Origin: Modestobacter sp. VKM Ac-2984
Lineage (GTDB): Bacteria > Actinomycetota > Actinomycetes > Mycobacteriales > Geodermatophilaceae
Assembly (NCBI RefSeq): GCF_026967985.1
Contig: NZ_JAPVBJ010000006.1
Span: forward strand, 243,170-307,169
Reading direction: 5' to 3'
DNA: 64,000 nt
The notes below the pieces were generated by a model that saw only the letters and a program-made list of their open reading frames with translations, did no database searches and was not told where the DNA came from. This document shows, piece after piece, positions 1-64,000 of the stretch. Position numbers and translations under genes: made by a program. Each line of letters begins with the position of its first letter. Positions within the stretch are counted from its first letter, which is position 1.

Positions 1-906
1 GTCGTGGGCGAACTGGGTGAGCAGCCCGCCGGGCTCCAGGCGGCGCCGGTCCGGCCGGCCCCGCTCGGCGCGGGACAGCACGGTGGAGACGATCTGGCCG
101 GCCATCGTGCCCAGCGCCTCGTCGGTCTGGTGGGAGTGGGTGCGGATGCCGAGGTCGACCTGGGCCAGCCCGTTGAGCCCGCAGACTCCCAGCAGGTCGA
201 CCAGCAGCCCGACCTCCACGCCGTAGCCGGAGACGAACGGCACCTGCTCCAGGGCCGAGCGCCGGCCGGCGTACTCGCCGCCCAGCGGCTGCACGAACCC
301 GGCCAGCTCGGGCCAGAGCGCGTTCAGCAGCGGCCGGGCGGTGAGCTCGGTGACCCGGCCGCCGCCGGCCGGGCGGTGCTCGCCGTCCACGGACAGCGGG
401 CGGGTGTAACAGCCCTTGACGTACTCGACGCGCGGGTCGGTGAGCAGCGGCACGAGCAGCCCGGGCACGTAGTGGCTGACGTCGCCCAGCAGGTCGGAGT
501 CGATGAAGACGATGAGGTCGCCGGTGGTGGCCGCCAGCGACTTCCACAGCGCCTCGCCCTTGCCCGGGCGGTCGCCCTGCATCGGCAGGACGTCGCCGGC
601 CGCGACGGCCTCGGCGCCGGCCGCCCGGGCGACCTCGGCGGTCGCATCGGTGGAGTGCGAGTCGATGACGAGGAGCTCGTCGACGAGGGGCACGCCCTCG
701 ACCCAGCGCTCGGCCAGGTCGCGGACCAGGACCCCGACGGTGGCCTCTTCGTTCCGCGCCGGTAGGACGACGCTGATCCGGTGCCCGCCGCGGCGCTTGG
801 CCAGCAGCAGGGCGTCGACGTCGATCTCGGCCAGGGAGGTGGCCGACGTGGTGCGGTGCTCGAACCATGCGCGGGCGTCAGGTCGCATCGGCCCACTGTC
901 GAGCAC
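1..906 (-). CDS. gpgS: Glucosyl-3-phosphoglycerate synthase, 3' end outside the window
   Basis: Family GT81 enzyme that transfers glucose from a nucleotide sugar to 3-phosphoglycerate, the first step of glucosylglycerate and methylglucose lipopolysaccharide synthesis. The minus-strand translation carries the GT-A nucleotide-binding start (ISVVLPARNEEATVG), a metal-binding DSD in LIVFIDSDLLGDVSHYVPG, and the family blocks YVKGCYTRP and LGGEYAGRRS. About 302 residues are present and end at the window edge (QFAHD), so roughly 20 C-terminal residues are missing compared with about 320-330 in the family. I prefer the GTG at 904-906, which has a GGAGGT ribosome-binding site 7 nt upstream (914-919). 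An ATG at 886-888 is the alternative. It is a cytoplasmic enzyme. It is not obviously part of the next operon, which lies downstream on the same strand but across a 143 bp gap. Confidence 0.92.
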   Translation of the reverse strand, partial: MLDSGPMRPDARAWFEHRTTSATSLAEIDVDALLLAKRRGGHRISVVLPARNEEATVGVLVRDLAERWVEGVPLVDELLVIDSHSTDATAEVARAAGAEAVAAGDVLPMQGDRPGKGEALWKSLAATTGDLIVFIDSDLLGDVSHYVPGLLVPLLTDPRVEYVKGCYTRPLSVDGEHRPAGGGRVTELTARPLLNALWPELAGFVQPLGGEYAGRRSALEQVPFVSGYGVEVGLLVDLLGVCGLNGLAQVDLGIRTHSHQTDEALGTMAGQIVSTVLSRAERGRPDRRRLEPGGLLTQFAHD

Positions 907-1049
907 CACACCCACCTCCGGCACATCGGCGGGGCGTCGTTCACATGAACTTCACGTTCCCCCTGGATCAGAGCCTGACTGCTGCCCGGGGACCCGGCAA
1001 CTCGCATGGGGGTGGCCCACCTCACGGGTCGGGCGGCCGCGACCGGTCG

Positions 1050-1898
1050 TCAGGCGGAGGTGCCCTGCGCGGGCAGCGCCACCACGGCCCCGGGCGCGGT
1101 GAGGGCCACCGTGGTGGCCGAGCCGGCGGCGGCGACCGCGGCCGCGAAGTCGCGGGGTGGTTCGACGAGCAGCGCCCGCATCCGGGCCCGCCAGGGGCTG
1201 GGCAGCGAGGTCAGCCCGGCGACGGCGAAGGTGCCCCAGTGCACCGGGACGGCGACCCGCGGGCGGAGCAGCGCCACGGCCCGGGCCGCACCCGCCGGGT
1301 CCAGGTGGCCGGGGCCGAGCGAGGGGCCCCAGCCCCAGACCGGCAGCAGGGCGACGTCCACGCCGTCCTCGCCGAGGTCGGCCATCCCGGGGAAGAGGTC
1401 GGTGTCGCCGGCGGCGTAGACGGTGACGCCGTCCCCGGAGACCAGGTGCCCGACTGCCGGGGCGTGCGGGCCGTGGGTGAGGTGCGGACCCCAGCGGTGG
1501 GCGGCGTGGTCGGCCGTGGTGGCGGTGACGGTGAGGCCGCCGTCGGTGAGGCTCGCGCCGACGCCGAGCTCCTCCACGGCGGTGAAGCCGTGCCGGGTGA
1601 GCCACCGGCCGGCGCCGCGGGGCACCACGATCGGCGTGCTGCGGCCCAACCGGCGCAGGGAGGGCAGGTGCAGGTGGTCGTTGTGCAGGTGCGAGACGAC
1701 CACGAGGTCGATGCCGGCCCAGGCCTCCGACGCCAGCCGGGGGACCACCCGCCGCAGCGGGCCCAGCCGGTGGGTGAGCAGCGGGTCGGTGAGCACCGTG
1801 CGGCCCGCCAGCTCGATCCGGACGGTCGAGTGGCCCAGGAAGCGCAGGGACGGCGCGGTCACCGGGTGAGTGTCGCGCCGACCACCCGCCCGGGGCAT
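1050..1898 (-). CDS. Metallo-beta-lactamase-fold hydrolase, UlaG-like
   Basis: Predicted cytoplasmic metal-dependent hydrolase of about 282 residues. It shows the family pattern: the strand LRFLGHSTVRIELAG, the HxHxDH-type metal site as SHLHNDHLH, then DHAAH, a GDTD motif in VYAAGDTDLFPG, and the late histidine in VPVHWGTF. This spacing fits the UlaG/L-ascorbate-6-phosphate lactonase-like branch rather than beta-lactamases or RNases; the substrate cannot be read from the sequence. The ATG at 1896-1898 overlaps the stop of the upstream c-di-GMP gene as TGATG and has a GAGGTG ribosome-binding site, so coupled translation is likely. An internal GTG at 1860-1862 directly before the conserved fold is a shorter alternative. 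It is the last gene of the operon read from about 7.2 kb. Confidence 0.85.
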   Translation of the reverse strand: MPRAGGRRDTHPVTAPSLRFLGHSTVRIELAGRTVLTDPLLTHRLGPLRRVVPRLASEAWAGIDLVVVSHLHNDHLHLPSLRRLGRSTPIVVPRGAGRWLTRHGFTAVEELGVGASLTDGGLTVTATTADHAAHRWGPHLTHGPHAPAVGHLVSGDGVTVYAAGDTDLFPGMADLGEDGVDVALLPVWGWGPSLGPGHLDPAGAARAVALLRPRVAVPVHWGTFAVAGLTSLPSPWRARMRALLVEPPRDFAAAVAAAGSATTVALTAPGAVVALPAQGTSA

Positions 1899-4528
1899 CA
1901 CACCTCGGCGCGTGGTCTCGGCAGGGGCACGGGTGCGGGCAGGGGTGCGACCACCGCCGGACCGGGGCGGCCCAGCAGGTCGGCCACCTCGGCGGCGGTC
2001 AGGCAGGTCGGCAGCACCGGGCCGGAGACGGCGACCACGCCCTGCACGCGCAGCTCGTGGAGGAGCTCCCGGGAGGTGATCTCCTTGGCCACGGTGGAGA
2101 CCTCGAAGTCGCGGGCGCTGCGGCCGATCGCGCCCAGCACCTCCAGCATCCGGTCGTGGTTGCCGCCGGCCGACAGGTTGCGGACGTCGACCATCACCAC
2201 CTCCAGCGGCAGCCGGGCGAGCTGCGACCACAGGGTGGAGCCCATGCCGTAGTCGTCCAGCCCGAGCCGGACGCCGGTCCGGTGCACGGCGTGCAGCGCC
2301 GGGATGAGCGCCGCCGACGAGGTCTGCAGCACCTCCTCGGTGACGAAGAGGGTGAGCCGGGGAGGTGCCAGGTCGGCTGCGGCCAGCGCCACGGCCACCT
2401 CGCCGGGCAGCTCGTCGGCGTGCACCAGCCCCGCGGGCAGGTCGACGGCGACGAGCAGCTCGTCGCCGAGGGCGGCCACGTCGGCGCAGGCGCGGGTGAT
2501 CAGCCACTGCTGCAGGGCGGCGGTGCAGCCCTGCCGCTCGGCGGCGGCCCACAGCTCTGCGGCGGGCAGCGTGCCGAGCTCGGGGTGCACCCAGACCGGC
2601 TGGGCGTGCAGCGCGGCGAGGATGCCGGTGTCGCCGTTGGCGATGGTGTCGAAGCGGAGCTGCACCTCCCCGTCGGCCAGGGCGGTCGCGACCGAGCTGC
2701 TGGCCGCGGCCTGCGCCACCCGGTCCTCGGTGTGCAGCCGCCAGCAGCCCTTGCCGGCCTTCTTGGCGGCGCCGAGGGCGGCGTCGGCCTGGCGGAAGGC
2801 GAGCTGGCCGCCTCCGGGGTGCACCCGGCAGAGGCCCACGCTGGCGCCGATGGTGAAGGTCCGGTTGCCGATCCGGCAGGGGCGGGCGAGCACGTCGACG
2901 ACCCGATGGGCGGCCTCGACGGCAGCCTCCTCGTCCCCGGCCAGCAGCACGGCGAACTCGTCGCCGCCCAGGCGGGCGACCAGGTCGTCGGTGCGCAGCA
3001 GGCCCTGCAGCCGCCGGGCCACCTCGACGAGCAGCAGGTCGCCGGCCTCGTGCCCGGCGGAGTCGTTGACCGCCTTGAACCCGTCGAGGTCGAGCACCAG
3101 CAGCGAGCGCTCGCCGGAGGTCGCCGACCCGGCGGCCATCTCCTGGAAGAGCAGCGCGCGGTTCGGCAGCCGGGTGAGGTGGTCGGTGAAGGCCATCCGC
3201 TCCAGCTCGCGCTCGCGGCGTCGCCGGGTGGTCACGTCCCGCAGGTGGAGCACCCGCCGGCCGCTGCCGGGGCGCTCGTGGTGGCTGACCTCCAGCTCCC
3301 GTCCCTCGCCCTCGGGGCCCTGCAGTCGCAGGTGGACCACGGGGGCGGCCCCGTCGGCCGCGACGGTCAGCTCGCGGCGGACGCGGGGGCGGTCCTCCTC
3401 GTGCAGCAGGTCCAGCAGCGGCAGGTGCGGGTCGGCCGCGGCGGCGATCCCGAGCAGCGTCCGGGCCGCGGGGGAGGTGAACTCGAGCCGGAGGTCGGCG
3501 TCGACGATCGCCACGCCGTCCGAGCTGGCCTCGACCAGGCCACGGAAGTCCTCCTCGCTGCGGAGCAGGTCCTCCTCGATGCGGTCGCTGTCCCGGATCC
3601 GCATGAACAGCCGCACCAGCAGCAGGAGGACCACCACGGCGGTGCAGGCGAGCGCGCCGTCGGGGACGCGCAGGTCCAGCAGCAGGGCCGCCACCAGGGT
3701 GACCGGCACCCCGACCAGCGCCAGGACGTCGACGACCACGCCCGCGGAGTTCACGATCGGGGCGGCGTCGGCCGGGGAGAGCTCGGCCGGGACGGCGCTG
3801 GCCAGCTGGACGGCGTGCACGCCGGTCACCAGCGCGCTGGCGATCACCACGTCGGCGGCGGTGGACCACAGGCCGGTCGGCTGCGCGATGTGTGCCGCCA
3901 GCAACGCGGAGGCGAGCCCCAGCAGGGCGGTCATCAGGATGATCGCGGTCGCCGGACGCCGGACGGCTGCGGTCGAGACCGTGCACAGCGCTCCGACGAC
4001 GCCGACCGCCGCCGCCGGGTAGACGGCGTAGGCGAGCACGAGGGGCTGCAGGTCCGGCCGGATCGCTCCCGGCGCCATCGCGGGGGCCAGCACCAGGACG
4101 TCGACGACGACGACGAGGGCGAAGGCCACCATCACCCCGTCGACCACCAGGACCGGCCAGCGGGTGCCGCGGACCCGCCCGCCGATCAGCGCGGCGCTCA
4201 CCGTCGGACCCAGCGCGGCGACGAGGACCACCACGATGCCGACGCTGATGCGGCCCTGCGTGCCGCCGATGCCCAGCCCGGTCACGAGGCCGGCGCAGGC
4301 GAAGAGCAGGGAGCTGAGTCCCAGCAGCTGCCAGGGCAGCCGGTCCGGGCGGGCCATCCGCCGGGTCAGCCGGCTGCAGCGCCAGGCGGCCCAGGCCCCG
4401 ACCGCGGTCAGCACCAGGTTGTCCCACTGGGGCAGTGCCCCGGGCGGGCTGACCGGCACGGTGACGCCCAGCGCGACCAGCGCGCCGAGCAGCACCAGCG
4501 CCAGGTGCGGACGCCGGGCTGCGGTCAC
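1898..4528 (-). CDS. Membrane PAS-GGDEF diguanylate cyclase with degenerate EAL domain
   Basis: Protein of 876 residues. The N-terminal third is a hydrophobic sensor region with about 8-10 predicted membrane helices. A PAS domain follows (EEDFRGLVEASSDGVAIVDADL), then a GGDEF domain with an intact signature (RLGGDEFAVLL) and substrate-binding context (DLDGFKAVNDSAGHEAGD). The C-terminal EAL-like domain keeps TEE and a DDYGMG variant of DDFGTG, but the EAL signature itself, the metal-binding Asn and the catalytic Lys are absent, so phosphodiesterase activity is unlikely. Expected activity: synthesis of c-di-GMP from two GTP. The GTG start at 4526-4528 overlaps the stop of the upstream EAL protein (GTGA), indicating translational coupling. 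That neighbour has the reciprocal defect. Confidence 0.9.
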   Translation of the reverse strand: MTAARRPHLALVLLGALVALGVTVPVSPPGALPQWDNLVLTAVGAWAAWRCSRLTRRMARPDRLPWQLLGLSSLLFACAGLVTGLGIGGTQGRISVGIVVVLVAALGPTVSAALIGGRVRGTRWPVLVVDGVMVAFALVVVVDVLVLAPAMAPGAIRPDLQPLVLAYAVYPAAAVGVVGALCTVSTAAVRRPATAIILMTALLGLASALLAAHIAQPTGLWSTAADVVIASALVTGVHAVQLASAVPAELSPADAAPIVNSAGVVVDVLALVGVPVTLVAALLLDLRVPDGALACTAVVVLLLLVRLFMRIRDSDRIEEDLLRSEEDFRGLVEASSDGVAIVDADLRLEFTSPAARTLLGIAAAADPHLPLLDLLHEEDRPRVRRELTVAADGAAPVVHLRLQGPEGEGRELEVSHHERPGSGRRVLHLRDVTTRRRRERELERMAFTDHLTRLPNRALLFQEMAAGSATSGERSLLVLDLDGFKAVNDSAGHEAGDLLLVEVARRLQGLLRTDDLVARLGGDEFAVLLAGDEEAAVEAAHRVVDVLARPCRIGNRTFTIGASVGLCRVHPGGGQLAFRQADAALGAAKKAGKGCWRLHTEDRVAQAAASSSVATALADGEVQLRFDTIANGDTGILAALHAQPVWVHPELGTLPAAELWAAAERQGCTAALQQWLITRACADVAALGDELLVAVDLPAGLVHADELPGEVAVALAAADLAPPRLTLFVTEEVLQTSSAALIPALHAVHRTGVRLGLDDYGMGSTLWSQLARLPLEVVMVDVRNLSAGGNHDRMLEVLGAIGRSARDFEVSTVAKEITSRELLHELRVQGVVAVSGPVLPTCLTAAEVADLLGRPGPAVVAPLPAPVPLPRPRAEV

Positions 4529-7239
4529 GTCGCCGGCCCGCCGTCCCCGGCCCGGAGCAGGCCGGGCACGCCCGCCGCCGAGGTGGGCACGGGCACCCCG
4601 CCGAGGCCGGGGAGCTGGGTGGTCAGCGCAGACCGGTCCAGCGGGCGGGCCAGCAGGTAACCCTGGATGAACCGGTGGCCCATGTCGCGGAGCAGGTGCA
4701 GCTCGGTCGCCGTCTCGACGCCCTCCACCACCACGACCAGGCCCAGGCTGGTGCCCAGGTGCAGCACGGAGCTGCACAGCGCCCGGCGCTGCGGGTCGGT
4801 CTCGACGTCGGCGAGGAACTGCCGGTCCATCTTCAGGACGTCGATCGGCAGGCCGACGAGGTAGGCCAGCGAGGACCAGCCGGTGCCGAAGTCGTCGACG
4901 GCGATCCGGACGCCCAGCCGCCGCAGGGCCGCCAGGTCGTCGGTCACGTGCTCGTCGTCCAGCAGCACCGACTCGGTGATCTCCAGGACCAGTCGGCAGG
5001 CGGGCAGCCCGCTGGACTCCAGGGCGCACAGCACGTCGGCGACCAGCTCGCCGCTGCGCACGTGCCGCGCCGAGACGTTGACCGCCACCCCGAGGTCCGG
5101 GTGGGGGAGCGCGGCGACCGTGGCGGTGGCCTCGGCCAGCACCCACCGGCCCAGTTCGGTGATCAGCGCAGACTCCTCGGCCAGTGGCACGAACTCCGCC
5201 GGGGACACCTCGCCGTAGGTGGGGTGCCGCCAGCGCAGCAGCGCCTCGACGGAGACGGTGCGGTGCAGGGCCAGGTCGACGACCGGCTGGTACACCAGCC
5301 GCAGCTGGTCCTCGGCGAGGGCCCGGTGCAGGTCGGTGCGCAGCGTCTCCTCGCGCTGCTGGGTGATCCGCAGCGCGTCGGAGTGCCGGCGGACCCGGCC
5401 GGGGCCGGCGGCGCGGGCGCTGCGCAGCGCCAGGTCGCCCCAGCGCAGCGCCTCCCCGGCATCCGCGTCGGCGTCCAGGGACGTGACGCCGGCGGCGGCG
5501 GTCAGCCGCAGCGTGCCGCTGGCGGTGGCCACTGGCTCGACAGCGGCGACCAGCCGGCCGGCGATGACCTCGGCGTCGGCCACCGTGCCGGACACCAGCA
5601 CGGCGAACTCGCTGGCCCCGGAGCGGGCCAGCCAGTCGTCGCCGCGCAGCGCCCGGGCGAACCGGGTGGTCAGCTCACGCAGCACCGGGACGTCGTCGCC
5701 GGCGGGCAGCCCGTCGACGCCCAGCACGACCAGGGAGGCGCTGCTGGCCGAGTTGCTGCTGGCCGAGGTGCTGCCACCCGAGGGGGTGCGGAAGGCGGCG
5801 GCGAGCCGCTGGGTGAGCGCCGAGCGGTTGGGCAGGCCGGTCGTCGGGTCACTGGTGCTGAACGCGGGCAGGGGGTCGGCCGGCTGCGGGGCGCTCGCGC
5901 TGACGTCCCGGCAGTAGAGGACGAGTGCGCCCACGTCGGGGTCGCCGCGCAGGTCGCGGACCTGGGACTGGATCAGCAGCCAGCGGCCGTCGAGGTGTCG
6001 CACCCGCGCCGTCCGGGTCTTGGTCTCCGAGGGGTCGACCGAGGTGGCGCTCAGGGCGGCGATCAGGCCCGGGGCGTCGTCGGGGTGGACGGCGGCGGCG
6101 ATCGAGCGACCGACGATGCGCTGCGGGTCCAGGCCGAGCAGCGTGGTGATGGCCGGGGAGACCCACTGCACCCGCAGCTGGTCGTCGAGGATCAGCACCG
6201 GGTCGGCGCTGCCGCGCACCAGCGTGCGGAAGTAGGCCTCGCTGCGCTGCAGGTCGCTGGTGAGCCGCTGCTGGGTGCGCCAGGACACCGCCTGGTGGGC
6301 CAGCAGGGCGCCCAGCCCGAGTGCGCCGAGCGTCGTCCCGAAGATGGTCAGGGTGCCGGTGACCGGGACGCTGATCAGCAGCAACGAGCCGCCGGCCAGC
6401 GCGGTGGCGTGCGGGAGCAGCGCGCCGAGGGTGGAGCCGGCCGCGTTCCCGCGGTCGGCGGTGGGCCGCGGCCGGTCGGCGCGGCAGGCCACCAGGAGCA
6501 GGGCCAGCCCGAGGACGCTCAGGGCGCAGGCCAGGTACTGGACCGGGCCCGGCCCGGAAGCGATCGAGGAGCAGGCGCCGGCCATCGCGGTGGCGACCTG
6601 CGAGGCGAAGAGCAGCCAGCCGACGGGGCGCTGCGCGGCCGGGCAGATCGCGATGAACACCAGGGAGAAGCCGGTGCCGACGGCGACGCTGGACAGCAGG
6701 GCGAACAGCGCGACCGTCTCGGACAGGGAGAGGAGCCCCTCTCTGCCGATGGTCAGGTGGTACAGCGTGTGCACGGTCAGCAGGTCGGCGAGCACGAAGA
6801 GCGTGAGCATCGTGGCGACCTGGGCCCGCGCGGCCCGCAGCGAGGCGCGGTCGAGCATCCGCAGGATCGCGACGACCATCAGCAGCTGACCAGGGGCGCT
6901 GCCCAGTGCGCTCTGGCCCCACGGCAGCACGGCCGTGGCGGCCAGGGCGCCGACGGCCCCGAGGGCCACCGAGGTCGCGCACCAGCGCCAGCCGGCCGGG
7001 TGGGCGCTCCGTCGTCCGTCGCGGACGAGCAGGGCGACCACACCGACGACGGCCAGGAAGTTCACCGTCACCGCGACGGCGACCGAGGTCGGGGCGGGCA
7101 GCAGGCCGACGGACAGGGTCGCGAGGGCGGCGAGGACGGCGAGGAGCAGTGGCCGGGTCAGCGTGCGGACGGCGACCGGGCCGCCCCGCGTCGGAGCGGC
7201 CATGGCCCGCGTCGGTGCGGTGAGGGCTCCGGAGGTCAC
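4525..7239 (-). CDS. Membrane PAS-EAL c-di-GMP phosphodiesterase with degenerate GGDEF
   Basis: Protein of about 904 residues with an N-terminal multi-helix membrane sensor region (roughly residues 25-310). Next is a PAS domain (AYFRTLVRGSADPVLILDDQL), a GGDEF-like domain in which the signature reads GASEF (RSGASEFAVLV), and a complete EAL domain. The EAL domain has SVEALLRWRHP, the metal ligands NVSARH, EITESVL and DDFGTGWSSLAYL, the lysine in VLKMDRQF, EGVET, and the loop GYLLARPL. Expected activity: hydrolysis of c-di-GMP to pGpG, with the GGDEF-like part at most a regulatory GTP or c-di-GMP binder. The start is uncertain: GTG at 7237-7239 gives the longest frame and ATG at 7201-7203 is an alternative; neither has a strong ribosome-binding site. 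First gene of the operon. Confidence 0.9.
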   Translation of the reverse strand: MTSGALTAPTRAMAAPTRGGPVAVRTLTRPLLLAVLAALATLSVGLLPAPTSVAVAVTVNFLAVVGVVALLVRDGRRSAHPAGWRWCATSVALGAVGALAATAVLPWGQSALGSAPGQLLMVVAILRMLDRASLRAARAQVATMLTLFVLADLLTVHTLYHLTIGREGLLSLSETVALFALLSSVAVGTGFSLVFIAICPAAQRPVGWLLFASQVATAMAGACSSIASGPGPVQYLACALSVLGLALLLVACRADRPRPTADRGNAAGSTLGALLPHATALAGGSLLLISVPVTGTLTIFGTTLGALGLGALLAHQAVSWRTQQRLTSDLQRSEAYFRTLVRGSADPVLILDDQLRVQWVSPAITTLLGLDPQRIVGRSIAAAVHPDDAPGLIAALSATSVDPSETKTRTARVRHLDGRWLLIQSQVRDLRGDPDVGALVLYCRDVSASAPQPADPLPAFSTSDPTTGLPNRSALTQRLAAAFRTPSGGSTSASSNSASSASLVVLGVDGLPAGDDVPVLRELTTRFARALRGDDWLARSGASEFAVLVSGTVADAEVIAGRLVAAVEPVATASGTLRLTAAAGVTSLDADADAGEALRWGDLALRSARAAGPGRVRRHSDALRITQQREETLRTDLHRALAEDQLRLVYQPVVDLALHRTVSVEALLRWRHPTYGEVSPAEFVPLAEESALITELGRWVLAEATATVAALPHPDLGVAVNVSARHVRSGELVADVLCALESSGLPACRLVLEITESVLLDDEHVTDDLAALRRLGVRIAVDDFGTGWSSLAYLVGLPIDVLKMDRQFLADVETDPQRRALCSSVLHLGTSLGLVVVVEGVETATELHLLRDMGHRFIQGYLLARPLDRSALTTQLPGLGGVPVPTSAAGVPGLLRAGDGGPAT

Positions 7240-7333
7240 GGGTCAGTTGTCGGGACCCGGGCCTCCGGACTGCAGAGGTGGCGGGGGCCACTCACCCGAA
7301 GGGGAGGGGGACCTCCTGCTCAGTGGCGGCGGT

Positions 7334-7450
7334 TCACCAGCGCAGGGGCTGGGTCGCCCGGGAGTCCGCGGTGCGGCAGACCCGGCAGTGACCCCAGGTG
7401 ACGATCCGCAGCGGGCTGCTGGGCTCGCCGCACTCCGGGCACTCGACCAT
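7334..7450 (-). CDS. Small CxxC/CxxC zinc-ribbon-like protein
   Basis: A 38-residue frame with two Cys pairs (Cys4/Cys7 in CPEC and Cys22/Cys25 in CRVC), the spacing of a small zinc ribbon. The frame stays open upstream to at least 7597 and includes another Cys-rich stretch (CPSADLGCPC), so the real start may be the GTG at 7595-7597. An AGGAGG at about 7577-7582 is not followed by a standard start in this frame. It lies in the gap between the c-di-GMP operon and fdhA and reads away from fdhA. I do not recognise a family; a role as a small metal-binding or nucleic-acid-binding protein is a guess. Confidence 0.45.
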   Translation of the reverse strand: MVECPECGEPSSPLRIVTWGHCRVCRTADSRATQPLRW

Positions 7451-7746
7451 CGCGTCGGCGCCGGCGGGAGCCCCGCCGGGCTGCTGGGCGCGGCCCGCGT
7501 GGACGGCCGGGTCGCCGGCGCAGGGGCAGCCGAGGTCGGCTGATGGGCAACGGGCGTGGTCGGTTTCGATGGGGCGCCTCCTGGTGTCCCCGATCACGCT
7601 ACTCAGCTGCACCAGTCCCCTGCCCCCGCGCGCCACGTCGTCCCGTCCGGGGGTGCGGGCCGGGGAGCCGCCGTGGTGCCGGCCGGGCGCGACCCGCCGG
7701 AGGGCTGAGCGCGCGGCGGGCGGATTCGGGTGGCAAGCTCGACGGG

Positions 7747-10700
7747 GTGAAGACGTGGCTGGATGCATGGCCGGTGTTCCGGCAGCTGACGGGTCCTGAC
7801 CCGCTGGGGCGCGGCAAGGCCGCCCGCAGCAAGGCGACCGAGCAGGTGGTGAGCCGCACGGCCACCGCCGACCGGGTGGTGCAGTCGGTCTGCCCGTACT
7901 GCGCGGTGGGCTGCGGGCAGCGGGTGTTCGTCAAGGACGAGCAGGTCGTGCAGATCGAGGGCGACCCCGACTCGCCGATCAGCCGCGGCCGGCTCTGCCC
8001 CAAGGGCAGCGCGAGCAAGCAGCTGGTGACCAGCCCGAGCCGGGTCACCACGGTCAAGTACCGCCGTCCGCACGGGACGGAGTGGGAGGACCTGGACCTC
8101 GACACGGCGATGGACATGATCGCCGACCGCGTCCTGGACGCCCGCCGCAAGGGCTGGCAGGACGAGGTGGACGGCCACGCCGTCAACCGCACGCTGGGGA
8201 TAGCGAGCCTCGGAGGGGCGACCCTCGACAACGAGGAGAACTACCTCATGAAGAAGCTTTACAGCGCCATGGGCGCGATCCAGATCGAGAACCAGGCCCG
8301 CATATAGCACTCCGCGACGGTCCCCGGTCTGGGGACCTCGTTCGGTCGTGGCGGCGCCACGAACTTCCAGCAGGACCTGGTGAACTCCGATTGCATCGTG
8401 ATCGAGGGTTCGAACATGGCCGAGTGCCACCCGGTCGGCTTCCAGTGGGTCATGGAGGCCAAGGCGCGGGGCGCGAAGGTCATCCACATCGACCCGCGGT
8501 TCACCCGCACCAGCGCGCTGGCCGACCTGCACGTCCCGCTGCGTGCCGGCACCGACATCGCGTTCCTCGGTGGGCTGATCAAGTACGTCCTGGACAACGA
8601 CCTGGACTTCCGCGAGTACGTCGTCGCCTACACCAACGCGGCGGCGATCCTGCGTGAGGACTTCCAGGACACCGAGGACCTCGACGGCCTGTTCTCCGGC
8701 TTCGACCCCGAGACCGGGCAGTACGACGAGACGACCTGGCAGTACGAGGGCGTGAACGTGCCCTCCTCGGCCGGCCAGCGCTCGCCGAGCCAGCCGGGCG
8801 GGTCGGCCTTCCGTCAGGACGAGGACGACCGGCCCGACGACGCCGCGGACGACGGCACCGACGACGAGACCGAGGGCGTCAAGGAGTCCGACCAGCAGCA
8901 GGGTGCCCAGGGCTCGGCCGACATCCACGGCAAGCCGAAGCGGGACGAGACGCTGCAGCACCCGCGCTGCGTCTTCCAGGTGCTCAAGCGGCACTACGCC
9001 CGCTACACCCCGGAGATGGTCGCCGACATCTGCGGCATCGAACCCGAGGTGTTCCTCAAGGTCGCTGAGTGGGTGACCGCCAACAGCAACCGCGAGCGGA
9101 CGACGGCGTGGGTGTACTCGGTGGGCTGGACGCACCACACGGTGGGCGTGCAGTACATCCGGACGGCGTCGGTCCTGCAGGCGCTGCTGGGCAACATGGG
9201 CCGCCCGGGTGGCGGGATCCTGGCGCTGCGCGGGCACGCGAGCATCCAGGGCTCCACCGACATCCCGACGCTGTTCAACATCCTGCCCGGCTACATCCCG
9301 ATGCCCCACGCCCAGCAGCACACCGACCTGGACAGCTTCTGCGCCTCCAGCGACGACCGGGTGGGCTTCTGGGGCAACATGCGCTCCTACTCGGTGAGCC
9401 TGCTGAAGTCCTGGTGGGGCGACGCGGCGCAGCCGGAGAACGACTTCGCGTTCGACTACCTGCCCCGGCTGACCGGTGACCACGGCACCTACACCACGGT
9501 CGCCGACATGATCCAGGGCAACGTGCCCGGCTACTTCCTGGTCGGGGAGAACCCGGCGGTGGGCAGCGCCAACGGTCGGATGCAGCGCTTCGGCCTGGCC
9601 AACCTCGAGTGGCTGGTCGTCCGCGACCTCCAGATGATCGAGTCGGCGACGTTCTGGAAGACGGCCCCGGAGATCGAGACCGGTGAGCTGGTCACCGAGG
9701 ACATCGCCACCGAGGTCTTCTTCATGCCTGCGGCCACGCACGTGGAGAAGGAGGGCACCTTCACCCAGACGCAGCGGCTGCTGCAGTGGCGGCACAAGGC
9801 GGTCGAGCCGCCGGCCGACTGCCGCAGCGACCTGTGGTTCTACTTCCACCTGGGCCGCAAGCTGCGGGACAAGCTGGCCGGGTCCACCGACCCGCGGGAC
9901 CGCCCGCTGCTGGACCTCACCTGGGACTACCCGACGCACGGGGAGACCGAGGAGCCCAGTGCGGACGCCGTGCTCCGGGAGATCAACGGCTACGACGCCG
10001 ACGGCGAGATGCTCTCGACCTACCTGGACATGAAGGACGACGGGTCGACCAGCGGTGGCTGCTGGATCTACACCGGCGTCTACGCCGACGGCGTCAACCA
10101 GGCCGCCCGGCGGAAGCCCGGCCGGGAGCAGGACTGGGTGGCCGCCGAGTGGGGCTGGGCGTGGCCGTCGAACCGGCGCACGCTGTACAACCGCGCCTCG
10201 GCCGACCCGGACGGCAAGCCGTGGAGCGAGCGCAAGGCCTACGTGTGGTGGGACGAGACAGCAGGGGAAGACGGAGCCGGCCGTTGGGTCGGTCACGACG
10301 TCCCCGACTTCGAGGCCACCAAGCGCCCGGACTACGTGCCGCCGGAGGGCGCGACCGCACAGGCCGGCCTGGGCGGTGCCGACCCCTTCGTCATGCAGGC
10401 CGACGGCAAGGCCTGGCTGTACGTGCCGGCGGGGCTGGCCGACGGCCCGATGCCGGCGCACTACGAGCCGGCCGAGTCGCCGGTGGAGAACGCGCTGTAC
10501 GGCCAGCAGGCCAACCCGGGCCGGGAGGAGATCCAGGCTGCGTACAACCGGGGCAACCCGCCGCGCAGCACGGTCTACCCCTACGCGATGACGACCTACC
10601 GGCTGACCGAGCACCACACGGCCGGTGGGATGAGCCGCACGCTGCCCTACCTGTCGGAGCTGCAGCCGGAGTTCTTCGTGGAGGTCAGCCCGCAGCTGGC

Positions 10701-11085
10701 GCAGGAACGCAACCTGGAGCACGGCGGCTGGGCGACGTTGATCAGCGCCCGGACGGCGATCGAGGCCCGGGTCCTGGTCACCGAGCGGATCCGGCCGATG
10801 AAGCTCAAGGGCGGCCAGCTCGTCGAGCAGATCGGCATCCCGTACCACTGGGGTGAGCAGGGGCTGTCCACCGGCGACTCCGGCAACGACCTGTTCGGTG
10901 TCGTGATGGACCCCAACGTGCACATCCAGGAGACGAAGGTCGCCACCTGCGACATCCAGCCCGGGCGGCGTCCGCGCGGCAAGGCGCTGGTGCAGTACGT
11001 GGAGGACTACCGGATCCGGGCGGGTGTGCAGTCGGGCCTGGTCCCCAGCGGCGGCCGGGCACCGATCGAGGAGGGGACGAGCTGA
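7747..11085 (+). CDS. fdhA: Formate dehydrogenase alpha subunit, selenoprotein with UAG-encoded Sec187
   Basis: Molybdopterin catalytic subunit oxidising formate to CO2. Length is 1112 residues if the in-frame UAG at 8305-8307 is read as selenocysteine. Alignment by eye to E. coli FdnG is continuous across the codon: NQARI-U-HSATVPGLG matches the NQAR(V/I)-U-H active site, and homology runs unbroken before and after it. The N-terminal [4Fe-4S] ligands are Cys49, Cys52, Cys56 and Cys84. Later blocks include VIHIDPRFTRTSALAD, LGNMGRPGGGI and NRRTLYNRASAD. The start is GTG 7747; unlike FdnG there is no twin-arginine signal. Residues about 337-400 form an acidic low-complexity insert (DEDDRPDDAADDGTDDETEG). 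Coupled to fdhB through a mini-ORF. Reading it as a nonsense-disrupted pseudogene is far less likely. Confidence 0.96.
8305..8307 (+). other. In-frame UAG at the selenocysteine position of fdhA
   Basis: The codon is TAG, not TGA, at the exact position occupied by selenocysteine (TGA) or cysteine in FdnG/FdhF-type formate dehydrogenases. Frame, similarity and GC-rich codon use continue on both sides. UAG-directed selenocysteine, with a matching tRNA-Sec anticodon, has been reported experimentally for Geodermatophilus and Blastococcus (Mukai and colleagues, 2016). The tRNA-Sec, selA, selB and selD genes are not in this window. Confidence 0.93.
8308..8345 (+). promoter_or_regulatory. Bacterial SECIS-like hairpin downstream of the UAG
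   Basis: Directly after the UAG a 7-bp perfect helix (GGTCCCC at 8319-8325 with GGGGACC at 8331-8337) closes a five-base loop GGTCT at 8326-8330. The same GGUCU apical loop is the SelB-binding feature of the E. coli fdhF SECIS. Below the helix, C8318 is unpaired, in the place of the bulged U of E. coli. CGA 8315-8317 can pair with TCG 8338-8340, and CC 8312-8313 with GG 8344-8345. The loop begins 18 nt after the recoded codon. The element lies inside the coding sequence, as in other bacterial SECIS elements. Confidence 0.88.
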
Positions 11086-11120
11086 TGGAGCGCGACCCGA
11101 TGGAAGAGGAGCGCTCGTGA
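11085..11120 (+). CDS. Possible 11-codon coupling ORF between fdhA and fdhB
   Basis: The ATG overlaps the fdhA stop (TGATG, 11083-11087) and the TGA at 11118-11120 overlaps the fdhB GTG (GTGA, 11117-11120). The frame encodes MERDPMEEERS. The GAAGAGGAG inside it also serves as the fdhB ribosome-binding site. It is most simply a coupling device that keeps ribosomes moving to fdhB; whether the peptide is functional is unknown. Confidence 0.3.
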   Translation: MERDPMEEERS

Positions 11121-12253
11121 CGACCGTCAGCTCGGCGAGCCCGGCGCTCACCGGCAACGACCCGGCCAACCGGCTCTACGGCCCCCTGCCCGACGTGAGT
11201 GGGGAGGCCGGTTACGCCGAGGACCACCCCGCGCGGGTGGGCTTCTTCACCGACACCTCGGTCTGCATCGGCTGCAAGGCCTGTGAGGTCGCCTGCAAGG
11301 AGTGGAACACGCTCCCGATGGACGACGCGGACGGCAACCGCGACGTCATGGCGATGACCGGGATGTCCTACGACAACACCGGGATGCTCGGGGCCAACTC
11401 CTGGCGGCACGTGGCGTTCGTCGAGCAGAGCCGGGCCGTCGACCTGCCGATGCCCGGGATCGGGCTGCCCGGGGCGGGTGCCGAGGGCGCCGGCGCACCC
11501 GCGGCGGGCTGCGGGAGCGGCGGAGGCGGCTGTGGGAGTGGTGGAGCCCCGGGCGACGCGCACGCCACGTCGCACGGCGGCAACGCCGACGGCGGGCTGA
11601 CCGCCCAGTCCAGCGTGCTCAACGCGGAGGCGCTCAGTGAGTTCGACCCGCAGACCGGCCAGTCGGCCGACCGGGAGATCCGCTGGCTGATGTCCTCCGA
11701 CGTCTGCAAGCACTGCACGCACGCCGGCTGCCTGGACGTCTGCCCGACCGGGGCGCTGTTCCGCACCGAGTTCGGCACCGTGGTCGTGCAGGGCGACATC
11801 TGCAACGGCTGCGGCTACTGCGTGCCGGCCTGCCCCTACGGCGTCATCGACCAGCGCAAGGACGACGGCCGGGTCTTCAAGTGCACGATGTGCTACGACC
11901 GGCTCACCGACGGGCTGCAGCCGGCCTGCGCCACGGCGTGCCCGACCCAGTCGATCCAGTTCGGCGACCTCGACGAGCTCCAGGCCCGGGCCGACGCCCG
12001 GCTGGCCACGCTCAAGGAGCAGGGCGTCGAGACCGCCCGGCTGTACGGGCGCGACGAGGACGACGGCGTCGGCGGCGCGGGGGCCTTCTTCCTGCTGCTC
12101 GACGAGCCCGAGGTCTACGGCCTCCCGCCGGACCCGATCGTCACCACCCGGGACCTGCCGTCGATGTGGAAGCACGCCATCGGCGGGGCTGCCATGGTGG
12201 TCGGTTTCGCGCTCTCGGCCGTGCTGAGTTCACGCAGGGGGCTCGGGCGATGA
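11117..12253 (+). CDS. fdhB: Formate dehydrogenase beta subunit, four [4Fe-4S] clusters
   Basis: Electron-transfer subunit of 378 residues, related to FdnH/FdoH. It carries electrons from the catalytic subunit towards the membrane subunit. Cysteine groups are CIGCKACEVACKEWN near residue 53, CKHCTHAGCLDVCPTG, CNGCGYCVPACPYG and CTMCYDRLTDGLQPACATACP, the normal set for four cubane clusters. A C-terminal hydrophobic segment (HAIGGAAMVVGFALSAVLSS) anchors it to the membrane, as in FdnH. Odd feature: between the first and second cluster motifs is a Gly/Ala/Ser-rich insert with extra cysteines (CGSGGGGCGSGG), about 35-45 residues long. GTG start at 11117 with GAAGAGGAG just upstream. The 3' end overlaps a second mini-ORF. 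Confidence 0.95.
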   Translation: MTTVSSASPALTGNDPANRLYGPLPDVSGEAGYAEDHPARVGFFTDTSVCIGCKACEVACKEWNTLPMDDADGNRDVMAMTGMSYDNTGMLGANSWRHVAFVEQSRAVDLPMPGIGLPGAGAEGAGAPAAGCGSGGGGCGSGGAPGDAHATSHGGNADGGLTAQSSVLNAEALSEFDPQTGQSADREIRWLMSSDVCKHCTHAGCLDVCPTGALFRTEFGTVVVQGDICNGCGYCVPACPYGVIDQRKDDGRVFKCTMCYDRLTDGLQPACATACPTQSIQFGDLDELQARADARLATLKEQGVETARLYGRDEDDGVGGAGAFFLLLDEPEVYGLPPDPIVTTRDLPSMWKHAIGGAAMVVGFALSAVLSSRRGLGR

Positions 12254-12303
12254 CCCTCCCCGAAGCACCAAGATGGCCATTTTGGTGGGAGGAGCAGCTG
12301 TGA
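12250..12303 (+). CDS. Possible 17-residue coupled ORF between fdhB and nrfD-like gene
   Basis: ATG at 12250-12252 overlaps the fdhB stop (ATGA) and its TGA at 12301-12303 overlaps the GTG start of the membrane subunit at 12300 (GTGA). The peptide MTLPEAPRWPFWWEEQL is unusually rich in Trp and Pro for noise, and an AGGGGG stretch precedes it. The same arrangement is found at the fdhA-fdhB junction. It could be a small accessory peptide or purely a translational bridge. Confidence 0.4.
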   Translation: MTLPEAPRWPFWWEEQL

Positions 12304-13400
12304 CCGAGGGACTGGCGACGCCGGGCGCCGGCTGGCGGCGGGCCGACGGCCCGCCGGCACAGCTGCGGGAGAAGAAGCGGCGCAAGGGCGGCCGTCGCGG
12401 CGGTGGCCGCGACGGTGACCCGACCGTCGACGAGGCCGAGTTCACCTCCTACTACGGCCGGCCGATCATCAAGCCGCCGGTGTGGAAGACCCCGGACGTG
12501 CCGCTCTACCTGTTCCTGGGTGGCGCCGCGGGCTCGTCGGCGGTGCTCGGTGCGATCGCCGACGTGACCGGTCGCCCGGCGCTGACCCGGGCGGCGCACT
12601 ACACGGCCGGCGGTGGGGCGCTGGCCTCGGTCGTCTGGCTGATCCACGACCTGGGGCGGCCGGCGCGGTTCCTGCACATGCTGCGGGTGATCAAGCCGAC
12701 GTCGCCGCTGTCGGTGGGGTCCTACATCCTGGCGCCGTTCAGCGCCCTGACCGCGGTCACCGCCGGCATCCAGCTGCTGGAGGCCTTCCCCGGCCTGCAG
12801 AAGTTCGGGCTGCGGCGGATCGCCGGCTGGTTCCCCGGGCTGCGGAAGGTCGTCGGCACCACCTCCGCCGTCTTCGGTGGCCCGATGACCACGTACACGG
12901 CGGTGCTGCTGGCCAACACCGCGGTGCCGTCGTGGCACGAGCCGTACAAGGAACTGCCGTTCGTCTTCGCCGGCTCCGGGATGGCCGCCGGCGGCGGCAT
13001 CTGCATGGCGTTCACCCCGGTCGCCGAGGCGGGGCCGGCCCGGAAGATGGCGGTCGCCGGTGCGGCGGTCGAGCTGGCCGCGATGCACAAGGTCGAGCAC
13101 GATCACGGCATCGTCGGTGAGCCGTACCAGCTGGGCAAGGCCGGGAAGATGATGAAGGCCGCGAAGGCCTGCACCGCCACCGGCGCCGGGCTCACCGTGG
13201 TGGCCGGCCGTACCCGGGTCGGTGCCGCCGTCTCCGGCGCACTGCTGGCGGCCGGGTCGCTGCTGACCCGGTTCGGCGTCTTCGAGGCGGGCATGGCCAG
13301 CGCCCGCGACCCGAAGTACACGGTCGTGCCGCAGCGGGCCCGGATGGCCGCCCGCGAGGAGCAGAAGCGCCAGGACGAGGCCAGCACCATCACCCGCTGA
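12300..13400 (+). CDS. NrfD/PsrC-type membrane subunit of formate dehydrogenase
   Basis: Polytopic membrane protein of 366 residues, related to the NrfD/PsrC family of quinone-interacting subunits. After a basic cytoplasmic N-terminus (KKRRKGGRRGGGR) come several predicted helices, including VPLYLFLGGAAGSSAVLGAIAD, a family-like WLIHDLGRPARFLHMLRV segment, PMTTYTAVLLANTAVPSWHE and a later AGSGMAAGGGICMAFTPVAEAG. It takes the place of the cytochrome b556 subunit FdnI and presumably passes electrons to menaquinone. The GTG at 12300 is chosen because GGGAGGAG lies about 6 nt upstream. The C-terminus is charged. Last gene of the operon, followed by a strong hairpin. Confidence 0.9.
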   Translation: MTEGLATPGAGWRRADGPPAQLREKKRRKGGRRGGGRDGDPTVDEAEFTSYYGRPIIKPPVWKTPDVPLYLFLGGAAGSSAVLGAIADVTGRPALTRAAHYTAGGGALASVVWLIHDLGRPARFLHMLRVIKPTSPLSVGSYILAPFSALTAVTAGIQLLEAFPGLQKFGLRRIAGWFPGLRKVVGTTSAVFGGPMTTYTAVLLANTAVPSWHEPYKELPFVFAGSGMAAGGGICMAFTPVAEAGPARKMAVAGAAVELAAMHKVEHDHGIVGEPYQLGKAGKMMKAAKACTATGAGLTVVAGRTRVGAAVSGALLAAGSLLTRFGVFEAGMASARDPKYTVVPQRARMAAREEQKRQDEASTITR

Positions 13401-13416
13401 GCGCGGCGACACCGGC

Positions 13417-13461
13417 AGGACACCGCCCCGGCACCCCAGGAGGGTGACCGGGCGGTGTCCT
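13417..13461. terminator. Hairpin after the fdh operon
   Basis: A 12-bp perfect stem (AGGACACCGCCC at 13417-13428 with GGGCGGTGTCCT at 13450-13461), with a further inner pairing of CACCC and GGGTG. No T-tract follows, as is common in high-GC actinobacteria. It lies between the convergent fdh operon and the nitroreductase gene, so it may stop transcription from both sides. Confidence 0.75.
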
Positions 13462-13517
13462 CTCGTGCCCTGGTTCGAGCCGGCCGGGGCGGCAGCGCGA
13501 TCGACGTCCTCGGACGG

Positions 13518-14486
13518 TCAGGTCCGGTTGCTGTGCAGGACCTCGTCCACCGAGCGGCGGGGGGAGCGAGCGACCCGCAGGCCGTCCCGTGGGTGACCGG
13601 CCGCGATCAGGGTGATGACGTCCATGTGGTCCGGGATGCCCGCGGCCTCGCGCAGGCGGCGCGACTGGGCGTGGCCGACGGACCAGTTGAGCATGCACGA
13701 GGCGACCCCTTGGGCGTGCAGCGCCCACACCAGGGACATCGCGTAGAGCCCGCCGTCGATCCAGCGCTGGTTGCGCTCGCCGGCGCCGGCGAACAGCTGC
13801 GCGTCGACCGTCACGACGAGCAGGCACGGGATCTGGTCGCGGAAGCCGGCGTTGCCGTTCTGCAGCTCGGCCAGCCGGGCGATGTCCGCATGGTCGGAGA
13901 AGCTCCACAGCCCCCAGGCCTGGCGGTTGCACACGGAGGGGGAGGACAGGGCCAGGTCGGCGGCACGGCGGACGAGCGCGACGTCCAGCGGCTCGTCGGC
14001 GAAGTCCCGGACGCTGACCCGGCTGCGGAAGAAGGCCTCGGTCTCCGCATCGCCGCGCGGGGCCCAGGTGACGGGGAACTTGGTGGGTCCGCCGTCGGTG
14101 TGCTGGGTGTGCTCGTGCCACCGGTGCAGACCATCGAGGGCACTGCGGGCGTGGGAGACCACGGCGGGGTCGTGGTCGGGCAGCTGCTGGTACCGGGGCA
14201 GGTCGCGGTCGAGCCGGGCCGCTGGGGCGGTGCCGAAGCCCACCCGCGGGGAGCGCAGTGCGAGGCCCTTCTCGATCCGGTGGTAGTCCTTGGTGATCTG
14301 CGCCTCGATCTGCCGCGCCTGCGCCGACAGTGCGCTGCGGCCGTCGGTCGCGGCGGAGTGACGGATGTGCCGGCGGCCGTCGCCGAGCGTCTCCCGCCAG
14401 ATCTCGACACCGTCCAGCAGGTACCGCGCGCTCAGCCGGAGTCGGGCGCCGGCCAGCCGGCGGAGTCCCTGGTGGTCAGTGCCCAT
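13518..14486 (-). CDS. Nitroreductase-like flavoprotein
   Basis: Protein of 322 residues. The C-terminal two thirds resemble the FMN-dependent nitroreductase fold: SRVSVRDFADEPLDVALVRRAADLALSSPSVCNRQAWGLW is the typical FMN-binding opening, followed by IPCLLVVTVDAQLF, a Trp-rich QRWIDGGLYAMSLVWALHAQGVASC dimer block and ITLIAAGHP. The N-terminal 110 residues (RLRLSARYLLDGVEIWRETLGDGRRHIR, then KDYHRIEKGLALRSPR) are an extension of the kind seen in nitroreductases encoded in polysaccharide gene clusters. The substrate is unknown. The ATG at 14484-14486 is supported by GGAG five bases upstream. Cytoplasmic. Confidence 0.85.
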   Translation of the reverse strand: MGTDHQGLRRLAGARLRLSARYLLDGVEIWRETLGDGRRHIRHSAATDGRSALSAQARQIEAQITKDYHRIEKGLALRSPRVGFGTAPAARLDRDLPRYQQLPDHDPAVVSHARSALDGLHRWHEHTQHTDGGPTKFPVTWAPRGDAETEAFFRSRVSVRDFADEPLDVALVRRAADLALSSPSVCNRQAWGLWSFSDHADIARLAELQNGNAGFRDQIPCLLVVTVDAQLFAGAGERNQRWIDGGLYAMSLVWALHAQGVASCMLNWSVGHAQSRRLREAAGIPDHMDVITLIAAGHPRDGLRVARSPRRSVDEVLHSNRT

Positions 14487-14885
14487 GTCGTCTCCGATGG
14501 GTCGTTCACCGGTTCGGCTCACACTGGGCCTCATCGCCGAGCTCGGCGGTCTGGTTGCCGAGGGAGTCGGTCTGCAGGTGGCCCGACAGGCGGGCACCGT
14601 CGTTCGCGTCCAGCTGGACCAGGTTCGCCGAACCTGTCGTGCAGGCCGGGCACAGGAGCGGCGAGGAAGGCCGTGGTGTCAGGCCCGACTCCGCCGGCGG
14701 GCCAGCCCCGGGCCGATGATGTCGGACTTCTCCAGTCCTGTCACCCATGCCGGGAGGCACATCTGTCGAACCCGCGCGCCGGGCCGTGGTGGCGGAGGAC
14801 CGGTGCTGCCTGGTGCCGCCCGGACGTCAGCGCGGCGGTCACCGGCGTGCTGCTGGACCGGCTCGCCGCCCCGTCCGGTCGCCTG
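14487..14885. other. Intergenic stretch without a convincing gene
   Basis: About 400 bp between the nitroreductase start and the end of the Pro-rich gene, both on the minus strand. Open frames here have no recognisable product, and no clear hairpin or repeat is seen. It presumably contains the nitroreductase promoter. Confidence 0.4.
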
Positions 14886-16235
14886 TCAGGGGACGGCGAT
14901 CGAGTCCGTCGGGGGTGCTGAGGGCTCTGCGGAGGTCGTGTCGCCGGTCGGGCTGGGCGTCGGCTCCGCATCGGTCGGCGTCGGCTCCGTGGGCTCCGCC
15001 GGATCGGTGGGAGTGGGCTCCGGGTCGGTCGTCGGGCTCGGCGTCGGCGTGGGCTCCGGGTCGGTCGGGCTCGGCGTCGGGGTGGGCTCCGGGTTGGGCG
15101 TCGGCTCCGGGGTGGGCGTGGGCTCCGGGTCGGGAGTCGGCTCCGGGGTGGGCTCCGGGTCGGTCGGGCTCGGCGTCGGGGTGGGGCGCGACACCGTGGG
15201 GTCCGCGGGGTCCGTCGGCGTCGGCGCGGTGGTGCGGGTGCCCCCGCCGGACCCGGCGTCGCTCGCCGGTGGCTGGTCGTCCGGCACCGCGGCGGGCGGC
15301 ACGGTCGACGGTTCGCTGGTCGGACCGTCCGTCGACGTTGCGGGTGCGGTGTCGGTCCGGCGCGGCTGGTCCGTGGACGTGCCGGTTCGAGAGTCCGTGG
15401 CGGGCTCCGGCGACCGGTCGCGGGTGTCCGTCTGCACGCGATCGGCCAGGGGCGCCTCCCAGCCGGGGATGGTGACAGGGGTGGTGAGCCCGGAGATCGC
15501 GGCCCCCTGGTTGAGGGCGTCCCAGGTCGCCGGGACCTGGTCGGGATTGGCGGCCAGCTGGGCGGAGAGCGGGTCGCTGAACCCGAGGCTGCTGCTGGAG
15601 CGGGCCAGGACCGGTGCAAGCGCGATGGCCGAGAGCGCGGTGAGGGCGACCAGGCGCTGTGGGACGCGGCTGTGCGGACCCGGCCGATGGGCCCCTCTCC
15701 GGGTCCACGCCGACCCGATGCGGCGGGCCGGACCGGTCGGTGCGCCTCCCGCGCCGAGGGGCCGGAACGGTCGGGACGGTTGGTGGGACGTCGCCGGGAC
15801 GGGGACGGTGACGTGCCGCCGTGCTCCCGTGGCGAGGAGCGTGCGGTCGGCGGTCCGTCGGGGCCCGCAGCACGCGTCCGCCACGGCGCCGCTCACGCGG
15901 GTGAGGGGTGACCGGCTCGACGTGCCGGGGCGGCGACGTGGGACGAGCCGTGCCTGCAGGGGGATCCGGTGGACGGGCCCGCGGACCAGGCGGGCCGTGC
16001 CGGCCGCGGTCATCAGCCCGTGCCGGGTGGTGGCGACACCCGGCCGTCCGGCCGGCGGGCGGGAGCCGGGCCTGCGGCGCAGCCCGAGGGCACGGCGCCC
16101 GGCGCGGTGCGGGTGCGCGGCGGGGGGCAGCTCGTAGCAGCGGTCCGGTGGCACGTTCGCGACGACGACGTGGAAGACGGCAGCAGCCAACAGGCCCAGC
16201 ACGGGCCAGGCGACCAGCAGCCACCACCACGCCAC
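14886..16235 (-). CDS. Pro/Thr/Glu-rich membrane-anchored envelope protein, paralogue A
   Basis: No known family. The frame gives 449 residues from the GTG at 16233-16235 (GGGGGA upstream): an N-terminal hydrophobic segment (WWWLLVAWPVLGLLAAAVFHVVVA), a long basic stretch, a second hydrophobic segment (VPQRLVALTALSAIALAPVLA), the block RSSSSLGFSDPLSAQLAANPDQ, then about 140 residues of Pro/Thr/Glu/Asp-rich tandem sequence (EPTPTPEPTPNPEPTP type). The block around the second helix is shared with the neighbour at 17070-18059, so the two are paralogues. The low-complexity tail looks like an extracytoplasmic, wall-spanning stalk. The basic middle region could mean the true start is further in, for example the ATG at 16011-16013. 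Confidence 0.6.
   Translation of the reverse strand: MAWWWLLVAWPVLGLLAAAVFHVVVANVPPDRCYELPPAAHPHRAGRRALGLRRRPGSRPPAGRPGVATTRHGLMTAAGTARLVRGPVHRIPLQARLVPRRRPGTSSRSPLTRVSGAVADACCGPRRTADRTLLATGARRHVTVPVPATSHQPSRPFRPLGAGGAPTGPARRIGSAWTRRGAHRPGPHSRVPQRLVALTALSAIALAPVLARSSSSLGFSDPLSAQLAANPDQVPATWDALNQGAAISGLTTPVTIPGWEAPLADRVQTDTRDRSPEPATDSRTGTSTDQPRRTDTAPATSTDGPTSEPSTVPPAAVPDDQPPASDAGSGGGTRTTAPTPTDPADPTVSRPTPTPSPTDPEPTPEPTPDPEPTPTPEPTPNPEPTPTPSPTDPEPTPTPSPTTDPEPTPTDPAEPTEPTPTDAEPTPSPTGDTTSAEPSAPPTDSIAVP
14938..15190. repeat. Imperfect tandem repeat encoding a PTPEP-rich stalk
   Basis: Units of the GGGCTCCGGGTCGGTCGG type recur in register, encoding alternating Pro-Thr-Pro-Glu/Asp runs. Such a repeat can expand or contract by slippage and change stalk length between strains. 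Confidence 0.75.
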
Positions 16236-16352
16236 GGAGTTCCCCCGTCTCGGCCGCTCTGCCCATGCGGCAGGGTCCCGATGCCAAGGTTCGCTCGCAC
16301 GGACCTTCCCGTCAATCGCGCGTCTCACCAGGTGAGGGATCCGTACGTGGAG

Positions 16353-16389
16353 CTGCCCCGTGCCGCCGGGACACGGCGGCACGGGGCAG
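16353..16389. terminator. Perfect 16-bp hairpin downstream of the solitary GGDEF-like gene
   Basis: CTGCCCCGTGCCGCCG at 16353-16368 pairs perfectly with CGGCGGCACGGGGCAG at 16374-16389 around the loop GGACA. It lies 60 bp past the stop of the minus-strand gene ending at 16449 and upstream of the next minus-strand gene, so it probably terminates or attenuates between them. No T-tract. Confidence 0.7.
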
Positions 16390-16448
16390 GTCTGGAGGTG
16401 GCGCCGAGGGCCTCGCGTCCACCGCGCCGCTGCGGCGGACGCGCGGCG

Positions 16449-17009
16449 TCAGCGGCGGCTGCCGCGGTAGCGGATGACCCGACCGCCGCCGATGCTGCGC
16501 GCTGCGGTGAGGCAGAGGGTGGCCCGGCGGTGCACCTCGCTGGGCGAGGTGTCTGGCGCGAGTTCGGCGATGCCGGCGCAGGCGGTGATGCCGGGGAGAC
16601 CGGCGCCGGCGACGACCTCGAGCAGCCGGTTGGTGGCGGTCTCGGCGTCGTGCTCGGCCGCACCCAGCAGCACGGCGAACTCGGCGGGCCCGGAGCGGGC
16701 CAGCCAGTCGTCGCCGCGGACGTTCGCCGACAACGCGGCAGCGACCTGGTCGAGGTGGGCGCCCGGCATCGGCCAGCCGGTGTCCCGCCGGAGCAGCCCG
16801 ACCAGCACGAGCGTCACCGGGGAGGCACCGGACGCTGCCGCCTGGTCGGCCATCCGGCCGAGCAGGGTGGCTCGGGTGGGCAGCAGGGTGACGGCGGCGG
16901 TGGCCTGGAGGTCGGGCGGTGACCCGTCCTCGTCGGCGACCGGGGTGGCGGCGATCGGCATGGCGGGGATGTCGTCGTCCGGGACGGCGCGGTTGAGGCC
17001 CGCGGCCAC
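16449..17009 (-). CDS. Solitary degenerate GGDEF-domain protein
   Basis: Protein of 186 residues consisting almost only of a GGDEF-like fold without a membrane segment. The signature reads GPAEF (RSGPAEFAVLLG), so cyclase activity is unlikely. The stretch RGDDWLARSG is shared exactly with the degenerate GGDEF domain of the EAL protein at 4525-7239, and the following helices align (DAETATNRLLEVV, GITACAGIAEL). The two therefore belong to one diverged subfamily that may bind a nucleotide or a partner protein. The start is taken as GTG 17007-17009; internal ATGs are possible. It sits between two paralogous Pro-rich protein genes on the same strand, 60 bp after the upstream one. Confidence 0.75.
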   Translation of the reverse strand: MAAGLNRAVPDDDIPAMPIAATPVADEDGSPPDLQATAAVTLLPTRATLLGRMADQAAASGASPVTLVLVGLLRRDTGWPMPGAHLDQVAAALSANVRGDDWLARSGPAEFAVLLGAAEHDAETATNRLLEVVAGAGLPGITACAGIAELAPDTSPSEVHRRATLCLTAARSIGGGRVIRYRGSRR

Positions 17010-17069
17010 CCGGGTGCCCCGTTGGAGGGAGCGGCCGCTGCTCGTCGGTGTGGTCGGCGGGTTCCTGGC

Positions 17070-18059
17070 TCAGGGGGCGACGAGGGAGCCGTCTCGTCCG
17101 GTGACGGTGCTGGCGGCCGCCTCCGTCGTCGCGGAGGGCACGGTGGCCGTCCCGATCGGTGCCGGTCCGGAGGGCAGCGGCGCGACCGCCGTCCCCAGCG
17201 TGCCGGAGGACGGGGTCGGGCTGGGCTGCGGCGAGGACGGCGGCGAGGACGGCGGCGAGGACGGCGGCGAGGACGGCGGCAGGTCAGGGGCCGGGACGGT
17301 CTCGGGGGACGGCTCGTCGGCCGCCGGTGTCTTCGGAGCGACCGGGGCGCTGGTCCCAGGGGTGCTGGCGCCGGTCGGCGTCACACCGGTCGGCGCGGGC
17401 GCGGGCGGAGCCGGATCCGTGGGTGCCGCCTCGGTCGGCGGACCGGCGGAGGGGCTGCTGTCCGTGGCAGAGACAGGCGCTGGTGGACCGGTGGTCGGAT
17501 CGCTGGCGGTGCCGGACGCGGCGCGGTCCGCCCGGGTGGTCGCAGTGGCCGGTGGTGTGCGGTCGGGCTGCACCGTCTCCGGGGCAGGACCGCCGGCAGC
17601 GGAAGGCGCACCGGTCGGGCTGGGCGACGCGGCGACGGTCGGCGCCGCCAGGGTGTCCTCGGCCTGGTCGGGGTGGGCGGTGATCTCGGCGGCGACGGCG
17701 TCGTGCAGGCCGAGGGCACTGGTGGACCGGGCGAGCACCGGGGTCACGGTGATGAGGAGCAGCGTCGCGCCGGCGAGCACTCGCTGCGGGGTCCGGCTGC
17801 GGCGGCGGCGCGCATCGGGGTGCGAGCTCGGCGCCTCGTCCGCCGCGTGGCGTCGCCGCACGGAACGGTGCGGCTCGGGACGGTGGGGCTGGGGGGCAGG
17901 CGTCGGGGGCAGGACCGGCTGCGCGACGACCACCGGCTCCGCGACGACCACCGGCTGTGCGACGACCACACGGTGCCGGCCGGTCTCGGTGGGGGCCGAG
18001 GGCGCCGGGACCTGGCGGTGGCGACCCGAGGTCTCCGGGCTGGATCGATCGGTGTGCAC
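17070..18059 (-). CDS. Pro/Ser/Thr-rich membrane-anchored envelope protein, paralogue B
   Basis: No known family. About 329 residues from the GTG at 18057-18059: a cytoplasmic N-terminus with a short repeat (VVVAQPVVVAEPVVVAQP), a basic patch (RRRHAADEAPSSHPDARRRR), one hydrophobic segment (VLAGATLLLITVTPVLARS), then the block STSALGLHDAVAAEITAHPDQ and a Pro/Ser/Thr-rich tail ending in SPPSSPPSSPPSSPQPS and TGRDGSLVAP. The region around the helix (PQR...PVLARS-S-LG...AHPDQ) matches paralogue A. One membrane anchor with a long disordered exterior suggests an envelope-spanning or anchoring function. The start is uncertain because the 5' region lacks a good ribosome-binding site at ideal spacing. 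Confidence 0.65.
   Translation of the reverse strand: MHTDRSSPETSGRHRQVPAPSAPTETGRHRVVVAQPVVVAEPVVVAQPVLPPTPAPQPHRPEPHRSVRRRHAADEAPSSHPDARRRRSRTPQRVLAGATLLLITVTPVLARSTSALGLHDAVAAEITAHPDQAEDTLAAPTVAASPSPTGAPSAAGGPAPETVQPDRTPPATATTRADRAASGTASDPTTGPPAPVSATDSSPSAGPPTEAAPTDPAPPAPAPTGVTPTGASTPGTSAPVAPKTPAADEPSPETVPAPDLPPSSPPSSPPSSPPSSPQPSPTPSSGTLGTAVAPLPSGPAPIGTATVPSATTEAAASTVTGRDGSLVAP
17230..17280. repeat. 12-bp tandem repeat (GGCGAGGACGGC, four copies)
   Basis: Four perfect head-to-tail copies, encoding SPPS repeats in the tail of paralogue B on the minus strand. A likely slippage hotspot. Confidence 0.9.
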
Positions 18060-18138
18060 TGTCCTGTGTCTCCCCTCGCGCCGGCCAGCAGCCGACGACG
18101 GGAAGGTAGCCGTCGTAGCAGTCTGTGACCATACGAGT

Positions 18139-18164
18139 ACGGCGTGTCGGATTCGACACGCCGT
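18139..18164. promoter_or_regulatory. Perfect 11-bp inverted repeat in the divergent region
   Basis: ACGGCGTGTCG at 18139-18149 and CGACACGCCGT at 18154-18164 are separated by GATT. It sits 80 bp upstream of the start of paralogue B (minus) and about 300 bp before the sugar-phosphate transferase (plus). As both genes read away from it, an operator is more likely than a terminator. The rest of the 405 bp gap (18060-18464) is less GC-rich than its surroundings, which fits a promoter region. Confidence 0.55.
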
Positions 18165-18464
18165 GTTGCCAGAATGGGGCGACGGGGCTCGTGCGTGATC
18201 CATTTCACGTGCAACTCGAGATGTGCACCGATGGCGCAATGTCGGGGTGCCGATTGCTGCCAGTATTGAAGAAATTACTGCCTGTGCTCGGGGAATGGTC
18301 GGACACCGAAGTTCGGTGGATTGTCCATTCTCGCGGGGTGCCGCTTTTGCTACAGCTTCGTTACCGTCACCCTGCCGGTCGGACAGCGCAGTCATCGGTC
18401 CGTCTCAGACATGGCTACCAGGTCACGCCCCCCACACGGCGTCGGCCGCCCGGGGGTGCACTGC

Positions 18465-20003
18465 ATGAGCATGATCGACGAGCGCAACAGCGCCGTCCGT
18501 ACTCGACGCCGGACGGCGTCGAAGCACCGGGCGCAGGAGCCCCGGCGCCGGACGTTCGCACTGTCCCGGCTGCGCGGTGAGGGCACCCTCGCCCGCCGGG
18601 CCTGGCGTGCCGAGTACGTGCAGCGCATCGCGATCGGCGACACGGTGGCAGCCGGGCTCGCCGCGGGGGTCGGCTACCTGACCCGCTTCGGGCCCGAGGG
18701 GATGGCCGCCAGCTCGCAGGCCTCGCTGTGGATGGCCGCGATCCTCCCCCTGGCCTGGGTGGGCCTCATGCTCGTCAGCCGCAGCTACGAGGAGCGCTTC
18801 CTCTGGGTGGGGCCGGAGGAGTTCCGCCGGGTCTTCTCCGCCGCCATCCTGCTGCTGGCCCTCGTCGGCACGGTCTCCTGGGCCTTCAAGCTCGAGCTCG
18901 CCCGGGGCTTCATCGTGGTCGCGCTGCCCCTGGCCACCGGCCTGTCGCTGTTGCAGCGCTACGCGCAGCGGCAGTGGCTGCACCGCCGTCGCGGCGAGGG
19001 GCGTTTCCTGCAGACGGCGATCATCGTCGGTCACCGCAGCGGGGTCACGGCGCTGCACGCGCAGATCGACCGCGAGGCCTATCACGGCTACCGGGTGATC
19101 GGCTGCTGCCTGCCGGCCGCCCCTGCGGGCGAGTCCCCGGAGGCCTTCGACGGGCTGCCGGTGCTCGGCACCCTCGAGGAGGTGGTCGACGTGGTCCACG
19201 CCTACGAGGTCGACACCGTCGCTGTGCTGCCCTCCCCGGAGCTGGACGGGCCGGCGCTGCGCCGGCTGGGCTGGGACCTGGAGAAGACCCGCGCCGAGCT
19301 GCTGCTGGCTCCTGCGGTCACCGAGATCGCCGGCCCCCGGGTGCGCATCCGTCCGGTGTGCGGGCTGCCGCTGCTGCACGTGGAGCGGCCCGAGCTGCGC
19401 GGCGTCCGCCGGCTCACCAAGGAGTCCTTCGACCGGATCTCCGCCACGCTGGGGATCCTGGTCATCCTGCCGGTGCTCCTCGCTCTGGCCCTGGCCGTCG
19501 GGCTCACCAGCCGCGGTGGGGTGTTCTACCGGCAGGAGCGCGTCGGCCGGGACGGCCAGACGTTCGGGATGCTGAAGTTCCGCACCATGGTCGCCGGCGC
19601 CGACCGGATGGTGCCCGACCTGGCCGAGCAGAGCGACGGCAACGGCGTGCTGTTCAAGATGAAGGGCGATCCGCGGGTCACCACGGTCGGCCGGGTGCTG
19701 CGTCGCTACTCCCTGGACGAGCTGCCGCAGCTGCTCAACGTGCTGCGCGGTGAGATGTCGCTGGTCGGCCCCCGCCCGCCGCTGCCCACCGAGGTCGAGC
19801 GCTACGGCTTCGACATGCACCGCCGGTTCCTGGTCAAGCCCGGGATCACCGGGCTGTGGCAGGTCAGCGGCCGCTCCGACCTCTCCTGGGACGACTCGGT
19901 GCGCATCGACGTCCGGTACGTGGAGAACTGGTCCCTGGCCTTCGACTTCATGATCCTGTGGAAGACCGTGGGTGCCGTCTTCCGCGGCTCCGGCGCCTAC
20001 TGA
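18465..20003 (+). CDS. Polyprenyl-phosphate sugar-1-phosphate transferase (initiating EPS enzyme)
   Basis: Starts exopolysaccharide repeat synthesis by moving a sugar-1-phosphate from a UDP-sugar to undecaprenyl or decaprenyl phosphate at the inner membrane face. The 512 residues show a basic N-terminus, four predicted helices (about residues 60-165), a CoA-binding-like Rossmann part (FLQTAIIVGHRSGVTALHAQI), a further helix (ILVILPVLLALALAVGLTS) and the catalytic bacterial sugar transferase domain. The latter includes FGMLKFRTM, the DELPQLLNVLRGEMSLVGPRPP signature split around YSLDELPQL, and KPGITGLWQVSGRS. The WbaP/WcaJ/CpsE type is about 460-500 residues. ATG 18465 has GGGGGTG upstream. 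It defines the left edge of the EPS locus. Confidence 0.95.
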   Translation: MSMIDERNSAVRTRRRTASKHRAQEPRRRTFALSRLRGEGTLARRAWRAEYVQRIAIGDTVAAGLAAGVGYLTRFGPEGMAASSQASLWMAAILPLAWVGLMLVSRSYEERFLWVGPEEFRRVFSAAILLLALVGTVSWAFKLELARGFIVVALPLATGLSLLQRYAQRQWLHRRRGEGRFLQTAIIVGHRSGVTALHAQIDREAYHGYRVIGCCLPAAPAGESPEAFDGLPVLGTLEEVVDVVHAYEVDTVAVLPSPELDGPALRRLGWDLEKTRAELLLAPAVTEIAGPRVRIRPVCGLPLLHVERPELRGVRRLTKESFDRISATLGILVILPVLLALALAVGLTSRGGVFYRQERVGRDGQTFGMLKFRTMVAGADRMVPDLAEQSDGNGVLFKMKGDPRVTTVGRVLRRYSLDELPQLLNVLRGEMSLVGPRPPLPTEVERYGFDMHRRFLVKPGITGLWQVSGRSDLSWDDSVRIDVRYVENWSLAFDFMILWKTVGAVFRGSGAY

Positions 20004-20183
20004 CACCACCGTCGGCGCGCTGTCCGCGCGCCGTGTTGCGGGATCCCTGCCGCTCCGCCCCCCGGCGGAGCGGCAGTTCGCGTTCCAGCGCCGCGAGGTG
20101 GCCAGGGGGACGCCGCCGCACGGCGGGATTCGGGCCACCGTCATCGGGTGACCCGCGCCGTCCGGGCTCGCCCACGGACGTCA

Positions 20184-20217
20184 GCGACCCCCTCGGGCAC
20201 TCGCCCGAGGGGGTCGC
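20184..20217. terminator. Perfect 15-bp hairpin between convergent genes
   Basis: GCGACCCCCTCGGGC (20184-20198) pairs perfectly with GCCCGAGGGGGTCGC (20203-20217) around ACTC. It lies between the end of the sugar-phosphate transferase (plus) and the end of the tyrosinase operon (minus), so it can act in both directions. Confidence 0.85.
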
Positions 20218-20247
20218 AGAGGTCGACGGTGTCCGGCCAGGACGCCG

Positions 20248-20571
20248 CTAGATGATCAGGAGCCCGGCGTCCTCGGCCTGGATGACGGCCTCGATGAGCT
20301 TGCGCGGCGACTTGTACGTCCCGAAGGGGAGCAGGTGCGTGGCGTACCCGTCGAGCATCCGCTCGAGATGGACCCCGTGCCGGCCGTTGATCACGGCGTG
20401 AGCGCTCTGCCCGACCTTCTGGATGACGACCGCGCGCCCCCGCGCCGAGAAGCGTTCCTCACCTGCGGCGGCAGCGGCCGGCATGTCGTCGAACGGGGGG
20501 GTGCCGGTCACGGCCACCGCCGTGCCGACGACGGCCACGGAGGCCCCCACCATGAATCGTCTGCGGTCCAT
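20248..20571 (-). CDS. melC1: Tyrosinase cofactor/copper chaperone MelC1-like
   Basis: Protein of 107 residues that by family knowledge delivers copper to apotyrosinase and, through its twin-arginine signal, carries the complex across the membrane. The N-terminus MDRRRFMVGASVAVVGTAVAV is a Tat signal (RRRFMVG). The mature part contains the family-like VVIQKVGQSAHAVINGRHGVHLERMLDGYATHLLPFGTYKSP. ATG 20571 is supported by AGGAGG that overlaps the tyrosinase stop (TAGGAGG), and the gap to the tyrosinase gene is 13 bp, so the pair is coupled. Ends with TAG. In Streptomyces melC1 precedes melC2; here the cofactor follows the enzyme. Confidence 0.9.
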   Translation of the reverse strand: MDRRRFMVGASVAVVGTAVAVTGTPPFDDMPAAAAAGEERFSARGRAVVIQKVGQSAHAVINGRHGVHLERMLDGYATHLLPFGTYKSPRKLIEAVIQAEDAGLLII

Positions 20572-20584
20572 GAGCCTGGTCCTC

Positions 20585-21475
20585 CTAGACGTATCGGTAG
20601 TTGAGTCGGTTGATGTCGAGGACGTCAGCCGGCGTCCGCGGCACGACCAGGCCCTGCATGGTGTCGTTCAGGTTGTGGCCCGTCGGGCCACCGGACGTCG
20701 GCTGGTAGTTGGTCACGCCCCGCATCCCCTGCCAGACCCACCAGAGCCGGTCCACGTTGCAGTGGGTCAGCCAGAAGACCGGGTCGTTCGGCGAGGTGCC
20801 GGCGAGCATGTCGCCGCCCACCCACCGGTGCACCAGGTTGTGCATGCGGGGGCCTCCGGACCAGCCCTCCATCCGGTTGCGGAAGGTGGCCACGCTGGCG
20901 TCCCAGGGAGACCGGTCGTAGGTGGCGTAGCGGTCGATGGCGTCGGTGACCTGTGACGGGGGCGGCAGCCCCCGTGAACCGCGGGGGTCGCGACCGAGGA
21001 GCCGGATCAGGCCGGGGGTGGAGCGCGGTACCACCGCGCCGGTGCTGTTGTTCACGATGAGCGCCACCCAGTGCGCGAACGGCCCGTTGAGCACCCGGTT
21101 CCCCCGGGCCGGGTCGCCGTCGCCGCCGATGCCCCCGGCGGTCCACAGGGGCGAGCGGCGCGGGTCGCCGTAGAGGGCCGTGTCGTTCTGCCACCGCCAG
21201 TAGGGCATGCCCTCGATCGACGGGTCGACCTCCTGCAGGGCGTTCTCGATGTCCAGCAGGGTCGCCCGGTGCCAGGGGAGGAAGGCGGGTGCGCGGTGGG
21301 CGGCGTTGCGGGTGGAGCCCGCCGGCGTCGCGATGTTCATCGCCTCGACGTGCTTGCGGATGAAGTGGTCGTAGGTGCCGTTGGCCTTCAGCACGTTGAA
21401 CGCCGAGGTGAGTCGCTGCACCTCCCCTGCGGACATGCTCAGGATGTTCCGTCTCGTCCCTGTCATCAGGAACAC
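20585..21475 (-). CDS. melC2: Tyrosinase
   Basis: Type-3 dicopper monooxygenase that hydroxylates tyrosine and oxidises the o-diphenol to quinone, leading to melanin. The 296 residues show all six copper histidines: CuA as His42 (RKHVEAM), His60 and His69 (AAHRAPAFLPWHR), and CuB as His212, His216 (MHNLVHRW) and His238 (DPVFWLTHCNVDRLWW). There is no signal peptide, as expected for a protein exported bound to MelC1. The GTG at 21473-21475 with GGAAAGG just upstream is preferred; an ATG three codons later is possible. The stop is TAG. Melanin pigment is a plausible output for sun- and desiccation-exposed Geodermatophilaceae. Confidence 0.95.
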   Translation of the reverse strand: MFLMTGTRRNILSMSAGEVQRLTSAFNVLKANGTYDHFIRKHVEAMNIATPAGSTRNAAHRAPAFLPWHRATLLDIENALQEVDPSIEGMPYWRWQNDTALYGDPRRSPLWTAGGIGGDGDPARGNRVLNGPFAHWVALIVNNSTGAVVPRSTPGLIRLLGRDPRGSRGLPPPSQVTDAIDRYATYDRSPWDASVATFRNRMEGWSGGPRMHNLVHRWVGGDMLAGTSPNDPVFWLTHCNVDRLWWVWQGMRGVTNYQPTSGGPTGHNLNDTMQGLVVPRTPADVLDINRLNYRYV

Positions 21476-21797
21476 GCCCTTTCCACGGTGCCTCGCACGA
21501 GATCGTGAGTCGTCGACCGATCCCTGGTCTCAGGTGTCGGCTGGACTCGGTGACGAGACGGTGGTCCGAGAGGTGACGGAGGGTCGGCCACGAGCGTGTT
21601 CGGCCCCTCGGCAACAGTTGACGGCAATACAACAGAGTGCAATTCGACCGCCGTCGGTTCGTACTCGGAGTGCGAACTGGGTGGTCGACCACTCGTCAAG
21701 TCCTCGACACCATAGCCACATCTCCCCCTGCTAAGGACAGGGGTTGTCGTGCACTTCTTTGCGTGTGCGCCGAGTCACGATGCGCATTTTCTTGGTG
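21476..21797. other. Promoter region of the tyrosinase operon with a weak hairpin
   Basis: About 320 bp without a gene, markedly less GC-rich than its surroundings. It should hold the tyrosinase promoter. A small hairpin (CCCCTG 21725-21730 with CAGGGG 21738-21743) lies 55 bp past the end of the upstream minus-strand glycosyltransferase gene and may end that transcript. Confidence 0.4.
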
Positions 21798-22856
21798 TCA
21801 CTCACCGCGCACATTTGGTGACGCAATGGCGTCCGGACGGCGGTCGGCGAGCGCGGTGAGCCACAGGTCCTCGACCCGGGGGAACACCGCGTCGGCGCTG
21901 AAGCGCTCCTCGAACGCCTGGAGGGCCGACGCGGCCAGCTGCGACCGGCGCTCCCGGTCGCTGAGCACCGACTGGAGGGCGGCCCGGAACGCCTCGGCGT
22001 CCCCGGGCGGGACGACGATGCCGTGCTCGTCCCCCAGCACCGCGGCGATGCCCCCGACGTCGGTGGAGACCACGCAGTTGCCGCGGGCCATGGCTTCCAG
22101 GATGAACATCGGCATCGCCTCGTCCCGGGAGGGCAGCACCGCGATCCGGGAGCGGTCCAGCAGCGCCATGAGCTCCTCGTGCGCCAGCGAGCCGGCCATC
22201 GTGAGCCCGCTGATGCCCGGACGCACGAGGTCGTCGTCCTGGACCGGGCCGGCCACGACCAGCTCCCAGCCCGGGGCGTCGATCCGGGACCACGCCTCCT
22301 GCAGGACGTCGATGCCCTTGCGGTGCGACACGACGCCGCCGAAGACCACCAGGTCCTCCTTCGCCGTGGGCGCGCTGGAGGGGATCGCGTTCGGGATCAG
22401 CACCACCCGCTCGGCCGGCACGAAGCGGGCCGCCACCTCCGAGGACTCGGCCGACAGGCTGATCACCCGGTCGGCGCCGCGCAGCGCCCAGCCGGTCAGC
22501 CGCGGGTGCGCGGCGGCGAAGGCGGCGAAGGAGCTGCCGTGCAGGTGCGCCACCGTGGCGATCCCGCGACCGTGCGCCACCCGCATCAGCGCGCCCTCGC
22601 GGAGGAACGACCCGCGCTCGGACAGGTGCGCCACCACGACCGAGGTCCGCCGGGGCAGCCGCAGCACCCGGGCCAGCGCGCCGGTGCCCTTCACCAGGGC
22701 GGCGCGCAGGTCGTGCGGGTTCCCCCGGGAGGTGATCACCGCGACGTCCACCCGCGGGAAGGGCCACGCCAGGTAGCCGTTCATCACCTGCGTCATCCCG
22801 CCCGGGATGTCGCCCACGCGGCCCAGGTGGTACACGGTCGGCCGGGACGTCACCAC
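21798..22856 (-). CDS. Glycosyltransferase family 4
   Basis: Retaining GT-B glycosyltransferase of 352 residues, cytoplasmic or membrane-associated. The N-terminal domain opens with VYHLGRVGDIPGGMTQVMNGYL, a typical sugar-acceptor loop. The C-terminal domain contains VVFGGVVSHRKGIDVLQEAW and the nucleotide-sugar site SRDEAMPMFILEAMARGNCVVSTDVGG (E-x7-E type). The start is one of two adjacent GTG codons (22851-22856), 2-5 bp after the stop of the upstream pyruvyltransferase-family gene, so the two are cotranscribed. Donor and acceptor are unknown. Confidence 0.9.
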   Translation of the reverse strand: MVTSRPTVYHLGRVGDIPGGMTQVMNGYLAWPFPRVDVAVITSRGNPHDLRAALVKGTGALARVLRLPRRTSVVVAHLSERGSFLREGALMRVAHGRGIATVAHLHGSSFAAFAAAHPRLTGWALRGADRVISLSAESSEVAARFVPAERVVLIPNAIPSSAPTAKEDLVVFGGVVSHRKGIDVLQEAWSRIDAPGWELVVAGPVQDDDLVRPGISGLTMAGSLAHEELMALLDRSRIAVLPSRDEAMPMFILEAMARGNCVVSTDVGGIAAVLGDEHGIVVPPGDAEAFRAALQSVLSDRERRSQLAASALQAFEERFSADAVFPRVEDLWLTALADRRPDAIASPNVRGE

Positions 22857-22858
22857 GG

Positions 22859-23980
22859 TCAGCCCGCGACCGGCTCGGTGGTGGCCGGCGCCGCCGGGGA
22901 ACGCCCGGAGAGCACCTGCTGGATGTCGTCCCGGTGCCCGCGCAGCCGCCGCCGGGCGTCCAGGAGGGCGCCGAACAGCTCGGCCCGCCGTCCGGCGAGG
23001 GCCTCCAGCCGGGTCACCAGCTCGTCGGCGGAGTCGGTCGCCGCCGGCACGGTCACCCCCTCGATCCCGATGGTGGTGAAGTGCCGGTCCACCTTGTCGG
23101 AGCCCTCGACCGGCGAGCCGACCGGCACCGCGCCCTCGGTGAAGGCGGCGATGACCACGTGCAGCCGGTCGGACAGGACGATCGCGGTGCGGGAGTACAG
23201 CTCGCGCAGCCGGCGCTCCTGCTCGTCGTGGCCGGTGGGGCCGACCCAGCCGAGCACCTGGCCGCCCAGATCCGCCGCCAGTCGCCGGGTGCGCTCCTCG
23301 TCGGTCCACACCTGGGTCACGGCCCAGATCTCCAGCTCGTGCGCGGCGGCGTACGCCCGGACGCCGTCCAGCCAGGCCTGGCTGGGGTAGGGGCGCGCCG
23401 GGTCCTCGCCCCGCATGGAGACCACGAGCGCGTTCCGCTCGGGGGCGGGGGAGGCGAACCTCGCGACGGCGGCGTCGTCGGCCCCCTCGCCGAAGGCCAG
23501 GTCCGGCATCACCGCACCGGTGCCCATGTACCGGCCGGTCGCGTCGTCGCGCCACAGGGTCCGGTCCGACAGCGCGATCGACGGGCGCATCAGGGCCCGC
23601 GGCACGGCCGCGTAGTTGCGGGTGCCGACCCCGGCCCGGATCGCCGCGCCGCCCCGCAGCTTCAGCGCCACCAGCAGGGGCAGCAGGGAGAGGTGCTCCT
23701 TCATGCCCACGAGGGTCAGCTGGATCTCCCCGGGCTTGAAGACGTAGGCCGCCTCGCCGCGCACGGCCGAGGCCAGGGCCACCTGGTACCAGGCCCGCAG
23801 CGACCGGTAGACGCGGTCTCCCGGCCGCAGCCCGAGGCCCTCGTCGTACCCGGCGGGGGAGGCGCCCACGTAGACGTGCAGCTCGCCCGCGGGCCGCACC
23901 CAGTCGAGGAGCTGCCGGCGCAGGATGATGTCTCCCACGTTCTCGTACTGGCCGCGGCCGATCGCGAACACCTTCGTCAT
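22859..23980 (-). CDS. Polysaccharide pyruvyltransferase family protein
   Basis: Member of the CsaB/WcaK family, which adds pyruvate ketals from phosphoenolpyruvate to exopolysaccharide or wall sugars. The 373 residues include the N-terminal GRGQYENVGDIILRRQLLDW (the NxGD motif), internal AVMPDLAFG and VVSMRGEDPARPYPS, and the C-terminal SDRLHVVIAAFTEGAVPVGSP (DRLH block with a following small loop), all typical of the family. ATG at 23978-23980 with GAAAGG seven bases upstream. Runs into the GT4 gene. A second and a third family member lie at 30975 and 58317. Confidence 0.88.
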   Translation of the reverse strand: MTKVFAIGRGQYENVGDIILRRQLLDWVRPAGELHVYVGASPAGYDEGLGLRPGDRVYRSLRAWYQVALASAVRGEAAYVFKPGEIQLTLVGMKEHLSLLPLLVALKLRGGAAIRAGVGTRNYAAVPRALMRPSIALSDRTLWRDDATGRYMGTGAVMPDLAFGEGADDAAVARFASPAPERNALVVSMRGEDPARPYPSQAWLDGVRAYAAAHELEIWAVTQVWTDEERTRRLAADLGGQVLGWVGPTGHDEQERRLRELYSRTAIVLSDRLHVVIAAFTEGAVPVGSPVEGSDKVDRHFTTIGIEGVTVPAATDSADELVTRLEALAGRRAELFGALLDARRRLRGHRDDIQQVLSGRSPAAPATTEPVAG

Positions 23981-24138
23981 GCGGGCGCCTTTCGGGGACG
24001 GTGGCGGCGGGGGCGGTGGCGTCGACGGCACCTCGGGACGCGCAGGTCCGCGGATCGCCTCGACGGCACCCTAGGACGCGCCGGTCCGGCGGCTCACGGA
24101 GCCGCAGAACCGTAACGCACCGTTCACGGCCAGGGCGC

Positions 24139-25110
24139 TCACCTGTCGGCGACGGCCAGGAGCCGGCGGTAGGCGGGGAGGGACACCTTGGCCGAGACCG
24201 CCAACGCCAGCCGCTTGGCGTCCCGCCGGCGGGCCAGCAGCACCAGCTCCCGGACCCCGAGCCGCCGACGCAACCGGCGCAGGTGCTCGGCGCTCTGCTC
24301 GGGGCTGTAGGAGCCCAGGACGGCGTCCTTGATCCCGGAGAGGGTGAGGTAGCGGGTCACGAAGTAGCGGTACTCGGCCGTGGCGGTCGTCCCGGGGCCG
24401 ACCTGGCGGGCGGCGGACTCGACCGCGGCGGCGATGAGCTCGAGGGACTCGGCTCGCTGGGAGCGGCTGGTGATGATCGAGGCGCTGCGCACCCGGTACT
24501 CGTAGACGGTCACCGGCAGGAAGCCCACCCACCGGGCGCCGGCCACCGCCTGGGCGACCATGGCGAGGTCGGACTGCACCCGGGCGGGGGTGAAGTCGAT
24601 GCTGCTCAGCAGCTCCCGGCGGAACAGCTTGTTCCACAGGTGCCCGGTGATCCGGCCGGTCAGGAAGAGGCTGAACGCCTCCTGGCCCGGGACGGGCGGG
24701 CCGGCCGGCGGCTCGGTGCTGGTGGGCGCCTTGCCGGACTCGAAGGTGGCGCGCGCGCCGGCGACCACCACGTCCGTGTCGGGCGACGCGAGCGCGGCGG
24801 CCAGGAGCTGCGCGGCGGCGTCGGGCGGCCAGCTGTCGTCGGAGTCCACGAACCAGATCCAGTCCGCGGTCGCCTCCCGCACCCCGCGCTCCCGGGCCCG
24901 CGCGACCCCGCCGTTCTCCGGCAGGGGGACGAACCGGACCCGGGGGTCCCGGTCGGCCGCGGCCCGGGCGATCGCCCGCGACCGGTCGGTGGAGCCGTCG
25001 TCGACGACGACCAGCTCGAGGTCCACGCCCTCCTGGCCCAGCACCCGGTCGATCGCGTCGGCGAGGTGGGCCTCGTCGTTGTAGACGGGCAGGACGACGC
25101 TGATCAGCAC
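24139..25110 (-). CDS. Glycosyltransferase family 2
   Basis: Inverting GT-A transferase of 323 residues. It begins directly with the nucleotide-binding fold (MLISVVLPVYNDEAHLADAI), then VVVDDGSTDRS, and the DxD metal motif in WIWFVDSDDSW. The middle part (ITGHLWNKLFRRELL, SDLAMVAQAVAGARWVGFLP) is typical of GT2 enzymes in capsule and EPS clusters. GTG 25108-25110 follows GGAGG at 4-nt spacing. No membrane helix. It is 15 bp downstream of the CHAP-like gene and is probably transcribed with it. Confidence 0.9.
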   Translation of the reverse strand: MLISVVLPVYNDEAHLADAIDRVLGQEGVDLELVVVDDGSTDRSRAIARAAADRDPRVRFVPLPENGGVARARERGVREATADWIWFVDSDDSWPPDAAAQLLAAALASPDTDVVVAGARATFESGKAPTSTEPPAGPPVPGQEAFSLFLTGRITGHLWNKLFRRELLSSIDFTPARVQSDLAMVAQAVAGARWVGFLPVTVYEYRVRSASIITSRSQRAESLELIAAAVESAARQVGPGTTATAEYRYFVTRYLTLSGIKDAVLGSYSPEQSAEHLRRLRRRLGVRELVLLARRRDAKRLALAVSAKVSLPAYRRLLAVADR

Positions 25111-25125
25111 GTTTCCTCCGGGAGG

Positions 25126-25791
25126 TCAGGCGTAGGCAGGGTAGCCGTAGCTGATCAGCTCCTCGTCCTCCCACGGGCGGGCGTACCGGCGCACGAAGCG
25201 CTCGGGGTAGGGGAGGGAGAAGGGGTGGTCGCCCTCGACCGTCTGGGGGACGCCGCCGGTCACCGAGGTCACCAGGCCCACGTGGTGCGGCCGGTTGACC
25301 TCGCCGCGGGAGTAGAAGACCAGTGCGCCGGGCTCCGGGTCCGAGCCCACCCGGCCGGCGCGCTGCAGCTCCGCGTGCAGGGTCACCGGGTCGGCCGTCG
25401 TCGGCAGCCCGATGTCGCGCAGCAGCCAGCTGACGTAGATGGCGCTCCACGGCTCGGAGGTCTCCCCGAACCAGGCGCGCCACGGGCTGCCGAGCAACCG
25501 GCGTCCGGCGGTCCGGTCGGCCTCGGCCAGCACCGCGTCCAGGGAGCCGGGCACCAGCACCGGCGGCGCCGGTGTCTCCGGGGCCGGAGCGGGGGCCGTC
25601 ACCGGCGGGGCCGCCGGCTGCTCCTGCCGGTTGATCCCCGCGACGACGGCCGCACCGCCGGCGAGGACGGCGCCACCGGCGAGCAGGAAGGCGCGACGGC
25701 TGACCGGCCGACCACCCCGGGCCGGGGCGTGCTGGCCGTCGGGGGTGGCCGGTGGGTCGCCGCGGAGGGACGGGCCGTGCGGGTCGATCAC
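25126..25791 (-). CDS. Tat-exported CHAP-like protein with Ser in place of catalytic Cys
   Basis: Protein of 221 residues. A twin-arginine signal (SRRAFLLAGGAVLAGGAAVVAG, about residues 31-52) is followed by a Pro-rich linker and a domain like the CHAP/NlpC-type peptidases of the form W-C-x-x-F-V-S-W. Here the motif reads EPWSAIYVSWLL, so the expected nucleophilic Cys is Ser. The downstream His (RPHHVGLVTSV) and acidic position (TVEGDHPF) are kept. It is either a non-catalytic glycan- or peptide-binding protein or an enzyme with an unusual nucleophile. The GTG at 25789-25791 overlaps the stop of the lyase-like gene (GTGA), so the two are coupled. Confidence 0.75.
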   Translation of the reverse strand: MIDPHGPSLRGDPPATPDGQHAPARGGRPVSRRAFLLAGGAVLAGGAAVVAGINRQEQPAAPPVTAPAPAPETPAPPVLVPGSLDAVLAEADRTAGRRLLGSPWRAWFGETSEPWSAIYVSWLLRDIGLPTTADPVTLHAELQRAGRVGSDPEPGALVFYSRGEVNRPHHVGLVTSVTGGVPQTVEGDHPFSLPYPERFVRRYARPWEDEELISYGYPAYA

Positions 25792-26939
25792 GCCGGCACC
25801 CCGTTCCGGTAGGACCCCGGGTCGGCTTCGGAGACGGTGCGGGCGATCGTGTGGCCGGTGTGCCACAGGGTCACCCGGTCGAAGCGGCCGGCCACCCGGT
25901 AGAGCTGCATGTCGGTCCGGTGGTCCGCGGACTCGGGCCGGAGCAGCACCCGGGGCACCTGGAGCCGGCCGTCGGCGAGGTGCATCGGGCGGACCGCCGT
26001 GGACTCGCCCTGGTTGACGTGGCACTCCACCCAGCCGGACCGGATGGACGACGACGCACGGATCCGGAACACCACGTCGGTCCACTGCCCGCGGCGGTAG
26101 GGCAGGGAGAGGAAGGGGACCGGGTCGCCGGGGTTCAGCTCGTTGCCCCGCACGCTGAACTCGTCGATCGGGTCGTCGGGCGTGCGGCGCTCGGTGTGCA
26201 GCACGAACGGGGAGCCCTGCTCGTAGGGCGGCCCGTAGAACTGGAAGACCGAGATGTAGCCGGAGGCGTCGCCGCCGGGCTGCAGCACGCCGTCCCGGGG
26301 GTGCACGGAGGGGAAGTCCTCCGGCGGCAGGAAGGCGAACCCGACGCAGAACTCGTCGCCCTCGCGGATGTTGGACACGCTCGAGGACTGGAACCGCACG
26401 GTCGTCGACGTCGGCTGGTCGCGGTCGCGGCGCGCGCTGTCCGGCACGGAGACCCGGACGGCCCGCCGCGCCGGTCCGAGCACCGGGTCGGGCTCGACGG
26501 AGGCGTACTCGGCCCCGATGACGGCGGTGTTGCTGGCCAGCCACTGCTCGGTCGAACCGCTGTAGTCCGCCGCCCAGGCGAGCTCCTCCCGCCATCCGCC
26601 GGCGGACTCCGCACGCGCGGCGTCGCGGTCGTTGGCGGTGAGGACGGCGACGTGCGGCGCCTCGACCCGGATGCCGTCCACGACCGCCGAGGCGGTGATC
26701 CAGAAGAGCGCGTCGGCCGGTGCGGGGACGTCGGGGTCGACCAGCTTGCGGGTGGTGTCCCAACGGACGGCGTACGTCCGGTCGCCCACGGACTCGGCCC
26801 GCCGGGTCCCGAACCGGGGGTCCCCGATGGCGACCGTGACGGTGCTCACCCGGCTGCCGCCCCGCACCTGGACCCGCACCTCGACCGTGCCCCGCACCCG
26901 GGCCCCCGGCGCAGGGCTCAGGATGGCGATCGAAGCCAT
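25788..26939 (-). CDS. Polysaccharide lyase-like/concanavalin-fold protein
   Basis: Protein of 383 residues. The first 95 look like an Ig/Big-type beta domain (ASIAILSPAPGARVRGTVEVRVQV ... VDGIRVEAPHVAVLTAND). The rest resembles the heparin-lyase-like jelly-roll family found in EPS clusters: VRFQSSSVSNIREGDEFCVGFAFLPPEDFP, ISVFQFYGPPYEQGSPFVLHTE, YRRGQWTDVVFRIRASSS and a C-terminal VAGRFDRVTLWHTGHTIA. No signal peptide is visible, so export is unclear. ATG 26939 has GAGGAGG four bases upstream. Role guess: trimming or binding the exopolysaccharide made by this locus. The catalytic residues cannot be assigned from this sequence alone. Confidence 0.65.
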   Translation of the reverse strand: MASIAILSPAPGARVRGTVEVRVQVRGGSRVSTVTVAIGDPRFGTRRAESVGDRTYAVRWDTTRKLVDPDVPAPADALFWITASAVVDGIRVEAPHVAVLTANDRDAARAESAGGWREELAWAADYSGSTEQWLASNTAVIGAEYASVEPDPVLGPARRAVRVSVPDSARRDRDQPTSTTVRFQSSSVSNIREGDEFCVGFAFLPPEDFPSVHPRDGVLQPGGDASGYISVFQFYGPPYEQGSPFVLHTERRTPDDPIDEFSVRGNELNPGDPVPFLSLPYRRGQWTDVVFRIRASSSIRSGWVECHVNQGESTAVRPMHLADGRLQVPRVLLRPESADHRTDMQLYRVAGRFDRVTLWHTGHTIARTVSEADPGSYRNGVPA

Positions 26940-27246
26940 GGTCCTCCTCGGGGGCGGGCGCGGGACGGTGCCACGGCGGGCCGTGGGCCAGGGAATTGGC
27001 CTTCGTCCAGGGTACGTGCCGGGACGGCTGTGCCGGTCGTTCGCGGCTGGGCACCAGCAGGGGCCCGCCCGACCGGGTCGCGACGACGCGGTCGCGGGGT
27101 CCCCCGTCCGGGTGACACCCGGACGAGCTCGTCCGCAGGTGGGCTCTGGCATCTGCGGTCGGCGGGGGCTAGCTTGCCTGTACACCTGTTCCGGTCCTGC
27201 GGCTCGGTGCGACCACCCGTCCCGGTTCTCATGGAGGGCCCAGCCC
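26940..27246. other. Divergent promoter region
   Basis: About 300 bp between the lyase-like operon (minus) and the secreted hydrolase (plus). No gene is supported. It should contain both promoters. The GGAGGG at 27233-27238 is the ribosome-binding site of the plus-strand gene. Confidence 0.5.
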
Positions 27247-28167
27247 GTGTCCCGAGTCCACCCGGACGTCACCGCGTCCGACCAGCCCTCCGTCCGCGGC
27301 CCTCTGGCCAGTCGGCGCGCCGTCCTGCTGGGTGCTGCGGCCGGGCTCGCCGGCGTGGCCGTCGGTGCCGGGCCCGCCCAGGCCGCGCCGGTCTACACCC
27401 CGATCCCGAAGCTGCCGGGCGAGGTCTCCCGCACCGACACCAGGACCACCCGGATCGGGAAGAAGAAGTTCGAGGCGATCGACGTCGTGTGGGGCAAGGA
27501 CCGGGCGCGGCTCTACGTGCCGTGGGCGACCCCGCCGAAGGCGCCGAAGCCCAGCGCAGTCGCCTGGATGTACCACTCGAACGGCAGCACGCACACCGCG
27601 CTCGACGGCGCCTACGCCTACCCCGCCATGATGCTCGTCGACCGGGGTGTGGTGTGCGTCTGCCCCAACTTCGGTGGCAGCACCTGGACCACGCAGACCG
27701 CCCTGACCCACCAGGTCAACTGGGACAAGTACATGAGCGGCGTCTTCAACATCGGCGTCGCCTTCGCCCGCGCCAACTCCGGTGGCGGCTCGCTGATGAC
27801 CTACGCGTACGGGAAGAACATGGTCCGCGGGATGCGCGGCATCTACCTCGCCAACGCGACCTTCGACATGGAGGACCTGTACGCGCGGGACCCCGGCCGG
27901 ATCGGCCCGCCCTACGGGAACGACCCGGCGCGCATCGCGGCCACGAACCCCGCCCGTCTGCCGCAGAGCGCCTGGGCCGGCAAGCGGGTCAAGACCGTGG
28001 TGTCCCTCGCGGACCCGCTCGTGCCGCCGGACCGGCACGGCCTGGCGCTGGCCGCCCTCGCCCAGCCCGTCGCGGCCGACGTGCGCATCCAGTACCACGA
28101 CCAGGGGCACACCGTGCCGGGTTGGACGCACTCCGACATGGTGTCCACCTTCTCCTCCTGGCGGTGA
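27247..28167 (+). CDS. Tat-exported alpha/beta-hydrolase-like protein
   Basis: Protein of 306 residues with a twin-arginine signal (SRRAVLLGAAAGLAGVAVG, about residues 23-41; AQA/AP cleavage). The mature part has an alpha/beta-hydrolase layout: KDRARLYVPWATPPK, a core strand with AVAWMYHSNGSTHT, VDRGVVCVCPNFGGSTW, GMRGIYLANATFDMEDL, and late VSLADPLVPPDRHG and YHDQGHTVPGW carrying candidate Asp and His. A classical GxSxG elbow is not obvious (AYGKNM lies in its place), so activity is uncertain. GTG 27247 has GGAGGG upstream. Probably acts on, or is co-regulated with, the exopolysaccharide. Confidence 0.7.
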   Translation: MSRVHPDVTASDQPSVRGPLASRRAVLLGAAAGLAGVAVGAGPAQAAPVYTPIPKLPGEVSRTDTRTTRIGKKKFEAIDVVWGKDRARLYVPWATPPKAPKPSAVAWMYHSNGSTHTALDGAYAYPAMMLVDRGVVCVCPNFGGSTWTTQTALTHQVNWDKYMSGVFNIGVAFARANSGGGSLMTYAYGKNMVRGMRGIYLANATFDMEDLYARDPGRIGPPYGNDPARIAATNPARLPQSAWAGKRVKTVVSLADPLVPPDRHGLALAALAQPVAADVRIQYHDQGHTVPGWTHSDMVSTFSSWR

Positions 28168-28303
28168 GCGCCCGTCCTCGGCCTGATGTCCCTCGCACCG
28201 CACCCCGGTCCGCCGTCCTGCGGGAGGCGGCGCCCATGACCGCGCGAGGAGCGTCTGGCGTCAGGCCGGGCCGTGGGGTGCCTGGCGACTGGTCCGGCCG
28301 GTC

Positions 28304-29353
28304 GTGACCGGCCGCCGGCCCACGCGTCCGGCGGCCGTGCAGAGCGACGCTGACCGGCGCCTGGTGGTGCTGCACTCCCTGCGCGAGCCGGACGGCACCA
28401 CGCAGTACGCCGACCAGATGGTCGACGGGGCGGCCCCGGACGTCGACATCCGCTTCTTCGACTGGCAGACGGGGCTGTTCGGCCAGTACGACGTGCTCCA
28501 CGTGCACTGGCCCGAACTGCTGATCCGCGACAGCCGGCGGCCGTGGTTGCGCTTCGTGAAGCGCCGACTGCTGGACCTGCTGCTCCTGCGGCTGCGGCTG
28601 CGGCGGGTCCCGCTGGTGTGGACGGCCCACAACCTCAACCCGCACGAGCAGGGCAGTCGAGCCGACCACCGCTCGCTGGACCGGTTCTACCGGCACGTCG
28701 ACCTGGTGATCCGGCTCAACCCGGCCAGTCCGGTCACCGCCGGGCGCGAGACGGTGACGATCCCGCACGGCCACTATCGCGAGCCCTTCTCCCGGTACCC
28801 GCAGCCGGAGGCAGAGCTCGGGCGGGTCCTCTACTTCGGCATCATCCGGCCGTACAAGGGCGTCGACATCCTGATCGAGGCCTTCCGCGGCATCGCCCGC
28901 GACGACCTCCGGCTGCGGATCGTGGGCAACCCGCACCCCGGCCAGGCCGAGCTGGTGCAGGACGCGTGCCAGGGCGACCCCCGCATCGACACCCTGCTCC
29001 GGCTGGTGAGCGACGAGGAGCTCGTCGAGGAGATCCGCCGGTCGCAGCTGGTGGTCCTGCCCTACCGCGGGAGCATGCACAACTCCGGGTCCCTCTTCGC
29101 GGCGCTGTCGCTCGGGCGCCCGGTGCTGGTCCCGGAGTCGCCGACCAACGCGGCGCTGGCCGAGGAGGTGGGCCCCGGGTGGATCCTGCAGTACCCCGGT
29201 GAGCTCACCCCGGAGGTGCTCGCGGCGGCGGTCACCTCGACGGCCTCCCGGCCGAGCGCGGAGCCGCGGCTCGACGACCGGGACTGGGCGCGGATCGGCC
29301 TCCACCACCGCGACGCCTACCGCCGGGCCCGAGCGCTCAGCGGGCGAGGGTGA
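28304..29353 (+). CDS. Glycosyltransferase, GT4/GumK-like
   Basis: GT-B transferase of up to 349 residues. The N-terminal domain includes LVVLHSLREPDGTTQYADQMVDG, DVLHVHWPELLI and PLVWTAHNLNPHEQ. The C-terminal domain has VLYFGIIRPYKGVDILIEAF, LRIVGNPHPGQ and SQLVVLPYRGSMHNSGSLFAALSLGRPVLVPE, where donor-binding residues are expected. The order resembles glycosyltransferases annotated GumK/EpsF-like. Start GTG 28304 or the internal GTG 28337. The last codon overlaps the flippase start (GTGA), so they form one operon. Confidence 0.85.
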   Translation: MTGRRPTRPAAVQSDADRRLVVLHSLREPDGTTQYADQMVDGAAPDVDIRFFDWQTGLFGQYDVLHVHWPELLIRDSRRPWLRFVKRRLLDLLLLRLRLRRVPLVWTAHNLNPHEQGSRADHRSLDRFYRHVDLVIRLNPASPVTAGRETVTIPHGHYREPFSRYPQPEAELGRVLYFGIIRPYKGVDILIEAFRGIARDDLRLRIVGNPHPGQAELVQDACQGDPRIDTLLRLVSDEELVEEIRRSQLVVLPYRGSMHNSGSLFAALSLGRPVLVPESPTNAALAEEVGPGWILQYPGELTPEVLAAAVTSTASRPSAEPRLDDRDWARIGLHHRDAYRRARALSGRG

Positions 29354-30978
29354 CCGCCGACCCCGAGGCGAGCACGGCCCGTCAGCCAGGCCTGGCCGCG
29401 GCAGCCTCCCGGGGCGCCGCCGTCACCCTGGGCGGCCAGGGGCTCCGCGTGCTCGTCCAGCTCCTGGGCATCGTCGTCCTCGCCCGGCTGCTCGACCCGG
29501 AGGACTACGGCCTCGTCGCGATCGTGGCCCTGATCGTCGGCTTCGGTGAGCTGTTCCGGGACTTCGGCCTCTCCTCGGCGGCGGTCCAGGCGAAGACGCT
29601 CTCCGACGGGCAGCGCGACAACCTGTTCTGGCTCAACACCGGCATCGGTGTGGTCCTGGCCGGGCTGGTCTGCGCCGTCTCGCCGCTGATCGCCCTCGCC
29701 TTCGACGACGACCGGCTCACGCTCGTCGCCGTCGTCATGTCCGCCACGTTCCTGCTGAACGGGGTCTCCACCCAGTACCGGGCGATGCACACCCGGCACC
29801 TGCGGTTCGGCAAGCTGGCGCTCTCCGAGATCGTCGGGCAGGTCGCCGGGGTGACCATCGGCATCGTGCTCGCCGTCCTCGGGGCCGGCTACTGGGCGCT
29901 GGTGGCCCAGCAGCTCACCCAGGGGCTGGTCGCGCTGGTGTTCCTGGTGGCCACCAACCGGTGGCTGCCGGGCTGGGTGGACCGGCGCGCGTCCGTCCGG
30001 CCCTTCCTCGGCTACGGCCTGCCGCTGCTCGGCTCGCACCTGCTCAACTACCTGGGCCGGAACATGGACACGCTGGTGCTGGGCGCGCGCTTCGGGGTGG
30101 CACCCGTGGGCATCTACAACCGCGCCTTCCAGCTGGTCATGATGCCGTTGCTGCAGGTCCAGGCGCCGTCCACCCGGGTGGCCCTGCCGGTCCTCTCCCG
30201 GCTCCAGGACGACAAGAAGCGGTTCGCCGAGTTCATCAGCTTCGGCCAGGTCGCGCTGCTGACCCTCATCGGCGGCCTGTTCGCCGCACTGTTCGCGCAG
30301 GCGCCGTCCGTGGTGCGGGTGATGCTCGGGTCCCAGTGGACCGAGGCGGTGCCGATCTTCCGGGTGCTGCTCATCGCCGGGTTCTTCCAGGCCGCCACCT
30401 ACGCCACCTCGTGGGTGTTCCTCGCCAAGGGGCTGACGCGGTCCCAGTTCGTCTACGCGCTGGTGACCCGACCCGTGGTCGCCGTCCTCATCGTGGTCGG
30501 CTCCCTCTGGGGGCTGCCGGGCGTGGCGGCGGGCTACGCGATCGGGGCGGCGCTGGTGTGGCCGGTGGCTCTGCTCTGGATCGCGCGCATCTCCGACGCC
30601 CCCGCCGGCCGGATGTTCCGCAACGGGCTCCGCACCGGGCTGGTCTTCAGTGCGGCGTCGGCGCTCTCCTACCTGTCCACGGTCGCGCTGCCGGCCGACG
30701 CGCACGCGCTGCGCCTGGTCGTCGGGGTCGCCGCCGTGGTCGCCGCAACCGGTCTCGCCGCGTTGGTCTGGCCGACGTTCCGCCGCGACCTGCGCGACAT
30801 CGCCGGGATGCGAAGGTACTTCCGGCGTGGGCAGCGTCCGGCCGGCCGGACGGCGGGCGACGCCGAGGGCCCGATGACCGCGCCGACCAGCCAGACCGCC
30901 GACCCGGCCGCCCTCTCCTTCACCGGCGCGGCGGCCACCGACCCGATCACGACCCCGAAGGCGGGCATCGACCGATGA
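29350..30978 (+). CDS. Wzx-type polysaccharide flippase (PST family)
   Basis: Integral membrane protein of 542 residues with about 14 predicted helices. It belongs to the MOP superfamily that moves lipid-linked sugar repeats to the outer face. Family-like features are ASRGAAVTLGGQGLRVLVQLLGIVVLARLLDPEDYG at the N-terminus, the charged cytoplasmic loop FGKLALSEIVGQ, and LNYLGRNMDTLVLGARFGVAPVGIYNRAFQL. The C-terminal 60 residues after the last helix are hydrophilic and variable. GTG 29350 overlaps the previous stop, and its own stop overlaps the next start (ATGA), giving three coupled genes. Works with the Wzy-like and Wzz-like proteins further right. Confidence 0.92.
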   Translation: MTADPEASTARQPGLAAAASRGAAVTLGGQGLRVLVQLLGIVVLARLLDPEDYGLVAIVALIVGFGELFRDFGLSSAAVQAKTLSDGQRDNLFWLNTGIGVVLAGLVCAVSPLIALAFDDDRLTLVAVVMSATFLLNGVSTQYRAMHTRHLRFGKLALSEIVGQVAGVTIGIVLAVLGAGYWALVAQQLTQGLVALVFLVATNRWLPGWVDRRASVRPFLGYGLPLLGSHLLNYLGRNMDTLVLGARFGVAPVGIYNRAFQLVMMPLLQVQAPSTRVALPVLSRLQDDKKRFAEFISFGQVALLTLIGGLFAALFAQAPSVVRVMLGSQWTEAVPIFRVLLIAGFFQAATYATSWVFLAKGLTRSQFVYALVTRPVVAVLIVVGSLWGLPGVAAGYAIGAALVWPVALLWIARISDAPAGRMFRNGLRTGLVFSAASALSYLSTVALPADAHALRLVVGVAAVVAATGLAALVWPTFRRDLRDIAGMRRYFRRGQRPAGRTAGDAEGPMTAPTSQTADPAALSFTGAAATDPITTPKAGIDR

Positions 30979-32228
30979 GCAAGGCCATGGAGCGCGCGCA
31001 GCGGATCTGGCGACGAGCGGTGGTGGGATCGGGGCTGCCCGGGCTCGTCGACCGCACGATCATCCGCTCCCGGGTGCGCGCCGAGGCGGGCGAGCGGACC
31101 ACGCACCTGCTCCTGGCCGCCCCCGGCGGCGGCAACGTGGGAGACCAGGCGATGCTCGAGGCGGTGCTGGAGAACACCGCCGGGCCGGTGACCCTGGTCG
31201 TCCCGGACCGCGCCGCGGTGGAGCTGCCCGCGGAGTCCCGGCAGCGCGTGGAGGTCCTGGAGATCCCGCACCTGGTCTACGGGACCGGCGCCGACCACCG
31301 GGCGTCGGTGGCGTCGTTCGGCCGCGCTCTCGCGGGGGCCGCGCACCTGTCCGTCCTCGGGGCGGACGTGATGGACGGCCGGTACTCGCTGCCGGCGTCG
31401 GTGCGCCGGTCCACCCTCGCCCGGGCCGCGGCTCGCGCCGGGGTCGAGACCCGGGTCATCGGGTTCAGCTGGAGCGACCGCGCGCGGGTCGCGGCGCGGC
31501 GGTCGCTGGCGGCCGCGGCTCGTGACGGGGTGCGTCTCCTGCTGCGCGACCCGATCTCCGCCGGGCGTGCCCGGCGGGACGGCATCGCCCCGGTCGAGGA
31601 GGTGGCGGACATCGTCTTCGCCGCCCGGAGCGTCGACGGCTCCGCGGCCGACGAGCTGCTCCAGCACGTCACCAAGCCGGTCGCGCTGGTCAACGTCAGC
31701 GGGCTGCTCGCCGGCCGGGTGGACCAGACCGAGGAGTACGTCCGCATCGTGGCGGCGCTGCTGGAGCGTGGCCTGCACGTGCTGGTCCTCCCGCACGTCG
31801 ACCGGGCGCAGAGCGGTGACATGGAGGCCTGCGCCGCCCTGATGGCGCGGGTGGGCGAGCTGGCCGACGTGAGCGGTGTGCCGTCGATCCTGACCCCGGC
31901 GCAGGTCCGCGGGCTCACCGCGCGGGCGAGCATCGCGGTGACCGGGCGCATGCACCTGGCGGTCATGTCGTTGCTGAACGGCGTCCCGGCGATCACGCTG
32001 GCGTCCCAGGGCAAGGTCGAGGGCCTCATGCAGCTGTTCGGGACGCCCGAGCTGCGCATCGACGCGACCCCCGGCTTCTCGGCGGAGGTGGTCGCGGTGG
32101 TCGACCGGGTCCTCCCGGCGGACTCGGCTGCCCGCGAGTCGATCCGGCAGGCGCTGCCGGGGGTCGTGGTGATGGCGCGGCGCAACACGGCCGACCTGTC
32201 GGCGCCCGTCACCACCGGGCAGGCGTAG
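30975..32228 (+). CDS. Polysaccharide pyruvyltransferase family protein
   Basis: Protein of 417 residues of the CsaB/WcaK-like family. Motifs: LLAAPGGGNVGDQAMLEAVLE (NxGD), GVETRVIGFSWSDRARVAARR, VRLLLRDPISAGRARRDGI, VEEVADIVFAA, VALVNVSGLLAG and the terminal TGRMHLAVMSLLNGVPAITLASQGKVEGLM (GRMH in place of DRLH). The family either adds pyruvate ketals to sugars or acts in related PEP- or sugar-transfer steps. ATG 30975 overlaps the flippase stop as ATGA. Terminates in TAG, immediately followed by the ATG of the acyltransferase gene. This is one of the genes where UAG acts as an ordinary stop. Confidence 0.88.
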   Translation: MSKAMERAQRIWRRAVVGSGLPGLVDRTIIRSRVRAEAGERTTHLLLAAPGGGNVGDQAMLEAVLENTAGPVTLVVPDRAAVELPAESRQRVEVLEIPHLVYGTGADHRASVASFGRALAGAAHLSVLGADVMDGRYSLPASVRRSTLARAAARAGVETRVIGFSWSDRARVAARRSLAAAARDGVRLLLRDPISAGRARRDGIAPVEEVADIVFAARSVDGSAADELLQHVTKPVALVNVSGLLAGRVDQTEEYVRIVAALLERGLHVLVLPHVDRAQSGDMEACAALMARVGELADVSGVPSILTPAQVRGLTARASIAVTGRMHLAVMSLLNGVPAITLASQGKVEGLMQLFGTPELRIDATPGFSAEVVAVVDRVLPADSAARESIRQALPGVVVMARRNTADLSAPVTTGQA

Positions 32229-32780
32229 ATGGCCGGCAGGATGCGTGGCGCGCTGGCCAGCACGGTGGCCGGCAGCCCGGTCTGGGCTCCCCGCACCCGG
32301 GCGCGCCTGCTCCGGGCGCTGGGCGTCCGCGTGCACGGCAGTGCGCGCGTCTACCCGTGGATCCGTTTCGTCGGCGGCGTCGACCACCTGGAGATCGGTC
32401 GGGGGGCGTTCGTCAACGTCAACGCCACGATCGGTGCCAACGCCCGCATCGTCATCGGCGACCGGGTTCACCTCGGCCCCGGGGTCAGCCTGCTGCCCAC
32501 CTCCCACGAGGTCGGGGCGCGGGAGCAGCGCGCCGGTGCGTCGACCAGCGCCCCGATCACGATCGGGGCCGGCGCCTGGCTCGGCGCCGGGGTCACCGTC
32601 CTGGGTGGGGTGACCATCGGCGAGGGCTGCGTCATCGCCGCCGGCGCCCTCGTCAGCGCCGACACCCAGCCCGACGGCGTCTACGGTGGGGTGCCGGCGC
32701 GGCTGATCCGCCGCCTGGGCGCCTCTGCACCCGAGCCGGCACCCACCCGGGCGGAGCCGACGCCCTCCACGGTCGAGTGA
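32229..32780 (+). CDS. Left-handed beta-helix acyltransferase
   Basis: Cytoplasmic hexapeptide-repeat acyltransferase of 183 residues, probably using acetyl-CoA to O-acetylate a sugar residue. Repeats are visible as IGRGAFVNVNATIGANARIVIGDRVHLGPGVSL and IGAGAWLGAGVTVLGGVTIGEGCVIAAGALVSAD, followed by the closing GVYGGVPARLIRR typical of serine-acetyltransferase/WcaF-type enzymes. The loop LLPTSHEVG holds the likely catalytic His. Begins directly after the TAG of the preceding gene. Confidence 0.92.
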   Translation: MAGRMRGALASTVAGSPVWAPRTRARLLRALGVRVHGSARVYPWIRFVGGVDHLEIGRGAFVNVNATIGANARIVIGDRVHLGPGVSLLPTSHEVGAREQRAGASTSAPITIGAGAWLGAGVTVLGGVTIGEGCVIAAGALVSADTQPDGVYGGVPARLIRRLGASAPEPAPTRAEPTPSTVE

Positions 32781-32934
32781 ACCTGTCCGGGGCCAGCCGT
32801 CCGGTGGTCACGATCCCCGTACCGTCGGAGTACCGACTGTTAGGGTCCGCGAGGATCATCTGCGGGTCACCGCGGGATCACATGGCCGGACACGGTCGGG
32901 CGACGGACCAGGCCGTAGGAAGAACGGATCCTCG

Positions 32935-34056
32935 ATGAGCGCCCACAGCACGGCCCCGACGACGGGGCGGTTCGCGTGGCTCGAGCCCGTCAAGGGCCTG
33001 GCCATCTTCATGGTCATCGCCTACCACGTGACCCTGTACCTGAAGAGCGCGGACGTCGACGCCGTGCTCGGCCGGGCGAAGGCCGTCTTCGAGCTCTTCC
33101 CGATGCCGGCGTTCTTCCTCATCGCCGGGATCTTCGCCGGCCGGCACGGGGCCACCAAGTTCCGCGCGCTGTGGAAGCGGCGGCTGCTGCCGCTGCTGTA
33201 CCTGTACGTCGTGTGGTCGGTCATCCGGACCGTCTTCTACTTCGTCGTCCCCGGGCTCAACGGCGAGCTCGGTGAGATCTCGGCGACCGACCCGCTGGCG
33301 CTGCCGCTCATCCTCTTCTGGCCGAGCAGCAGCTACTGGTTCCTCTACGCCCTCTTCCTCTTCACCCTCGGCCGCTGGCTCATCGCCCGTGCGCCGGTCT
33401 GGGTGCAGCTGGCCGGTTCCGGGCTGGTCTCCACCCTCTTCACCAGCGGCCTGGTCGACGCGCAGAACATCGGCTGGAACCGGGTCGGGGCGCTCTTCTT
33501 CTTCTTCGTGCTGGGCGCGGTGTTCTCCCGGGAGATCCGGGACTTCGTCGCGCAGGCGCGGCCGGTGCACCTCGGGATCGCGTTCGCCGCCCTCGTCGTG
33601 TCCACCGCGCTGATCGTCCTGGGCTTCCGCTGGGTCCCGCTCGTGGTGCTCGTCGGGCAGCTCTCCGCCGTCGCCGTCGGCGTCCTGATCACCCGGTACC
33701 TGGTCCGGCTGCCGGGCTTCGGCATCTTCACGTCGATGGGCACCGCCAGCCTGAAGCTGTACCTGCTGCACCTCTACGTCATCGTCTCGGCGACCGCGCT
33801 GATCGAGCTGCTGGATCCGGCCTGGCCCCGGTGGGTCGACGTCGGCGTGCAGGTCGCCCTGGTGATCGTCACCGTCGTCGCGTCGTTCGGGCTCGCCCGG
33901 CTCACCAGCCGGGTGCGCTGGCTGTACGCCCCACCGGCCTTACTCCGCGGTCCACGGCGACGTGGGGCGCACCGAGACCCTGTCCCGAACGACCCGGAGG
34001 CGGCGGTCAGCCCGCAGCGCGACCTGACGCCCCGGCCCACCGAGACGAAGGAATGA
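32935..34056 (+). CDS. Acyltransferase family 3 membrane protein
   Basis: Polytopic membrane protein of 373 residues with about ten helices. It resembles the OafA/NodX-like acyltransferase_3 family, which moves acetyl or succinyl groups onto extracytoplasmic or lipid-linked sugars. The N-terminus has the family start FAWLEPVKGLAIFMVIAYHV with its conserved His, then FPMPAFFLIAGIFAGRHG and KRRLLPLLYLYVVWSVIRT. The hydrophilic C-terminus is basic and variable. A 154-bp gap upstream suggests its own promoter. The stop overlaps the following ATG (ATGA). A paralogue lies at 50927-51961. Confidence 0.9.
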   Translation: MSAHSTAPTTGRFAWLEPVKGLAIFMVIAYHVTLYLKSADVDAVLGRAKAVFELFPMPAFFLIAGIFAGRHGATKFRALWKRRLLPLLYLYVVWSVIRTVFYFVVPGLNGELGEISATDPLALPLILFWPSSSYWFLYALFLFTLGRWLIARAPVWVQLAGSGLVSTLFTSGLVDAQNIGWNRVGALFFFFVLGAVFSREIRDFVAQARPVHLGIAFAALVVSTALIVLGFRWVPLVVLVGQLSAVAVGVLITRYLVRLPGFGIFTSMGTASLKLYLLHLYVIVSATALIELLDPAWPRWVDVGVQVALVIVTVVASFGLARLTSRVRWLYAPPALLRGPRRRGAHRDPVPNDPEAAVSPQRDLTPRPTETKE

Positions 34057-35066
34057 CGATGCCCCGGGAACTGCCCGACCTCCGGCCGGGCGCCGAGCGG
34101 CGGCTCGTGCTGGCTGCGTCCACCGGCGGTCATCTCGCCCAGCTGGTCCGCCTGGCGCCGGGGCTCGGCGCCTCTGCCGACTCGCTCTGGATCACCTTCG
34201 CCACCGCCCAGAGCGAGTCGCTCCTGGCGGGCCGGAACGTCCTGCACGTGCCCTACATCCGACCGCGGGAGGGGCTGAAGATCGCCCGGGCGTTCCGGTC
34301 GATCCTGCCCCGGCTGCGATCGGAGGACTTCGACGCCGCGGTGAGCACGGGGTCGGCGCTGGCGCTGGCCGCGCTGCCCGCCGCGCACCTGGCCGGGATC
34401 CCGACGCTCTACATCGAGAGCGTCTCGCGGGTGAACGGCCCCTCCGTCAGCGGCCGGGTCCTGGCCGCGATGCGGTTCGCCCACTTGCGGACGCAGCACC
34501 CGGCCTGGGCGGGCGGCCGCTGGGGCACCCACCCGAGCGTCTTCTCGGCGTACCGGACGGTGCCCCGGGCCGACCGGCCGGAGGGGCCGCCGCGGCTGTT
34601 CATCACCCTCGGCACGCTCCGCGGCTATCCCTTCCACTCGATCATCGACCGCGTCCTCGAGTTCGGGCTGGCCGATGAGAACACGGTCTGGCAGCTGGGT
34701 GAGACGGAGCCCGCGACCGAGCTGCCGGGCAAGGTCCACCGTGAGGTGTCCGGCGCGGACTTCGACAGGTACGCGCGGGAGGCCGACGTGGTGATCACCC
34801 ACGCCGGCGTGGGGAGCGTCATCGGGCTGCTGGAGATGGGGATCTCGCCGATCGCGGTCGTCCGCCGCCGCGCGCGCGGTGAGCACGTCGACGACCACCA
34901 GCAGGAGCTGGCGTCGCTGATGAAGAGCAGCGGGATCGGCGTCGCCGTCGAGGTCGACGAGCTCTGCCCGGAGGTCGTCGCGGCTGCGGCCCGGGTCCGG
35001 GTGGAGGTCGACCCCGGTGGGCCCGGGGGGACCGGGACGTCGCTGTCGAGCGCCGACCTGCCGTGA
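34053..35066 (+). CDS. GT28-type glycosyltransferase, Alg14/Alg13-like fusion
   Basis: Protein of 337 residues in which an Alg14/MurG-N-like half (LVLAASTGGHLAQLVRLAPGL, with FDAAVSTGSALALAALPAAHLAGIPTLYIE) is fused to a GT28 C-terminal half (RLFITLGTLRGYPFHSIIDRV, ADVVITHAGVGSVIGLLEMGISPIAVVRRRARGEHVDDHQQELA). In Cps14F/G-type systems these halves are two proteins; here they are one chain. Likely transfers a sugar to a lipid-linked precursor. ATG 34053 overlaps the previous stop and has AAGGA close upstream. Last gene of this run. Confidence 0.9.
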   Translation: MTMPRELPDLRPGAERRLVLAASTGGHLAQLVRLAPGLGASADSLWITFATAQSESLLAGRNVLHVPYIRPREGLKIARAFRSILPRLRSEDFDAAVSTGSALALAALPAAHLAGIPTLYIESVSRVNGPSVSGRVLAAMRFAHLRTQHPAWAGGRWGTHPSVFSAYRTVPRADRPEGPPRLFITLGTLRGYPFHSIIDRVLEFGLADENTVWQLGETEPATELPGKVHREVSGADFDRYAREADVVITHAGVGSVIGLLEMGISPIAVVRRRARGEHVDDHQQELASLMKSSGIGVAVEVDELCPEVVAAAARVRVEVDPGGPGGTGTSLSSADLP

Positions 35067-35067
35067 C

Positions 35068-35099
35068 GGCCGCCGCGCGGTGCGCGGCGTGCGGCGGCC
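35068..35099. terminator. GC-rich hairpin between convergent genes
   Basis: GGCCGCCGC (35068-35076) pairs with GCGGCGGCC (35091-35099). Immediately downstream, GACCGGCCGGCC-type repeats can form more hairpins. The 112-bp gap lies between the GT28 gene (plus) and the ABC exporter (minus), so bidirectional termination is likely. Confidence 0.6.
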
Positions 35100-35178
35100 G
35101 GTGCGGGCCGGGCGGCGCAGGGGGTGACCGGCCGGCCCGCTGACCGGCCGGCCGGGGACGTCGGGGGAGCCCGCGGGC

Positions 35179-36981
35179 TCAGGTGACGGTGTGCCCCGCC
35201 TGCGAGATCGCGGTGATCTCGCGGAAGAACTCGTTGTCCCGCATCAGGACCGAGGGCGCGTCGATGGCCTGCAGCCGCCCGGCCCCCATCACCATCACCC
35301 GGTCGCAGATCGACAGGGTGGACACCCGGTGCGCGACGAGCAGGAGCAGGACCTCGCCCTTCATCCGGGCCAGGGACTCCTGGACCGCCTGCTCGGACAT
35401 GACGTCCAGCGCACTGGTGGGCTCGTCGAGGATCAGCACGTCGGGCCGGCCGGCCAGGGCACGCGCCAGGCACAGCCGCTGCCGCTGCCCGCCGGAGATC
35501 GCCGAGGCCCGCTGCCCGATGACCGTCTGGTACCCCTCGGGCCAGCTGAGGATCTCCTCGTGCAGCGAGGCCTTGCGGGCGGCCTCCTCGACCTCCGCGT
35601 CGGTGATGTCGTCGCGGTAGAAGCGGATGTTGTCCGCGACCGTGCCCCACAGCAGCTGAGGGCTCTGCGGGACGTAGGAGACGCGTTCCCGCCAGTCGCC
35701 GAGCCGGAAGTCGCGGGCGTCCTGGCCGTTGACCGTGACGGTGCCGCTGGTCGGCAGCCGCAGGCGCAGCAGCAGCTGCACGATCGAGGACTTCCCGGCC
35801 CCGGACGGACCGACGATGCCGATCACCTCACCGCGGCTGGCCTCGAAGGAGACGTCGTGCAGCACGGGCGCGGTGGTGTCGTAGGCGAAGTCGACGTGGG
35901 ACATGCCGAGCCGCTCGACGCGGGACAGCGGGTGGTCGCCGTCCTGCCGGGTGTGGCCGGCGTAGTGGTCGAGCGCGCGCCGCAGCCGGCCCATGTACGG
36001 GATCAGCTCGTTCATCCGGGTGGAGGAGGCCTGGATCCGCTGCCCGAAGGTCAGCGACCGGATGAGGATGAGGACGACGGCGCCGAGCTCGCCGATCGCC
36101 GTCGCCCCGGACAGGTGGACGATCATGAGGGCGAGCAGGAGCAGGAAGAAGGCGACGCTCTGGTAGAGCGCCGGCACGGCCCGGTTGAGGAAGCGGGTCT
36201 GCAGGAGCGGGCGGCGGACCTCCTGGATCATCTTCTCCACGGCGTCGCGGTAGGCCCGGTTGGCGCCGAAGACCTGGGTCTCCTCGGCCAGCTGGACCAT
36301 CTCCTGCACGCCCTTGGCGTACTCGACGTTCTCCGCGCTCAGCGCCCGGGCGTGGCCGCGCTGGCGGCGGGCCAGTGGCGCCAGCATCACGAACAGGACC
36401 GCCGAGGCCCCGATGAGGATGAGCGCCGTCGGGGCGCTGAGCAGGAAGGCGGAGGCGAGCAGCGTGAAGAACATCAGGACGGCGCTGATGCCCTCGGAGA
36501 GGGTGGTGACCGCCGCCGAGGCCTGGATCGCCTGCGTGGTCATCAGCGACTGGAAGTGCCCGTCGCGCTCGGCCGACTGGATCTTCCAGGACGCCGAGGT
36601 GAAGCGCTCGAACAGGTCACGCCGGAGGGCGGCCATCACCGACGCGCTCATCGACGCGGGCACGTAGGCGAGCCAGACCTGCAGTGCGCCGCGGAAGACG
36701 GCCAGCCCCAGCCCGACCGCGCAGAGGACGAGCAGGGGGGCACTGACCTCGAGCGGGCCCGGGATGGCGTCGACCTGCGTCTGTCCCTGGGAGAGCGCGG
36801 TGGCGAGGGAGGCGACGAGCGCCAGCAGCGCGGCCTCGACCAGACCGGCGATCACCGAGCCGCCGGCCATCACCGCGATGCGCGACTTCGACGAGCCGAG
36901 GAAGGGGCCGAACTGCTGCCAGGCGGTCTTGTAGCGCCGGACGACCCTGGTCGGGGTCGGCCACTGCTTCGGCAGTGACAA
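35179..36981 (-). CDS. ABC exporter, fused transmembrane and ATPase domains
   Basis: Half-transporter of 600 residues: a six-helix type-I exporter membrane domain (about 30-330) followed by an ATPase with Walker A GPSGAGKSS, Q-loop SYVPQSPQLLWGT, signature AISGGQRQRLCLARALAG, Walker B VLILDEPTSALD and the H-loop VAHRVSTL. It works as a dimer and may export a lipid-linked glycan, peptide or lipid made by the locus. The TTG at 36979-36981 is chosen because of the AGGAGGG just upstream; a GTG at 36997-36999 is the alternative. Its promoter region is shared divergently with the TupA-like gene. Substrate unknown. Confidence 0.93.
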   Translation of the reverse strand: MSLPKQWPTPTRVVRRYKTAWQQFGPFLGSSKSRIAVMAGGSVIAGLVEAALLALVASLATALSQGQTQVDAIPGPLEVSAPLLVLCAVGLGLAVFRGALQVWLAYVPASMSASVMAALRRDLFERFTSASWKIQSAERDGHFQSLMTTQAIQASAAVTTLSEGISAVLMFFTLLASAFLLSAPTALILIGASAVLFVMLAPLARRQRGHARALSAENVEYAKGVQEMVQLAEETQVFGANRAYRDAVEKMIQEVRRPLLQTRFLNRAVPALYQSVAFFLLLLALMIVHLSGATAIGELGAVVLILIRSLTFGQRIQASSTRMNELIPYMGRLRRALDHYAGHTRQDGDHPLSRVERLGMSHVDFAYDTTAPVLHDVSFEASRGEVIGIVGPSGAGKSSIVQLLLRLRLPTSGTVTVNGQDARDFRLGDWRERVSYVPQSPQLLWGTVADNIRFYRDDITDAEVEEAARKASLHEEILSWPEGYQTVIGQRASAISGGQRQRLCLARALAGRPDVLILDEPTSALDVMSEQAVQESLARMKGEVLLLLVAHRVSTLSICDRVMVMGAGRLQAIDAPSVLMRDNEFFREITAISQAGHTVT

Positions 36982-37131
36982 CTGCCCTCCTGAGATCACG
37001 TGCGCGGCCCCGTCCGGGGCGTGGTCAGGCAGAACCCTACCGTCGCCCGCTGGCCGTGCGGAGCGTCGTGGACCACACTGGCGCGAGGGCCTGCCTTGCG
37101 GCGCGGCGCTCCGTCTGTTGGAGTGTGCGCC

Positions 37132-38007
37132 GTGGCGCCGGTGCCGTTCTCTCGTCTCGACCTGCAGCGGCTGGTTCCCGTACAGCTGCGGCGGGCACGG
37201 AAGTTCTACCTCCGACACGGTCGGCTCCCTCCGCTGATGGGGTTCGAGACCTTCAACGACAAGGTGCAGTGGCGGGTCACCCGCGACCGGCGCGAGCTGC
37301 TCCGGACCACCTGCGACAAGCTGGCGATGAAGGAGCACGCGGCGCGGCTCGCCCCCGACCTCACCCGGACGCCGGAGACCTACTGGTTTGGCACCGACGT
37401 CGCCGAGCTGCGCGACGTGGAGCTCCCCGCGAACTGGGTGCTGAAGCCCAACCACGCGAGCCAGCGGGTCATCATCAGCGGTGGCCCTGCCGACGTCGAG
37501 GAGCTGGCCGAGCAGGTCGCGGGCTGGGTGACCGAACCGTACTGGCGGCGCAGCGGCGAGTGGGCCTACCGCACGGCGCGCCCCGGGCTCCTGGTCGAGG
37601 AGTTCATCGGCACGCCCGGTGAGGTGCCCGCCGACCTCAAGCTGTTCGTCTTCGACGGCCAGCCCCGGGTGGTCGCCGTGCACAGCAAGGACGGGGACGT
37701 GCACAAGGCCCGGTACTACAGCACCGACTGGGAGCCGCTGCCCTGGACCGGTGGCTACGTGCCGGGGCCTGACACCGCCCGGCCGGAGCGGCTGGCGGAC
37801 ATGCTGAAGGCGGCGTCCCTGCTCGCCGCGGACTTCGACATGATGCGGGTCGACTTCTACGAGCACGACGGGGTGCTGTGGTTCGGGGAGCTGACCCCCT
37901 ATCCCGCGGCCGGTCTGGCCCGGTACGAGCCCGAGCTGGACCGGCTGCTGGGCAGCTGGTGGGAGCTGCCCGTCACGGGCACGAGAGGGCTGCTCCGCCT
38001 CCGCTGA
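37132..38007 (+). CDS. TupA-like ATP-grasp protein
   Basis: Protein of 291 residues resembling the TupA-like ATP-grasp family, named after a teichuronopeptide biosynthesis protein. Recognisable parts are FYLRHGRLPPLMGFETFNDKVQWRV near the N-terminus, then CDKLAMKEHAA, NWVLKPNHASQRVIISGG, LLVEEFIGTPGEVPADLKLFVFDG and MMRVDFYEHDGVLWFGELTPYPAAG with the acidic metal ligands near the end. By analogy it may join an amino acid or similar carboxylate to a glycan precursor with ATP. GTG 37132 is preferred because TTGGAG lies 8 nt upstream; GTG 37123 is in frame. Converges on the ATP-grasp gene at 38025. Confidence 0.88.
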   Translation: MAPVPFSRLDLQRLVPVQLRRARKFYLRHGRLPPLMGFETFNDKVQWRVTRDRRELLRTTCDKLAMKEHAARLAPDLTRTPETYWFGTDVAELRDVELPANWVLKPNHASQRVIISGGPADVEELAEQVAGWVTEPYWRRSGEWAYRTARPGLLVEEFIGTPGEVPADLKLFVFDGQPRVVAVHSKDGDVHKARYYSTDWEPLPWTGGYVPGPDTARPERLADMLKAASLLAADFDMMRVDFYEHDGVLWFGELTPYPAAGLARYEPELDRLLGSWWELPVTGTRGLLRLR

Positions 38008-38024
38008 GCTGGGGCCGCCGGTGC

Positions 38025-39017
38025 TCAGGCGTGCCGGCGGTCCAGCAGGCCGTGGTCGATGTAGAAGCTCCGGACACGCGGGTCGGCCAGGAAGGACCCG
38101 TGGAACTGGAACACGTTCAGGTTCGGGACGCCGGCGTTCCCCTCGAGGACCAGCGGGCCGCGATCGGTGACGCAGACGTCCCAGCCGACGTGCGTGACCT
38201 CCGGGAAGGCCGCCATGAGCTCCCCGACCAGGTCGAGCACCTCGCCCCAGTGCGGCACGGTCTCCCCGGCGATCGGCGCCCCGGTGTCGGGGTGCCGGTC
38301 GTGGGAGGGGCGGCCGCGCCCCCGGGGACGTCCCACGGCCGGGCCGAGCCGCCCGGACCCGAGGTCGACGGCGCTGCACAGGCCGCCGGAGCTGACGTTG
38401 TCGACGGCGCCGCTGGCCGCGGTTCCCCACCGGTGGACGGCCGCGGCGACCACCGGGTCGCCGTCCGGCAGCCGGATGGCCAGCGCCCGCAGGGTGTTCA
38501 GTGAGCCCGGGTGGACCGCCCGGAGGTCCGGGTGCTGCTCCAGCCGCTCCTGCACGAGCACGGCGGCTCCCGGCTCGTCGGCGACCAGGCTCTCGACCCG
38601 CTCGCCCTCGACGATGCGGACCCCGCGCCCTCCGGCGCCGTCGAGGGGCTTGAGGACGACGCCGGCCGCGGCCCGCATCCGCTCCAGCGCGGCGGCGGAC
38701 CGGCCGTGCAGCACGCCGCGGAGCCCGACGCCGTAGACCTCGGGGGCGGACCCCGCGAGGCCCCGGGCGACCACGGCGTCGGCGAAGACGTTCTTGTCCT
38801 CCAGCAGCCGGGCGCCGGCCGGGTGGTTCAGCCGGCGCAGCCGGGCCTCGACCGCGGCGTCGCTGATGAACGGGACGGCGGGGTCCTGGATGCCGGGGTA
38901 GGCGTACCAGCGGTTGGAGAGGAAGCCCCGCCGCCACATCGACGGGTGCAGGCGGCCGACGTACTGGCGCCGCTCCAGGCGCGCCATGGTGCGCAGCAGC
39001 GTCGCCCGGCTGGTCAT
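38025..39017 (-). CDS. Sugar-transfer-associated ATP-grasp protein
   Basis: Protein of 330 residues like the ATP-grasp family found with sugar-transfer genes. Visible blocks: LLEDKNVFADAVVARGL, VVLKPLDGAGGRGVRIVEGE (ATP-binding loop), AVLVQERLEQHPDLRAV, SLNTLRALAIRL and THVGWDVCVTDRGPLVLEGNAGVPNLNVFQ with the metal-binding Glu and Asn. Such enzymes make acyl-phosphate intermediates and ligate them to an amine or thiol. The ATG overlaps the stop of the PP-loop gene (ATGA, 39014-39017), so the pair is translationally coupled. Substrates unknown. Confidence 0.88.
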   Translation of the reverse strand: MTSRATLLRTMARLERRQYVGRLHPSMWRRGFLSNRWYAYPGIQDPAVPFISDAAVEARLRRLNHPAGARLLEDKNVFADAVVARGLAGSAPEVYGVGLRGVLHGRSAAALERMRAAAGVVLKPLDGAGGRGVRIVEGERVESLVADEPGAAVLVQERLEQHPDLRAVHPGSLNTLRALAIRLPDGDPVVAAAVHRWGTAASGAVDNVSSGGLCSAVDLGSGRLGPAVGRPRGRGRPSHDRHPDTGAPIAGETVPHWGEVLDLVGELMAAFPEVTHVGWDVCVTDRGPLVLEGNAGVPNLNVFQFHGSFLADPRVRSFYIDHGLLDRRHA

Positions 39018-39754
39018 CCGGCGCTCCGGACCCGGCGCCGGGCGGCCCGGGCGAACCGGCGCGGGGTGCGGGCCAGCTTGCGACCGAGGACCAGGGGCGG
39101 GGGAGCGAAGGTGATCCCCTCCCGGTTGGTCAGCTGGCAGGGCCGGCACTGACCGCAGGGGAGGTCGCCCAGCGGGTCGTGGCAGAACCACCGCTGCGAC
39201 AGCAGGTCCAGGAAGCCGTGCTCGCGGGCGATCGCGGCCATCTCGCCCTTCGTCGTCCGGAGGACGGGGAAGGACCAGAACCGGAACATCTGCGCCTCGG
39301 GTGCGCTGCTGAGCGTGCCGCGGTCGTCGGTGAAGACCAGGCGGTGCAGCGCGGTGGGGCCGTCGTCGTGGGCCTGCATGCAGATCTCCACGTCCGACCA
39401 GCCCAGCGCCTCGGCGACCCCGGCGAGGTAGACGTACTGGCTGCCGATCCAGGTGCCGTTGCGCAGGATCGAGGCGTTGAGCTCCTGGAGCTCCGCCGAC
39501 GGCGGGAAGTCCCAGCGCAGGTGCAGCTCGGTGGGGGCCAGCATCGCCGGGTCGTCGAGCCGGGGCAGCAGCTGCTCGCGCATCCGGGCCATGGTGCTGA
39601 GCTCCAGCAGCGTGCTGCGGCGCTCGGGGTTGACCACGTAGACCGGCTGCACCGGCCGGTGCTCGACGAGCAGCGCCTGCATCAGCCGGAAGGAGGAGTC
39701 CCAGCCTCCGGTCCACAGCAGTCGGATGGGGGTGCGGTCCTCAGCGGCGCTCAT
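39014..39754 (-). CDS. PP-loop ATPase, QueC/7-cyano-7-deazaguanine synthase-like
   Basis: Protein of 246 residues with a PP-loop variant near the N-terminus (LLWTGGWDSSFRLMQALL, compare SGGxDS), a central domain with VEICMQAHDDGPTALHRL, and a C-terminal cysteine group (CHDPLGDLPCGQCRPCQL) like the zinc site of QueC. QueC uses ATP to convert a carboxylate to a nitrile via an amide. Here the gene sits between two ATP-grasp genes inside an EPS locus, not in a queuosine operon, so it more likely adenylates or amidates a glycan- or peptide-linked carboxylate (inference). ATG 39754 has GAGAGGA six bases upstream. Confidence 0.85.
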   Translation of the reverse strand: MSAAEDRTPIRLLWTGGWDSSFRLMQALLVEHRPVQPVYVVNPERRSTLLELSTMARMREQLLPRLDDPAMLAPTELHLRWDFPPSAELQELNASILRNGTWIGSQYVYLAGVAEALGWSDVEICMQAHDDGPTALHRLVFTDDRGTLSSAPEAQMFRFWSFPVLRTTKGEMAAIAREHGFLDLLSQRWFCHDPLGDLPCGQCRPCQLTNREGITFAPPPLVLGRKLARTPRRFARAARRRVRSAG

Positions 39755-39814
39755 CGCCGTCCTCTCGTTCGTTCCAGGGGTCACCGGCCGGCTGCGCTGC
39801 AGCCGGCCGCGGGG

Positions 39815-40948
39815 TCATCGGGGGGTGAGGGCGCGCCCGCTGCGCCGGACCACCCGGCGGGCGCGGTCCTGGCCCCGGGCGAGCATCCCGACGGCGACCT
39901 GCCGGGACACCCGGCCGGTGGGCAGCGGCACCCCGAGGCCCTCGAGCCGCTCCCGGGTGTCCGGGTCGGCGAGCCAGCCCTCGGCGGCCAGCATCTGGGA
40001 GCCGCGCAGGCTCCAGTGCACGTTGCCCTCCAGCAGCACGGGGCCGTCCGGACCGATCACGACGTCCCAGCCGAGGAAGCGCAGCCCGGGGAAGAGGACG
40101 GCGGCGCGGCGGCACAGCTCCGTGGTCTCCTGCCACAGGGGCAGCTGCCGGCCGGCGAACCGCTCGCCGGTGTCGGGGTGGTCGGTCAGGTCGCCCGGCG
40201 CGCCCTTGAGGATCCCCGGGCCCATCACGCCGGTGGTCACGTCGATCGGGATGCTGACCCCGCCGGACCCCCAGTTGTCGATCATGCCCCCGCGCCGGCC
40301 GAGGCGGATGCTCGCCCCGTGCACGTGCGACGTCCCGTCCTCGGCGACGGTGGTCAGGACGCGGCAGGTGTTGGTCGTGGTGGGGGCGAGCGGCTCGAGC
40401 TCGGGGTGGTTGCGCACCGCGTGCTGCAGGACGTAGCCGCTGACCCCGCGCTCACCGCCCGGGTCGAGCGCCGCGAGGACCTGCTCGAGGCTGGTCTCCT
40501 CCCCGGTGCGGGTGGTTGCCGTGCCGGTCGCGTGGTCGATCCGGTCGAGGATGACGATCTGCGCGCCCTGCCCGCCGCCGGCCGGCTTCACCACCAGCCC
40601 GGAGGGCCGTTCCCGGTCCAGCTCGGCGAGCACCTGCGGCACGGTGCGCATCGGGCGCTGACCGTCCCAGCTGACGCCCTGGACGCTGTCGAAGAACCCG
40701 ATGGTCGGCGGCACGGGCAGCCCGAAGCCGTCGGCGAAGCGGTAGAAGACCCACTTGTGCTCGGTCAGCACGTGGTTGCGGGGGTCGTTGACGACGTCCT
40801 GCACGAACCGGCGGTTCCAGTCGCTGCCGAGGTACCGGCCGGCGTCGGTGGTCGGGCGCCGGCCGTCGAACCCGTAGGCCGGGATGTCGGCGGGGCGGAA
40901 CCCCCACAGCCACACCAGCTTGCTGCGCTGCAGCCAGGTCAGGGTCAC
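39815..40948 (-). CDS. Second sugar-transfer-associated ATP-grasp protein
   Basis: Protein of 377 residues, a distant paralogue of the product of 38025-39017. Blocks: NHVLTEHKWVFYRFADGFGLPVPP, SGLVVKPAGGGQGAQIVILDRI, SGYVLQHAVRNHPELEPLAP, TTTNTCRVLTTVAEDG and FLGWDVVIGPDGPVLLEGNVHWSLRGSQM (metal site D/E/N). The spacing is that of a full ATP-grasp catalytic core. GTG 40946-40948 is preceded by GGGAGGAG. Starts 73 bp after the Wzy-like gene and reads into the PP-loop gene, so these probably form one transcript beginning with the Wzz-like gene. Confidence 0.88.
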   Translation of the reverse strand: MTLTWLQRSKLVWLWGFRPADIPAYGFDGRRPTTDAGRYLGSDWNRRFVQDVVNDPRNHVLTEHKWVFYRFADGFGLPVPPTIGFFDSVQGVSWDGQRPMRTVPQVLAELDRERPSGLVVKPAGGGQGAQIVILDRIDHATGTATTRTGEETSLEQVLAALDPGGERGVSGYVLQHAVRNHPELEPLAPTTTNTCRVLTTVAEDGTSHVHGASIRLGRRGGMIDNWGSGGVSIPIDVTTGVMGPGILKGAPGDLTDHPDTGERFAGRQLPLWQETTELCRRAAVLFPGLRFLGWDVVIGPDGPVLLEGNVHWSLRGSQMLAAEGWLADPDTRERLEGLGVPLPTGRVSRQVAVGMLARGQDRARRVVRRSGRALTPR

Positions 40949-41021
40949 GCTGCTCCTCCCACCGATGGGCTCAGGACGTCGCCGGGGTTTCCACCGGCCA
41001 CGGCATTGTGCCCGAAAACGA

Positions 41022-42515
41022 TCATGGGAGGACGGGTTGCTGCCCCGCGACCACTCGTTCGGGCCGGTCGGCGCGGGCGGTGTCCCGTGCGTCGACCCGG
41101 AGGGAGGCGATGACGCCGGCGGCCGCGAAGACGAAGGGGAACGACGGGGACGACACGAACACCGGCGCCACCGCGGACTCCACCAGCAGCAGGATCAGCC
41201 ACCCGACCCCGGTGATCCGGATCCAGCGGACCAGGACGTCCTCGCGGGCGGAGACCCGCCGGAGCAGGGCGACCAGCATGCAGGCGAGCCCGGCCGCGAA
41301 GAAGAAGGCGCCGAACCAGCCGGCCTCGCCGTAGATCGCCGGCCACTGGGAGTCGTTGAGGAACTGACCGGAGTCCGGCCCGGGACCCAGGCCGTAGCGG
41401 CCGGGGAAGCCCAGGGCGTAGTAGAGGGGGCTGTAGTCCTCCGCGGCCGACGAGCTGGCGTACCGGCCGAACCCCGCGCCGAGCGGGAAGTACTGCGCCG
41501 CCACGGTGATCCCACCCGCCGTGAGCAGGGACCGGGCGGAGTCCTGGGTCAGGTAGATCTCGATGTCGCCACCGATGAGCGCGGCCAGCGGAGGCACGGT
41601 GACGAGCGCCACCAGCGGACCGATGGCGAGGAGTGCGGCGACCCCGACCGGCCGGAGGAAGCGGGCGCCGACCGCGGCCAGCGTGGCCAGCAGCCCCACG
41701 ATCGACTTGACCTGGAAGGTCAGGAAGGCCAGGCCGCCGGAGACGAGCACCAGGACCGTGTTGGCGACGGACCGGCGGACCACCAGGCCGTAGACGAGCG
41801 CGCCGACGGCGAGCACCCCGCAGAACCGGCTGAAGGCGGCCGGGTGCTGGAAGGCGCCGTTGATCGCCGGGAACGGGCCGATGTAGCTGATCGGCGGGCG
41901 CCCGGTGGTGAACTCCGCCCAGGCCGCCGGGAACGCGAGGTTCAGCACTGCGCTGAAGCCCATCAGCACGATCGCGGTGATGCCGAGGCGGATCAGCAGG
42001 GCCAGGTCGTCCCGGGTCCAGTGCAGCTGCGCCAGCGCGAAGGCGAAGAGGATGCCCTTGACGGCGATGAAGGCCGCGGGGATGCCGAGCCCGGCGGGGA
42101 CGTCGGCCAGCGCGGCGCTGAGCAGCCCCGCGATGAGGTAGCCGACGAACCAGCCGGTCCCCGGCAGCCAGACCAGGCGCCCCTCGGTGACCAGGCGCCG
42201 GGTGGTGAGGGTGACGACGGCGAGGGCGATGACGCCCTCGTCGGCGTAGGTGCCCAGTTGCCCGAGCACGTTCTGGATGGGCGCCGACAGGATGATGACG
42301 ACCAGCGCCAGCAGCGCGAAGAGCTTCGGCCGGAAGGCGGCGATCGCCACGGCCGTGACGCCGCCGAGCAGGACGATCGGCAGGGCCAGCTCGACCCAGG
42401 CCAGGGCGCCCACCACGAAGGCCAGGACGGCGGCAGCGACCACCCAGGCGGGCCCGGGAGGCGAGCCCGGACCGGACCGGACGCGGGTCGCGCCGGTCGT
42501 CGGCGGCGCCGACAT
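41022..42515 (-). CDS. Wzy/O-antigen-ligase-like membrane protein
   Basis: Polytopic membrane protein of 497 residues with about 11-12 predicted helices and a large extracytoplasmic loop (around QYFPLGAGFGRYASSSAAEDYSPLYYALGFPGRYGLGPGPDSGQFLNDSQWP), the position used for catalysis in O-antigen polymerases and ligases. Probable role: polymerising lipid-linked repeats delivered by the Wzx-like protein. The ATG at 42513-42515 overlaps the stop of the Wzz-like gene (TGATG), as expected for a polymerase/length-regulator pair. Confidence 0.85.
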   Translation of the reverse strand: MSAPPTTGATRVRSGPGSPPGPAWVVAAAVLAFVVGALAWVELALPIVLLGGVTAVAIAAFRPKLFALLALVVIILSAPIQNVLGQLGTYADEGVIALAVVTLTTRRLVTEGRLVWLPGTGWFVGYLIAGLLSAALADVPAGLGIPAAFIAVKGILFAFALAQLHWTRDDLALLIRLGITAIVLMGFSAVLNLAFPAAWAEFTTGRPPISYIGPFPAINGAFQHPAAFSRFCGVLAVGALVYGLVVRRSVANTVLVLVSGGLAFLTFQVKSIVGLLATLAAVGARFLRPVGVAALLAIGPLVALVTVPPLAALIGGDIEIYLTQDSARSLLTAGGITVAAQYFPLGAGFGRYASSSAAEDYSPLYYALGFPGRYGLGPGPDSGQFLNDSQWPAIYGEAGWFGAFFFAAGLACMLVALLRRVSAREDVLVRWIRITGVGWLILLLVESAVAPVFVSSPSFPFVFAAAGVIASLRVDARDTARADRPERVVAGQQPVLP

Positions 42516-43231
42516 CAGCGTCCCCGGGTCCCCGTGGCGAGCGCCTGCCGGACCACGATCACCAGGAAGGCCACGAGGAGGCCGACCGCGAGACCGATGA
42601 GCAGGTTGAGCAGGAGCAGCGGTGACGCCAGCTCGTCGGGGATCTCCGGCGCCTCCACCACGGTCCCGGTCACGTTGATCGGGTTGGCGACGGTGTCCTC
42701 GCCCTCGATCTGGGTGATCAGGCTGGCGGCGATCGCGTTGGCGAGCTCGGCCGCGTTCGTCGGCGTGCCGGCCTCGACGGTGATGTTGATGATCGACGTC
42801 CGGGGGATGACCTCGGCGGTGACGTTGTCCACGAGGTCGGTGGAGGCGACGTCCGCGTCGATGGCGTCGATGGCGGGGTCGAGCACGGCCGGGGTCTGGG
42901 CCAGGGCCGCGTAGGTCTCCACCCGGTCGGCGACGAGCGCCGATGCCTGGGACAGGTTCTCGGCGGCAGCCCCGGCAGCGCCGGCGACGGCGGCGCCGTC
43001 CACGCCGACCGGGACGGAGACGACCGGGTCGACCAGGATCTTCGTCTCGGTCTCGTACCGATCCGGGAGGAAGACGGTGACGAGCCAGCCGGCCAGGAGC
43101 CCGGCGACGACGGCGGCCACGATGACCAACCAGCTCCGGCGGATCACCCGCAGCACGTCGCGCAGCTGCATGGAGTCCGGGGCCTCGTGCCGATAGCGGG
43201 GGAGCGGAGGCGCCGCGGTGTCGATGGTCAT
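42515..43231 (-). CDS. Wzz-like chain-length determinant without kinase domain
   Basis: Protein of 238 residues with two membrane helices (about 35-57, LVIVAAVVAGLLAGWLVTVFL, and 203-228, LLLLNLLIGLAVGLLVAFLVIVV) enclosing an extracytoplasmic domain, the Wzz/CapA topology. The N-terminal part has MQLRDVLRVIRRSWLVI and DRYETETKILVDP. There is no Walker motif or tyrosine-rich tail, so phosphorylation would need a separate partner, which is not in the window. ATG 43231 with AGAGGA upstream. Regulates polymer length together with the adjacent Wzy-like protein. Confidence 0.88.
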   Translation of the reverse strand: MTIDTAAPPLPRYRHEAPDSMQLRDVLRVIRRSWLVIVAAVVAGLLAGWLVTVFLPDRYETETKILVDPVVSVPVGVDGAAVAGAAGAAAENLSQASALVADRVETYAALAQTPAVLDPAIDAIDADVASTDLVDNVTAEVIPRTSIINITVEAGTPTNAAELANAIAASLITQIEGEDTVANPINVTGTVVEAPEIPDELASPLLLLNLLIGLAVGLLVAFLVIVVRQALATGTRGR

Positions 43232-43281
43232 GTCAGTGGTCCTCTCGGGTGGTGCCGATGTGCGGGAGTCAGGCGCGCCGA

Positions 43282-44199
43282 TCACAGCTGCTCCTCGAGG
43301 AAGGTCAGGACCGCGCGCCGCACGTCGCTGTTGAGCAGCGTGATCCCGTGGTCGGGTTCGTCGACGATCAGCAGCTCCGCCGGGACGCCGGCGTCCGCCA
43401 GTGCTGCCGCCAGTGCTTCGGCCTGTTCTTCCGGCACCAGTTCGTCGGTGCCGTTGACCAGCAGCATCGGGGGGTCGGACGGGTCCACCCCGGTGATGGG
43501 GGAGGCCGGCACCGACTGCGGGCAGTCGGTCACCGAGGTGCAGCCGAGGTAGTTCAGCACCAGGTCGGCGGCGTCCTCGCTGGGCTGACCCAGTTCGAGG
43601 CCCTCGGGGGACAGCACGGAGACGCCGCTCAGGGACGCCACCGCGCCCAGCCGTTCACCGGTGTCCAGCGGGCCCTCGCCACGCGTGGCCAGGCTCTGCG
43701 CGATGATCGCGCCGGCCGAGCTGCCGATGGCGCCGATCCGCGCCGGGTCGATCCCGAACTGCTCCACCTGGGCGGGCTCGCGCAGCCACTGCACCGCGTT
43801 GGCGAGGTCGTCGACCTGGGCGGGATAGGTGAACTCCGGGGCGAGCCGGTAGTCGATCGAGAAGGCGGCTGCGCCCTGCTCGGCGGTCAGCTCGCACAGG
43901 GTGCGCAGCCCGGTGCTGTCGCGCGCGCCTTCGGTGAAGCCGCCGCCGTGCACGATCAGCACGGCCGGGAGCGGTCCCTCGGCGTCGGTGGGGAGGCAGG
44001 CATCGAGCTTCAGCTCGGACTGGTCGTCGGACCAGTAGGTGAGCCCCTCCTCCACCGCGACGTTGTCCGGACCGGGATCGAGCCGGGCCGTCGGCTCGGA
44101 CGAGGAGGAGCAGGCGGTCAGCGTGACGAGCAGTGCGGTCAGCCCCATGGCTGCACGGGGGACGCCGGAGCGCGACGTGGCGGGACTGGTCACATGCAT
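43282..44199 (-). CDS. Secreted lipoprotein, alpha/beta-hydrolase (esterase)
   Basis: Protein of 305 residues with a lipoprotein signal (MGLTALLVTLTAC, lipobox Cys about residue 30). The mature part is a carboxylesterase-like fold: oxyanion loop VLIVHGGGFTEGARD, FSIDYRLAPEFTYPAQVDDLANAVQWL, nucleophile elbow GAIGSSAGAIIAQSLA, catalytic Asp in VNGTDELVPE and His in DEPDHGITLL. Likely deacylates a small ester or the acetylated polysaccharide outside the membrane. It lies 50 bp upstream of the Wzz-like gene on the same strand, so it may be the first gene of that operon. Confidence 0.88.
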   Translation of the reverse strand: MHVTSPATSRSGVPRAAMGLTALLVTLTACSSSSEPTARLDPGPDNVAVEEGLTYWSDDQSELKLDACLPTDAEGPLPAVLIVHGGGFTEGARDSTGLRTLCELTAEQGAAAFSIDYRLAPEFTYPAQVDDLANAVQWLREPAQVEQFGIDPARIGAIGSSAGAIIAQSLATRGEGPLDTGERLGAVASLSGVSVLSPEGLELGQPSEDAADLVLNYLGCTSVTDCPQSVPASPITGVDPSDPPMLLVNGTDELVPEEQAEALAAALADAGVPAELLIVDEPDHGITLLNSDVRRAVLTFLEEQL

Positions 44200-44847
44200 C
44201 GGGGTTCTCGAATCCGTTGGGCGGCGACGGACGAGGGCCCCAGTGCTCGGGCACGGGCGGGGCCGGGTCTCGTCGAGGCCATCGGCTCATCAGTGCAGCG
44301 CGGCTGCGCTCCGTCATCGTGCCGTCGCCGGGGATCCGGCGGATGGCAACCCCGTGAACTTAGCGCCCGGGGCAGGGTGGTGACCGTGATCGCTGTCACG
44401 ACCTCCCGCCGGCTGAGGGCGGGGGAGAGGGGAGCGCCGGGCTGATCAGGGAACCCGAGTGACGGGACTCACCAGGCGGCGGGAAGTGATCGCTCACAGC
44501 AACTGGTGCGCGTCCTCACTGGTCGAGTCACGTGTCATGGCGAGTCGTGAGTTTAGTCGGCGCGCGTGCGCGATGCGGTACCGCTGTCACCGGTTCGGGT
44601 GTCGCCCGCCGGCGTCCTCGTCGTGGTGGTGCAGGACCCGGACGTGCTGGTCCGGGACGACTCTCGGCGGCGGGATCGATGGGAGCCGGCAACTCGCTGC
44701 CGGCCGGTGCGGTTCGCCCGAGGAACTGCCGATGTAGCTGTCGAGGCCGTCGATCCACACGTGCGTCAGGTCCGTCCGGGCAGTGCGGTGCGTGGTGACC
44801 TAGCGTCACTCTCGTATCACCGGACTCAGTGGTTTCACAAGGCTGTT
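44200..44847. other. Long intergenic region with promoter elements
   Basis: About 650 bp between the esterase lipoprotein (minus) and the beta-helix protein (plus). No gene is supported. It contains the esterase promoter and, at its right end, the upstream half of the conserved promoter described next. A further GTGA-N4-TCAC inverted repeat lies at 44486-44497. The block ATCACCGGAC near 44817-44826 recurs before the second beta-helix gene. Confidence 0.5.
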
Positions 44848-44864
44848 GCGTGACGTAATCACGC
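44848..44864. promoter_or_regulatory. Operator-like palindrome GCGTGA-N5-TCACGC, copy 1
   Basis: Perfect 6-bp inverted repeat with spacer CGTAA, overlapping the place of a -35 element. Copy 2 at 46452-46468 has the same core and spacer, but the outer bases differ in a compensated way (GTGTGA-N5-TCACAC), as expected if a dimeric regulator binds. Confidence 0.75.
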
Positions 44865-44867
44865 TGC

Positions 44868-44873
44868 TACGTT
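44868..44873 (+). promoter_or_regulatory. Predicted -10 box (TACGTT) of a leaderless transcript
   Basis: A TAnnnT -10 hexamer ends 7 nt before the GTG start at 44881, so the transcription start should fall on or next to the start codon. There is no Shine-Dalgarno sequence. The paralogous gene has TACCTT at the same distance. Confidence 0.65.
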
Positions 44874-44880
44874 CCGCTGC

Positions 44881-46185
44881 GTGCCTCGCTCCCGTTTCGT
44901 CTCCACACGAAAGTCCGCCTCGGCCACGTGCCGCGCGATCATGGGTGGCGGCCGCAGCCGCTGGCTCGCGCTCGCCCTCGCCGCCGGCTGCCTCGTGCCG
45001 GTGACGACCACCGTCACCGACGCCGCCGAACCAGTGCCCGCCGCTGACACCGCCGCACCGGCCCCGGCCCCTGCGCCGGTCCAGCCCGCCGAGGCGCCCG
45101 CCACGGCTGAGGCCACCACCGACAGCACGGCCACGCAGCCGGCCGGCAGCGCACGGGCCAGCGCCTCGGCAGCCGCCCGGGCCGACCGCCTGGCGGCCGA
45201 GGCATCCACCCCTGCTCCCGCCCCTGCCCCCGCCCCGGCACCTGCTCCGGCCCCCAAGCCCGCTCCGGCCGCCGCACCTGCTCCGGCGCCCGCACAGGTC
45301 GAGCAGGTCGCCGCATCGGCTTCCGCGCCTGCGGCCAGCGGCGCCGCGCTCAGCTGGGCGCCGCCCGCCGGCTACACCAACTTCCCCGTCACCAACGTGA
45401 CGGCGACCGACTCGCTGACGACGGTGAGCGGTCGCGGCGGTGACGTGCTGATCAAGCTGCCCACCGACCGTGCGGTCGGCCCGATCACGATCGCGGACTG
45501 CCGCAACGCAGTCCTCATCGGCGGCAGCATCAAGGCGCTCCCCTCCTCCAAGGTCAACGGCCACGACCAGCGGGCCATCTACGTGCGCAACTGCACCGGC
45601 ACCGTGCACATCGAGGGTGTGCACATCAACGGCGCCGTGAACGGTGCGCAGACCGATGGCATCGCCGCCAACGCGCCCAAGGCGATCCTGCAGATCCAGA
45701 ACGTGCGGGTCGACGGCCTGCGCGGCATGAGCACCGGGAACCACGCCGACGTCTTCCAGCCCTGGGGCGGGCTGCGGGAGTACCGCATCGACCGGCTCAC
45801 CGGCTCGTCGAACTTCCAGGGCCTGCACATCTTCGAGAACACCGGGCCGATCGGCGCCGGCACGATCCGGAACACCAACATCTTCGGGCACAACGACGCC
45901 CCGGTGGACAAGGGTGGCTATTACATCTGGACCGACTGCAACGACGACTACCCGGTGGCCCTGGACGGCGTCTACGTCGCACCCCGGCCCGGTCGTCCCT
46001 TCGGTCAGAGCGTCTGGCCCTCGGTGACCCACAAGCAGTGCGCGGCGACCGTCGCCAACGGTGTCGCGACCTGGCCGAAGGACAGCTCGATCACCGGCAG
46101 CGTGCGGGAGGGTCGCCCGTCCTCGGGTGACTTCGTCCCGGCCGGCTCGGTCGGCCAGAACTACAACTCGCCCGGCTACCGCTGA
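44881..46185 (+). CDS. Secreted beta-helix-like protein with Pro/Ala stalk, paralogue 1
   Basis: Protein of 434 residues. A basic N-terminus and hydrophobic segment (SRWLALALAAGCLVPVTTTVTDAA) form a signal peptide. About 110 residues of Ala/Pro repeats (APAPAPAP...) follow as a stalk, then a domain of about 290 residues with repeated short strands typical of right-handed beta-helices (VLIKLPTDRAVGPITIADCRNAVLIGGSIKAL, IYVRNCTGTVHIEGVHING, AILQIQNVRVDGLRG, YRIDRLTGSSNFQGLHIFENTG). It ends with FGQSVWPSVTHKQC and a conserved tail. No catalytic residues of pectate lyases can be assigned. Possibly a wall- or EPS-associated glycan-binding or lyase protein. GTG start without ribosome-binding site. 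Confidence 0.8.
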   Translation: MPRSRFVSTRKSASATCRAIMGGGRSRWLALALAAGCLVPVTTTVTDAAEPVPAADTAAPAPAPAPVQPAEAPATAEATTDSTATQPAGSARASASAAARADRLAAEASTPAPAPAPAPAPAPAPKPAPAAAPAPAPAQVEQVAASASAPAASGAALSWAPPAGYTNFPVTNVTATDSLTTVSGRGGDVLIKLPTDRAVGPITIADCRNAVLIGGSIKALPSSKVNGHDQRAIYVRNCTGTVHIEGVHINGAVNGAQTDGIAANAPKAILQIQNVRVDGLRGMSTGNHADVFQPWGGLREYRIDRLTGSSNFQGLHIFENTGPIGAGTIRNTNIFGHNDAPVDKGGYYIWTDCNDDYPVALDGVYVAPRPGRPFGQSVWPSVTHKQCAATVANGVATWPKDSSITGSVREGRPSSGDFVPAGSVGQNYNSPGYR

Positions 46186-46247
46186 CCTCTGGTCAGACCC
46201 CGCCCGTCGCGCTCAGCGACCGATCTCGTGCCGGCTACAGGCGGCAC

Positions 46248-46287
46248 CGAGTGCCTCGTCCCCGGGACCCCGGGGGCGAGGCACTCG
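46248..46287. terminator. Long hairpin after beta-helix gene 1
   Basis: CGAGTGCCTCG (46248-46258) pairs with CGAGGCACTCG (46277-46287), and the inner CCCCGGG/CCCGGGG arms extend it. It separates the two paralogous genes, supporting independent transcription of the second. Confidence 0.8.
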
Positions 46288-46451
46288 TCGTTGGGTGCAC
46301 GGCCCGCCGGTCGTGCGCCCCAGATGAACTCCTGGTGAACGCTGTCGAGGCAGTCGACCCAACGCGTGCGGTAGGCCCATTCGTTCGGTGGGTGCACGGT
46401 CACTTGGAGTGGCGTCATATCACCGGACCGTGCGGTTCCACAAGTAGTGCG

Positions 46452-46468
46452 GTGTGACGTAATCACAC
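46452..46468. promoter_or_regulatory. Operator-like palindrome GTGTGA-N5-TCACAC, copy 2
   Basis: Same CGTAA spacer and GTGA/TCAC core as copy 1, with both arms changed together at the second position (C/G to T/A). It overlaps the predicted -35 region of beta-helix gene 2. Confidence 0.75.
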
Positions 46469-46471
46469 TGC

Positions 46472-46477
46472 TACCTT
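46472..46477 (+). promoter_or_regulatory. Predicted -10 box (TACCTT) of a leaderless transcript
   Basis: Ends 7 nt before the GTG at 46485, the same geometry as the first copy; no ribosome-binding site. Confidence 0.65.
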
Positions 46478-46484
46478 GCCCCGC

Positions 46485-47546
46485 GTGCCTCGCTCCCGTT
46501 TCGTCTCCTCACAAAAGCCCGCCTCGGCCACGCGCCGCGCGATCACGGGTGGTGGCCGCAGCCGCTGGGTGGCGCTCGCCATCGCCGTCGGCTGCCTCGT
46601 GCCGGTGACGACGACCGTCACCGATGCCGCCGCGCCCCAGGCGTCCGCGCCTGGTGTGGCCCTCGCATCGCCGCAGCTCGAGCTGGCCGCCGCGACCAGC
46701 CGCCCCAAGCTCAGCTGGGCGCCGCCCGCCGGGTACGCCAACTACCCCGTCAAGAAGGTGACGGCGACGACGTCGATGACCACGGTCAGCGGTCGCGGCG
46801 GCGACGTGCTGATCAAGCTGCCCACCGACCGGGCGGTCGGCCCGATCATGATCGCGGACTGTCGCAACGCCGTCATCATCGGCGGCAGCATCCGGGCGCT
46901 GCCCTCGGCGAAGGTGAACGGCCACGACCAGCGGGCCATCTACGTGCGCAACTGCACCGGCACCGTGCACATCGAAGGCGTCAACATCGACGGCGCCGTG
47001 AGCGGCGCGCAGACCGACGGTATCGCCGCCAATGCGCCGAAGGCGATCCTGCAGATCCAGAACGTGCGGGTCAACGGCCTGCGCGGCGGCGCCCGCGGGA
47101 ACCACTCCGACGTGTTCCAGCCCTGGGGTGGGTTGCGGGAGTACCGCATCGACCGGCTGACCGGCTCGTCGAACTTCCAGGGCCTGCACGTCTTCGAGAA
47201 CACCGGCCCGATCGGCCGCGGCACGATCCGGAACACCAACATCGTCGGTACCAACGACGGCACGGTGGACAAGGGCGGCTATTACATCTGGACCGACTGC
47301 AACGACGACTACCCGCTGGCCCTGGACGGCGTCTACGTCTCTCCCCGACCCGGCCGGCCCTTCGGGCAAAGCGTGTGGCCGTCGGTGACCCACAAGCAGT
47401 GCGCGGCGAAGGTCGCCAACGGTGTCGCCACCTGGCCGAAGGACAGCTCGATCTCCGGCAGCGTGCGACAGGGGCGCCCGTCCTCGGGCGACTTCGTCCC
47501 GGCCGGCTCGGTGGGGCAGCGTTACACCTCGCCCGGCTACCGCTGA
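46485..47546 (+). CDS. Secreted beta-helix-like protein, paralogue 2
   Basis: Protein of 353 residues. Apart from lacking the long Ala/Pro stalk it is nearly identical in its catalytic or binding domain to the product of 44881-46185 (shared VLIKLPTDRAVGP, DQRAIYVRNCTGTVHIEGV, QTDGIAANAPKAILQIQNV, GGYYIWTDCNDDYP). The signal peptide (SRWVALAIAVGCLVPVTTTVTDAA) is followed by only about 30 residues before the domain. Gene, promoter and operator were evidently duplicated together. The GTG at 46485 aligns with the first copy; an in-frame TTG three codons earlier lies in the -10 region and is not used in this model. Confidence 0.82.
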   Translation: MPRSRFVSSQKPASATRRAITGGGRSRWVALAIAVGCLVPVTTTVTDAAAPQASAPGVALASPQLELAAATSRPKLSWAPPAGYANYPVKKVTATTSMTTVSGRGGDVLIKLPTDRAVGPIMIADCRNAVIIGGSIRALPSAKVNGHDQRAIYVRNCTGTVHIEGVNIDGAVSGAQTDGIAANAPKAILQIQNVRVNGLRGGARGNHSDVFQPWGGLREYRIDRLTGSSNFQGLHVFENTGPIGRGTIRNTNIVGTNDGTVDKGGYYIWTDCNDDYPLALDGVYVSPRPGRPFGQSVWPSVTHKQCAAKVANGVATWPKDSSISGSVRQGRPSSGDFVPAGSVGQRYTSPGYR

Positions 47547-47973
47547 GGACCCGCAGCAAGTGCGTTGGGACAGGGGGATTCCGACTTCGGTGCGGCGTCC
47601 CAGGGGGACGTCGGGTAGGGCCCCGTCGCTCTGCCCGTTGGTCATCCAGAGGAGCTGTTGATGAATTTAGCCGCAGCGAAACGTCGTCCCGAAGAACCCG
47701 CGGATTCTGCTCAGCTCTACTGGAAGCCGTAACGCGGCGCTGACCCGGTAGCCGAGCACACGCAAGCCATGTGGCTCAAGCAGCTCATCACAAATGACGG
47801 GGGCACGGCCCGGGACGCGGTGACACGTCGGCCGAAGTGCGGGGCGCGGCCCGGACGGCCCACGACCCTGCTGATTTCCGTCCTCCGCCACCGCTGCGCC
47901 GACTGCGGGCGCGTGTGGGGCAGATATGCGCCAGGGCAGGCACCCACCCGGGGACATGTAGTCCCTTCTGGTC
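47547..47973. other. Gap with possible degraded transposase sequence
   Basis: No intact gene. A short frame (47769-48023) reads CRHRCADCGRVWGRY-like text (LLISVLRHRCADCGRVW) that vaguely recalls the N-terminal Cys-rich part of ISL3-family transposases. It is too short and isolated to assign with confidence. Confidence 0.3.
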
Positions 47974-48183
47974 GTGAATGCAGGTCGAATTGCTGGACCG
48001 GAAGCATTGGGACACCCGAATGAGCTGGCGAACGGGATGTTCGAGTACCTCGAGGTCTGGCATAACCGACGACGCCGACACAGCGCCCTGAGATGGCTCA
48101 CGCCGATAGAGATCGAAACAAAGAGACCTGACTCCACAGATCCCGGGTCACCCCAGCACCTCCACCAGACCCGAGGCGGTTAA
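47974..48183 (+). pseudogene. 3' remnant of an IS3-family transposase
   Basis: The last 45-60 residues match the end of IS3-type OrfB integrases (NGMFEYLEVWHNRRRRHSALRWLTPIE). The rest of orfB, including the DDE core, is missing. The stretch CTCCACCAGACCCGAGGCGG at the end looks like the right terminal part of such an element. It marks an old insertion and a junction between the core and accessory polysaccharide regions. Confidence 0.8.
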
Positions 48184-49331
48184 TCCTGGCTGGGCTGCTC
48201 CGCGCCCTCGCAGCTGGCGCGAGCACCGGACGGTGTCGGTTCCCCGGGGTGTCCGTCGCTTCGTGTGCGCTCGTCTTCGGCCTCAACGAACCCGCGTCGC
48301 TGCACAAGGTCGCTTGTGGGCGACTCATGATGGGGGCCACTCTTACGCAGCCAGTGATCGCTGTAGCTATCGCCGATCTCTTTCTTCTCGGCGCTGAGCA
48401 GGTGGGCACCGAAGCCCGGATGCCGGGCACAGCCGCCGCCGTGCTGTTCTCGCACGCGTGAGCGACCGTGGCAGGGCTGTTCCTCTCGGGGTTGAGCACG
48501 GTTCTCGGTGGAGCAGACGATTTCACCGGAACTTTGGGCGGACGCCACTCTTCCTTGTGGATCGCGCACGTTGGTGAGAGCGGACCCAGCACATTCGGCC
48601 TCCACGCGTGCCTCGTTTCGGGCTCGACGAGCGGCCAGGAAGGCATGCGTGAACAAGGCCAGTGCAAAACAGGTCTCCGGCCATTCGGCGAATCGCCAGT
48701 ACACCTCGTTCTGATCGTCTTGGTAGAGCTCCCGAGTGAGTCGGAAGGCGAACAGCACCGCGAAGGTGGAGAAGAGTTCGGGCGTCGGGAGGGCCAGATG
48801 CGTGAAACGTCCACGGGGATGGCGTCGCGTCAGCCAGGAGCTAGCGCAGAGGCTCGCACCGAGCAGACCGATCACCAATTGGGCCCAGATGAAGGCCTGC
48901 TCTACTGGCACCCCACTGGCGATGTTGTGGAGATTCAGCTCATTCTGCCTGTTCGCGGACTCAAGCGAGGCGGGTGTCGTAATGTGGAGGACCCGTTGCC
49001 CCCACGAGATTTCCTCGCCGGCAACAAAGACAAGAGCTAGCCCGTAGGTCAGGAACAGTGCACTGGCCAGCTTGTCTGAGGATCTGTAGCGCCGTGCGGC
49101 GAGGAGGCCGTAGCCGGCTGCTGCGGCGAAGAGGAAGAACTGTAGCCACTCGAGGACCCGATCCTCCTTCACGAAGGCGTAGTACAGCGGCCGGTAGAGC
49201 GCGGCAGCCGTCAGCAGAACCGCAGCTCCGACCCACGGGCCGGAGAGCAACGCCCCAGCCCAGCGGCCCCCCAGTCCAACATCGTGCTCTCCGGGCCTCA
49301 AAGCCGGTTCAGTGAACCTGTCAGCCTCCAT
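48180..49331 (-). CDS. Seven-helix membrane protein of unknown function, 3' end altered by IS remnant
   Basis: Membrane protein with about seven predicted helices in the first 235 residues. It carries the conserved-looking stretch VFVAGEEISWGQRVLHITTPASLESANRQNELNLHNIASG and later LPTPELFSTFAVLFAFRLTRELYQDD. I recognise the GEEISWGQR...NLHN pattern from uncharacterised membrane proteins but not a function. ATG 49329-49331 with GAGGT seven bases upstream. The final 145 residues are low in hydrophobicity and rich in charged residues and Cys, and the TAA stop lies exactly at the edge of the IS3 remnant. The native 3' end was therefore probably lost and the frame now runs through foreign sequence. 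Confidence 0.7.
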   Translation of the reverse strand: MEADRFTEPALRPGEHDVGLGGRWAGALLSGPWVGAAVLLTAAALYRPLYYAFVKEDRVLEWLQFFLFAAAAGYGLLAARRYRSSDKLASALFLTYGLALVFVAGEEISWGQRVLHITTPASLESANRQNELNLHNIASGVPVEQAFIWAQLVIGLLGASLCASSWLTRRHPRGRFTHLALPTPELFSTFAVLFAFRLTRELYQDDQNEVYWRFAEWPETCFALALFTHAFLAARRARNEARVEAECAGSALTNVRDPQGRVASAQSSGEIVCSTENRAQPREEQPCHGRSRVREQHGGGCARHPGFGAHLLSAEKKEIGDSYSDHWLRKSGPHHESPTSDLVQRRGFVEAEDERTRSDGHPGEPTPSGARASCEGAEQPSQD

Positions 49332-49862
49332 GTCTGTACCTCGACACCTGGACCCCGCGACTGCACCGCGTGACAGTGAAGGCGCACTGGGTGGCCGCGT
49401 CGGGCGGCGCATGGAAAGAGTGCGCGAACGTGGCCAAATATAAGTTGACCAAGGGTTCACCTCACTGACGACTGAAGGTGGCTATTCATACAAGATGAGG
49501 CTTGCTGAGCGCCACCGGATGCTCTTGCCGGCAGCCGCGCGGCACCGCTGCACCCAGTACCGCCCTCTCCTCTTTTCCACTGGGCGTTCGGTGGGGCGGT
49601 GAGAGGGCTGCGAGACACTCGCGGCGGCCCGGGGGCCGGACCGCAGCGCCCGCACCGGGTCTCGGGGGAAGCTGCAGCAGTCCCCTATGCGCAGGTGTTC
49701 GCCTGGCAGGCGACGGCCCACAGCAGCGATGCGCCCGGCGTGAGGAAGCACCCTCGGTCGGGGGTGTGCCGGCGGTCCGGCGTCATGGCAGGGTCGGGGC
49801 GTGACCTCGAGTGCTCGTGATCTGAGGGCCAACGCCGTCGTCGGTCAAGTCATGCCCGGCGC
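49332..49862. other. Intergenic region without supported gene
   Basis: About 530 bp between divergent genes. Base composition is mixed, with a less GC-rich part near 49440-49500 that probably holds the promoters. No hairpin, repeat or small gene is convincing. Confidence 0.4.
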
Positions 49863-50753
49863 ATGAGCGTCGCGTTCGTGGTGCTTGCGCACCGGGGGCC
49901 GCAGCAGGTCGCGCGGCTGGCCGGTCGCTTGACCGAGACCGGCGACACCGTCGTCGTGCACGTCGACCGCCGTCAGGACCATGAGCCCTTCCGTCAGGCC
50001 GTCCAGCAACTCAGGCGGGCGGATCAGGTGCACCTGATGCCGCATCGAGAGAGCGTGCCCTGCAAGTGGGGTGACTACAGCCTGGTCGACGCGACCCTGA
50101 GGTGCGTCCGGACCGCTCTCCAAGCCGCGCCCGCGGCGAGCCACGTGGTCCTGCTCAGCGGCCAGGACTATCCCCTGAGGTCCACGGCCGAGATCGACGA
50201 GTTCTTCTCCACGGCCGCCGGGCGCTCGTACCTGTTCTACGCGACCGAGCGGGGACCGGACGGGATGGACCGCACTGGCAACGCGCAGTGGTACTGGAAC
50301 GGAAAGCTGGAGCGGCTGGCGCGCTTCCACATACGGGTCGGGGACCGGTTCCTGGCGCTCCCCAACAAGTTCGTCCCGTGGTGGCCGATGCGGCGGATGC
50401 CCTCGGGCCTGCGTCCCTGCCAGGGCTCCCAGTGGTTCGCGCTGCACCGTGACGCGGCGCAATACGTCCTGGACTACCTCGACAGCCACCCGCGCGCGGT
50501 CCGCTTCTTCCGGCACGTGCAGATCCCGGACGAGAACGCCGTGCACATGGTGATCGACGGATCACCGCACCGGTCGACTGTCGTCCAGGATGACCTGCAC
50601 TGGATCGCCTGGGAGCGCGAACACCCGAGGGTGCTCCGGGCGGACGACCTTTCGGCCATGCTCGCAACCGGCAAGTTGTTCGCTCGCAAGTTCGACGACG
50701 GGCGGGCGCCCGAGGCGCTCGACCGGCTGGACGCGCTGCACGCCCGGCGGTGA
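49863..50753 (+). CDS. GT14-family glycosyltransferase (core-2/I-branching type)
   Basis: Protein of 296 residues resembling the GT14 beta-1,6-N-acetylglucosaminyltransferase/xylosyltransferase family found in bacterial EPS clusters. Blocks: VAFVVLAHRGPQQVARLAGRL, VVHVDRRQDHE, HVVLLSGQDYPLRSTAEIDEFF, LRPCQGSQWFALHRDAAQYVL and VQIPDENAVHMVIDGSPHRS, which together are diagnostic. No signal peptide or helix; cytoplasmic. ATG 49863. Directly followed by the acyltransferase gene. Confidence 0.9.
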   Translation: MSVAFVVLAHRGPQQVARLAGRLTETGDTVVVHVDRRQDHEPFRQAVQQLRRADQVHLMPHRESVPCKWGDYSLVDATLRCVRTALQAAPAASHVVLLSGQDYPLRSTAEIDEFFSTAAGRSYLFYATERGPDGMDRTGNAQWYWNGKLERLARFHIRVGDRFLALPNKFVPWWPMRRMPSGLRPCQGSQWFALHRDAAQYVLDYLDSHPRAVRFFRHVQIPDENAVHMVIDGSPHRSTVVQDDLHWIAWEREHPRVLRADDLSAMLATGKLFARKFDDGRAPEALDRLDALHARR

Positions 50754-50926
50754 CGAACCGCTGGAGGTCGCAGGAGAATCGCCTCGTCGTCGCGCAGCCG
50801 TGGCACCACCCGGCCCGCACAGCCAGCGGCCGCGTCGCCCTGGGCCGGGACTACCTGTCAGGTGCCTCTAACGTCACACATGGCAGGGCCTACCGGACCC
50901 GCGCAGACCCGTGCCAGGCTGCCGCG

Positions 50927-51961
50927 GTGACGCGGGGGCAGACACAGCAGCGGGTGGAATGGGTCGACATCGCCAAGGGGGTGGCGATCCTTTTGGTGGT
51001 GGCCCACCACGCGGTCCTGTTCATGGATGGCTACCACTGGCTACCCGAGTCGGTGGTTCGCCTCAACGACACGCTGGCCACCTTTCGGATGCCCCTGTTC
51101 TTCCTGGCGTCCGGGTTATTCGCAGGAAGGACGCTGGCGGGCAGCTGGTCCCTGGTGTGGCGAAAGCGGGTGCTCTTCTTCGCCTACCTATACGTCCTGT
51201 GGGTGGTCATCCGATTCGTCTTCTTCGCGGTGGTGAACAACGTGACCGCCCCGGATGAGGGCAGCCACCCGGTTGACCTCTTGGCGGCGCTCGTGTTGCC
51301 CGAGACCGGCTTGTGGTTCATCTACGCACTGGCCGTCTTCTCCGCCGTCACGTGGGCGATCTGGCGGGTGCCGGTGTGGGTCCAGTTGGCGGGGGCGAGT
51401 GCGATGTCGGTGCTGGCGGCGGTCGGTGCCCTGCACCTGACGAACTACGCGTGGAACGCCATGGCGCTCTACCTGCTGTTCTTCCTGCTGGGTTGTCGAT
51501 GCCGTGGTCCTATCGAGCGCGTCGCCAGCCGCCTGAGCACATTCCGTGTCTCGGTCGCCGTGGCCCTGTACCTCGCCGCCACAGTCGCAGTCAGTGCGTT
51601 TGATCTGCAGAGCGTGCCCGGCGTGTGGCTCGCCCTCTCCCTCCTTGCGGTTAGTGCTGGCGTAGCACTAGCCGTGGCGGTCTCGGGGCGTCTGGTGGGA
51701 CGCCCTCTGCGTTACCTGGGGCAGCGCACCATCGACATCTACCTCCCACACGTCATGATCCTCGGTGGAATTACCGCACTGATCAGCGCGACCGTCGGCG
51801 ACTTCACCGGGGCAGTGGCCGTAGCGCTGGTACCCGCTTTGATGATCGTGGTTACGGCTGTCTCCCTGCTATTGGCCAGCGGTCTTCGGGCCTCGGGCGC
51901 GAGATTCCTGTTCGCGTTGCCCCCCGCCTTGACGCCGAAGACAAAGGCACCCGCTGTGTAG
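50927..51961 (+). CDS. Acyltransferase family 3 membrane protein, second copy
   Basis: Polytopic membrane acyltransferase of 344 residues, paralogous to 32935-34056: VEWVDIAKGVAILLVVAHHAVLFMDG with the conserved His, FRMPLFFLASGLFAGRTLAG, KRVLFFAYLYVLWVVIRFVFF, VPVWVQLAGASAMSVLAAV and PLRYLGQRTIDIYLPHVMIL. Codon use is somewhat less GC-rich than the first copy, which fits acquisition with the accessory segment. GTG 50927 is chosen because the homology starts right after it; a GTG at 50750 overlapping the previous stop is in frame. The stop is TAG. Confidence 0.85.
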   Translation: MTRGQTQQRVEWVDIAKGVAILLVVAHHAVLFMDGYHWLPESVVRLNDTLATFRMPLFFLASGLFAGRTLAGSWSLVWRKRVLFFAYLYVLWVVIRFVFFAVVNNVTAPDEGSHPVDLLAALVLPETGLWFIYALAVFSAVTWAIWRVPVWVQLAGASAMSVLAAVGALHLTNYAWNAMALYLLFFLLGCRCRGPIERVASRLSTFRVSVAVALYLAATVAVSAFDLQSVPGVWLALSLLAVSAGVALAVAVSGRLVGRPLRYLGQRTIDIYLPHVMILGGITALISATVGDFTGAVAVALVPALMIVVTAVSLLLASGLRASGARFLFALPPALTPKTKAPAV

Positions 51962-52119
51962 CTGACGGCGAGGTGACGGTGTTCCATCTGCAAGATGCCG
52001 CCTAACGTCGGTGACGTCGAGCCGGCCTGACGCCACAGGCGCTGGTCGGAGGTGGGGACGATGCGTAGGGTCCGGTCGAGGGGCTGGCGGGCTATCAGGG
52101 GGTCTCTCGCATCGGGATG

Positions 52120-53200
52120 AGCGCCCCTGGCCAGCCCGATGCCGCCGCCGGTCTTGCTGCAGCAGACGTCATGGCAGCTGGAGCGCGAAGTGGGAACTCC
52201 GCCGAGCTAACGCAATCCTGAAGAGCGCGCCGGCTCCCTTCGCGGTGGGGCTCGCCTGCCCACAGCGGTGATCGTCGAGTTCATCGACGCCCACCCGGAC
52301 GAGCGCGGGGTCAAGCCGGTCTGCGCTGAGCTGTAGATCGCCCCGAGCACCTACTGCGCTCATCACAGCCGGCCGCCCTCGGCGCGGTCGGTCACCGACG
52401 CGGCCACGGCCGCGGTGATTGAGCAGATGCACGGGGAGAACTTCGGCGTCTACGGCGCGCGGAAGGTCCACGCACAGCTGCGCCGCCAAGGCCACCCGGT
52501 GGCCCGCTGCACGGTGGAGCGACTGATGCGCGCCGCCGGGCTGCGGGGTCTGAGTCGGGCGAAGGGGCCACGGACCACGATCCAGGGATTGAGTCCTGAC
52601 CTGCGCCCGGACCTGGTCGGACGCGCGTTCACCGCGACCTGCCCAAACCACCTGTGGGTCGCCGAAATCACCTACTGCCGGACGTTGACCGGCTGGGCCT
52701 ACGCCGCCTTCGTCACCGACGTTTACTCCCGCCGGGTGATCGGCTGGCAGCTGCCGAAGTCACTGCGCACCGATCTCACCCTGGACGCCGTGGAAATGGG
52801 GATCTGGACCCGCCGGCGGGCCGGACCTCGGCGGGATGATCCACCACTCGGACAAGGGCGTCCAGGACGTCGCCGTGCGCCACAGCCCACGGCTCGCCAG
52901 AGCTGGCGCAGTCGCCTCGGTCGGGTCCACCGGGAACTCGTATGACAACGCCCTGGCCGAGGCGTTCAACTCGCTGTTCAAGGCCGAGCTGATCGTCAGT
53001 AAGGGCCCGTGGAAGGGCATCGAGGACCTCGATATTGCCACCGCCGAGCACATCGACTGGTTCAACCACCGACGCCTGCCCGGCGAGAACGCCCCGATCC
53101 CACCGGCCGAGCGTGAGGACAGCTGCTACCCGCACAACACCGCGACGACTACCGTCACCGCGTCCGTTCCGAGCCTCCACTGACCTCCGGGGCGGGGCAG
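52120..53200 (+). mobile_element. Decayed IS3-family insertion sequence
   Basis: Contains remains of both orfA and orfB of an IS3-type element. The orfA end is recognisable (LRRANAILKSA) but frameshifted: a base appears to be missing between the codons for EREVG and LRRAN near 52190-52200. orfB has a stop and a frameshift. Limits are approximate because the terminal repeats could not be paired with certainty. Confidence 0.8.
52268..53183 (+). pseudogene. IS3-family OrfB transposase, broken by UAG and a frameshift
   Basis: The frame opens at GTG 52268 (VIVEFIDAHPDERGVKPVCAEL) and meets TAG at 52334-52336, where CAG (Gln) would be expected in the homologous context CAEL-Q-IAPSTY. It then continues with MHGENFGVYGARKVHAQLRRQGHP and the catalytic domain (FTATCPNHLWVAEITYCRTLTGWAYAAFVTDVYSRRVIGW). 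A frameshift near 52810-52840 leads into IHHSDKGVQDVAVRHSP, GSTGNSYDNALAEAFNSLFKAELI and the end TTVTASVPSLH. The D-D-E residues are still encoded, but no full-length product is possible. Confidence 0.9.
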
Positions 53201-53264
53201 GGCGCCTGGAATCTCACTCGCCACTGTCCTGGGCGTGCTGGCCGCGAGCTGCGAGCATGAGCGG

Positions 53265-54596
53265 GTGCAACCCACACCCCGTACGAGCAGTTCCGCGGCG
53301 CAGGCCGTTGAGGTCGTTGGATCGACAGAGCGAGAAGCCGGACACCAGGCTCGGGTGGTGTTGGCGGTCGGGTACGGGGTGCTGCTTGTCGTCCCCGCGG
53401 CCATCGCCATCGTCGGTCCATTGAAGTCCAACGGGTCGTTCGTCCGGTTGGTCGGGCTGCTGTCCTTCTTCCTCGTACTTGCTGCGGTCCTCCGCTGGAA
53501 GGAGACGCGCACCGTCCGACCCGCGGCCGCACTCCTGGTCGGCTACCTGGCCCTTCACCTGTTCAGCTGGGGGCTCTCCTTCCGTCACGGCGTGGGCGCC
53601 GGTGGGATTGCCACTCTCAATCGTGCGTTGTTGCTCACCACGTCGGCGGTGGGGTTGGCGCTGTTGTGCACGATGGTCGTGCGCTCGGTGCGCCAGGCGC
53701 ACGTGCTGGCGGGACTGCTCGTCGGTGGTGCGGCCTTTTCGGCTGTGATCGGCATCCTGCAGGGACTCAATGTCATAGATCGACTGGCGCCATACTTCTT
53801 GACGCCGATCACCGCAGCCGTTGTCGAGAAGGGTGCCATCACCTCGCGGGGCGACTTGGCCAGAGTGTCGGGAACGGCGACGCACCCAATTGAGTACGCC
53901 GTGATCCTCGCAATGATGTTGCCTCTTGCGATTCACTTGCTGTTACACGCTCGGGTCCGCCGCTCGCGGTTGTGGGCGGGGGTTGGCTGCGGAACGATTC
54001 TCTTGGGCTTCCCCTTCGGCGTCTCCCGTGCTGGCCTGCTCACCCTCGTTGTCGCGCTCCTCGTCTACGGTGCCTACCTCCGTGGCAGCCAGCGTGTCGG
54101 TCTGCTGCTGGCGGTTGGGGTAGCGCTCACCTCGGCGATGGTGGTGGCGCCGGCGGTTGTGTCGACGTTCGCCCAGAGCATCATCGGCGCGGAGGAGGAC
54201 AACAGCATCACCGGTCGGCTCGACGACTATCCGCTGCTCTTTGCCCGCTTCGAGCAGGCCCCCTGGTTGGGGGGCGCCCCGGTCGACGTGCGACAGATCG
54301 CGACGGTGACCGACAACCAGTGGCTGCTCACGCTCGTCGGCTCCGGGATCTTCGGGGTCGCGACCCTGGCGCTCCTGTTCGGGGGCGGGGTGCTGATGGC
54401 CATGTCTGCTGCCCGCCGGCCGGCCGTCACTCCCGCTGAGCGCAGCCTGCATGGCGCGATCGGGGCAGCCGTCGCCGGCGCTGCTCTAGCGGCTGGGACC
54501 TTCGACCTGCTCTCCTTCCAGCAGGTCACGTTCCTGATCTTCGCGCTGATCGCGCTGATCGGTGTGCGATCACACACAGGCCCCCACCTGACCTGA
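53265..54596 (+). CDS. Second Wzy/O-antigen-ligase-like membrane protein
   Basis: Polytopic membrane protein of about 443 residues with roughly 11-12 helices. The extracytoplasmic loop and flanks include VSGTATHPIEYAVILAMMLPLAIHLLL and SITGRLDDYPLLFARFEQAPWLGGAPVDVRQIATVTDNQWLLTLVGSG, typical of the Wzy_C/O-antigen-ligase family (conserved Arg, His, and the GAP...DNQWL end). GTG 53265 leaves a plausible cytoplasmic N-terminus; GTG 53235 is in frame. Sits between two IS elements, separated from its Wzz-like partner at 55596 by the IS5 copy. Confidence 0.82.
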   Translation: MQPTPRTSSSAAQAVEVVGSTEREAGHQARVVLAVGYGVLLVVPAAIAIVGPLKSNGSFVRLVGLLSFFLVLAAVLRWKETRTVRPAAALLVGYLALHLFSWGLSFRHGVGAGGIATLNRALLLTTSAVGLALLCTMVVRSVRQAHVLAGLLVGGAAFSAVIGILQGLNVIDRLAPYFLTPITAAVVEKGAITSRGDLARVSGTATHPIEYAVILAMMLPLAIHLLLHARVRRSRLWAGVGCGTILLGFPFGVSRAGLLTLVVALLVYGAYLRGSQRVGLLLAVGVALTSAMVVAPAVVSTFAQSIIGAEEDNSITGRLDDYPLLFARFEQAPWLGGAPVDVRQIATVTDNQWLLTLVGSGIFGVATLALLFGGGVLMAMSAARRPAVTPAERSLHGAIGAAVAGAALAAGTFDLLSFQQVTFLIFALIALIGVRSHTGPHLT

Positions 54597-54613
54597 TCGT
54601 TCGGCTCAGCGGC

Positions 54614-55580
54614 CTAGGGCATGTCTCTCAAGTGCGGGTCCAGGCAAGGATGGCGGCCAGAACGACGGCGCCGCGGTAGATGAGTGCGTGCTTGTCGTAG
54701 CGGGTGGCCAGTCCGCGTCACTGCTTGAGCAGGGCGAATGAGCCTTCGACGACGTTGCGCTTCTTGTAGAGCTCGCGGTCGTAGTTGACCGGCCGGCCGC
54801 CTCTGCTGCCGCGGTGGGCGCGGTGGCCCTGCTGGTCGCGGGGCTCGGGAATGACTGCGGTGATCCCGCGGGAGCGCAGGTGCGCTCGGATGGTTTTGGA
54901 GGAGTAGGCCCGGTCGGCCAGTAATGCAGTCGGTCGGGTCCGGGGTCGGCCTGGTCCCGGGCGAGCCACTCGGATGCCGGCCAGCAGCGGCAGGCAAGCC
55001 GGCGCGTCACCGGCCTGGCCGGCGCCGATCAGGATCGACAATGGCCGGCCGCGACCGTCGACGGCGTGGTGGACCTTGGTCGACAGGCCGCCGCGGGAGC
55101 GGCCGATGCCGTGGTCAGGCGGCTCGGTGCAGGGCCCGAGTATCTGTTTCATGTAGTTCGCCGATACCCCCGCGGAGATCTCAGCTCGCGGCAGATTGGT
55201 GGCGTGCTGGTGCGCGCGGTTGACCGTGGAGTCCACCGACACCGCCCACTCGACGTCACCGGCGGCGTCCGCGGAGGCGATGACTGCGGCCAGCACCTTG
55301 TCCCAGGTGCCATCCCGGGAGAACCGGGCGTGCCGCTTCCACACCGTCTGCCACGGCCCGAACCGCTCGGGAAGATCACGCCAGGCGACCCCGCACCGAT
55401 AGCGGTGCACGATGCCCTCGACCACCTGCCGGTGATCCCGGTACGGCCTCGACCGCCCGGTCACCTGCGGCATCAACGGTTCGATCACCGCCCACTGCCC
55501 ATCGCTCAGCTCAGCACGAGTGCCCACCCGTTCAAGATCCCGCACCGGACCCCGCCCACTTGGGGGGAGACACGCCCTAG
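54614..55580 (-). mobile_element. IS5-family insertion sequence with 13/14 terminal inverted repeats
   Basis: Left end CTAGGGCATGTCTC (54614-54627) and right end GAGACACGCCCTAG (55567-55580) are inverted repeats differing at one position. Both ends carry CTAG, which could be the inner part of the repeat or a duplicated target. The single transposase gene fills the element. Insertion lies between the Wzy-like gene (ends 54596) and the Wzz-like gene (ends 55596). Confidence 0.85.
54628..55545 (-). pseudogene. IS5-family DDE transposase with premature UGA
   Basis: From GTG 55545 the frame reads an N-terminal DUF4096-like part (LSDGQWAVIEPLMP, VVEGIVHRYRCGVAWRDLPERFGPWQTVWKR) and a DDE domain (VSVDSTVNRAHQHA, ALLADRAYSSK, KKRNVVEGSFALLKQ). 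It hits TGA at 54718-54720 where the family has Trp (LLKQ-W-RGLATRYDKHA). The next 29 codons continue the homology to TGA 54628-54630. Without the last 30 residues the enzyme is probably inactive, although the catalytic Glu lies before the stop. A UGA-Sec reading is rejected because no SECIS-like hairpin or Cys equivalent is present. Confidence 0.88.
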
Positions 55581-55595
55581 GTGTACCCGGCCCCC

Positions 55596-56420
55596 TCAGA
55601 GAGTGCGGGTCCCGCCTCCAGCGTCTGGTGGCTCCGGCTGGTCACGGGCGGGCACCTCGGCGTAGGAGGGAAGCACGGACTCCAGCGGATGGTGTCGGCC
55701 GTACCCGTCGCTGCCCGGTTCGTCGTCGCTGCCCGCATCAGGGCCATCCAACGGCGTCGTGCGGGAGGGGAGGGGTGCCGTCTTCCGCTTGGTCGACCGT
55801 CGGCGACGGGCCAGGACGACCGAGTCGACCACGACGGACAGCAGAGTCGCGAGGAGAAGGCCAGCCAGCATCGTGCCCAGGACGAGCCGCGAACGGTCCG
55901 GATACTCGGCGAGCGGTGCCGTGGGCAGACGCGTCTGCTGAGCGGTGTAGAGCTGGTCCGTGGGTGACCCGGCGGCGACCTGGATAGCGGCAAGCACCTG
56001 AGGGCTCTGCTCAGCCGCAGCGGTCAGGGCGGCGATCGCCCCGGCGGAGGTGCTGGCTACGGCCTGCACGGTGAAGAACTGGCGCAGGTCCTGACCGCTG
56101 GCCGACACGGCGAGCGTGGCATCGCCGGCCTCCGGGGGCAGAACGATGCCCCCGGTGTTGATCTGGTCGGCAAGCAGAGCGGCGAGGACGGTGTTGGCGC
56201 TGATGCCGAAAGGATTGCCCAGGCTGGACTCGCCGGCATTCACCTCCCCCCGTACCCGCACCAGATCCTGGCTCGGCAGGACGGTCATCACGGTCGTCGA
56301 CGTGTAGACGGGGCGGGCGTCCCGGTAGCTGCCCACCGCTACGACCGCCGCCAAGCCGGCCACTAACAGGAAGACGTACCAGCGCCGCAGGACGGCGGCG
56401 GCCACCGATGAGATGTCCAA
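55596..56420 (-). CDS. Wzz-like polysaccharide co-polymerase without kinase domain
   Basis: Protein of 274 residues with helices near residues 12-30 (WYVFLLVAGLAAVVAVGSY) and 188-208 (LVLGTMLAGLLLATLLSVVVDSVVL), enclosing an extracytoplasmic part (YTSTTVMTVLPSQDLVRV). The cytoplasmic tail is acidic and Pro-rich (about 55 residues). Compared with the Wzz-like protein at 42515 the topology is the same but sequence similarity is low. The TTG at 56418-56420 is preferred because GGAG lies seven bases upstream; a GTG at 56492 is in frame. Divergent from the GT2 gene at 56515. Confidence 0.75.
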   Translation of the reverse strand: MDISSVAAAVLRRWYVFLLVAGLAAVVAVGSYRDARPVYTSTTVMTVLPSQDLVRVRGEVNAGESSLGNPFGISANTVLAALLADQINTGGIVLPPEAGDATLAVSASGQDLRQFFTVQAVASTSAGAIAALTAAAEQSPQVLAAIQVAAGSPTDQLYTAQQTRLPTAPLAEYPDRSRLVLGTMLAGLLLATLLSVVVDSVVLARRRRSTKRKTAPLPSRTTPLDGPDAGSDDEPGSDGYGRHHPLESVLPSYAEVPARDQPEPPDAGGGTRTL

Positions 56421-56514
56421 GCGTGAGCTCCGATTCGGCTGAGAAGGTCGAGGCGAGGCCCCAGTGTGCCGGGACACGTCCCCACATCCCACTGTTCATG
56501 GCAAGGTCTTGGCT

Positions 56515-57387
56515 GTGACAGTCCCCTCCGTCCGGCCGAGTGCATCGGTCGTCATCCCGGCGCACAACGAGGCCGCTGTCATCGAGAGGTGTCTGTCCTC
56601 GCTCCTGGCTGGCGCGGAGCCCGGTGAGTGGGACGTGGTCGTCGCCGCCAACGGGTGCCTGGACGACACGGTAGCCCGGGTCGGCCGCTCGGCACCCATG
56701 GTCCGGTGCCTCGACCTGCCCGCGGCTGGCAAGGTGGGCGCGCTGCGAGCAGCGGACGAGGCGCTCGTGGTCTTCCCCCGCATCTACCTCGACGCCGACG
56801 TGGTGCTGTCGACCGAGGCCGCCCGAGCCCTCCGCGACGGCCTGGCCAGCGAGGAGCCACGGACGGCGGCGCCGGCGATGCACCTGGACCTGACCGGCTG
56901 CTCCCGGCCGGCACGGGCCTACTATCGGGTCTGGCAGGGCCTGCCCGTGTTCGGTCCCGGCTACGTGGGGTCGGGTGTCTATGCCGTCAATGAGGCCGGT
57001 CACCGCCGGCTCGCGCCGTGGCCCTCGGTCGTCAACGACGACGAGTACGTGCGACGCACCTTCCTGCCCACCGAACGGCTGACCACCGACGGACACTTCA
57101 TCGTCGCGCCGGCTCGTACCGTCCGCGCGCTCCTGCGTCGGGGACGACGAACCCGGTCCGGCGGTCACGGGCTCGACTCCCAACTGCCCCAGCTCGAGGG
57201 GAGTTCCGGCGGCGCGTCCCTCCGCTACGTCACCGGCCTGCTGAAGGACCCGCGGCAGTGGGGCGACGTCGCCATGTTCCTGTTCGTCACCATCGCGGCT
57301 CGGTCGTGGGCGAAGACGGGGCGCCGCTCCGCCATTGGCTGGGGCCGCGACGACTCCTCCCGAAAGGCGGACCCGACTCGTGCCTGA
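56515..57387 (+). CDS. Glycosyltransferase family 2
   Basis: GT-A transferase of 290 residues: ASVVIPAHNEAAVIERCLSSLL, VVAANGCLDDTVA, LPAAGKVGALRAADEAL and the metal-binding YLDADVVLS. The C-terminal part has GPGYVGSGVYAVNEAGH and VNDDEYVRRTF, followed by a charged tail without membrane helices. Member of the poorly characterised GT2 group found in capsule loci. GTG 56515 follows AAGG at 8-nt spacing. The 3' end overlaps the next gene by 8 bp, so the two are cotranscribed. Confidence 0.9.
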   Translation: MTVPSVRPSASVVIPAHNEAAVIERCLSSLLAGAEPGEWDVVVAANGCLDDTVARVGRSAPMVRCLDLPAAGKVGALRAADEALVVFPRIYLDADVVLSTEAARALRDGLASEEPRTAAPAMHLDLTGCSRPARAYYRVWQGLPVFGPGYVGSGVYAVNEAGHRRLAPWPSVVNDDEYVRRTFLPTERLTTDGHFIVAPARTVRALLRRGRRTRSGGHGLDSQLPQLEGSSGGASLRYVTGLLKDPRQWGDVAMFLFVTIAARSWAKTGRRSAIGWGRDDSSRKADPTRA

Positions 57388-58333
57388 GCTCGCAGCCAGC
57401 ATCGTCATCGTGACGTACAACGCCCCGGACAAGGTTCGGGAGTGTCTGGAGGCGTTGACCGGCGAGCGTGCTCCCAAGGTGTCGCACGAGGTGGTGGCCC
57501 TTGACAACGCATCGAGCCCCTCGCTGGTGCCCCTCCTGCGTGAGTACCTGCCGGCGGAGCAGGTGGTCGATGTGGGCGACAACGTGGGCTTCGGGCGGGG
57601 TTGCAACCTCGGCGCCGCGCGGGCCAAGGGGCGGTACATCGTCCTCGTGAACCCCGACGCCGTGCTGGAGTCCGGGGCGATCGACGCCCTCGTCCGTGCC
57701 GCCGACGCCGAGCCGAGGTGCGGGGTCGTGGGCGGCCGGACGATCGACCCTGAAGGGCGGACCGACCCGAAGTCGTGCTGGGCGGCCCCCTCGGTGTGGA
57801 GCTACTTCTGCTTCGCGACCCTGCTGAGCACCGTGTTCGCCGGCAACCGGTACCTTGACCCAGAGTCGCTGGGTGACTGGCGCCGCGACTCGGTGCGGGA
57901 CGTGCCGGTGATCACCGGCTGCCTCATGGCCGTGCCGCGCGACCTCTGGAACGAGCTCGGTGGTTTCGACCCCAACTTCTTCATGTACGCCGAGGACGCC
58001 GACCTCTGCCTGCGGGTGCTCCGAGCTGGCCGCCGCGTGTGGTTCGAACCTTGCAGCGTCGCGACGCACGTGTGGGGCTCGTCATCGGCGTCCTCGGGCG
58101 CCAAGACCACGCTCCTGCTGGCGGGCCGGATGACCTACATCCGTAAGAACTTCGCAGGCTGGCGGCGGCCGGTGGCGCGGCAGTTGCTCGTCGGCGGGGT
58201 TGCGCTGCGGGCCACCCTCGACTGGGCCAGGCGTCGGCCGCAGACCGGCTGGGCCGTCGCCTGGGGCCGGCGTGCCGAGTGGGCCGACGGCTTTCCGCCG
58301 GTCGAGGGTGCGGCTCTCATCCCGCAGCCCTGA
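57380..58333 (+). CDS. Glycosyltransferase family 2, rhamnosyltransferase-like
   Basis: Protein of 317 residues: SIVIVTYNAPDKVRECLEAL, VVALDNASSPSL, VGDNVGFGRGCNLGAARAKGRYIVLVNPDAVLE (the NPD form of the DxD motif) and ITGCLMAVPRDLWNELGGFDPNFFMYAEDADLCLRVLRAG. This arrangement is typical of dTDP-rhamnosyltransferases and related enzymes, though donor specificity is a guess. GTG 57380. Its 3' end overlaps the convergent pyruvyltransferase-family gene by 17 bp (58317-58333). Confidence 0.92.
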   Translation: MPELAASIVIVTYNAPDKVRECLEALTGERAPKVSHEVVALDNASSPSLVPLLREYLPAEQVVDVGDNVGFGRGCNLGAARAKGRYIVLVNPDAVLESGAIDALVRAADAEPRCGVVGGRTIDPEGRTDPKSCWAAPSVWSYFCFATLLSTVFAGNRYLDPESLGDWRRDSVRDVPVITGCLMAVPRDLWNELGGFDPNFFMYAEDADLCLRVLRAGRRVWFEPCSVATHVWGSSSASSGAKTTLLLAGRMTYIRKNFAGWRRPVARQLLVGGVALRATLDWARRRPQTGWAVAWGRRAEWADGFPPVEGAALIPQP

Positions 58334-59402
58334 GCTGGCTCGCCGACGGAGGGGCCGCCGGGCGGCTGGCAAGCAGCTCCTGGGCCAGCTCTGCCGCCTC
58401 CGTGACGGTCGGCGCGGTGTGCACGGTGCTGAACCGATGGGTATAGCTGTCGTACAGGGCGGTGACCTTGCCGTAGGAGTTGTCCAGCATCACGTGAGGG
58501 ATACCGAGCAGGACGCACATGACGTGGGCGTGGAGACGGTCGGTGATGACCACCCTGCCGGCGGCCAGGATGCGCCCCGCGGCACGGACGTTCATCGATG
58601 CGCGCGCCGCATAGGAGAGCTGCAGCGCAGGGCTCACCCCGCGGCGCACGCGAGAACCACCGCGGTAGTAGAGCGCGCCGGGCACCCCGGTGAGCTGCCA
58701 CATCACCTGGTGCGCGCGCGTCAGGTGCCAGTCGGTAACGGTGGAGGAAGGCATCAGCGGCGTCGCCTTCATGTCGAAGGACGACTCCCGGTCGTCGCGC
58801 GCGAGAACCACCAGATCCGTCGTGGGCTCGGGCAGCCGGGCGCGGATGTCGGTGCCCAGCGCCATGTCGGGGCAGAGGACGACTTTAAGGTCGGGCAGCT
58901 GCTCCTGCGCCCGGGCCAGTGACTCGTCGTCCCGAACGAGCAGCGTGTAATCGGGGTGCCGCCCCATCACCGCGTTGCAGCGCGCCGCGGCGGCCGGGTC
59001 GCCGAACCAAACGCTTTGGGAGAGCTGGACGATAGGCCGTTCCGGGAATCGTTCGACCACCCGCTCGCGGAAGGCCTGGTATCCCGGCCACAAGTCGCCG
59101 TAGTTCCCGCCGCCTTGCATCAGGATCGGCATCGTGCTCGGCTGGGCGGCGAGCACGTCGAAGTCACAGCGCCACATGTCGCTGCGGTACACGATGTCGG
59201 TGCCGATGCCCCGTAGAAGGTCGACGGTGCCACGCCAGATGAGCGAGTCGCCGAAGTTGACGTGGTTGGGGAAGTCGATGAGAGATACCCGGTCCAGGCA
59301 CTGGCCGACGGTCGACTGGAGTGTGGTGATCGTCTGCGCACGCAGGTCTCGCAGGACCTGGCTGTCTGCGTCGGTCATGCCGCTGGGTATCCGGTGTCGC
59401 AT
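58317..59402 (-). CDS. Polysaccharide pyruvyltransferase family protein, third copy
   Basis: Protein of 361 residues: SLIDFPNHVNFGDSLIWRGTVDLL (NxGD), MPILMQGGGNYGDLWPGYQAFRERVV, IVQLSQSVWFGDP, TLLVRDDESLARAQ, CPDMALG and the C-terminal VVITDRLHAHVMCVLLGIPHVMLDNSYGKV. The DRLH block followed by DNSYGK is the classical ExoV/EpsO-like form, so this copy is the best candidate for a true ketal pyruvyltransferase in the window. ATG 59402 has GAGGAG upstream. First of the family members to be read in the accessory segment. Confidence 0.92.
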   Translation of the reverse strand: MRHRIPSGMTDADSQVLRDLRAQTITTLQSTVGQCLDRVSLIDFPNHVNFGDSLIWRGTVDLLRGIGTDIVYRSDMWRCDFDVLAAQPSTMPILMQGGGNYGDLWPGYQAFRERVVERFPERPIVQLSQSVWFGDPAAAARCNAVMGRHPDYTLLVRDDESLARAQEQLPDLKVVLCPDMALGTDIRARLPEPTTDLVVLARDDRESSFDMKATPLMPSSTVTDWHLTRAHQVMWQLTGVPGALYYRGGSRVRRGVSPALQLSYAARASMNVRAAGRILAAGRVVITDRLHAHVMCVLLGIPHVMLDNSYGKVTALYDSYTHRFSTVHTAPTVTEAAELAQELLASRPAAPPSASQLRAAG

Positions 59403-59473
59403 GATGAACTCTCCTCGGGCTCAGTTGAGATGGTCGTCGACGCGCGGGGGTGTTCCGGCGGCGTGGCTCGTGC

Positions 59474-60526
59474 TCAGGCTCCGGAGAGAGCTGACCGCGC
59501 GAGCGTAGCCAGCTGCGCAGCCTGCGTCGCCGTGCTGTAGCCCGTGAGGACCGTCGTTCGTCCGGCCTCGCCCTGTCCGTCTGCTGTCTCTCGATCGGAC
59601 AGCAGGGCGAGGCACGCCGATGCCGCAGCCTCGACGTCGCCTGGGGGGACGAGTTCGACGCCGCCGTCGGCCGGGGCGTAGGTCTGCATGCCGGGGGTGG
59701 CCGTGATGACGGCCGGTCGCCCGAGTGCTGTGCTCTCCAGCGCGGCGGTCATGCCCGAGGCGTGCAGGTTCGGCCTCGTGACGACGAGGCTGAGGCTCGC
59801 GCTGGCGACGAGGGCGCGCAGCTCGACGTGTGGGAGGCGGGGGATGACCGTGACGCCGGGGGCATTCCCGACCAGCGTCGGCGACACCGTCTCCGAGACG
59901 ATGGTCAGCCGGCTGCTCGACCGTCGTTCCCGGATCCTCCGAAATGCGTCGAGCACGCCAGCGAAGTCCCGGTCCCGGTCGTTGCCGATGCTCACTACGA
60001 GGTCTCGGTCGACCTCGGTGTCCGGGGGAGCGGTGAAGAAGTCCGTGTCCACACCGAAGGTGATCGGGGTGGTCCGACGCGGATCGAGCCGGTAGCGCGT
60101 GGTCAAAGGGTTCACCTGCGCCGAGCTCAGGACGAAGACCTGGGCGGCGCGGCGGAGCCCACGCCCGATCGCCTGCTCCACCACCGGCCAACGCGGTCGG
60201 TCGGTGACCCAGATGACCCCGGTGACCGCCGGGACTTCAACGCCCAGAGCGGCTGGCACCCCGGAGCGCTCGTCCCACGCGAGCAACACGTTCGCAGTCG
60301 GCGCCCGCCGCGCCCGGCCGGCCCAGTCGATCCCGTCACCCGCTTTGCGCAGCCCCGCGCGCAGAAGGGGCGGGGTGGTCGAGGGCGCGGTCGTCACGAC
60401 AGGGAGACCGTGCTCCCGAAGCCGGTCGAGGCCGTAGGGCAGGACGTCGGGCACCTCGCCGCGCGCGTGCCGACGGGTCCAAGACTCCGTGTCGACGTAG
60501 GGCCCGTAGAGCAGTTGAACGGTCAC
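59474..60526 (-). CDS. Glycosyltransferase, GT4-like
   Basis: GT-B transferase of 350 residues: VQLLYGPYVDTESWTRRHARGEVPDVLPYGLDRL, an interdomain ITFGVDTDFFTAPP, RDLVVSIGNDRDRDFAGVLDAFRRI and the donor site TRPNLHASGMTAALESTALGRPAVITATPGMQTY. It starts 5 bp after the upstream GT2 gene and is probably cotranscribed with it. Sugar specificity unknown. Confidence 0.88.
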   Translation of the reverse strand: MTVQLLYGPYVDTESWTRRHARGEVPDVLPYGLDRLREHGLPVVTTAPSTTPPLLRAGLRKAGDGIDWAGRARRAPTANVLLAWDERSGVPAALGVEVPAVTGVIWVTDRPRWPVVEQAIGRGLRRAAQVFVLSSAQVNPLTTRYRLDPRRTTPITFGVDTDFFTAPPDTEVDRDLVVSIGNDRDRDFAGVLDAFRRIRERRSSSRLTIVSETVSPTLVGNAPGVTVIPRLPHVELRALVASASLSLVVTRPNLHASGMTAALESTALGRPAVITATPGMQTYAPADGGVELVPPGDVEAAASACLALLSDRETADGQGEAGRTTVLTGYSTATQAAQLATLARSALSGA

Positions 60527-60530
60527 CGGG

Positions 60531-61409
60531 TCAAGTCCATGCGTTCTTCCCCGTGACGATCCGGCGGACTCGCCGGCGCGCGTGGATGAGCTTGCGCCGC
60601 CAGCCGATGTACTGCCGCAGGTCGAGTGAGGCGCCCTGCACGGCGAGGGCGTCGTTCTTGGTCTGTGCGAGCCAGTCGGCGAGCGTGGTGGCGCGGGTGT
60701 GCTGAGCGGACAGCGGCAGGGATGCCTGGTAGGAGGCCTCGTCGGTGAAGTCGGTGAGCGGGTGCCGAGGGTCGTCCAGGTGCTCCTCGCGCACCAAAGG
60801 CATGGGCCAGCCGTTCACGTAGCCCTTCTGCGCCGCCCGAAGGCACCACGCTGGGAAGCTCTGCCCCGGCTCCAAGGCCCCGAGTTCCGCGACCAGCGAG
60901 CGCCGGAACATGTGACCGCTGCCCTGAACCCAGTGATTCCGCAGGATGCGGACACCGTGCAGCTCGGTGATCTTTCGAGTCGCCAGGGCCTCATCCCAGT
61001 CCTCCGCGGGGAACCGCCAACTGCCCAGCACCCCGAAGCCCGCCCACGCGCGGTGCGCGGCCATCAGGTGCTCGACCCAACCCGACTCCATCAGCGAGTC
61101 GTCGTCGACCTTGGAGAGAAATTCGCCCCCCGCCTCGGTCCAGAGCCAATTGAGTGCCTGCCGAAGCCCGACGTTCTCGGGCGAGTGGTGGAACCTGTGG
61201 AAGCGGGGATGGTCGCGGTGCTGCTCGATCACGCGAAGTACGTCGCGGTCGGGCCCGTTGTGCCATACCCAGACGCGACTGCCTGGGGGGCACGTCTCCA
61301 GCAGCCGGGGCAGGGTGAGATTGGTGTAGCGCGCACGGTTGTGCGTCACCAGCATGACGTCGAGTCCTGCAGCCGTCGCATGAGCTGGGTCACCGCGGTG
61401 GGTCGACAA
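60531..61409 (-). CDS. Glycosyltransferase family 2
   Basis: GT-A transferase of 292 residues: GLDVMLVTHNRARYTNLTLPRLLE, VWVWHNGPDRDV, ENVGLRQALNWLWTEAGGEFLSKVDDDSLMESGW (the DDD metal motif) and VQGSGHMFRRSLVAELG. The start is a TTG at 61407-61409 with AAAGGAAG just upstream, lying inside the end of the preceding beta-helix lipoprotein gene (20-bp overlap), which implies coupled expression of the two. Confidence 0.88.
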   Translation of the reverse strand: MSTHRGDPAHATAAGLDVMLVTHNRARYTNLTLPRLLETCPPGSRVWVWHNGPDRDVLRVIEQHRDHPRFHRFHHSPENVGLRQALNWLWTEAGGEFLSKVDDDSLMESGWVEHLMAAHRAWAGFGVLGSWRFPAEDWDEALATRKITELHGVRILRNHWVQGSGHMFRRSLVAELGALEPGQSFPAWCLRAAQKGYVNGWPMPLVREEHLDDPRHPLTDFTDEASYQASLPLSAQHTRATTLADWLAQTKNDALAVQGASLDLRQYIGWRRKLIHARRRVRRIVTGKNAWT

Positions 61410-62301
61410 CTGCTTCCTTTCCCGTTTCCAGCATGGTGTTCCCCTCGCCGATGGCCACCGTCATTGGTGCGACGATCGGTCCGTACCGGCTTCCCGATCC
61501 GAACGAGTTGCCTTGAATCGTGAAGTCCTCTGCCGTGATCGAGCCGCTGATGTTGAGTGCGTAGTTCCCGCCGTCCAAGAAATTGTCCTCGATGGTTACA
61601 TCGCTGCTCACTCGAGTGCCGGTCTCGCTGCCCAACTGGATCGCCGCGTTGCCCAGGTCTCCGGTCTCCGTGTTCGTTGGATCGAGCGTGTTGCCGCGGA
61701 TCACCACGTTGTCGGCTGAAATTCCTTGGACGGCGTCAGGGTGTAGATCACCGATCCGAGTCATGTCGTGCACCCAGCTGTCTTCGATCAGAATGTTGGA
61801 CCCAAGTCGCACACCGTCGTTGAAGTGGTGAATGTTCACCCGACTGAGAGTCACTCCGGACACGTCCACCCCGATGTCGACTATCCCGCCTCCATCGAGC
61901 TCGCTGTCCTCAATGACGAGGCCCTCGTAGCCCGCTGCCCCGGGGGCTCCTACGACGGCGCGGTCCGTCCCAGGGCGCTGGCACCTGATCACGCTGTTCC
62001 TGATGGTGACGCGCGGGGCGGAGACCGTGACGCAGCCACGCACCAACACACCCTCGACCACTTCGTCGGGTGTGTTGAGCGCCAGATCGCCGGTCGGCAT
62101 GAGTTGGATGCCAGACGGGACTCCTGTGCTGCCTGGGCCCGGGCGGTCCGTGGGGCCAGTAGTAGGCGTCGTCTCCGCGATCTTGATCTGCTGTTGCGGG
62201 CGGGTGCTCGTGTCCCCGCATCCCGTCAACAGCGCTCCACCTGTCAACAACGTCATGCTGACACCCACAAGGCGCCGTCCGGAGATGCGTCCACCGGCCA
62301 C
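61390..62301 (-). CDS. Beta-helix lipoprotein
   Basis: Exported lipoprotein of 303 residues: basic start, signal helix and lipobox (TLLTGGALLTGC), a short Thr/Pro linker, then a right-handed beta-helix with regular rungs (VTIRNSVIRCQ, LVIEDSELDGGG, VTLSRVNIHHFNDGVRLG, ILIEDSWVHDM, VVIRGNTLD, VTIEDNFLDGGNYALNISG). The family includes polysaccharide lyases and epimerases; catalytic residues are not assignable. GTG 62299-62301 follows AAGGGTGG; an in-frame upstream start at 62355 would precede the signal. Codon use is less GC-rich than the core locus. Confidence 0.82.
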   Translation of the reverse strand: MAGGRISGRRLVGVSMTLLTGGALLTGCGDTSTRPQQQIKIAETTPTTGPTDRPGPGSTGVPSGIQLMPTGDLALNTPDEVVEGVLVRGCVTVSAPRVTIRNSVIRCQRPGTDRAVVGAPGAAGYEGLVIEDSELDGGGIVDIGVDVSGVTLSRVNIHHFNDGVRLGSNILIEDSWVHDMTRIGDLHPDAVQGISADNVVIRGNTLDPTNTETGDLGNAAIQLGSETGTRVSSDVTIEDNFLDGGNYALNISGSITAEDFTIQGNSFGSGSRYGPIVAPMTVAIGEGNTMLETGKEAVVDPPR

Positions 62302-62615
62302 GGCACCACCCTTGCACACGGACCTTGCACCCGGTAGCGCGCTAGCAAGCAGCATGTGCGGCCCTCGTCACGTCTTTGCGCACGAGTGGGTGTTTCTCTC
62401 GGCGCCTCGATAGGGAAGGCTCGCCACGTGGACAGCGACCGATCGACGGAAGACGCGGAGGGGAAGCCAGCCCTGCGCAGGCTCTTTGCAAGTGCCGTAT
62501 CCCGCGAGTCCGCACCAGGCTCGTGGCCGTTCGCGACCACGGCGTCGAATTTTGACGAGAAAGTTCCGCGCCGCCCGCCCATCAGTGGGGTCCCGTCTGC
62601 GCCGGCACTCCCGGC
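62302..62615. other. Divergent promoter region
   Basis: About 314 bp between the beta-helix lipoprotein (minus) and the terminal glycosyltransferase (plus). Small frames here are not supported by composition or similarity. Confidence 0.4.
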
Positions 62616-63803
62616 GTGACTCACGACCGCGGGTCGGGTGACCGGTCGGTCAGCTTCGCGGCCGACCAATCTCGCATCGATGTCCTGCTCGCCATGGTCT
62701 CGGACACGTGGTCGGACGCCGTGCGTCGGGGGTTTTACTCAACGGCTGATCAGACCATCAAGAGCATCGAGGCGGCCGGTCCGATCCGGCGCTTGCTGGT
62801 GGCCGATCACCCCCGGGGGCTCAAGTCCCAGGTTTATCGGCGTCTGAAAGGAGATCGGCCTGCACCAGCGTCGGGAAAAATCCGAGGTGTACGGCCGGCC
62901 TGCCTTCACTCGGGTACACCCACAGAAATCCGCTCCCTCGAGCGGCGTTATCGGTGGTACGACCGGCAGCTCGCGATCGCGTCGGCGCGTCATCGACTGC
63001 ACGCCCCCGTGACTGTCACCTTCAACCTCTGGCATGCCGCTCTGGTCGAGCGTTCCGATCCGTCTAAAACGGTCTTCTATGCACAGGACGACGAATCCGC
63101 CATCCCGTCCCATGCGCCCGTCAGGCAACAGACCCTAGAGGCATATCGGCGCATTGCCGCGAGCGGTATGACAGTGATCGCAGTTTCCCAGACCTTGCTT
63201 GACAGGATTGCGCCAACCGGGCCGGGAATCGTGATACCGAATGGCGTTGACCCCGACCTGTGGCTCGGTGAGCGCCGACTTCAGGTAGAGACATCAACCT
63301 CTGGTAAGACCGTCTTTTACGCTGGGACGGTCGACGCACGCCTGGACGTCGACGCAGTGACCGCCCTGGCAACTGCCGGCTACTACGTGGACGTCGCCGG
63401 CCCGGTTCGCGACGAACGCGTGCGCGCCAGCCTCGTCGGCCTGCCGCGTGTGCAGCTGTTGGGTCCGCGAGGTCGATCGGAGATCGTCGCGAGAGCCCAG
63501 AATGCTGGTGTGTGCCTGATGGCTCATCGCAGTACCGAGTTGACGCAGGCTATGTCGCCGCTCAAGGTCTTTGAGTATTTGGCGTCGGGAACGCCCGTGG
63601 TGGCCACCCGACTGCCGGGGTCGACACTAGACAGTCAACGGGTCACTTGGGTCGAACCAGGGGGTGACTACGTCACCGCGGTACAGGCTGCAATGAAGGT
63701 CGAGCGGTTGAGCGATGCCGATCGCAGCAGTCTCGTTCAGCAGCTCTCCTGGCGGTCCCGACACGAAATCTTGATCCGCCTACTCGTGGAACGGTCAGCC
63801 TGA
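62616..63803 (+). CDS. Glycosyltransferase family 4-like
   Basis: GT-B transferase of 395 residues: IDVLLAMVSDTWSDAVRRGFYSTADQTIKS at the start, HAALVERSDPSKTVFYAQDDE, VIAVSQTLLDRI and IVIPNGVDPDLWLGE (the NGVD interdomain hallmark), KTVFYAGTVDARLDVDAVTAL and LTQAMSPLKVFEYLASGTPVVATRLPG (donor site). GTG 62616. Base composition is clearly lower in GC than the left part of the window, supporting recent acquisition with the accessory segment. Confidence 0.88.
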   Translation: MTHDRGSGDRSVSFAADQSRIDVLLAMVSDTWSDAVRRGFYSTADQTIKSIEAAGPIRRLLVADHPRGLKSQVYRRLKGDRPAPASGKIRGVRPACLHSGTPTEIRSLERRYRWYDRQLAIASARHRLHAPVTVTFNLWHAALVERSDPSKTVFYAQDDESAIPSHAPVRQQTLEAYRRIAASGMTVIAVSQTLLDRIAPTGPGIVIPNGVDPDLWLGERRLQVETSTSGKTVFYAGTVDARLDVDAVTALATAGYYVDVAGPVRDERVRASLVGLPRVQLLGPRGRSEIVARAQNAGVCLMAHRSTELTQAMSPLKVFEYLASGTPVVATRLPGSTLDSQRVTWVEPGGDYVTAVQAAMKVERLSDADRSSLVQQLSWRSRHEILIRLLVERSA

Positions 63804-63923
63804 GGCGCCGGGACGCTGGGCGTCCAGCTGGCTGATCTAGTGCCGGGGCAGGCAACCTCCGCCCCCATGGTGGTCCCGGTTCGACGATGACCTTGCGGGC
63901 ATCCGATCGGTGACGTGCCGGTT

Positions 63924-64000
63924 TGAAGTGACCCCCGTCGGCTGAACACCTCCAGACTTGGCATCAGCCAAGGAGGGAGGGCCCGAGTGGGCCGACGGAG
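63924..64000 (+). mobile_element. Probable left end of another IS3-family element, cut by the window
   Basis: From TGAAGTGACCCCCG (63924-63937) the sequence looks like an IS3-type terminal repeat and leader. AAGGAGGGAGG (63970-63980) precedes a GTG at 63987-63989 whose first codons read MGRR, as in many IS3 orfA products. Only five codons are visible, so this is tentative. Confidence 0.45.

Follow-up and report, generated by a model that had tools for sequence, protein, structure and literature searches.

The stretch of DNA analysed here (the window, 64,000 nucleotides) belongs to a genome of 4.56 Mb, labelled G000, and carries a formate dehydrogenase operon composed of fdhA and the genes of an fdhB-like and an NrfD-like subunit (Table 1). 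The encoded FdhA shares 99% identity, in its best-aligned segment, with the FdhA of Modestobacter sp. VKM Ac-2982. Its frame comprises 1112 residues and is interrupted by one internal stop only, a TAG at codon 187; when read through this codon, the protein scores 1953.4 bits against the NCBIfam formate dehydrogenase profile NF041513, over residues 4-1089 (cut-off 1400). The iron-sulfur subunit scores 182 bits against TIGR01582, the best formate dehydrogenase beta model, which is below the cut-off of 334.7, and the NrfD-like subunit probably serves as the operon's membrane anchor. Two adjacent large PAS-GGDEF-EAL proteins are encoded upstream of the operon (1898-7239, minus strand). The window also contains, at 52232-52345 (plus strand), a match to the Rfam ALIL pseudoknot (RF01497, 51.8 bits), presumably a frameshift element of insertion sequences.

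Table 1. Location of the features discussed, in window positions for the fdh operon and in locus positions for genome G059
Feature	Location	Strand	Remarks
fdhA, formate dehydrogenase alpha subunit, predicted selenoprotein	7747-11085	+	GTG start, TGA terminator; NF041513; named relatives align from residue 1
ATA codon preceding the fdhA TAG	8302-8304	+	ATA in 51/51 TAG rows (one genome twice, imported copies included)
In-frame TAG, predicted selenocysteine codon, residue 187	8305-8307	+	Conserved stop at the same codon in relatives
SECIS-like hairpin, 7-bp stem, GGUCU loop	8319-8337	+	11 bases after the TAG; in silico fold and pairing across relatives
fdhB-like iron-sulfur subunit	11117-12253	+	Longest ORF from 11024; GTG start at 11117 picked by eye
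NrfD-like membrane subunit	12273-13400	+	PF03916, 43.3 bits
UCA tRNA-Sec of G059	L139:1173-1263, contig C17	-	81.8 bits, top score of the family tRNA-Sec survey
AhpD-like ORF of G059, 192 residues	L139:1579-2157, contig C17	+	In-frame TGA at 1870-1872, CFYU motif
UCA-only genomes G067, G069, G070, G071, G073, G074, G075	L105-L110, L113		

The first-pass annotation had placed a lone in-frame TAG at the conserved NQAR(V/I)-Sec-H position of fdhA, and this is what the frame holds, the site reading NQARI-Sec-H. It had also counted 926 codons beyond the stop; the homologous frame does continue, over 925 residues, the figure of 926 including the terminator. Its expectation that standard pipelines would split the gene in two is borne out by a plain list of open reading frames, in which fdhA is divided into 7543-8307 and 8380-11085.

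Conservation of the stop codon and its surroundings

The Sec codon of fdhA is a stop in all 80 named relatives compared, always in the form NQAR(I/V)-stop-H, with TAG in 33 and TGA in 47 of them. Since the same codon is a stop in every one of these loci, the TAG of the window is neither a chance event nor a local error. The 33 TAG loci are recorded under genus names of Geodermatophilaceae, except for one named 'Frankiales', which groups with them in the FdhA tree, and the 47 named loci from outside the family all have TGA. The codon that precedes the stop also differs between the two groups, being ATA in every TAG row against 3 of the 47 TGA rows, 34 of which have ATT. ATA is otherwise rare in the fdhA of the window (2 out of 39 isoleucine codons). 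Its presence before TAG is not a general rule, given that the UGSC genes read have an Asp codon at that place. Among 43 genes predicted by codon composition, a rough rule of our own applied to the window together with the DNA immediately preceding it and the sel locus, three end at TAG, one of these ends being the Sec codon of fdhA; TAG hence terminates 2 of the 42 others and likely still functions as a stop.

A SECIS-like hairpin follows the codon. As a single sequence, its 19 bases fold better than shuffled ones by a modest margin (z = -1.6; 14 of 200 shuffles fold as well). The fourth pair of the stem joins bases 18 and 30, numbered from the start of the TAG; both are third-codon (wobble) positions, and the pair is therefore largely free of protein constraint. 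This pair is standard in all 37 distinct TAG sequences (50 rows), where it occurs as C-G, G-C, G-U and U-A, compared with a mean of 18.3 in shuffles, none of which reaches 37 (0/5000). In the TGA sequences it is likewise kept (35 out of 35 distinct sequences), with a weaker contrast to the shuffles (mean 29.0; 2/5000). The six inner pairs are kept in all rows and the outermost one in 46 of 50 TAG rows and 20 of 47 TGA rows, and the GGUCU loop is found in 37 of the 47 TGA relatives.

Selenocysteine machinery and the reading of UAG

The genome to which the window belongs encodes a tRNA-Sec that matches RF01852 over its full length with 64.2 bits and whose anticodon is CUA, as the first-pass annotation had expected. 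The selA, selB and selD genes, which it had named as a further check, are present as well: the tRNA-Sec adjoins selA and selB, being located upstream of them on the same strand, and selD is found approximately 8 kb from this locus. The best match of each of the three genes is above the family cut-off, and those of selA and selD are open. Of the 10 tRNA matches obtained in this genome (E up to 1), the 8 that were read, leaving out the two weakest (23.0 and 18.9 bits), include no UCA tRNA-Sec and consist of one CUA tRNA-Sec and ordinary tRNAs. A second match above the tRNA-Sec cut-off proved to be a tRNA-Ser, so it does not represent a second tRNA-Sec. Three selenoprotein families were searched for in the genome, and FdhA alone was found, with no match for UGSC (E up to 0.001) or for the AhpD-like family (E up to 1e-6).

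The combination of a UAG at the active site, a CUA tRNA-Sec and the sel genes leads to the prediction that the codon specifies selenocysteine, and we consider it nearly certain, judging from sequence, that the UAG of this Modestobacter-like fdhA is read as such by the genome's own CUA tRNA-Sec. According to the established bacterial pathway, SerRS would charge this tRNA with serine, SelA would convert the Ser-charged tRNA to Sec-tRNA with selenophosphate supplied by SelD, and SelB would bring the product to the ribosome when a hairpin follows the codon. At the UAG of fdhA, delivery by SelB would compete with release factor 1, and UAG elsewhere would still terminate translation. The components of this scheme that are observed are the codon, the CUA tRNA, selA, selB and selD, the hairpin with its covariation, and the match between tRNA and codon throughout the family.

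Other readings of the codon were weighed against this one. The one that survives best, itself very improbable, is that conversion to Sec does not take place on the CUA tRNA and UAG is suppressed with serine or cysteine, against which stand the open selA and selD matches above their family cut-offs and the preserved SECIS pairing. Even less credible is that fdhA is dead and its TAG a product of nonsense mutation or faulty sequencing: broken copies do exist, such as the second copy of G080, which is devoid of the stretch containing the Sec site, but every one of the 33 named loci of the family has the same TAG, as do all 118 survey matches spanning the site. Insertion of pyrrolysine via a tRNA-Pyl, a label that ARAGORN gives to the tRNA on the basis of its anticodon, can be given just as little weight, since the tRNA fits the tRNA-Sec model over its full length and adjoins selA and selB, and UGA occupies the site in every one of the 47 named relatives from outside the family.

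UAG and UGA as predicted selenocysteine codons across Geodermatophilaceae

UAG-encoded selenocysteine, the reading preferred here for the window, is the rule across Geodermatophilaceae; it was earlier described from a few genomes, and the family-wide map is new. The survey included 112 genomes of the family, with tRNA-Sec matches accepted at E up to 1e-9. It yielded 110 matches in 108 genomes, all of which were read: 102 have the anticodon CUA (in 101 genomes, about nine in ten of those sampled) and 8 have UCA (in 8 genomes), and the anticodon arm is identical across the 101 CUA tRNA-Sec compared. FdhA was detected in 100 of the 112 genomes, with no more than six candidates per genome scored. 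Residue 187 is spanned by 118 of the 137 matches, from 98 genomes, and all 118 have TAG, the position having been checked base by base in a subset of these loci only and the Sec codons of G080 and G034 falling outside the tally. For UGSC, 95 matches were obtained in 54 genomes; 72 of them contain one in-frame stop, which is TAG in every case and never TGA, and in the six stops that were read the TAG lies at the U of UGSC.

In G080, a broken second copy of fdhA (L329, contig C4) lacks the stretch around the Sec site and ends early. The TAG of a match in this genome (residues 202-973) was rejected as a Sec codon, being the end of a broken copy without the Sec site, and an extra TGA in one FdhA match of G009 was set aside, being the terminator of that match itself.

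In a tree of 92 FdhA rows, eight divergent TAG copies (L279-L286) branch at four points amid the TGA genes of other families, and the distribution of TAG and TGA on the tree needs five changes. A single clade of all TAG rows is rejected (p-AU 1.5e-6) in this tree, a quick one built without a mixture model, in which two long branches were flagged near one divergent TAG group. The rejection indicates that TAG also arose in imported fdhA copies. These genes have likely been rewritten to TAG: besides the main TGA-to-TAG change, four more likely took place, by mutation or by short-tract conversion from a resident copy. Gene conversion of short tracts could account for the TAG of the imported copies, as hinted by the ATA that also precedes the codon in them. 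Around the codon, the DNA of L279 resembles a resident TAG gene slightly more than it does any TGA gene (0.949 vs 0.923), and that of L280 is likewise slightly nearer to a resident gene. In L281, L282, L284, L285 and L286 this DNA is closer to a TGA gene, and in L283 it is equally close to resident and TGA genes.

Seven genomes belonging to three genera (g6, g7 and g8), all fragmented assemblies, have only a UCA tRNA-Sec (Table 1), and no FdhA match was detected in them (E up to 1e-30). A SelA+SelB tree with 42 rows was built, in which the four CUA genomes that it contains have two g6 genomes as sisters (support 100/99). The positions of g7 and g8 are not firm, and a topology with all UCA genera as one clade with the CUA group has a p-AU of 0.34. 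The tRNA-Sec of G069, assigned to g6, resembles that of g8, perhaps because of a binning error, and this genome was left out of the tree. Given that g6, with UCA, is sister to the CUA clade, the change from UCA to CUA is placed on the branch above g6. The change from UGA to UAG likely happened once inside Geodermatophilaceae, after g6 had split off.

A genome with two tRNA-Sec genes and the relation to known systems

One genome of the family, G059, which matches Geodermatophilus sp. LHW52908, has both a CUA and a UCA tRNA-Sec. The CUA tRNA-Sec shares a contig with the genome's one selB match (E up to 1e-60), and the FdhA and UGSC matches hold TAG. The UCA tRNA-Sec lies approximately 315 bases from an AhpD-like ORF that scores 112.6 bits against TIGR01926 (cut-off 81.8) and has its TGA at the second cysteine. 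This gene is the sole match in Geodermatophilaceae to the AhpD-like protein that has an in-frame stop, and in all 29 other loci of the family that were read, the position of its TGA is taken by the second Cys of CxxC. At the same position, 30 AhpD-like loci of the wider phylum have TGA in 15 cases and Cys in 10, with 5 not aligned; one of the 15 TGA loci likewise lies about 1 kb from a UCA tRNA-Sec. The hairpin after the TGA of G059 is no better than those of shuffled sequences (z = -0.5, 59/200).

The first 15 kb of contig C17, where both genes are located, have a lower G+C content and are rich in insertion sequences, with transposase genes, and a 3-kb segment further along the contig (49-52 kb) is common to all 26 genomes of the genus, G059 included. 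When a chimeric assembly was weighed as the origin of the second tRNA, the low-G+C, transposase-bearing left end together with this genus-wide segment pointed to an island carried by a host contig; a mis-join near the left end may still have occurred. No repeat bounding the tRNA and the AhpD-like gene was found, a scan of viral contigs gave no relative of the latter, and the 327 plasmid records matching it are all below 60% identity.

On the basis of these genes, selenocysteine is predicted to be specified in G059 by UAG as well as by UGA, with one SelB. It is fairly probable that imported genes written in the old code have been met in two ways: fdhA was changed to TAG, at least four times, and in G059 an island would have brought its own UCA tRNA-Sec and a UGA selenoprotein, one SelB serving UAG and UGA, which amounts to a portable Sec code. 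The titles and abstract openings of the literature matches listed contain no description of a genome in which Sec is specified by UAG and UGA alike. In Aeromonas salmonicida, Sec is encoded by a Cys codon, and a second tRNA-Sec may be present too. For Geodermatophilus and Blastococcus, 75Se labelling was reportedly used by Mukai and colleagues in 2016.

The first-pass annotation had credited UAG-directed selenocysteine in these two genera to Mukai et al. 2016, an attribution that fits PMC5330540, where that paper (doi 10.1002/anie.201511657) is cited. There, a CUA tRNA-Sec is described, after Mukai 2016, from three Geodermatophilaceae genomes, with FDH, UGSC and AhpC selenoproteins, together with the UAG-Sec AhpC of Blastococcus saxobsidens DD2 (Santesmasses et al. 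2017, PMC5330540). Selenocysteine encoded by UAG, UAA and sense codons in some species is mentioned in PMC10778597. Since UAG-encoded selenocysteine has been published in relatives, the gene of the window is a further case of a known phenomenon. It shares with the Geodermatophilus and Blastococcus cases, as described in PMC5330540, the family, the CUA tRNA-Sec and TAG in FDH, also found there in UGSC, but it comes from a Modestobacter relative in which FdhA is the sole match of the three families searched. With the AhpC of B. saxobsidens DD2, as described in the same paper, it has in common a TAG-Sec gene under a CUA tRNA-Sec, although the protein is another one. The UGA-Sec FdhA of other Actinomycetota, such as Actinomycetospora and Amycolatopsis, belongs to the same enzyme family and has the same Sec position and hairpin, whereas the window has TAG instead of TGA, and ATA instead of the predominant ATT before it. 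The AhpD-like gene of G059, with its CFYU motif and TGA at the second cysteine, resembles the members of TIGR01926, tabulated as a CxxU selenoprotein family in PMC13188914, but differs from them in that the same genome has TAG-bearing FdhA and UGSC genes and a second tRNA-Sec, with UCA, lies alongside.

What the present analysis contributes is the family-wide tally, the UCA-bearing sister genus, the two-tRNA genome and the finding of TAG in imported fdhA copies. In annotation, a plain list of open reading frames cuts fdhA and similar genes at the TAG. The existence of a sister genus with a UCA tRNA-Sec makes it possible to place the switch on one branch. Because a named strain is on record for the genome that G059 matches, dual decoding of selenocysteine may be directly testable. 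A changed codon meaning should hinder horizontal gene transfer, and the TAG in imported genes and the genome with two tRNA-Sec genes provide natural tests of how this transfer barrier is crossed.
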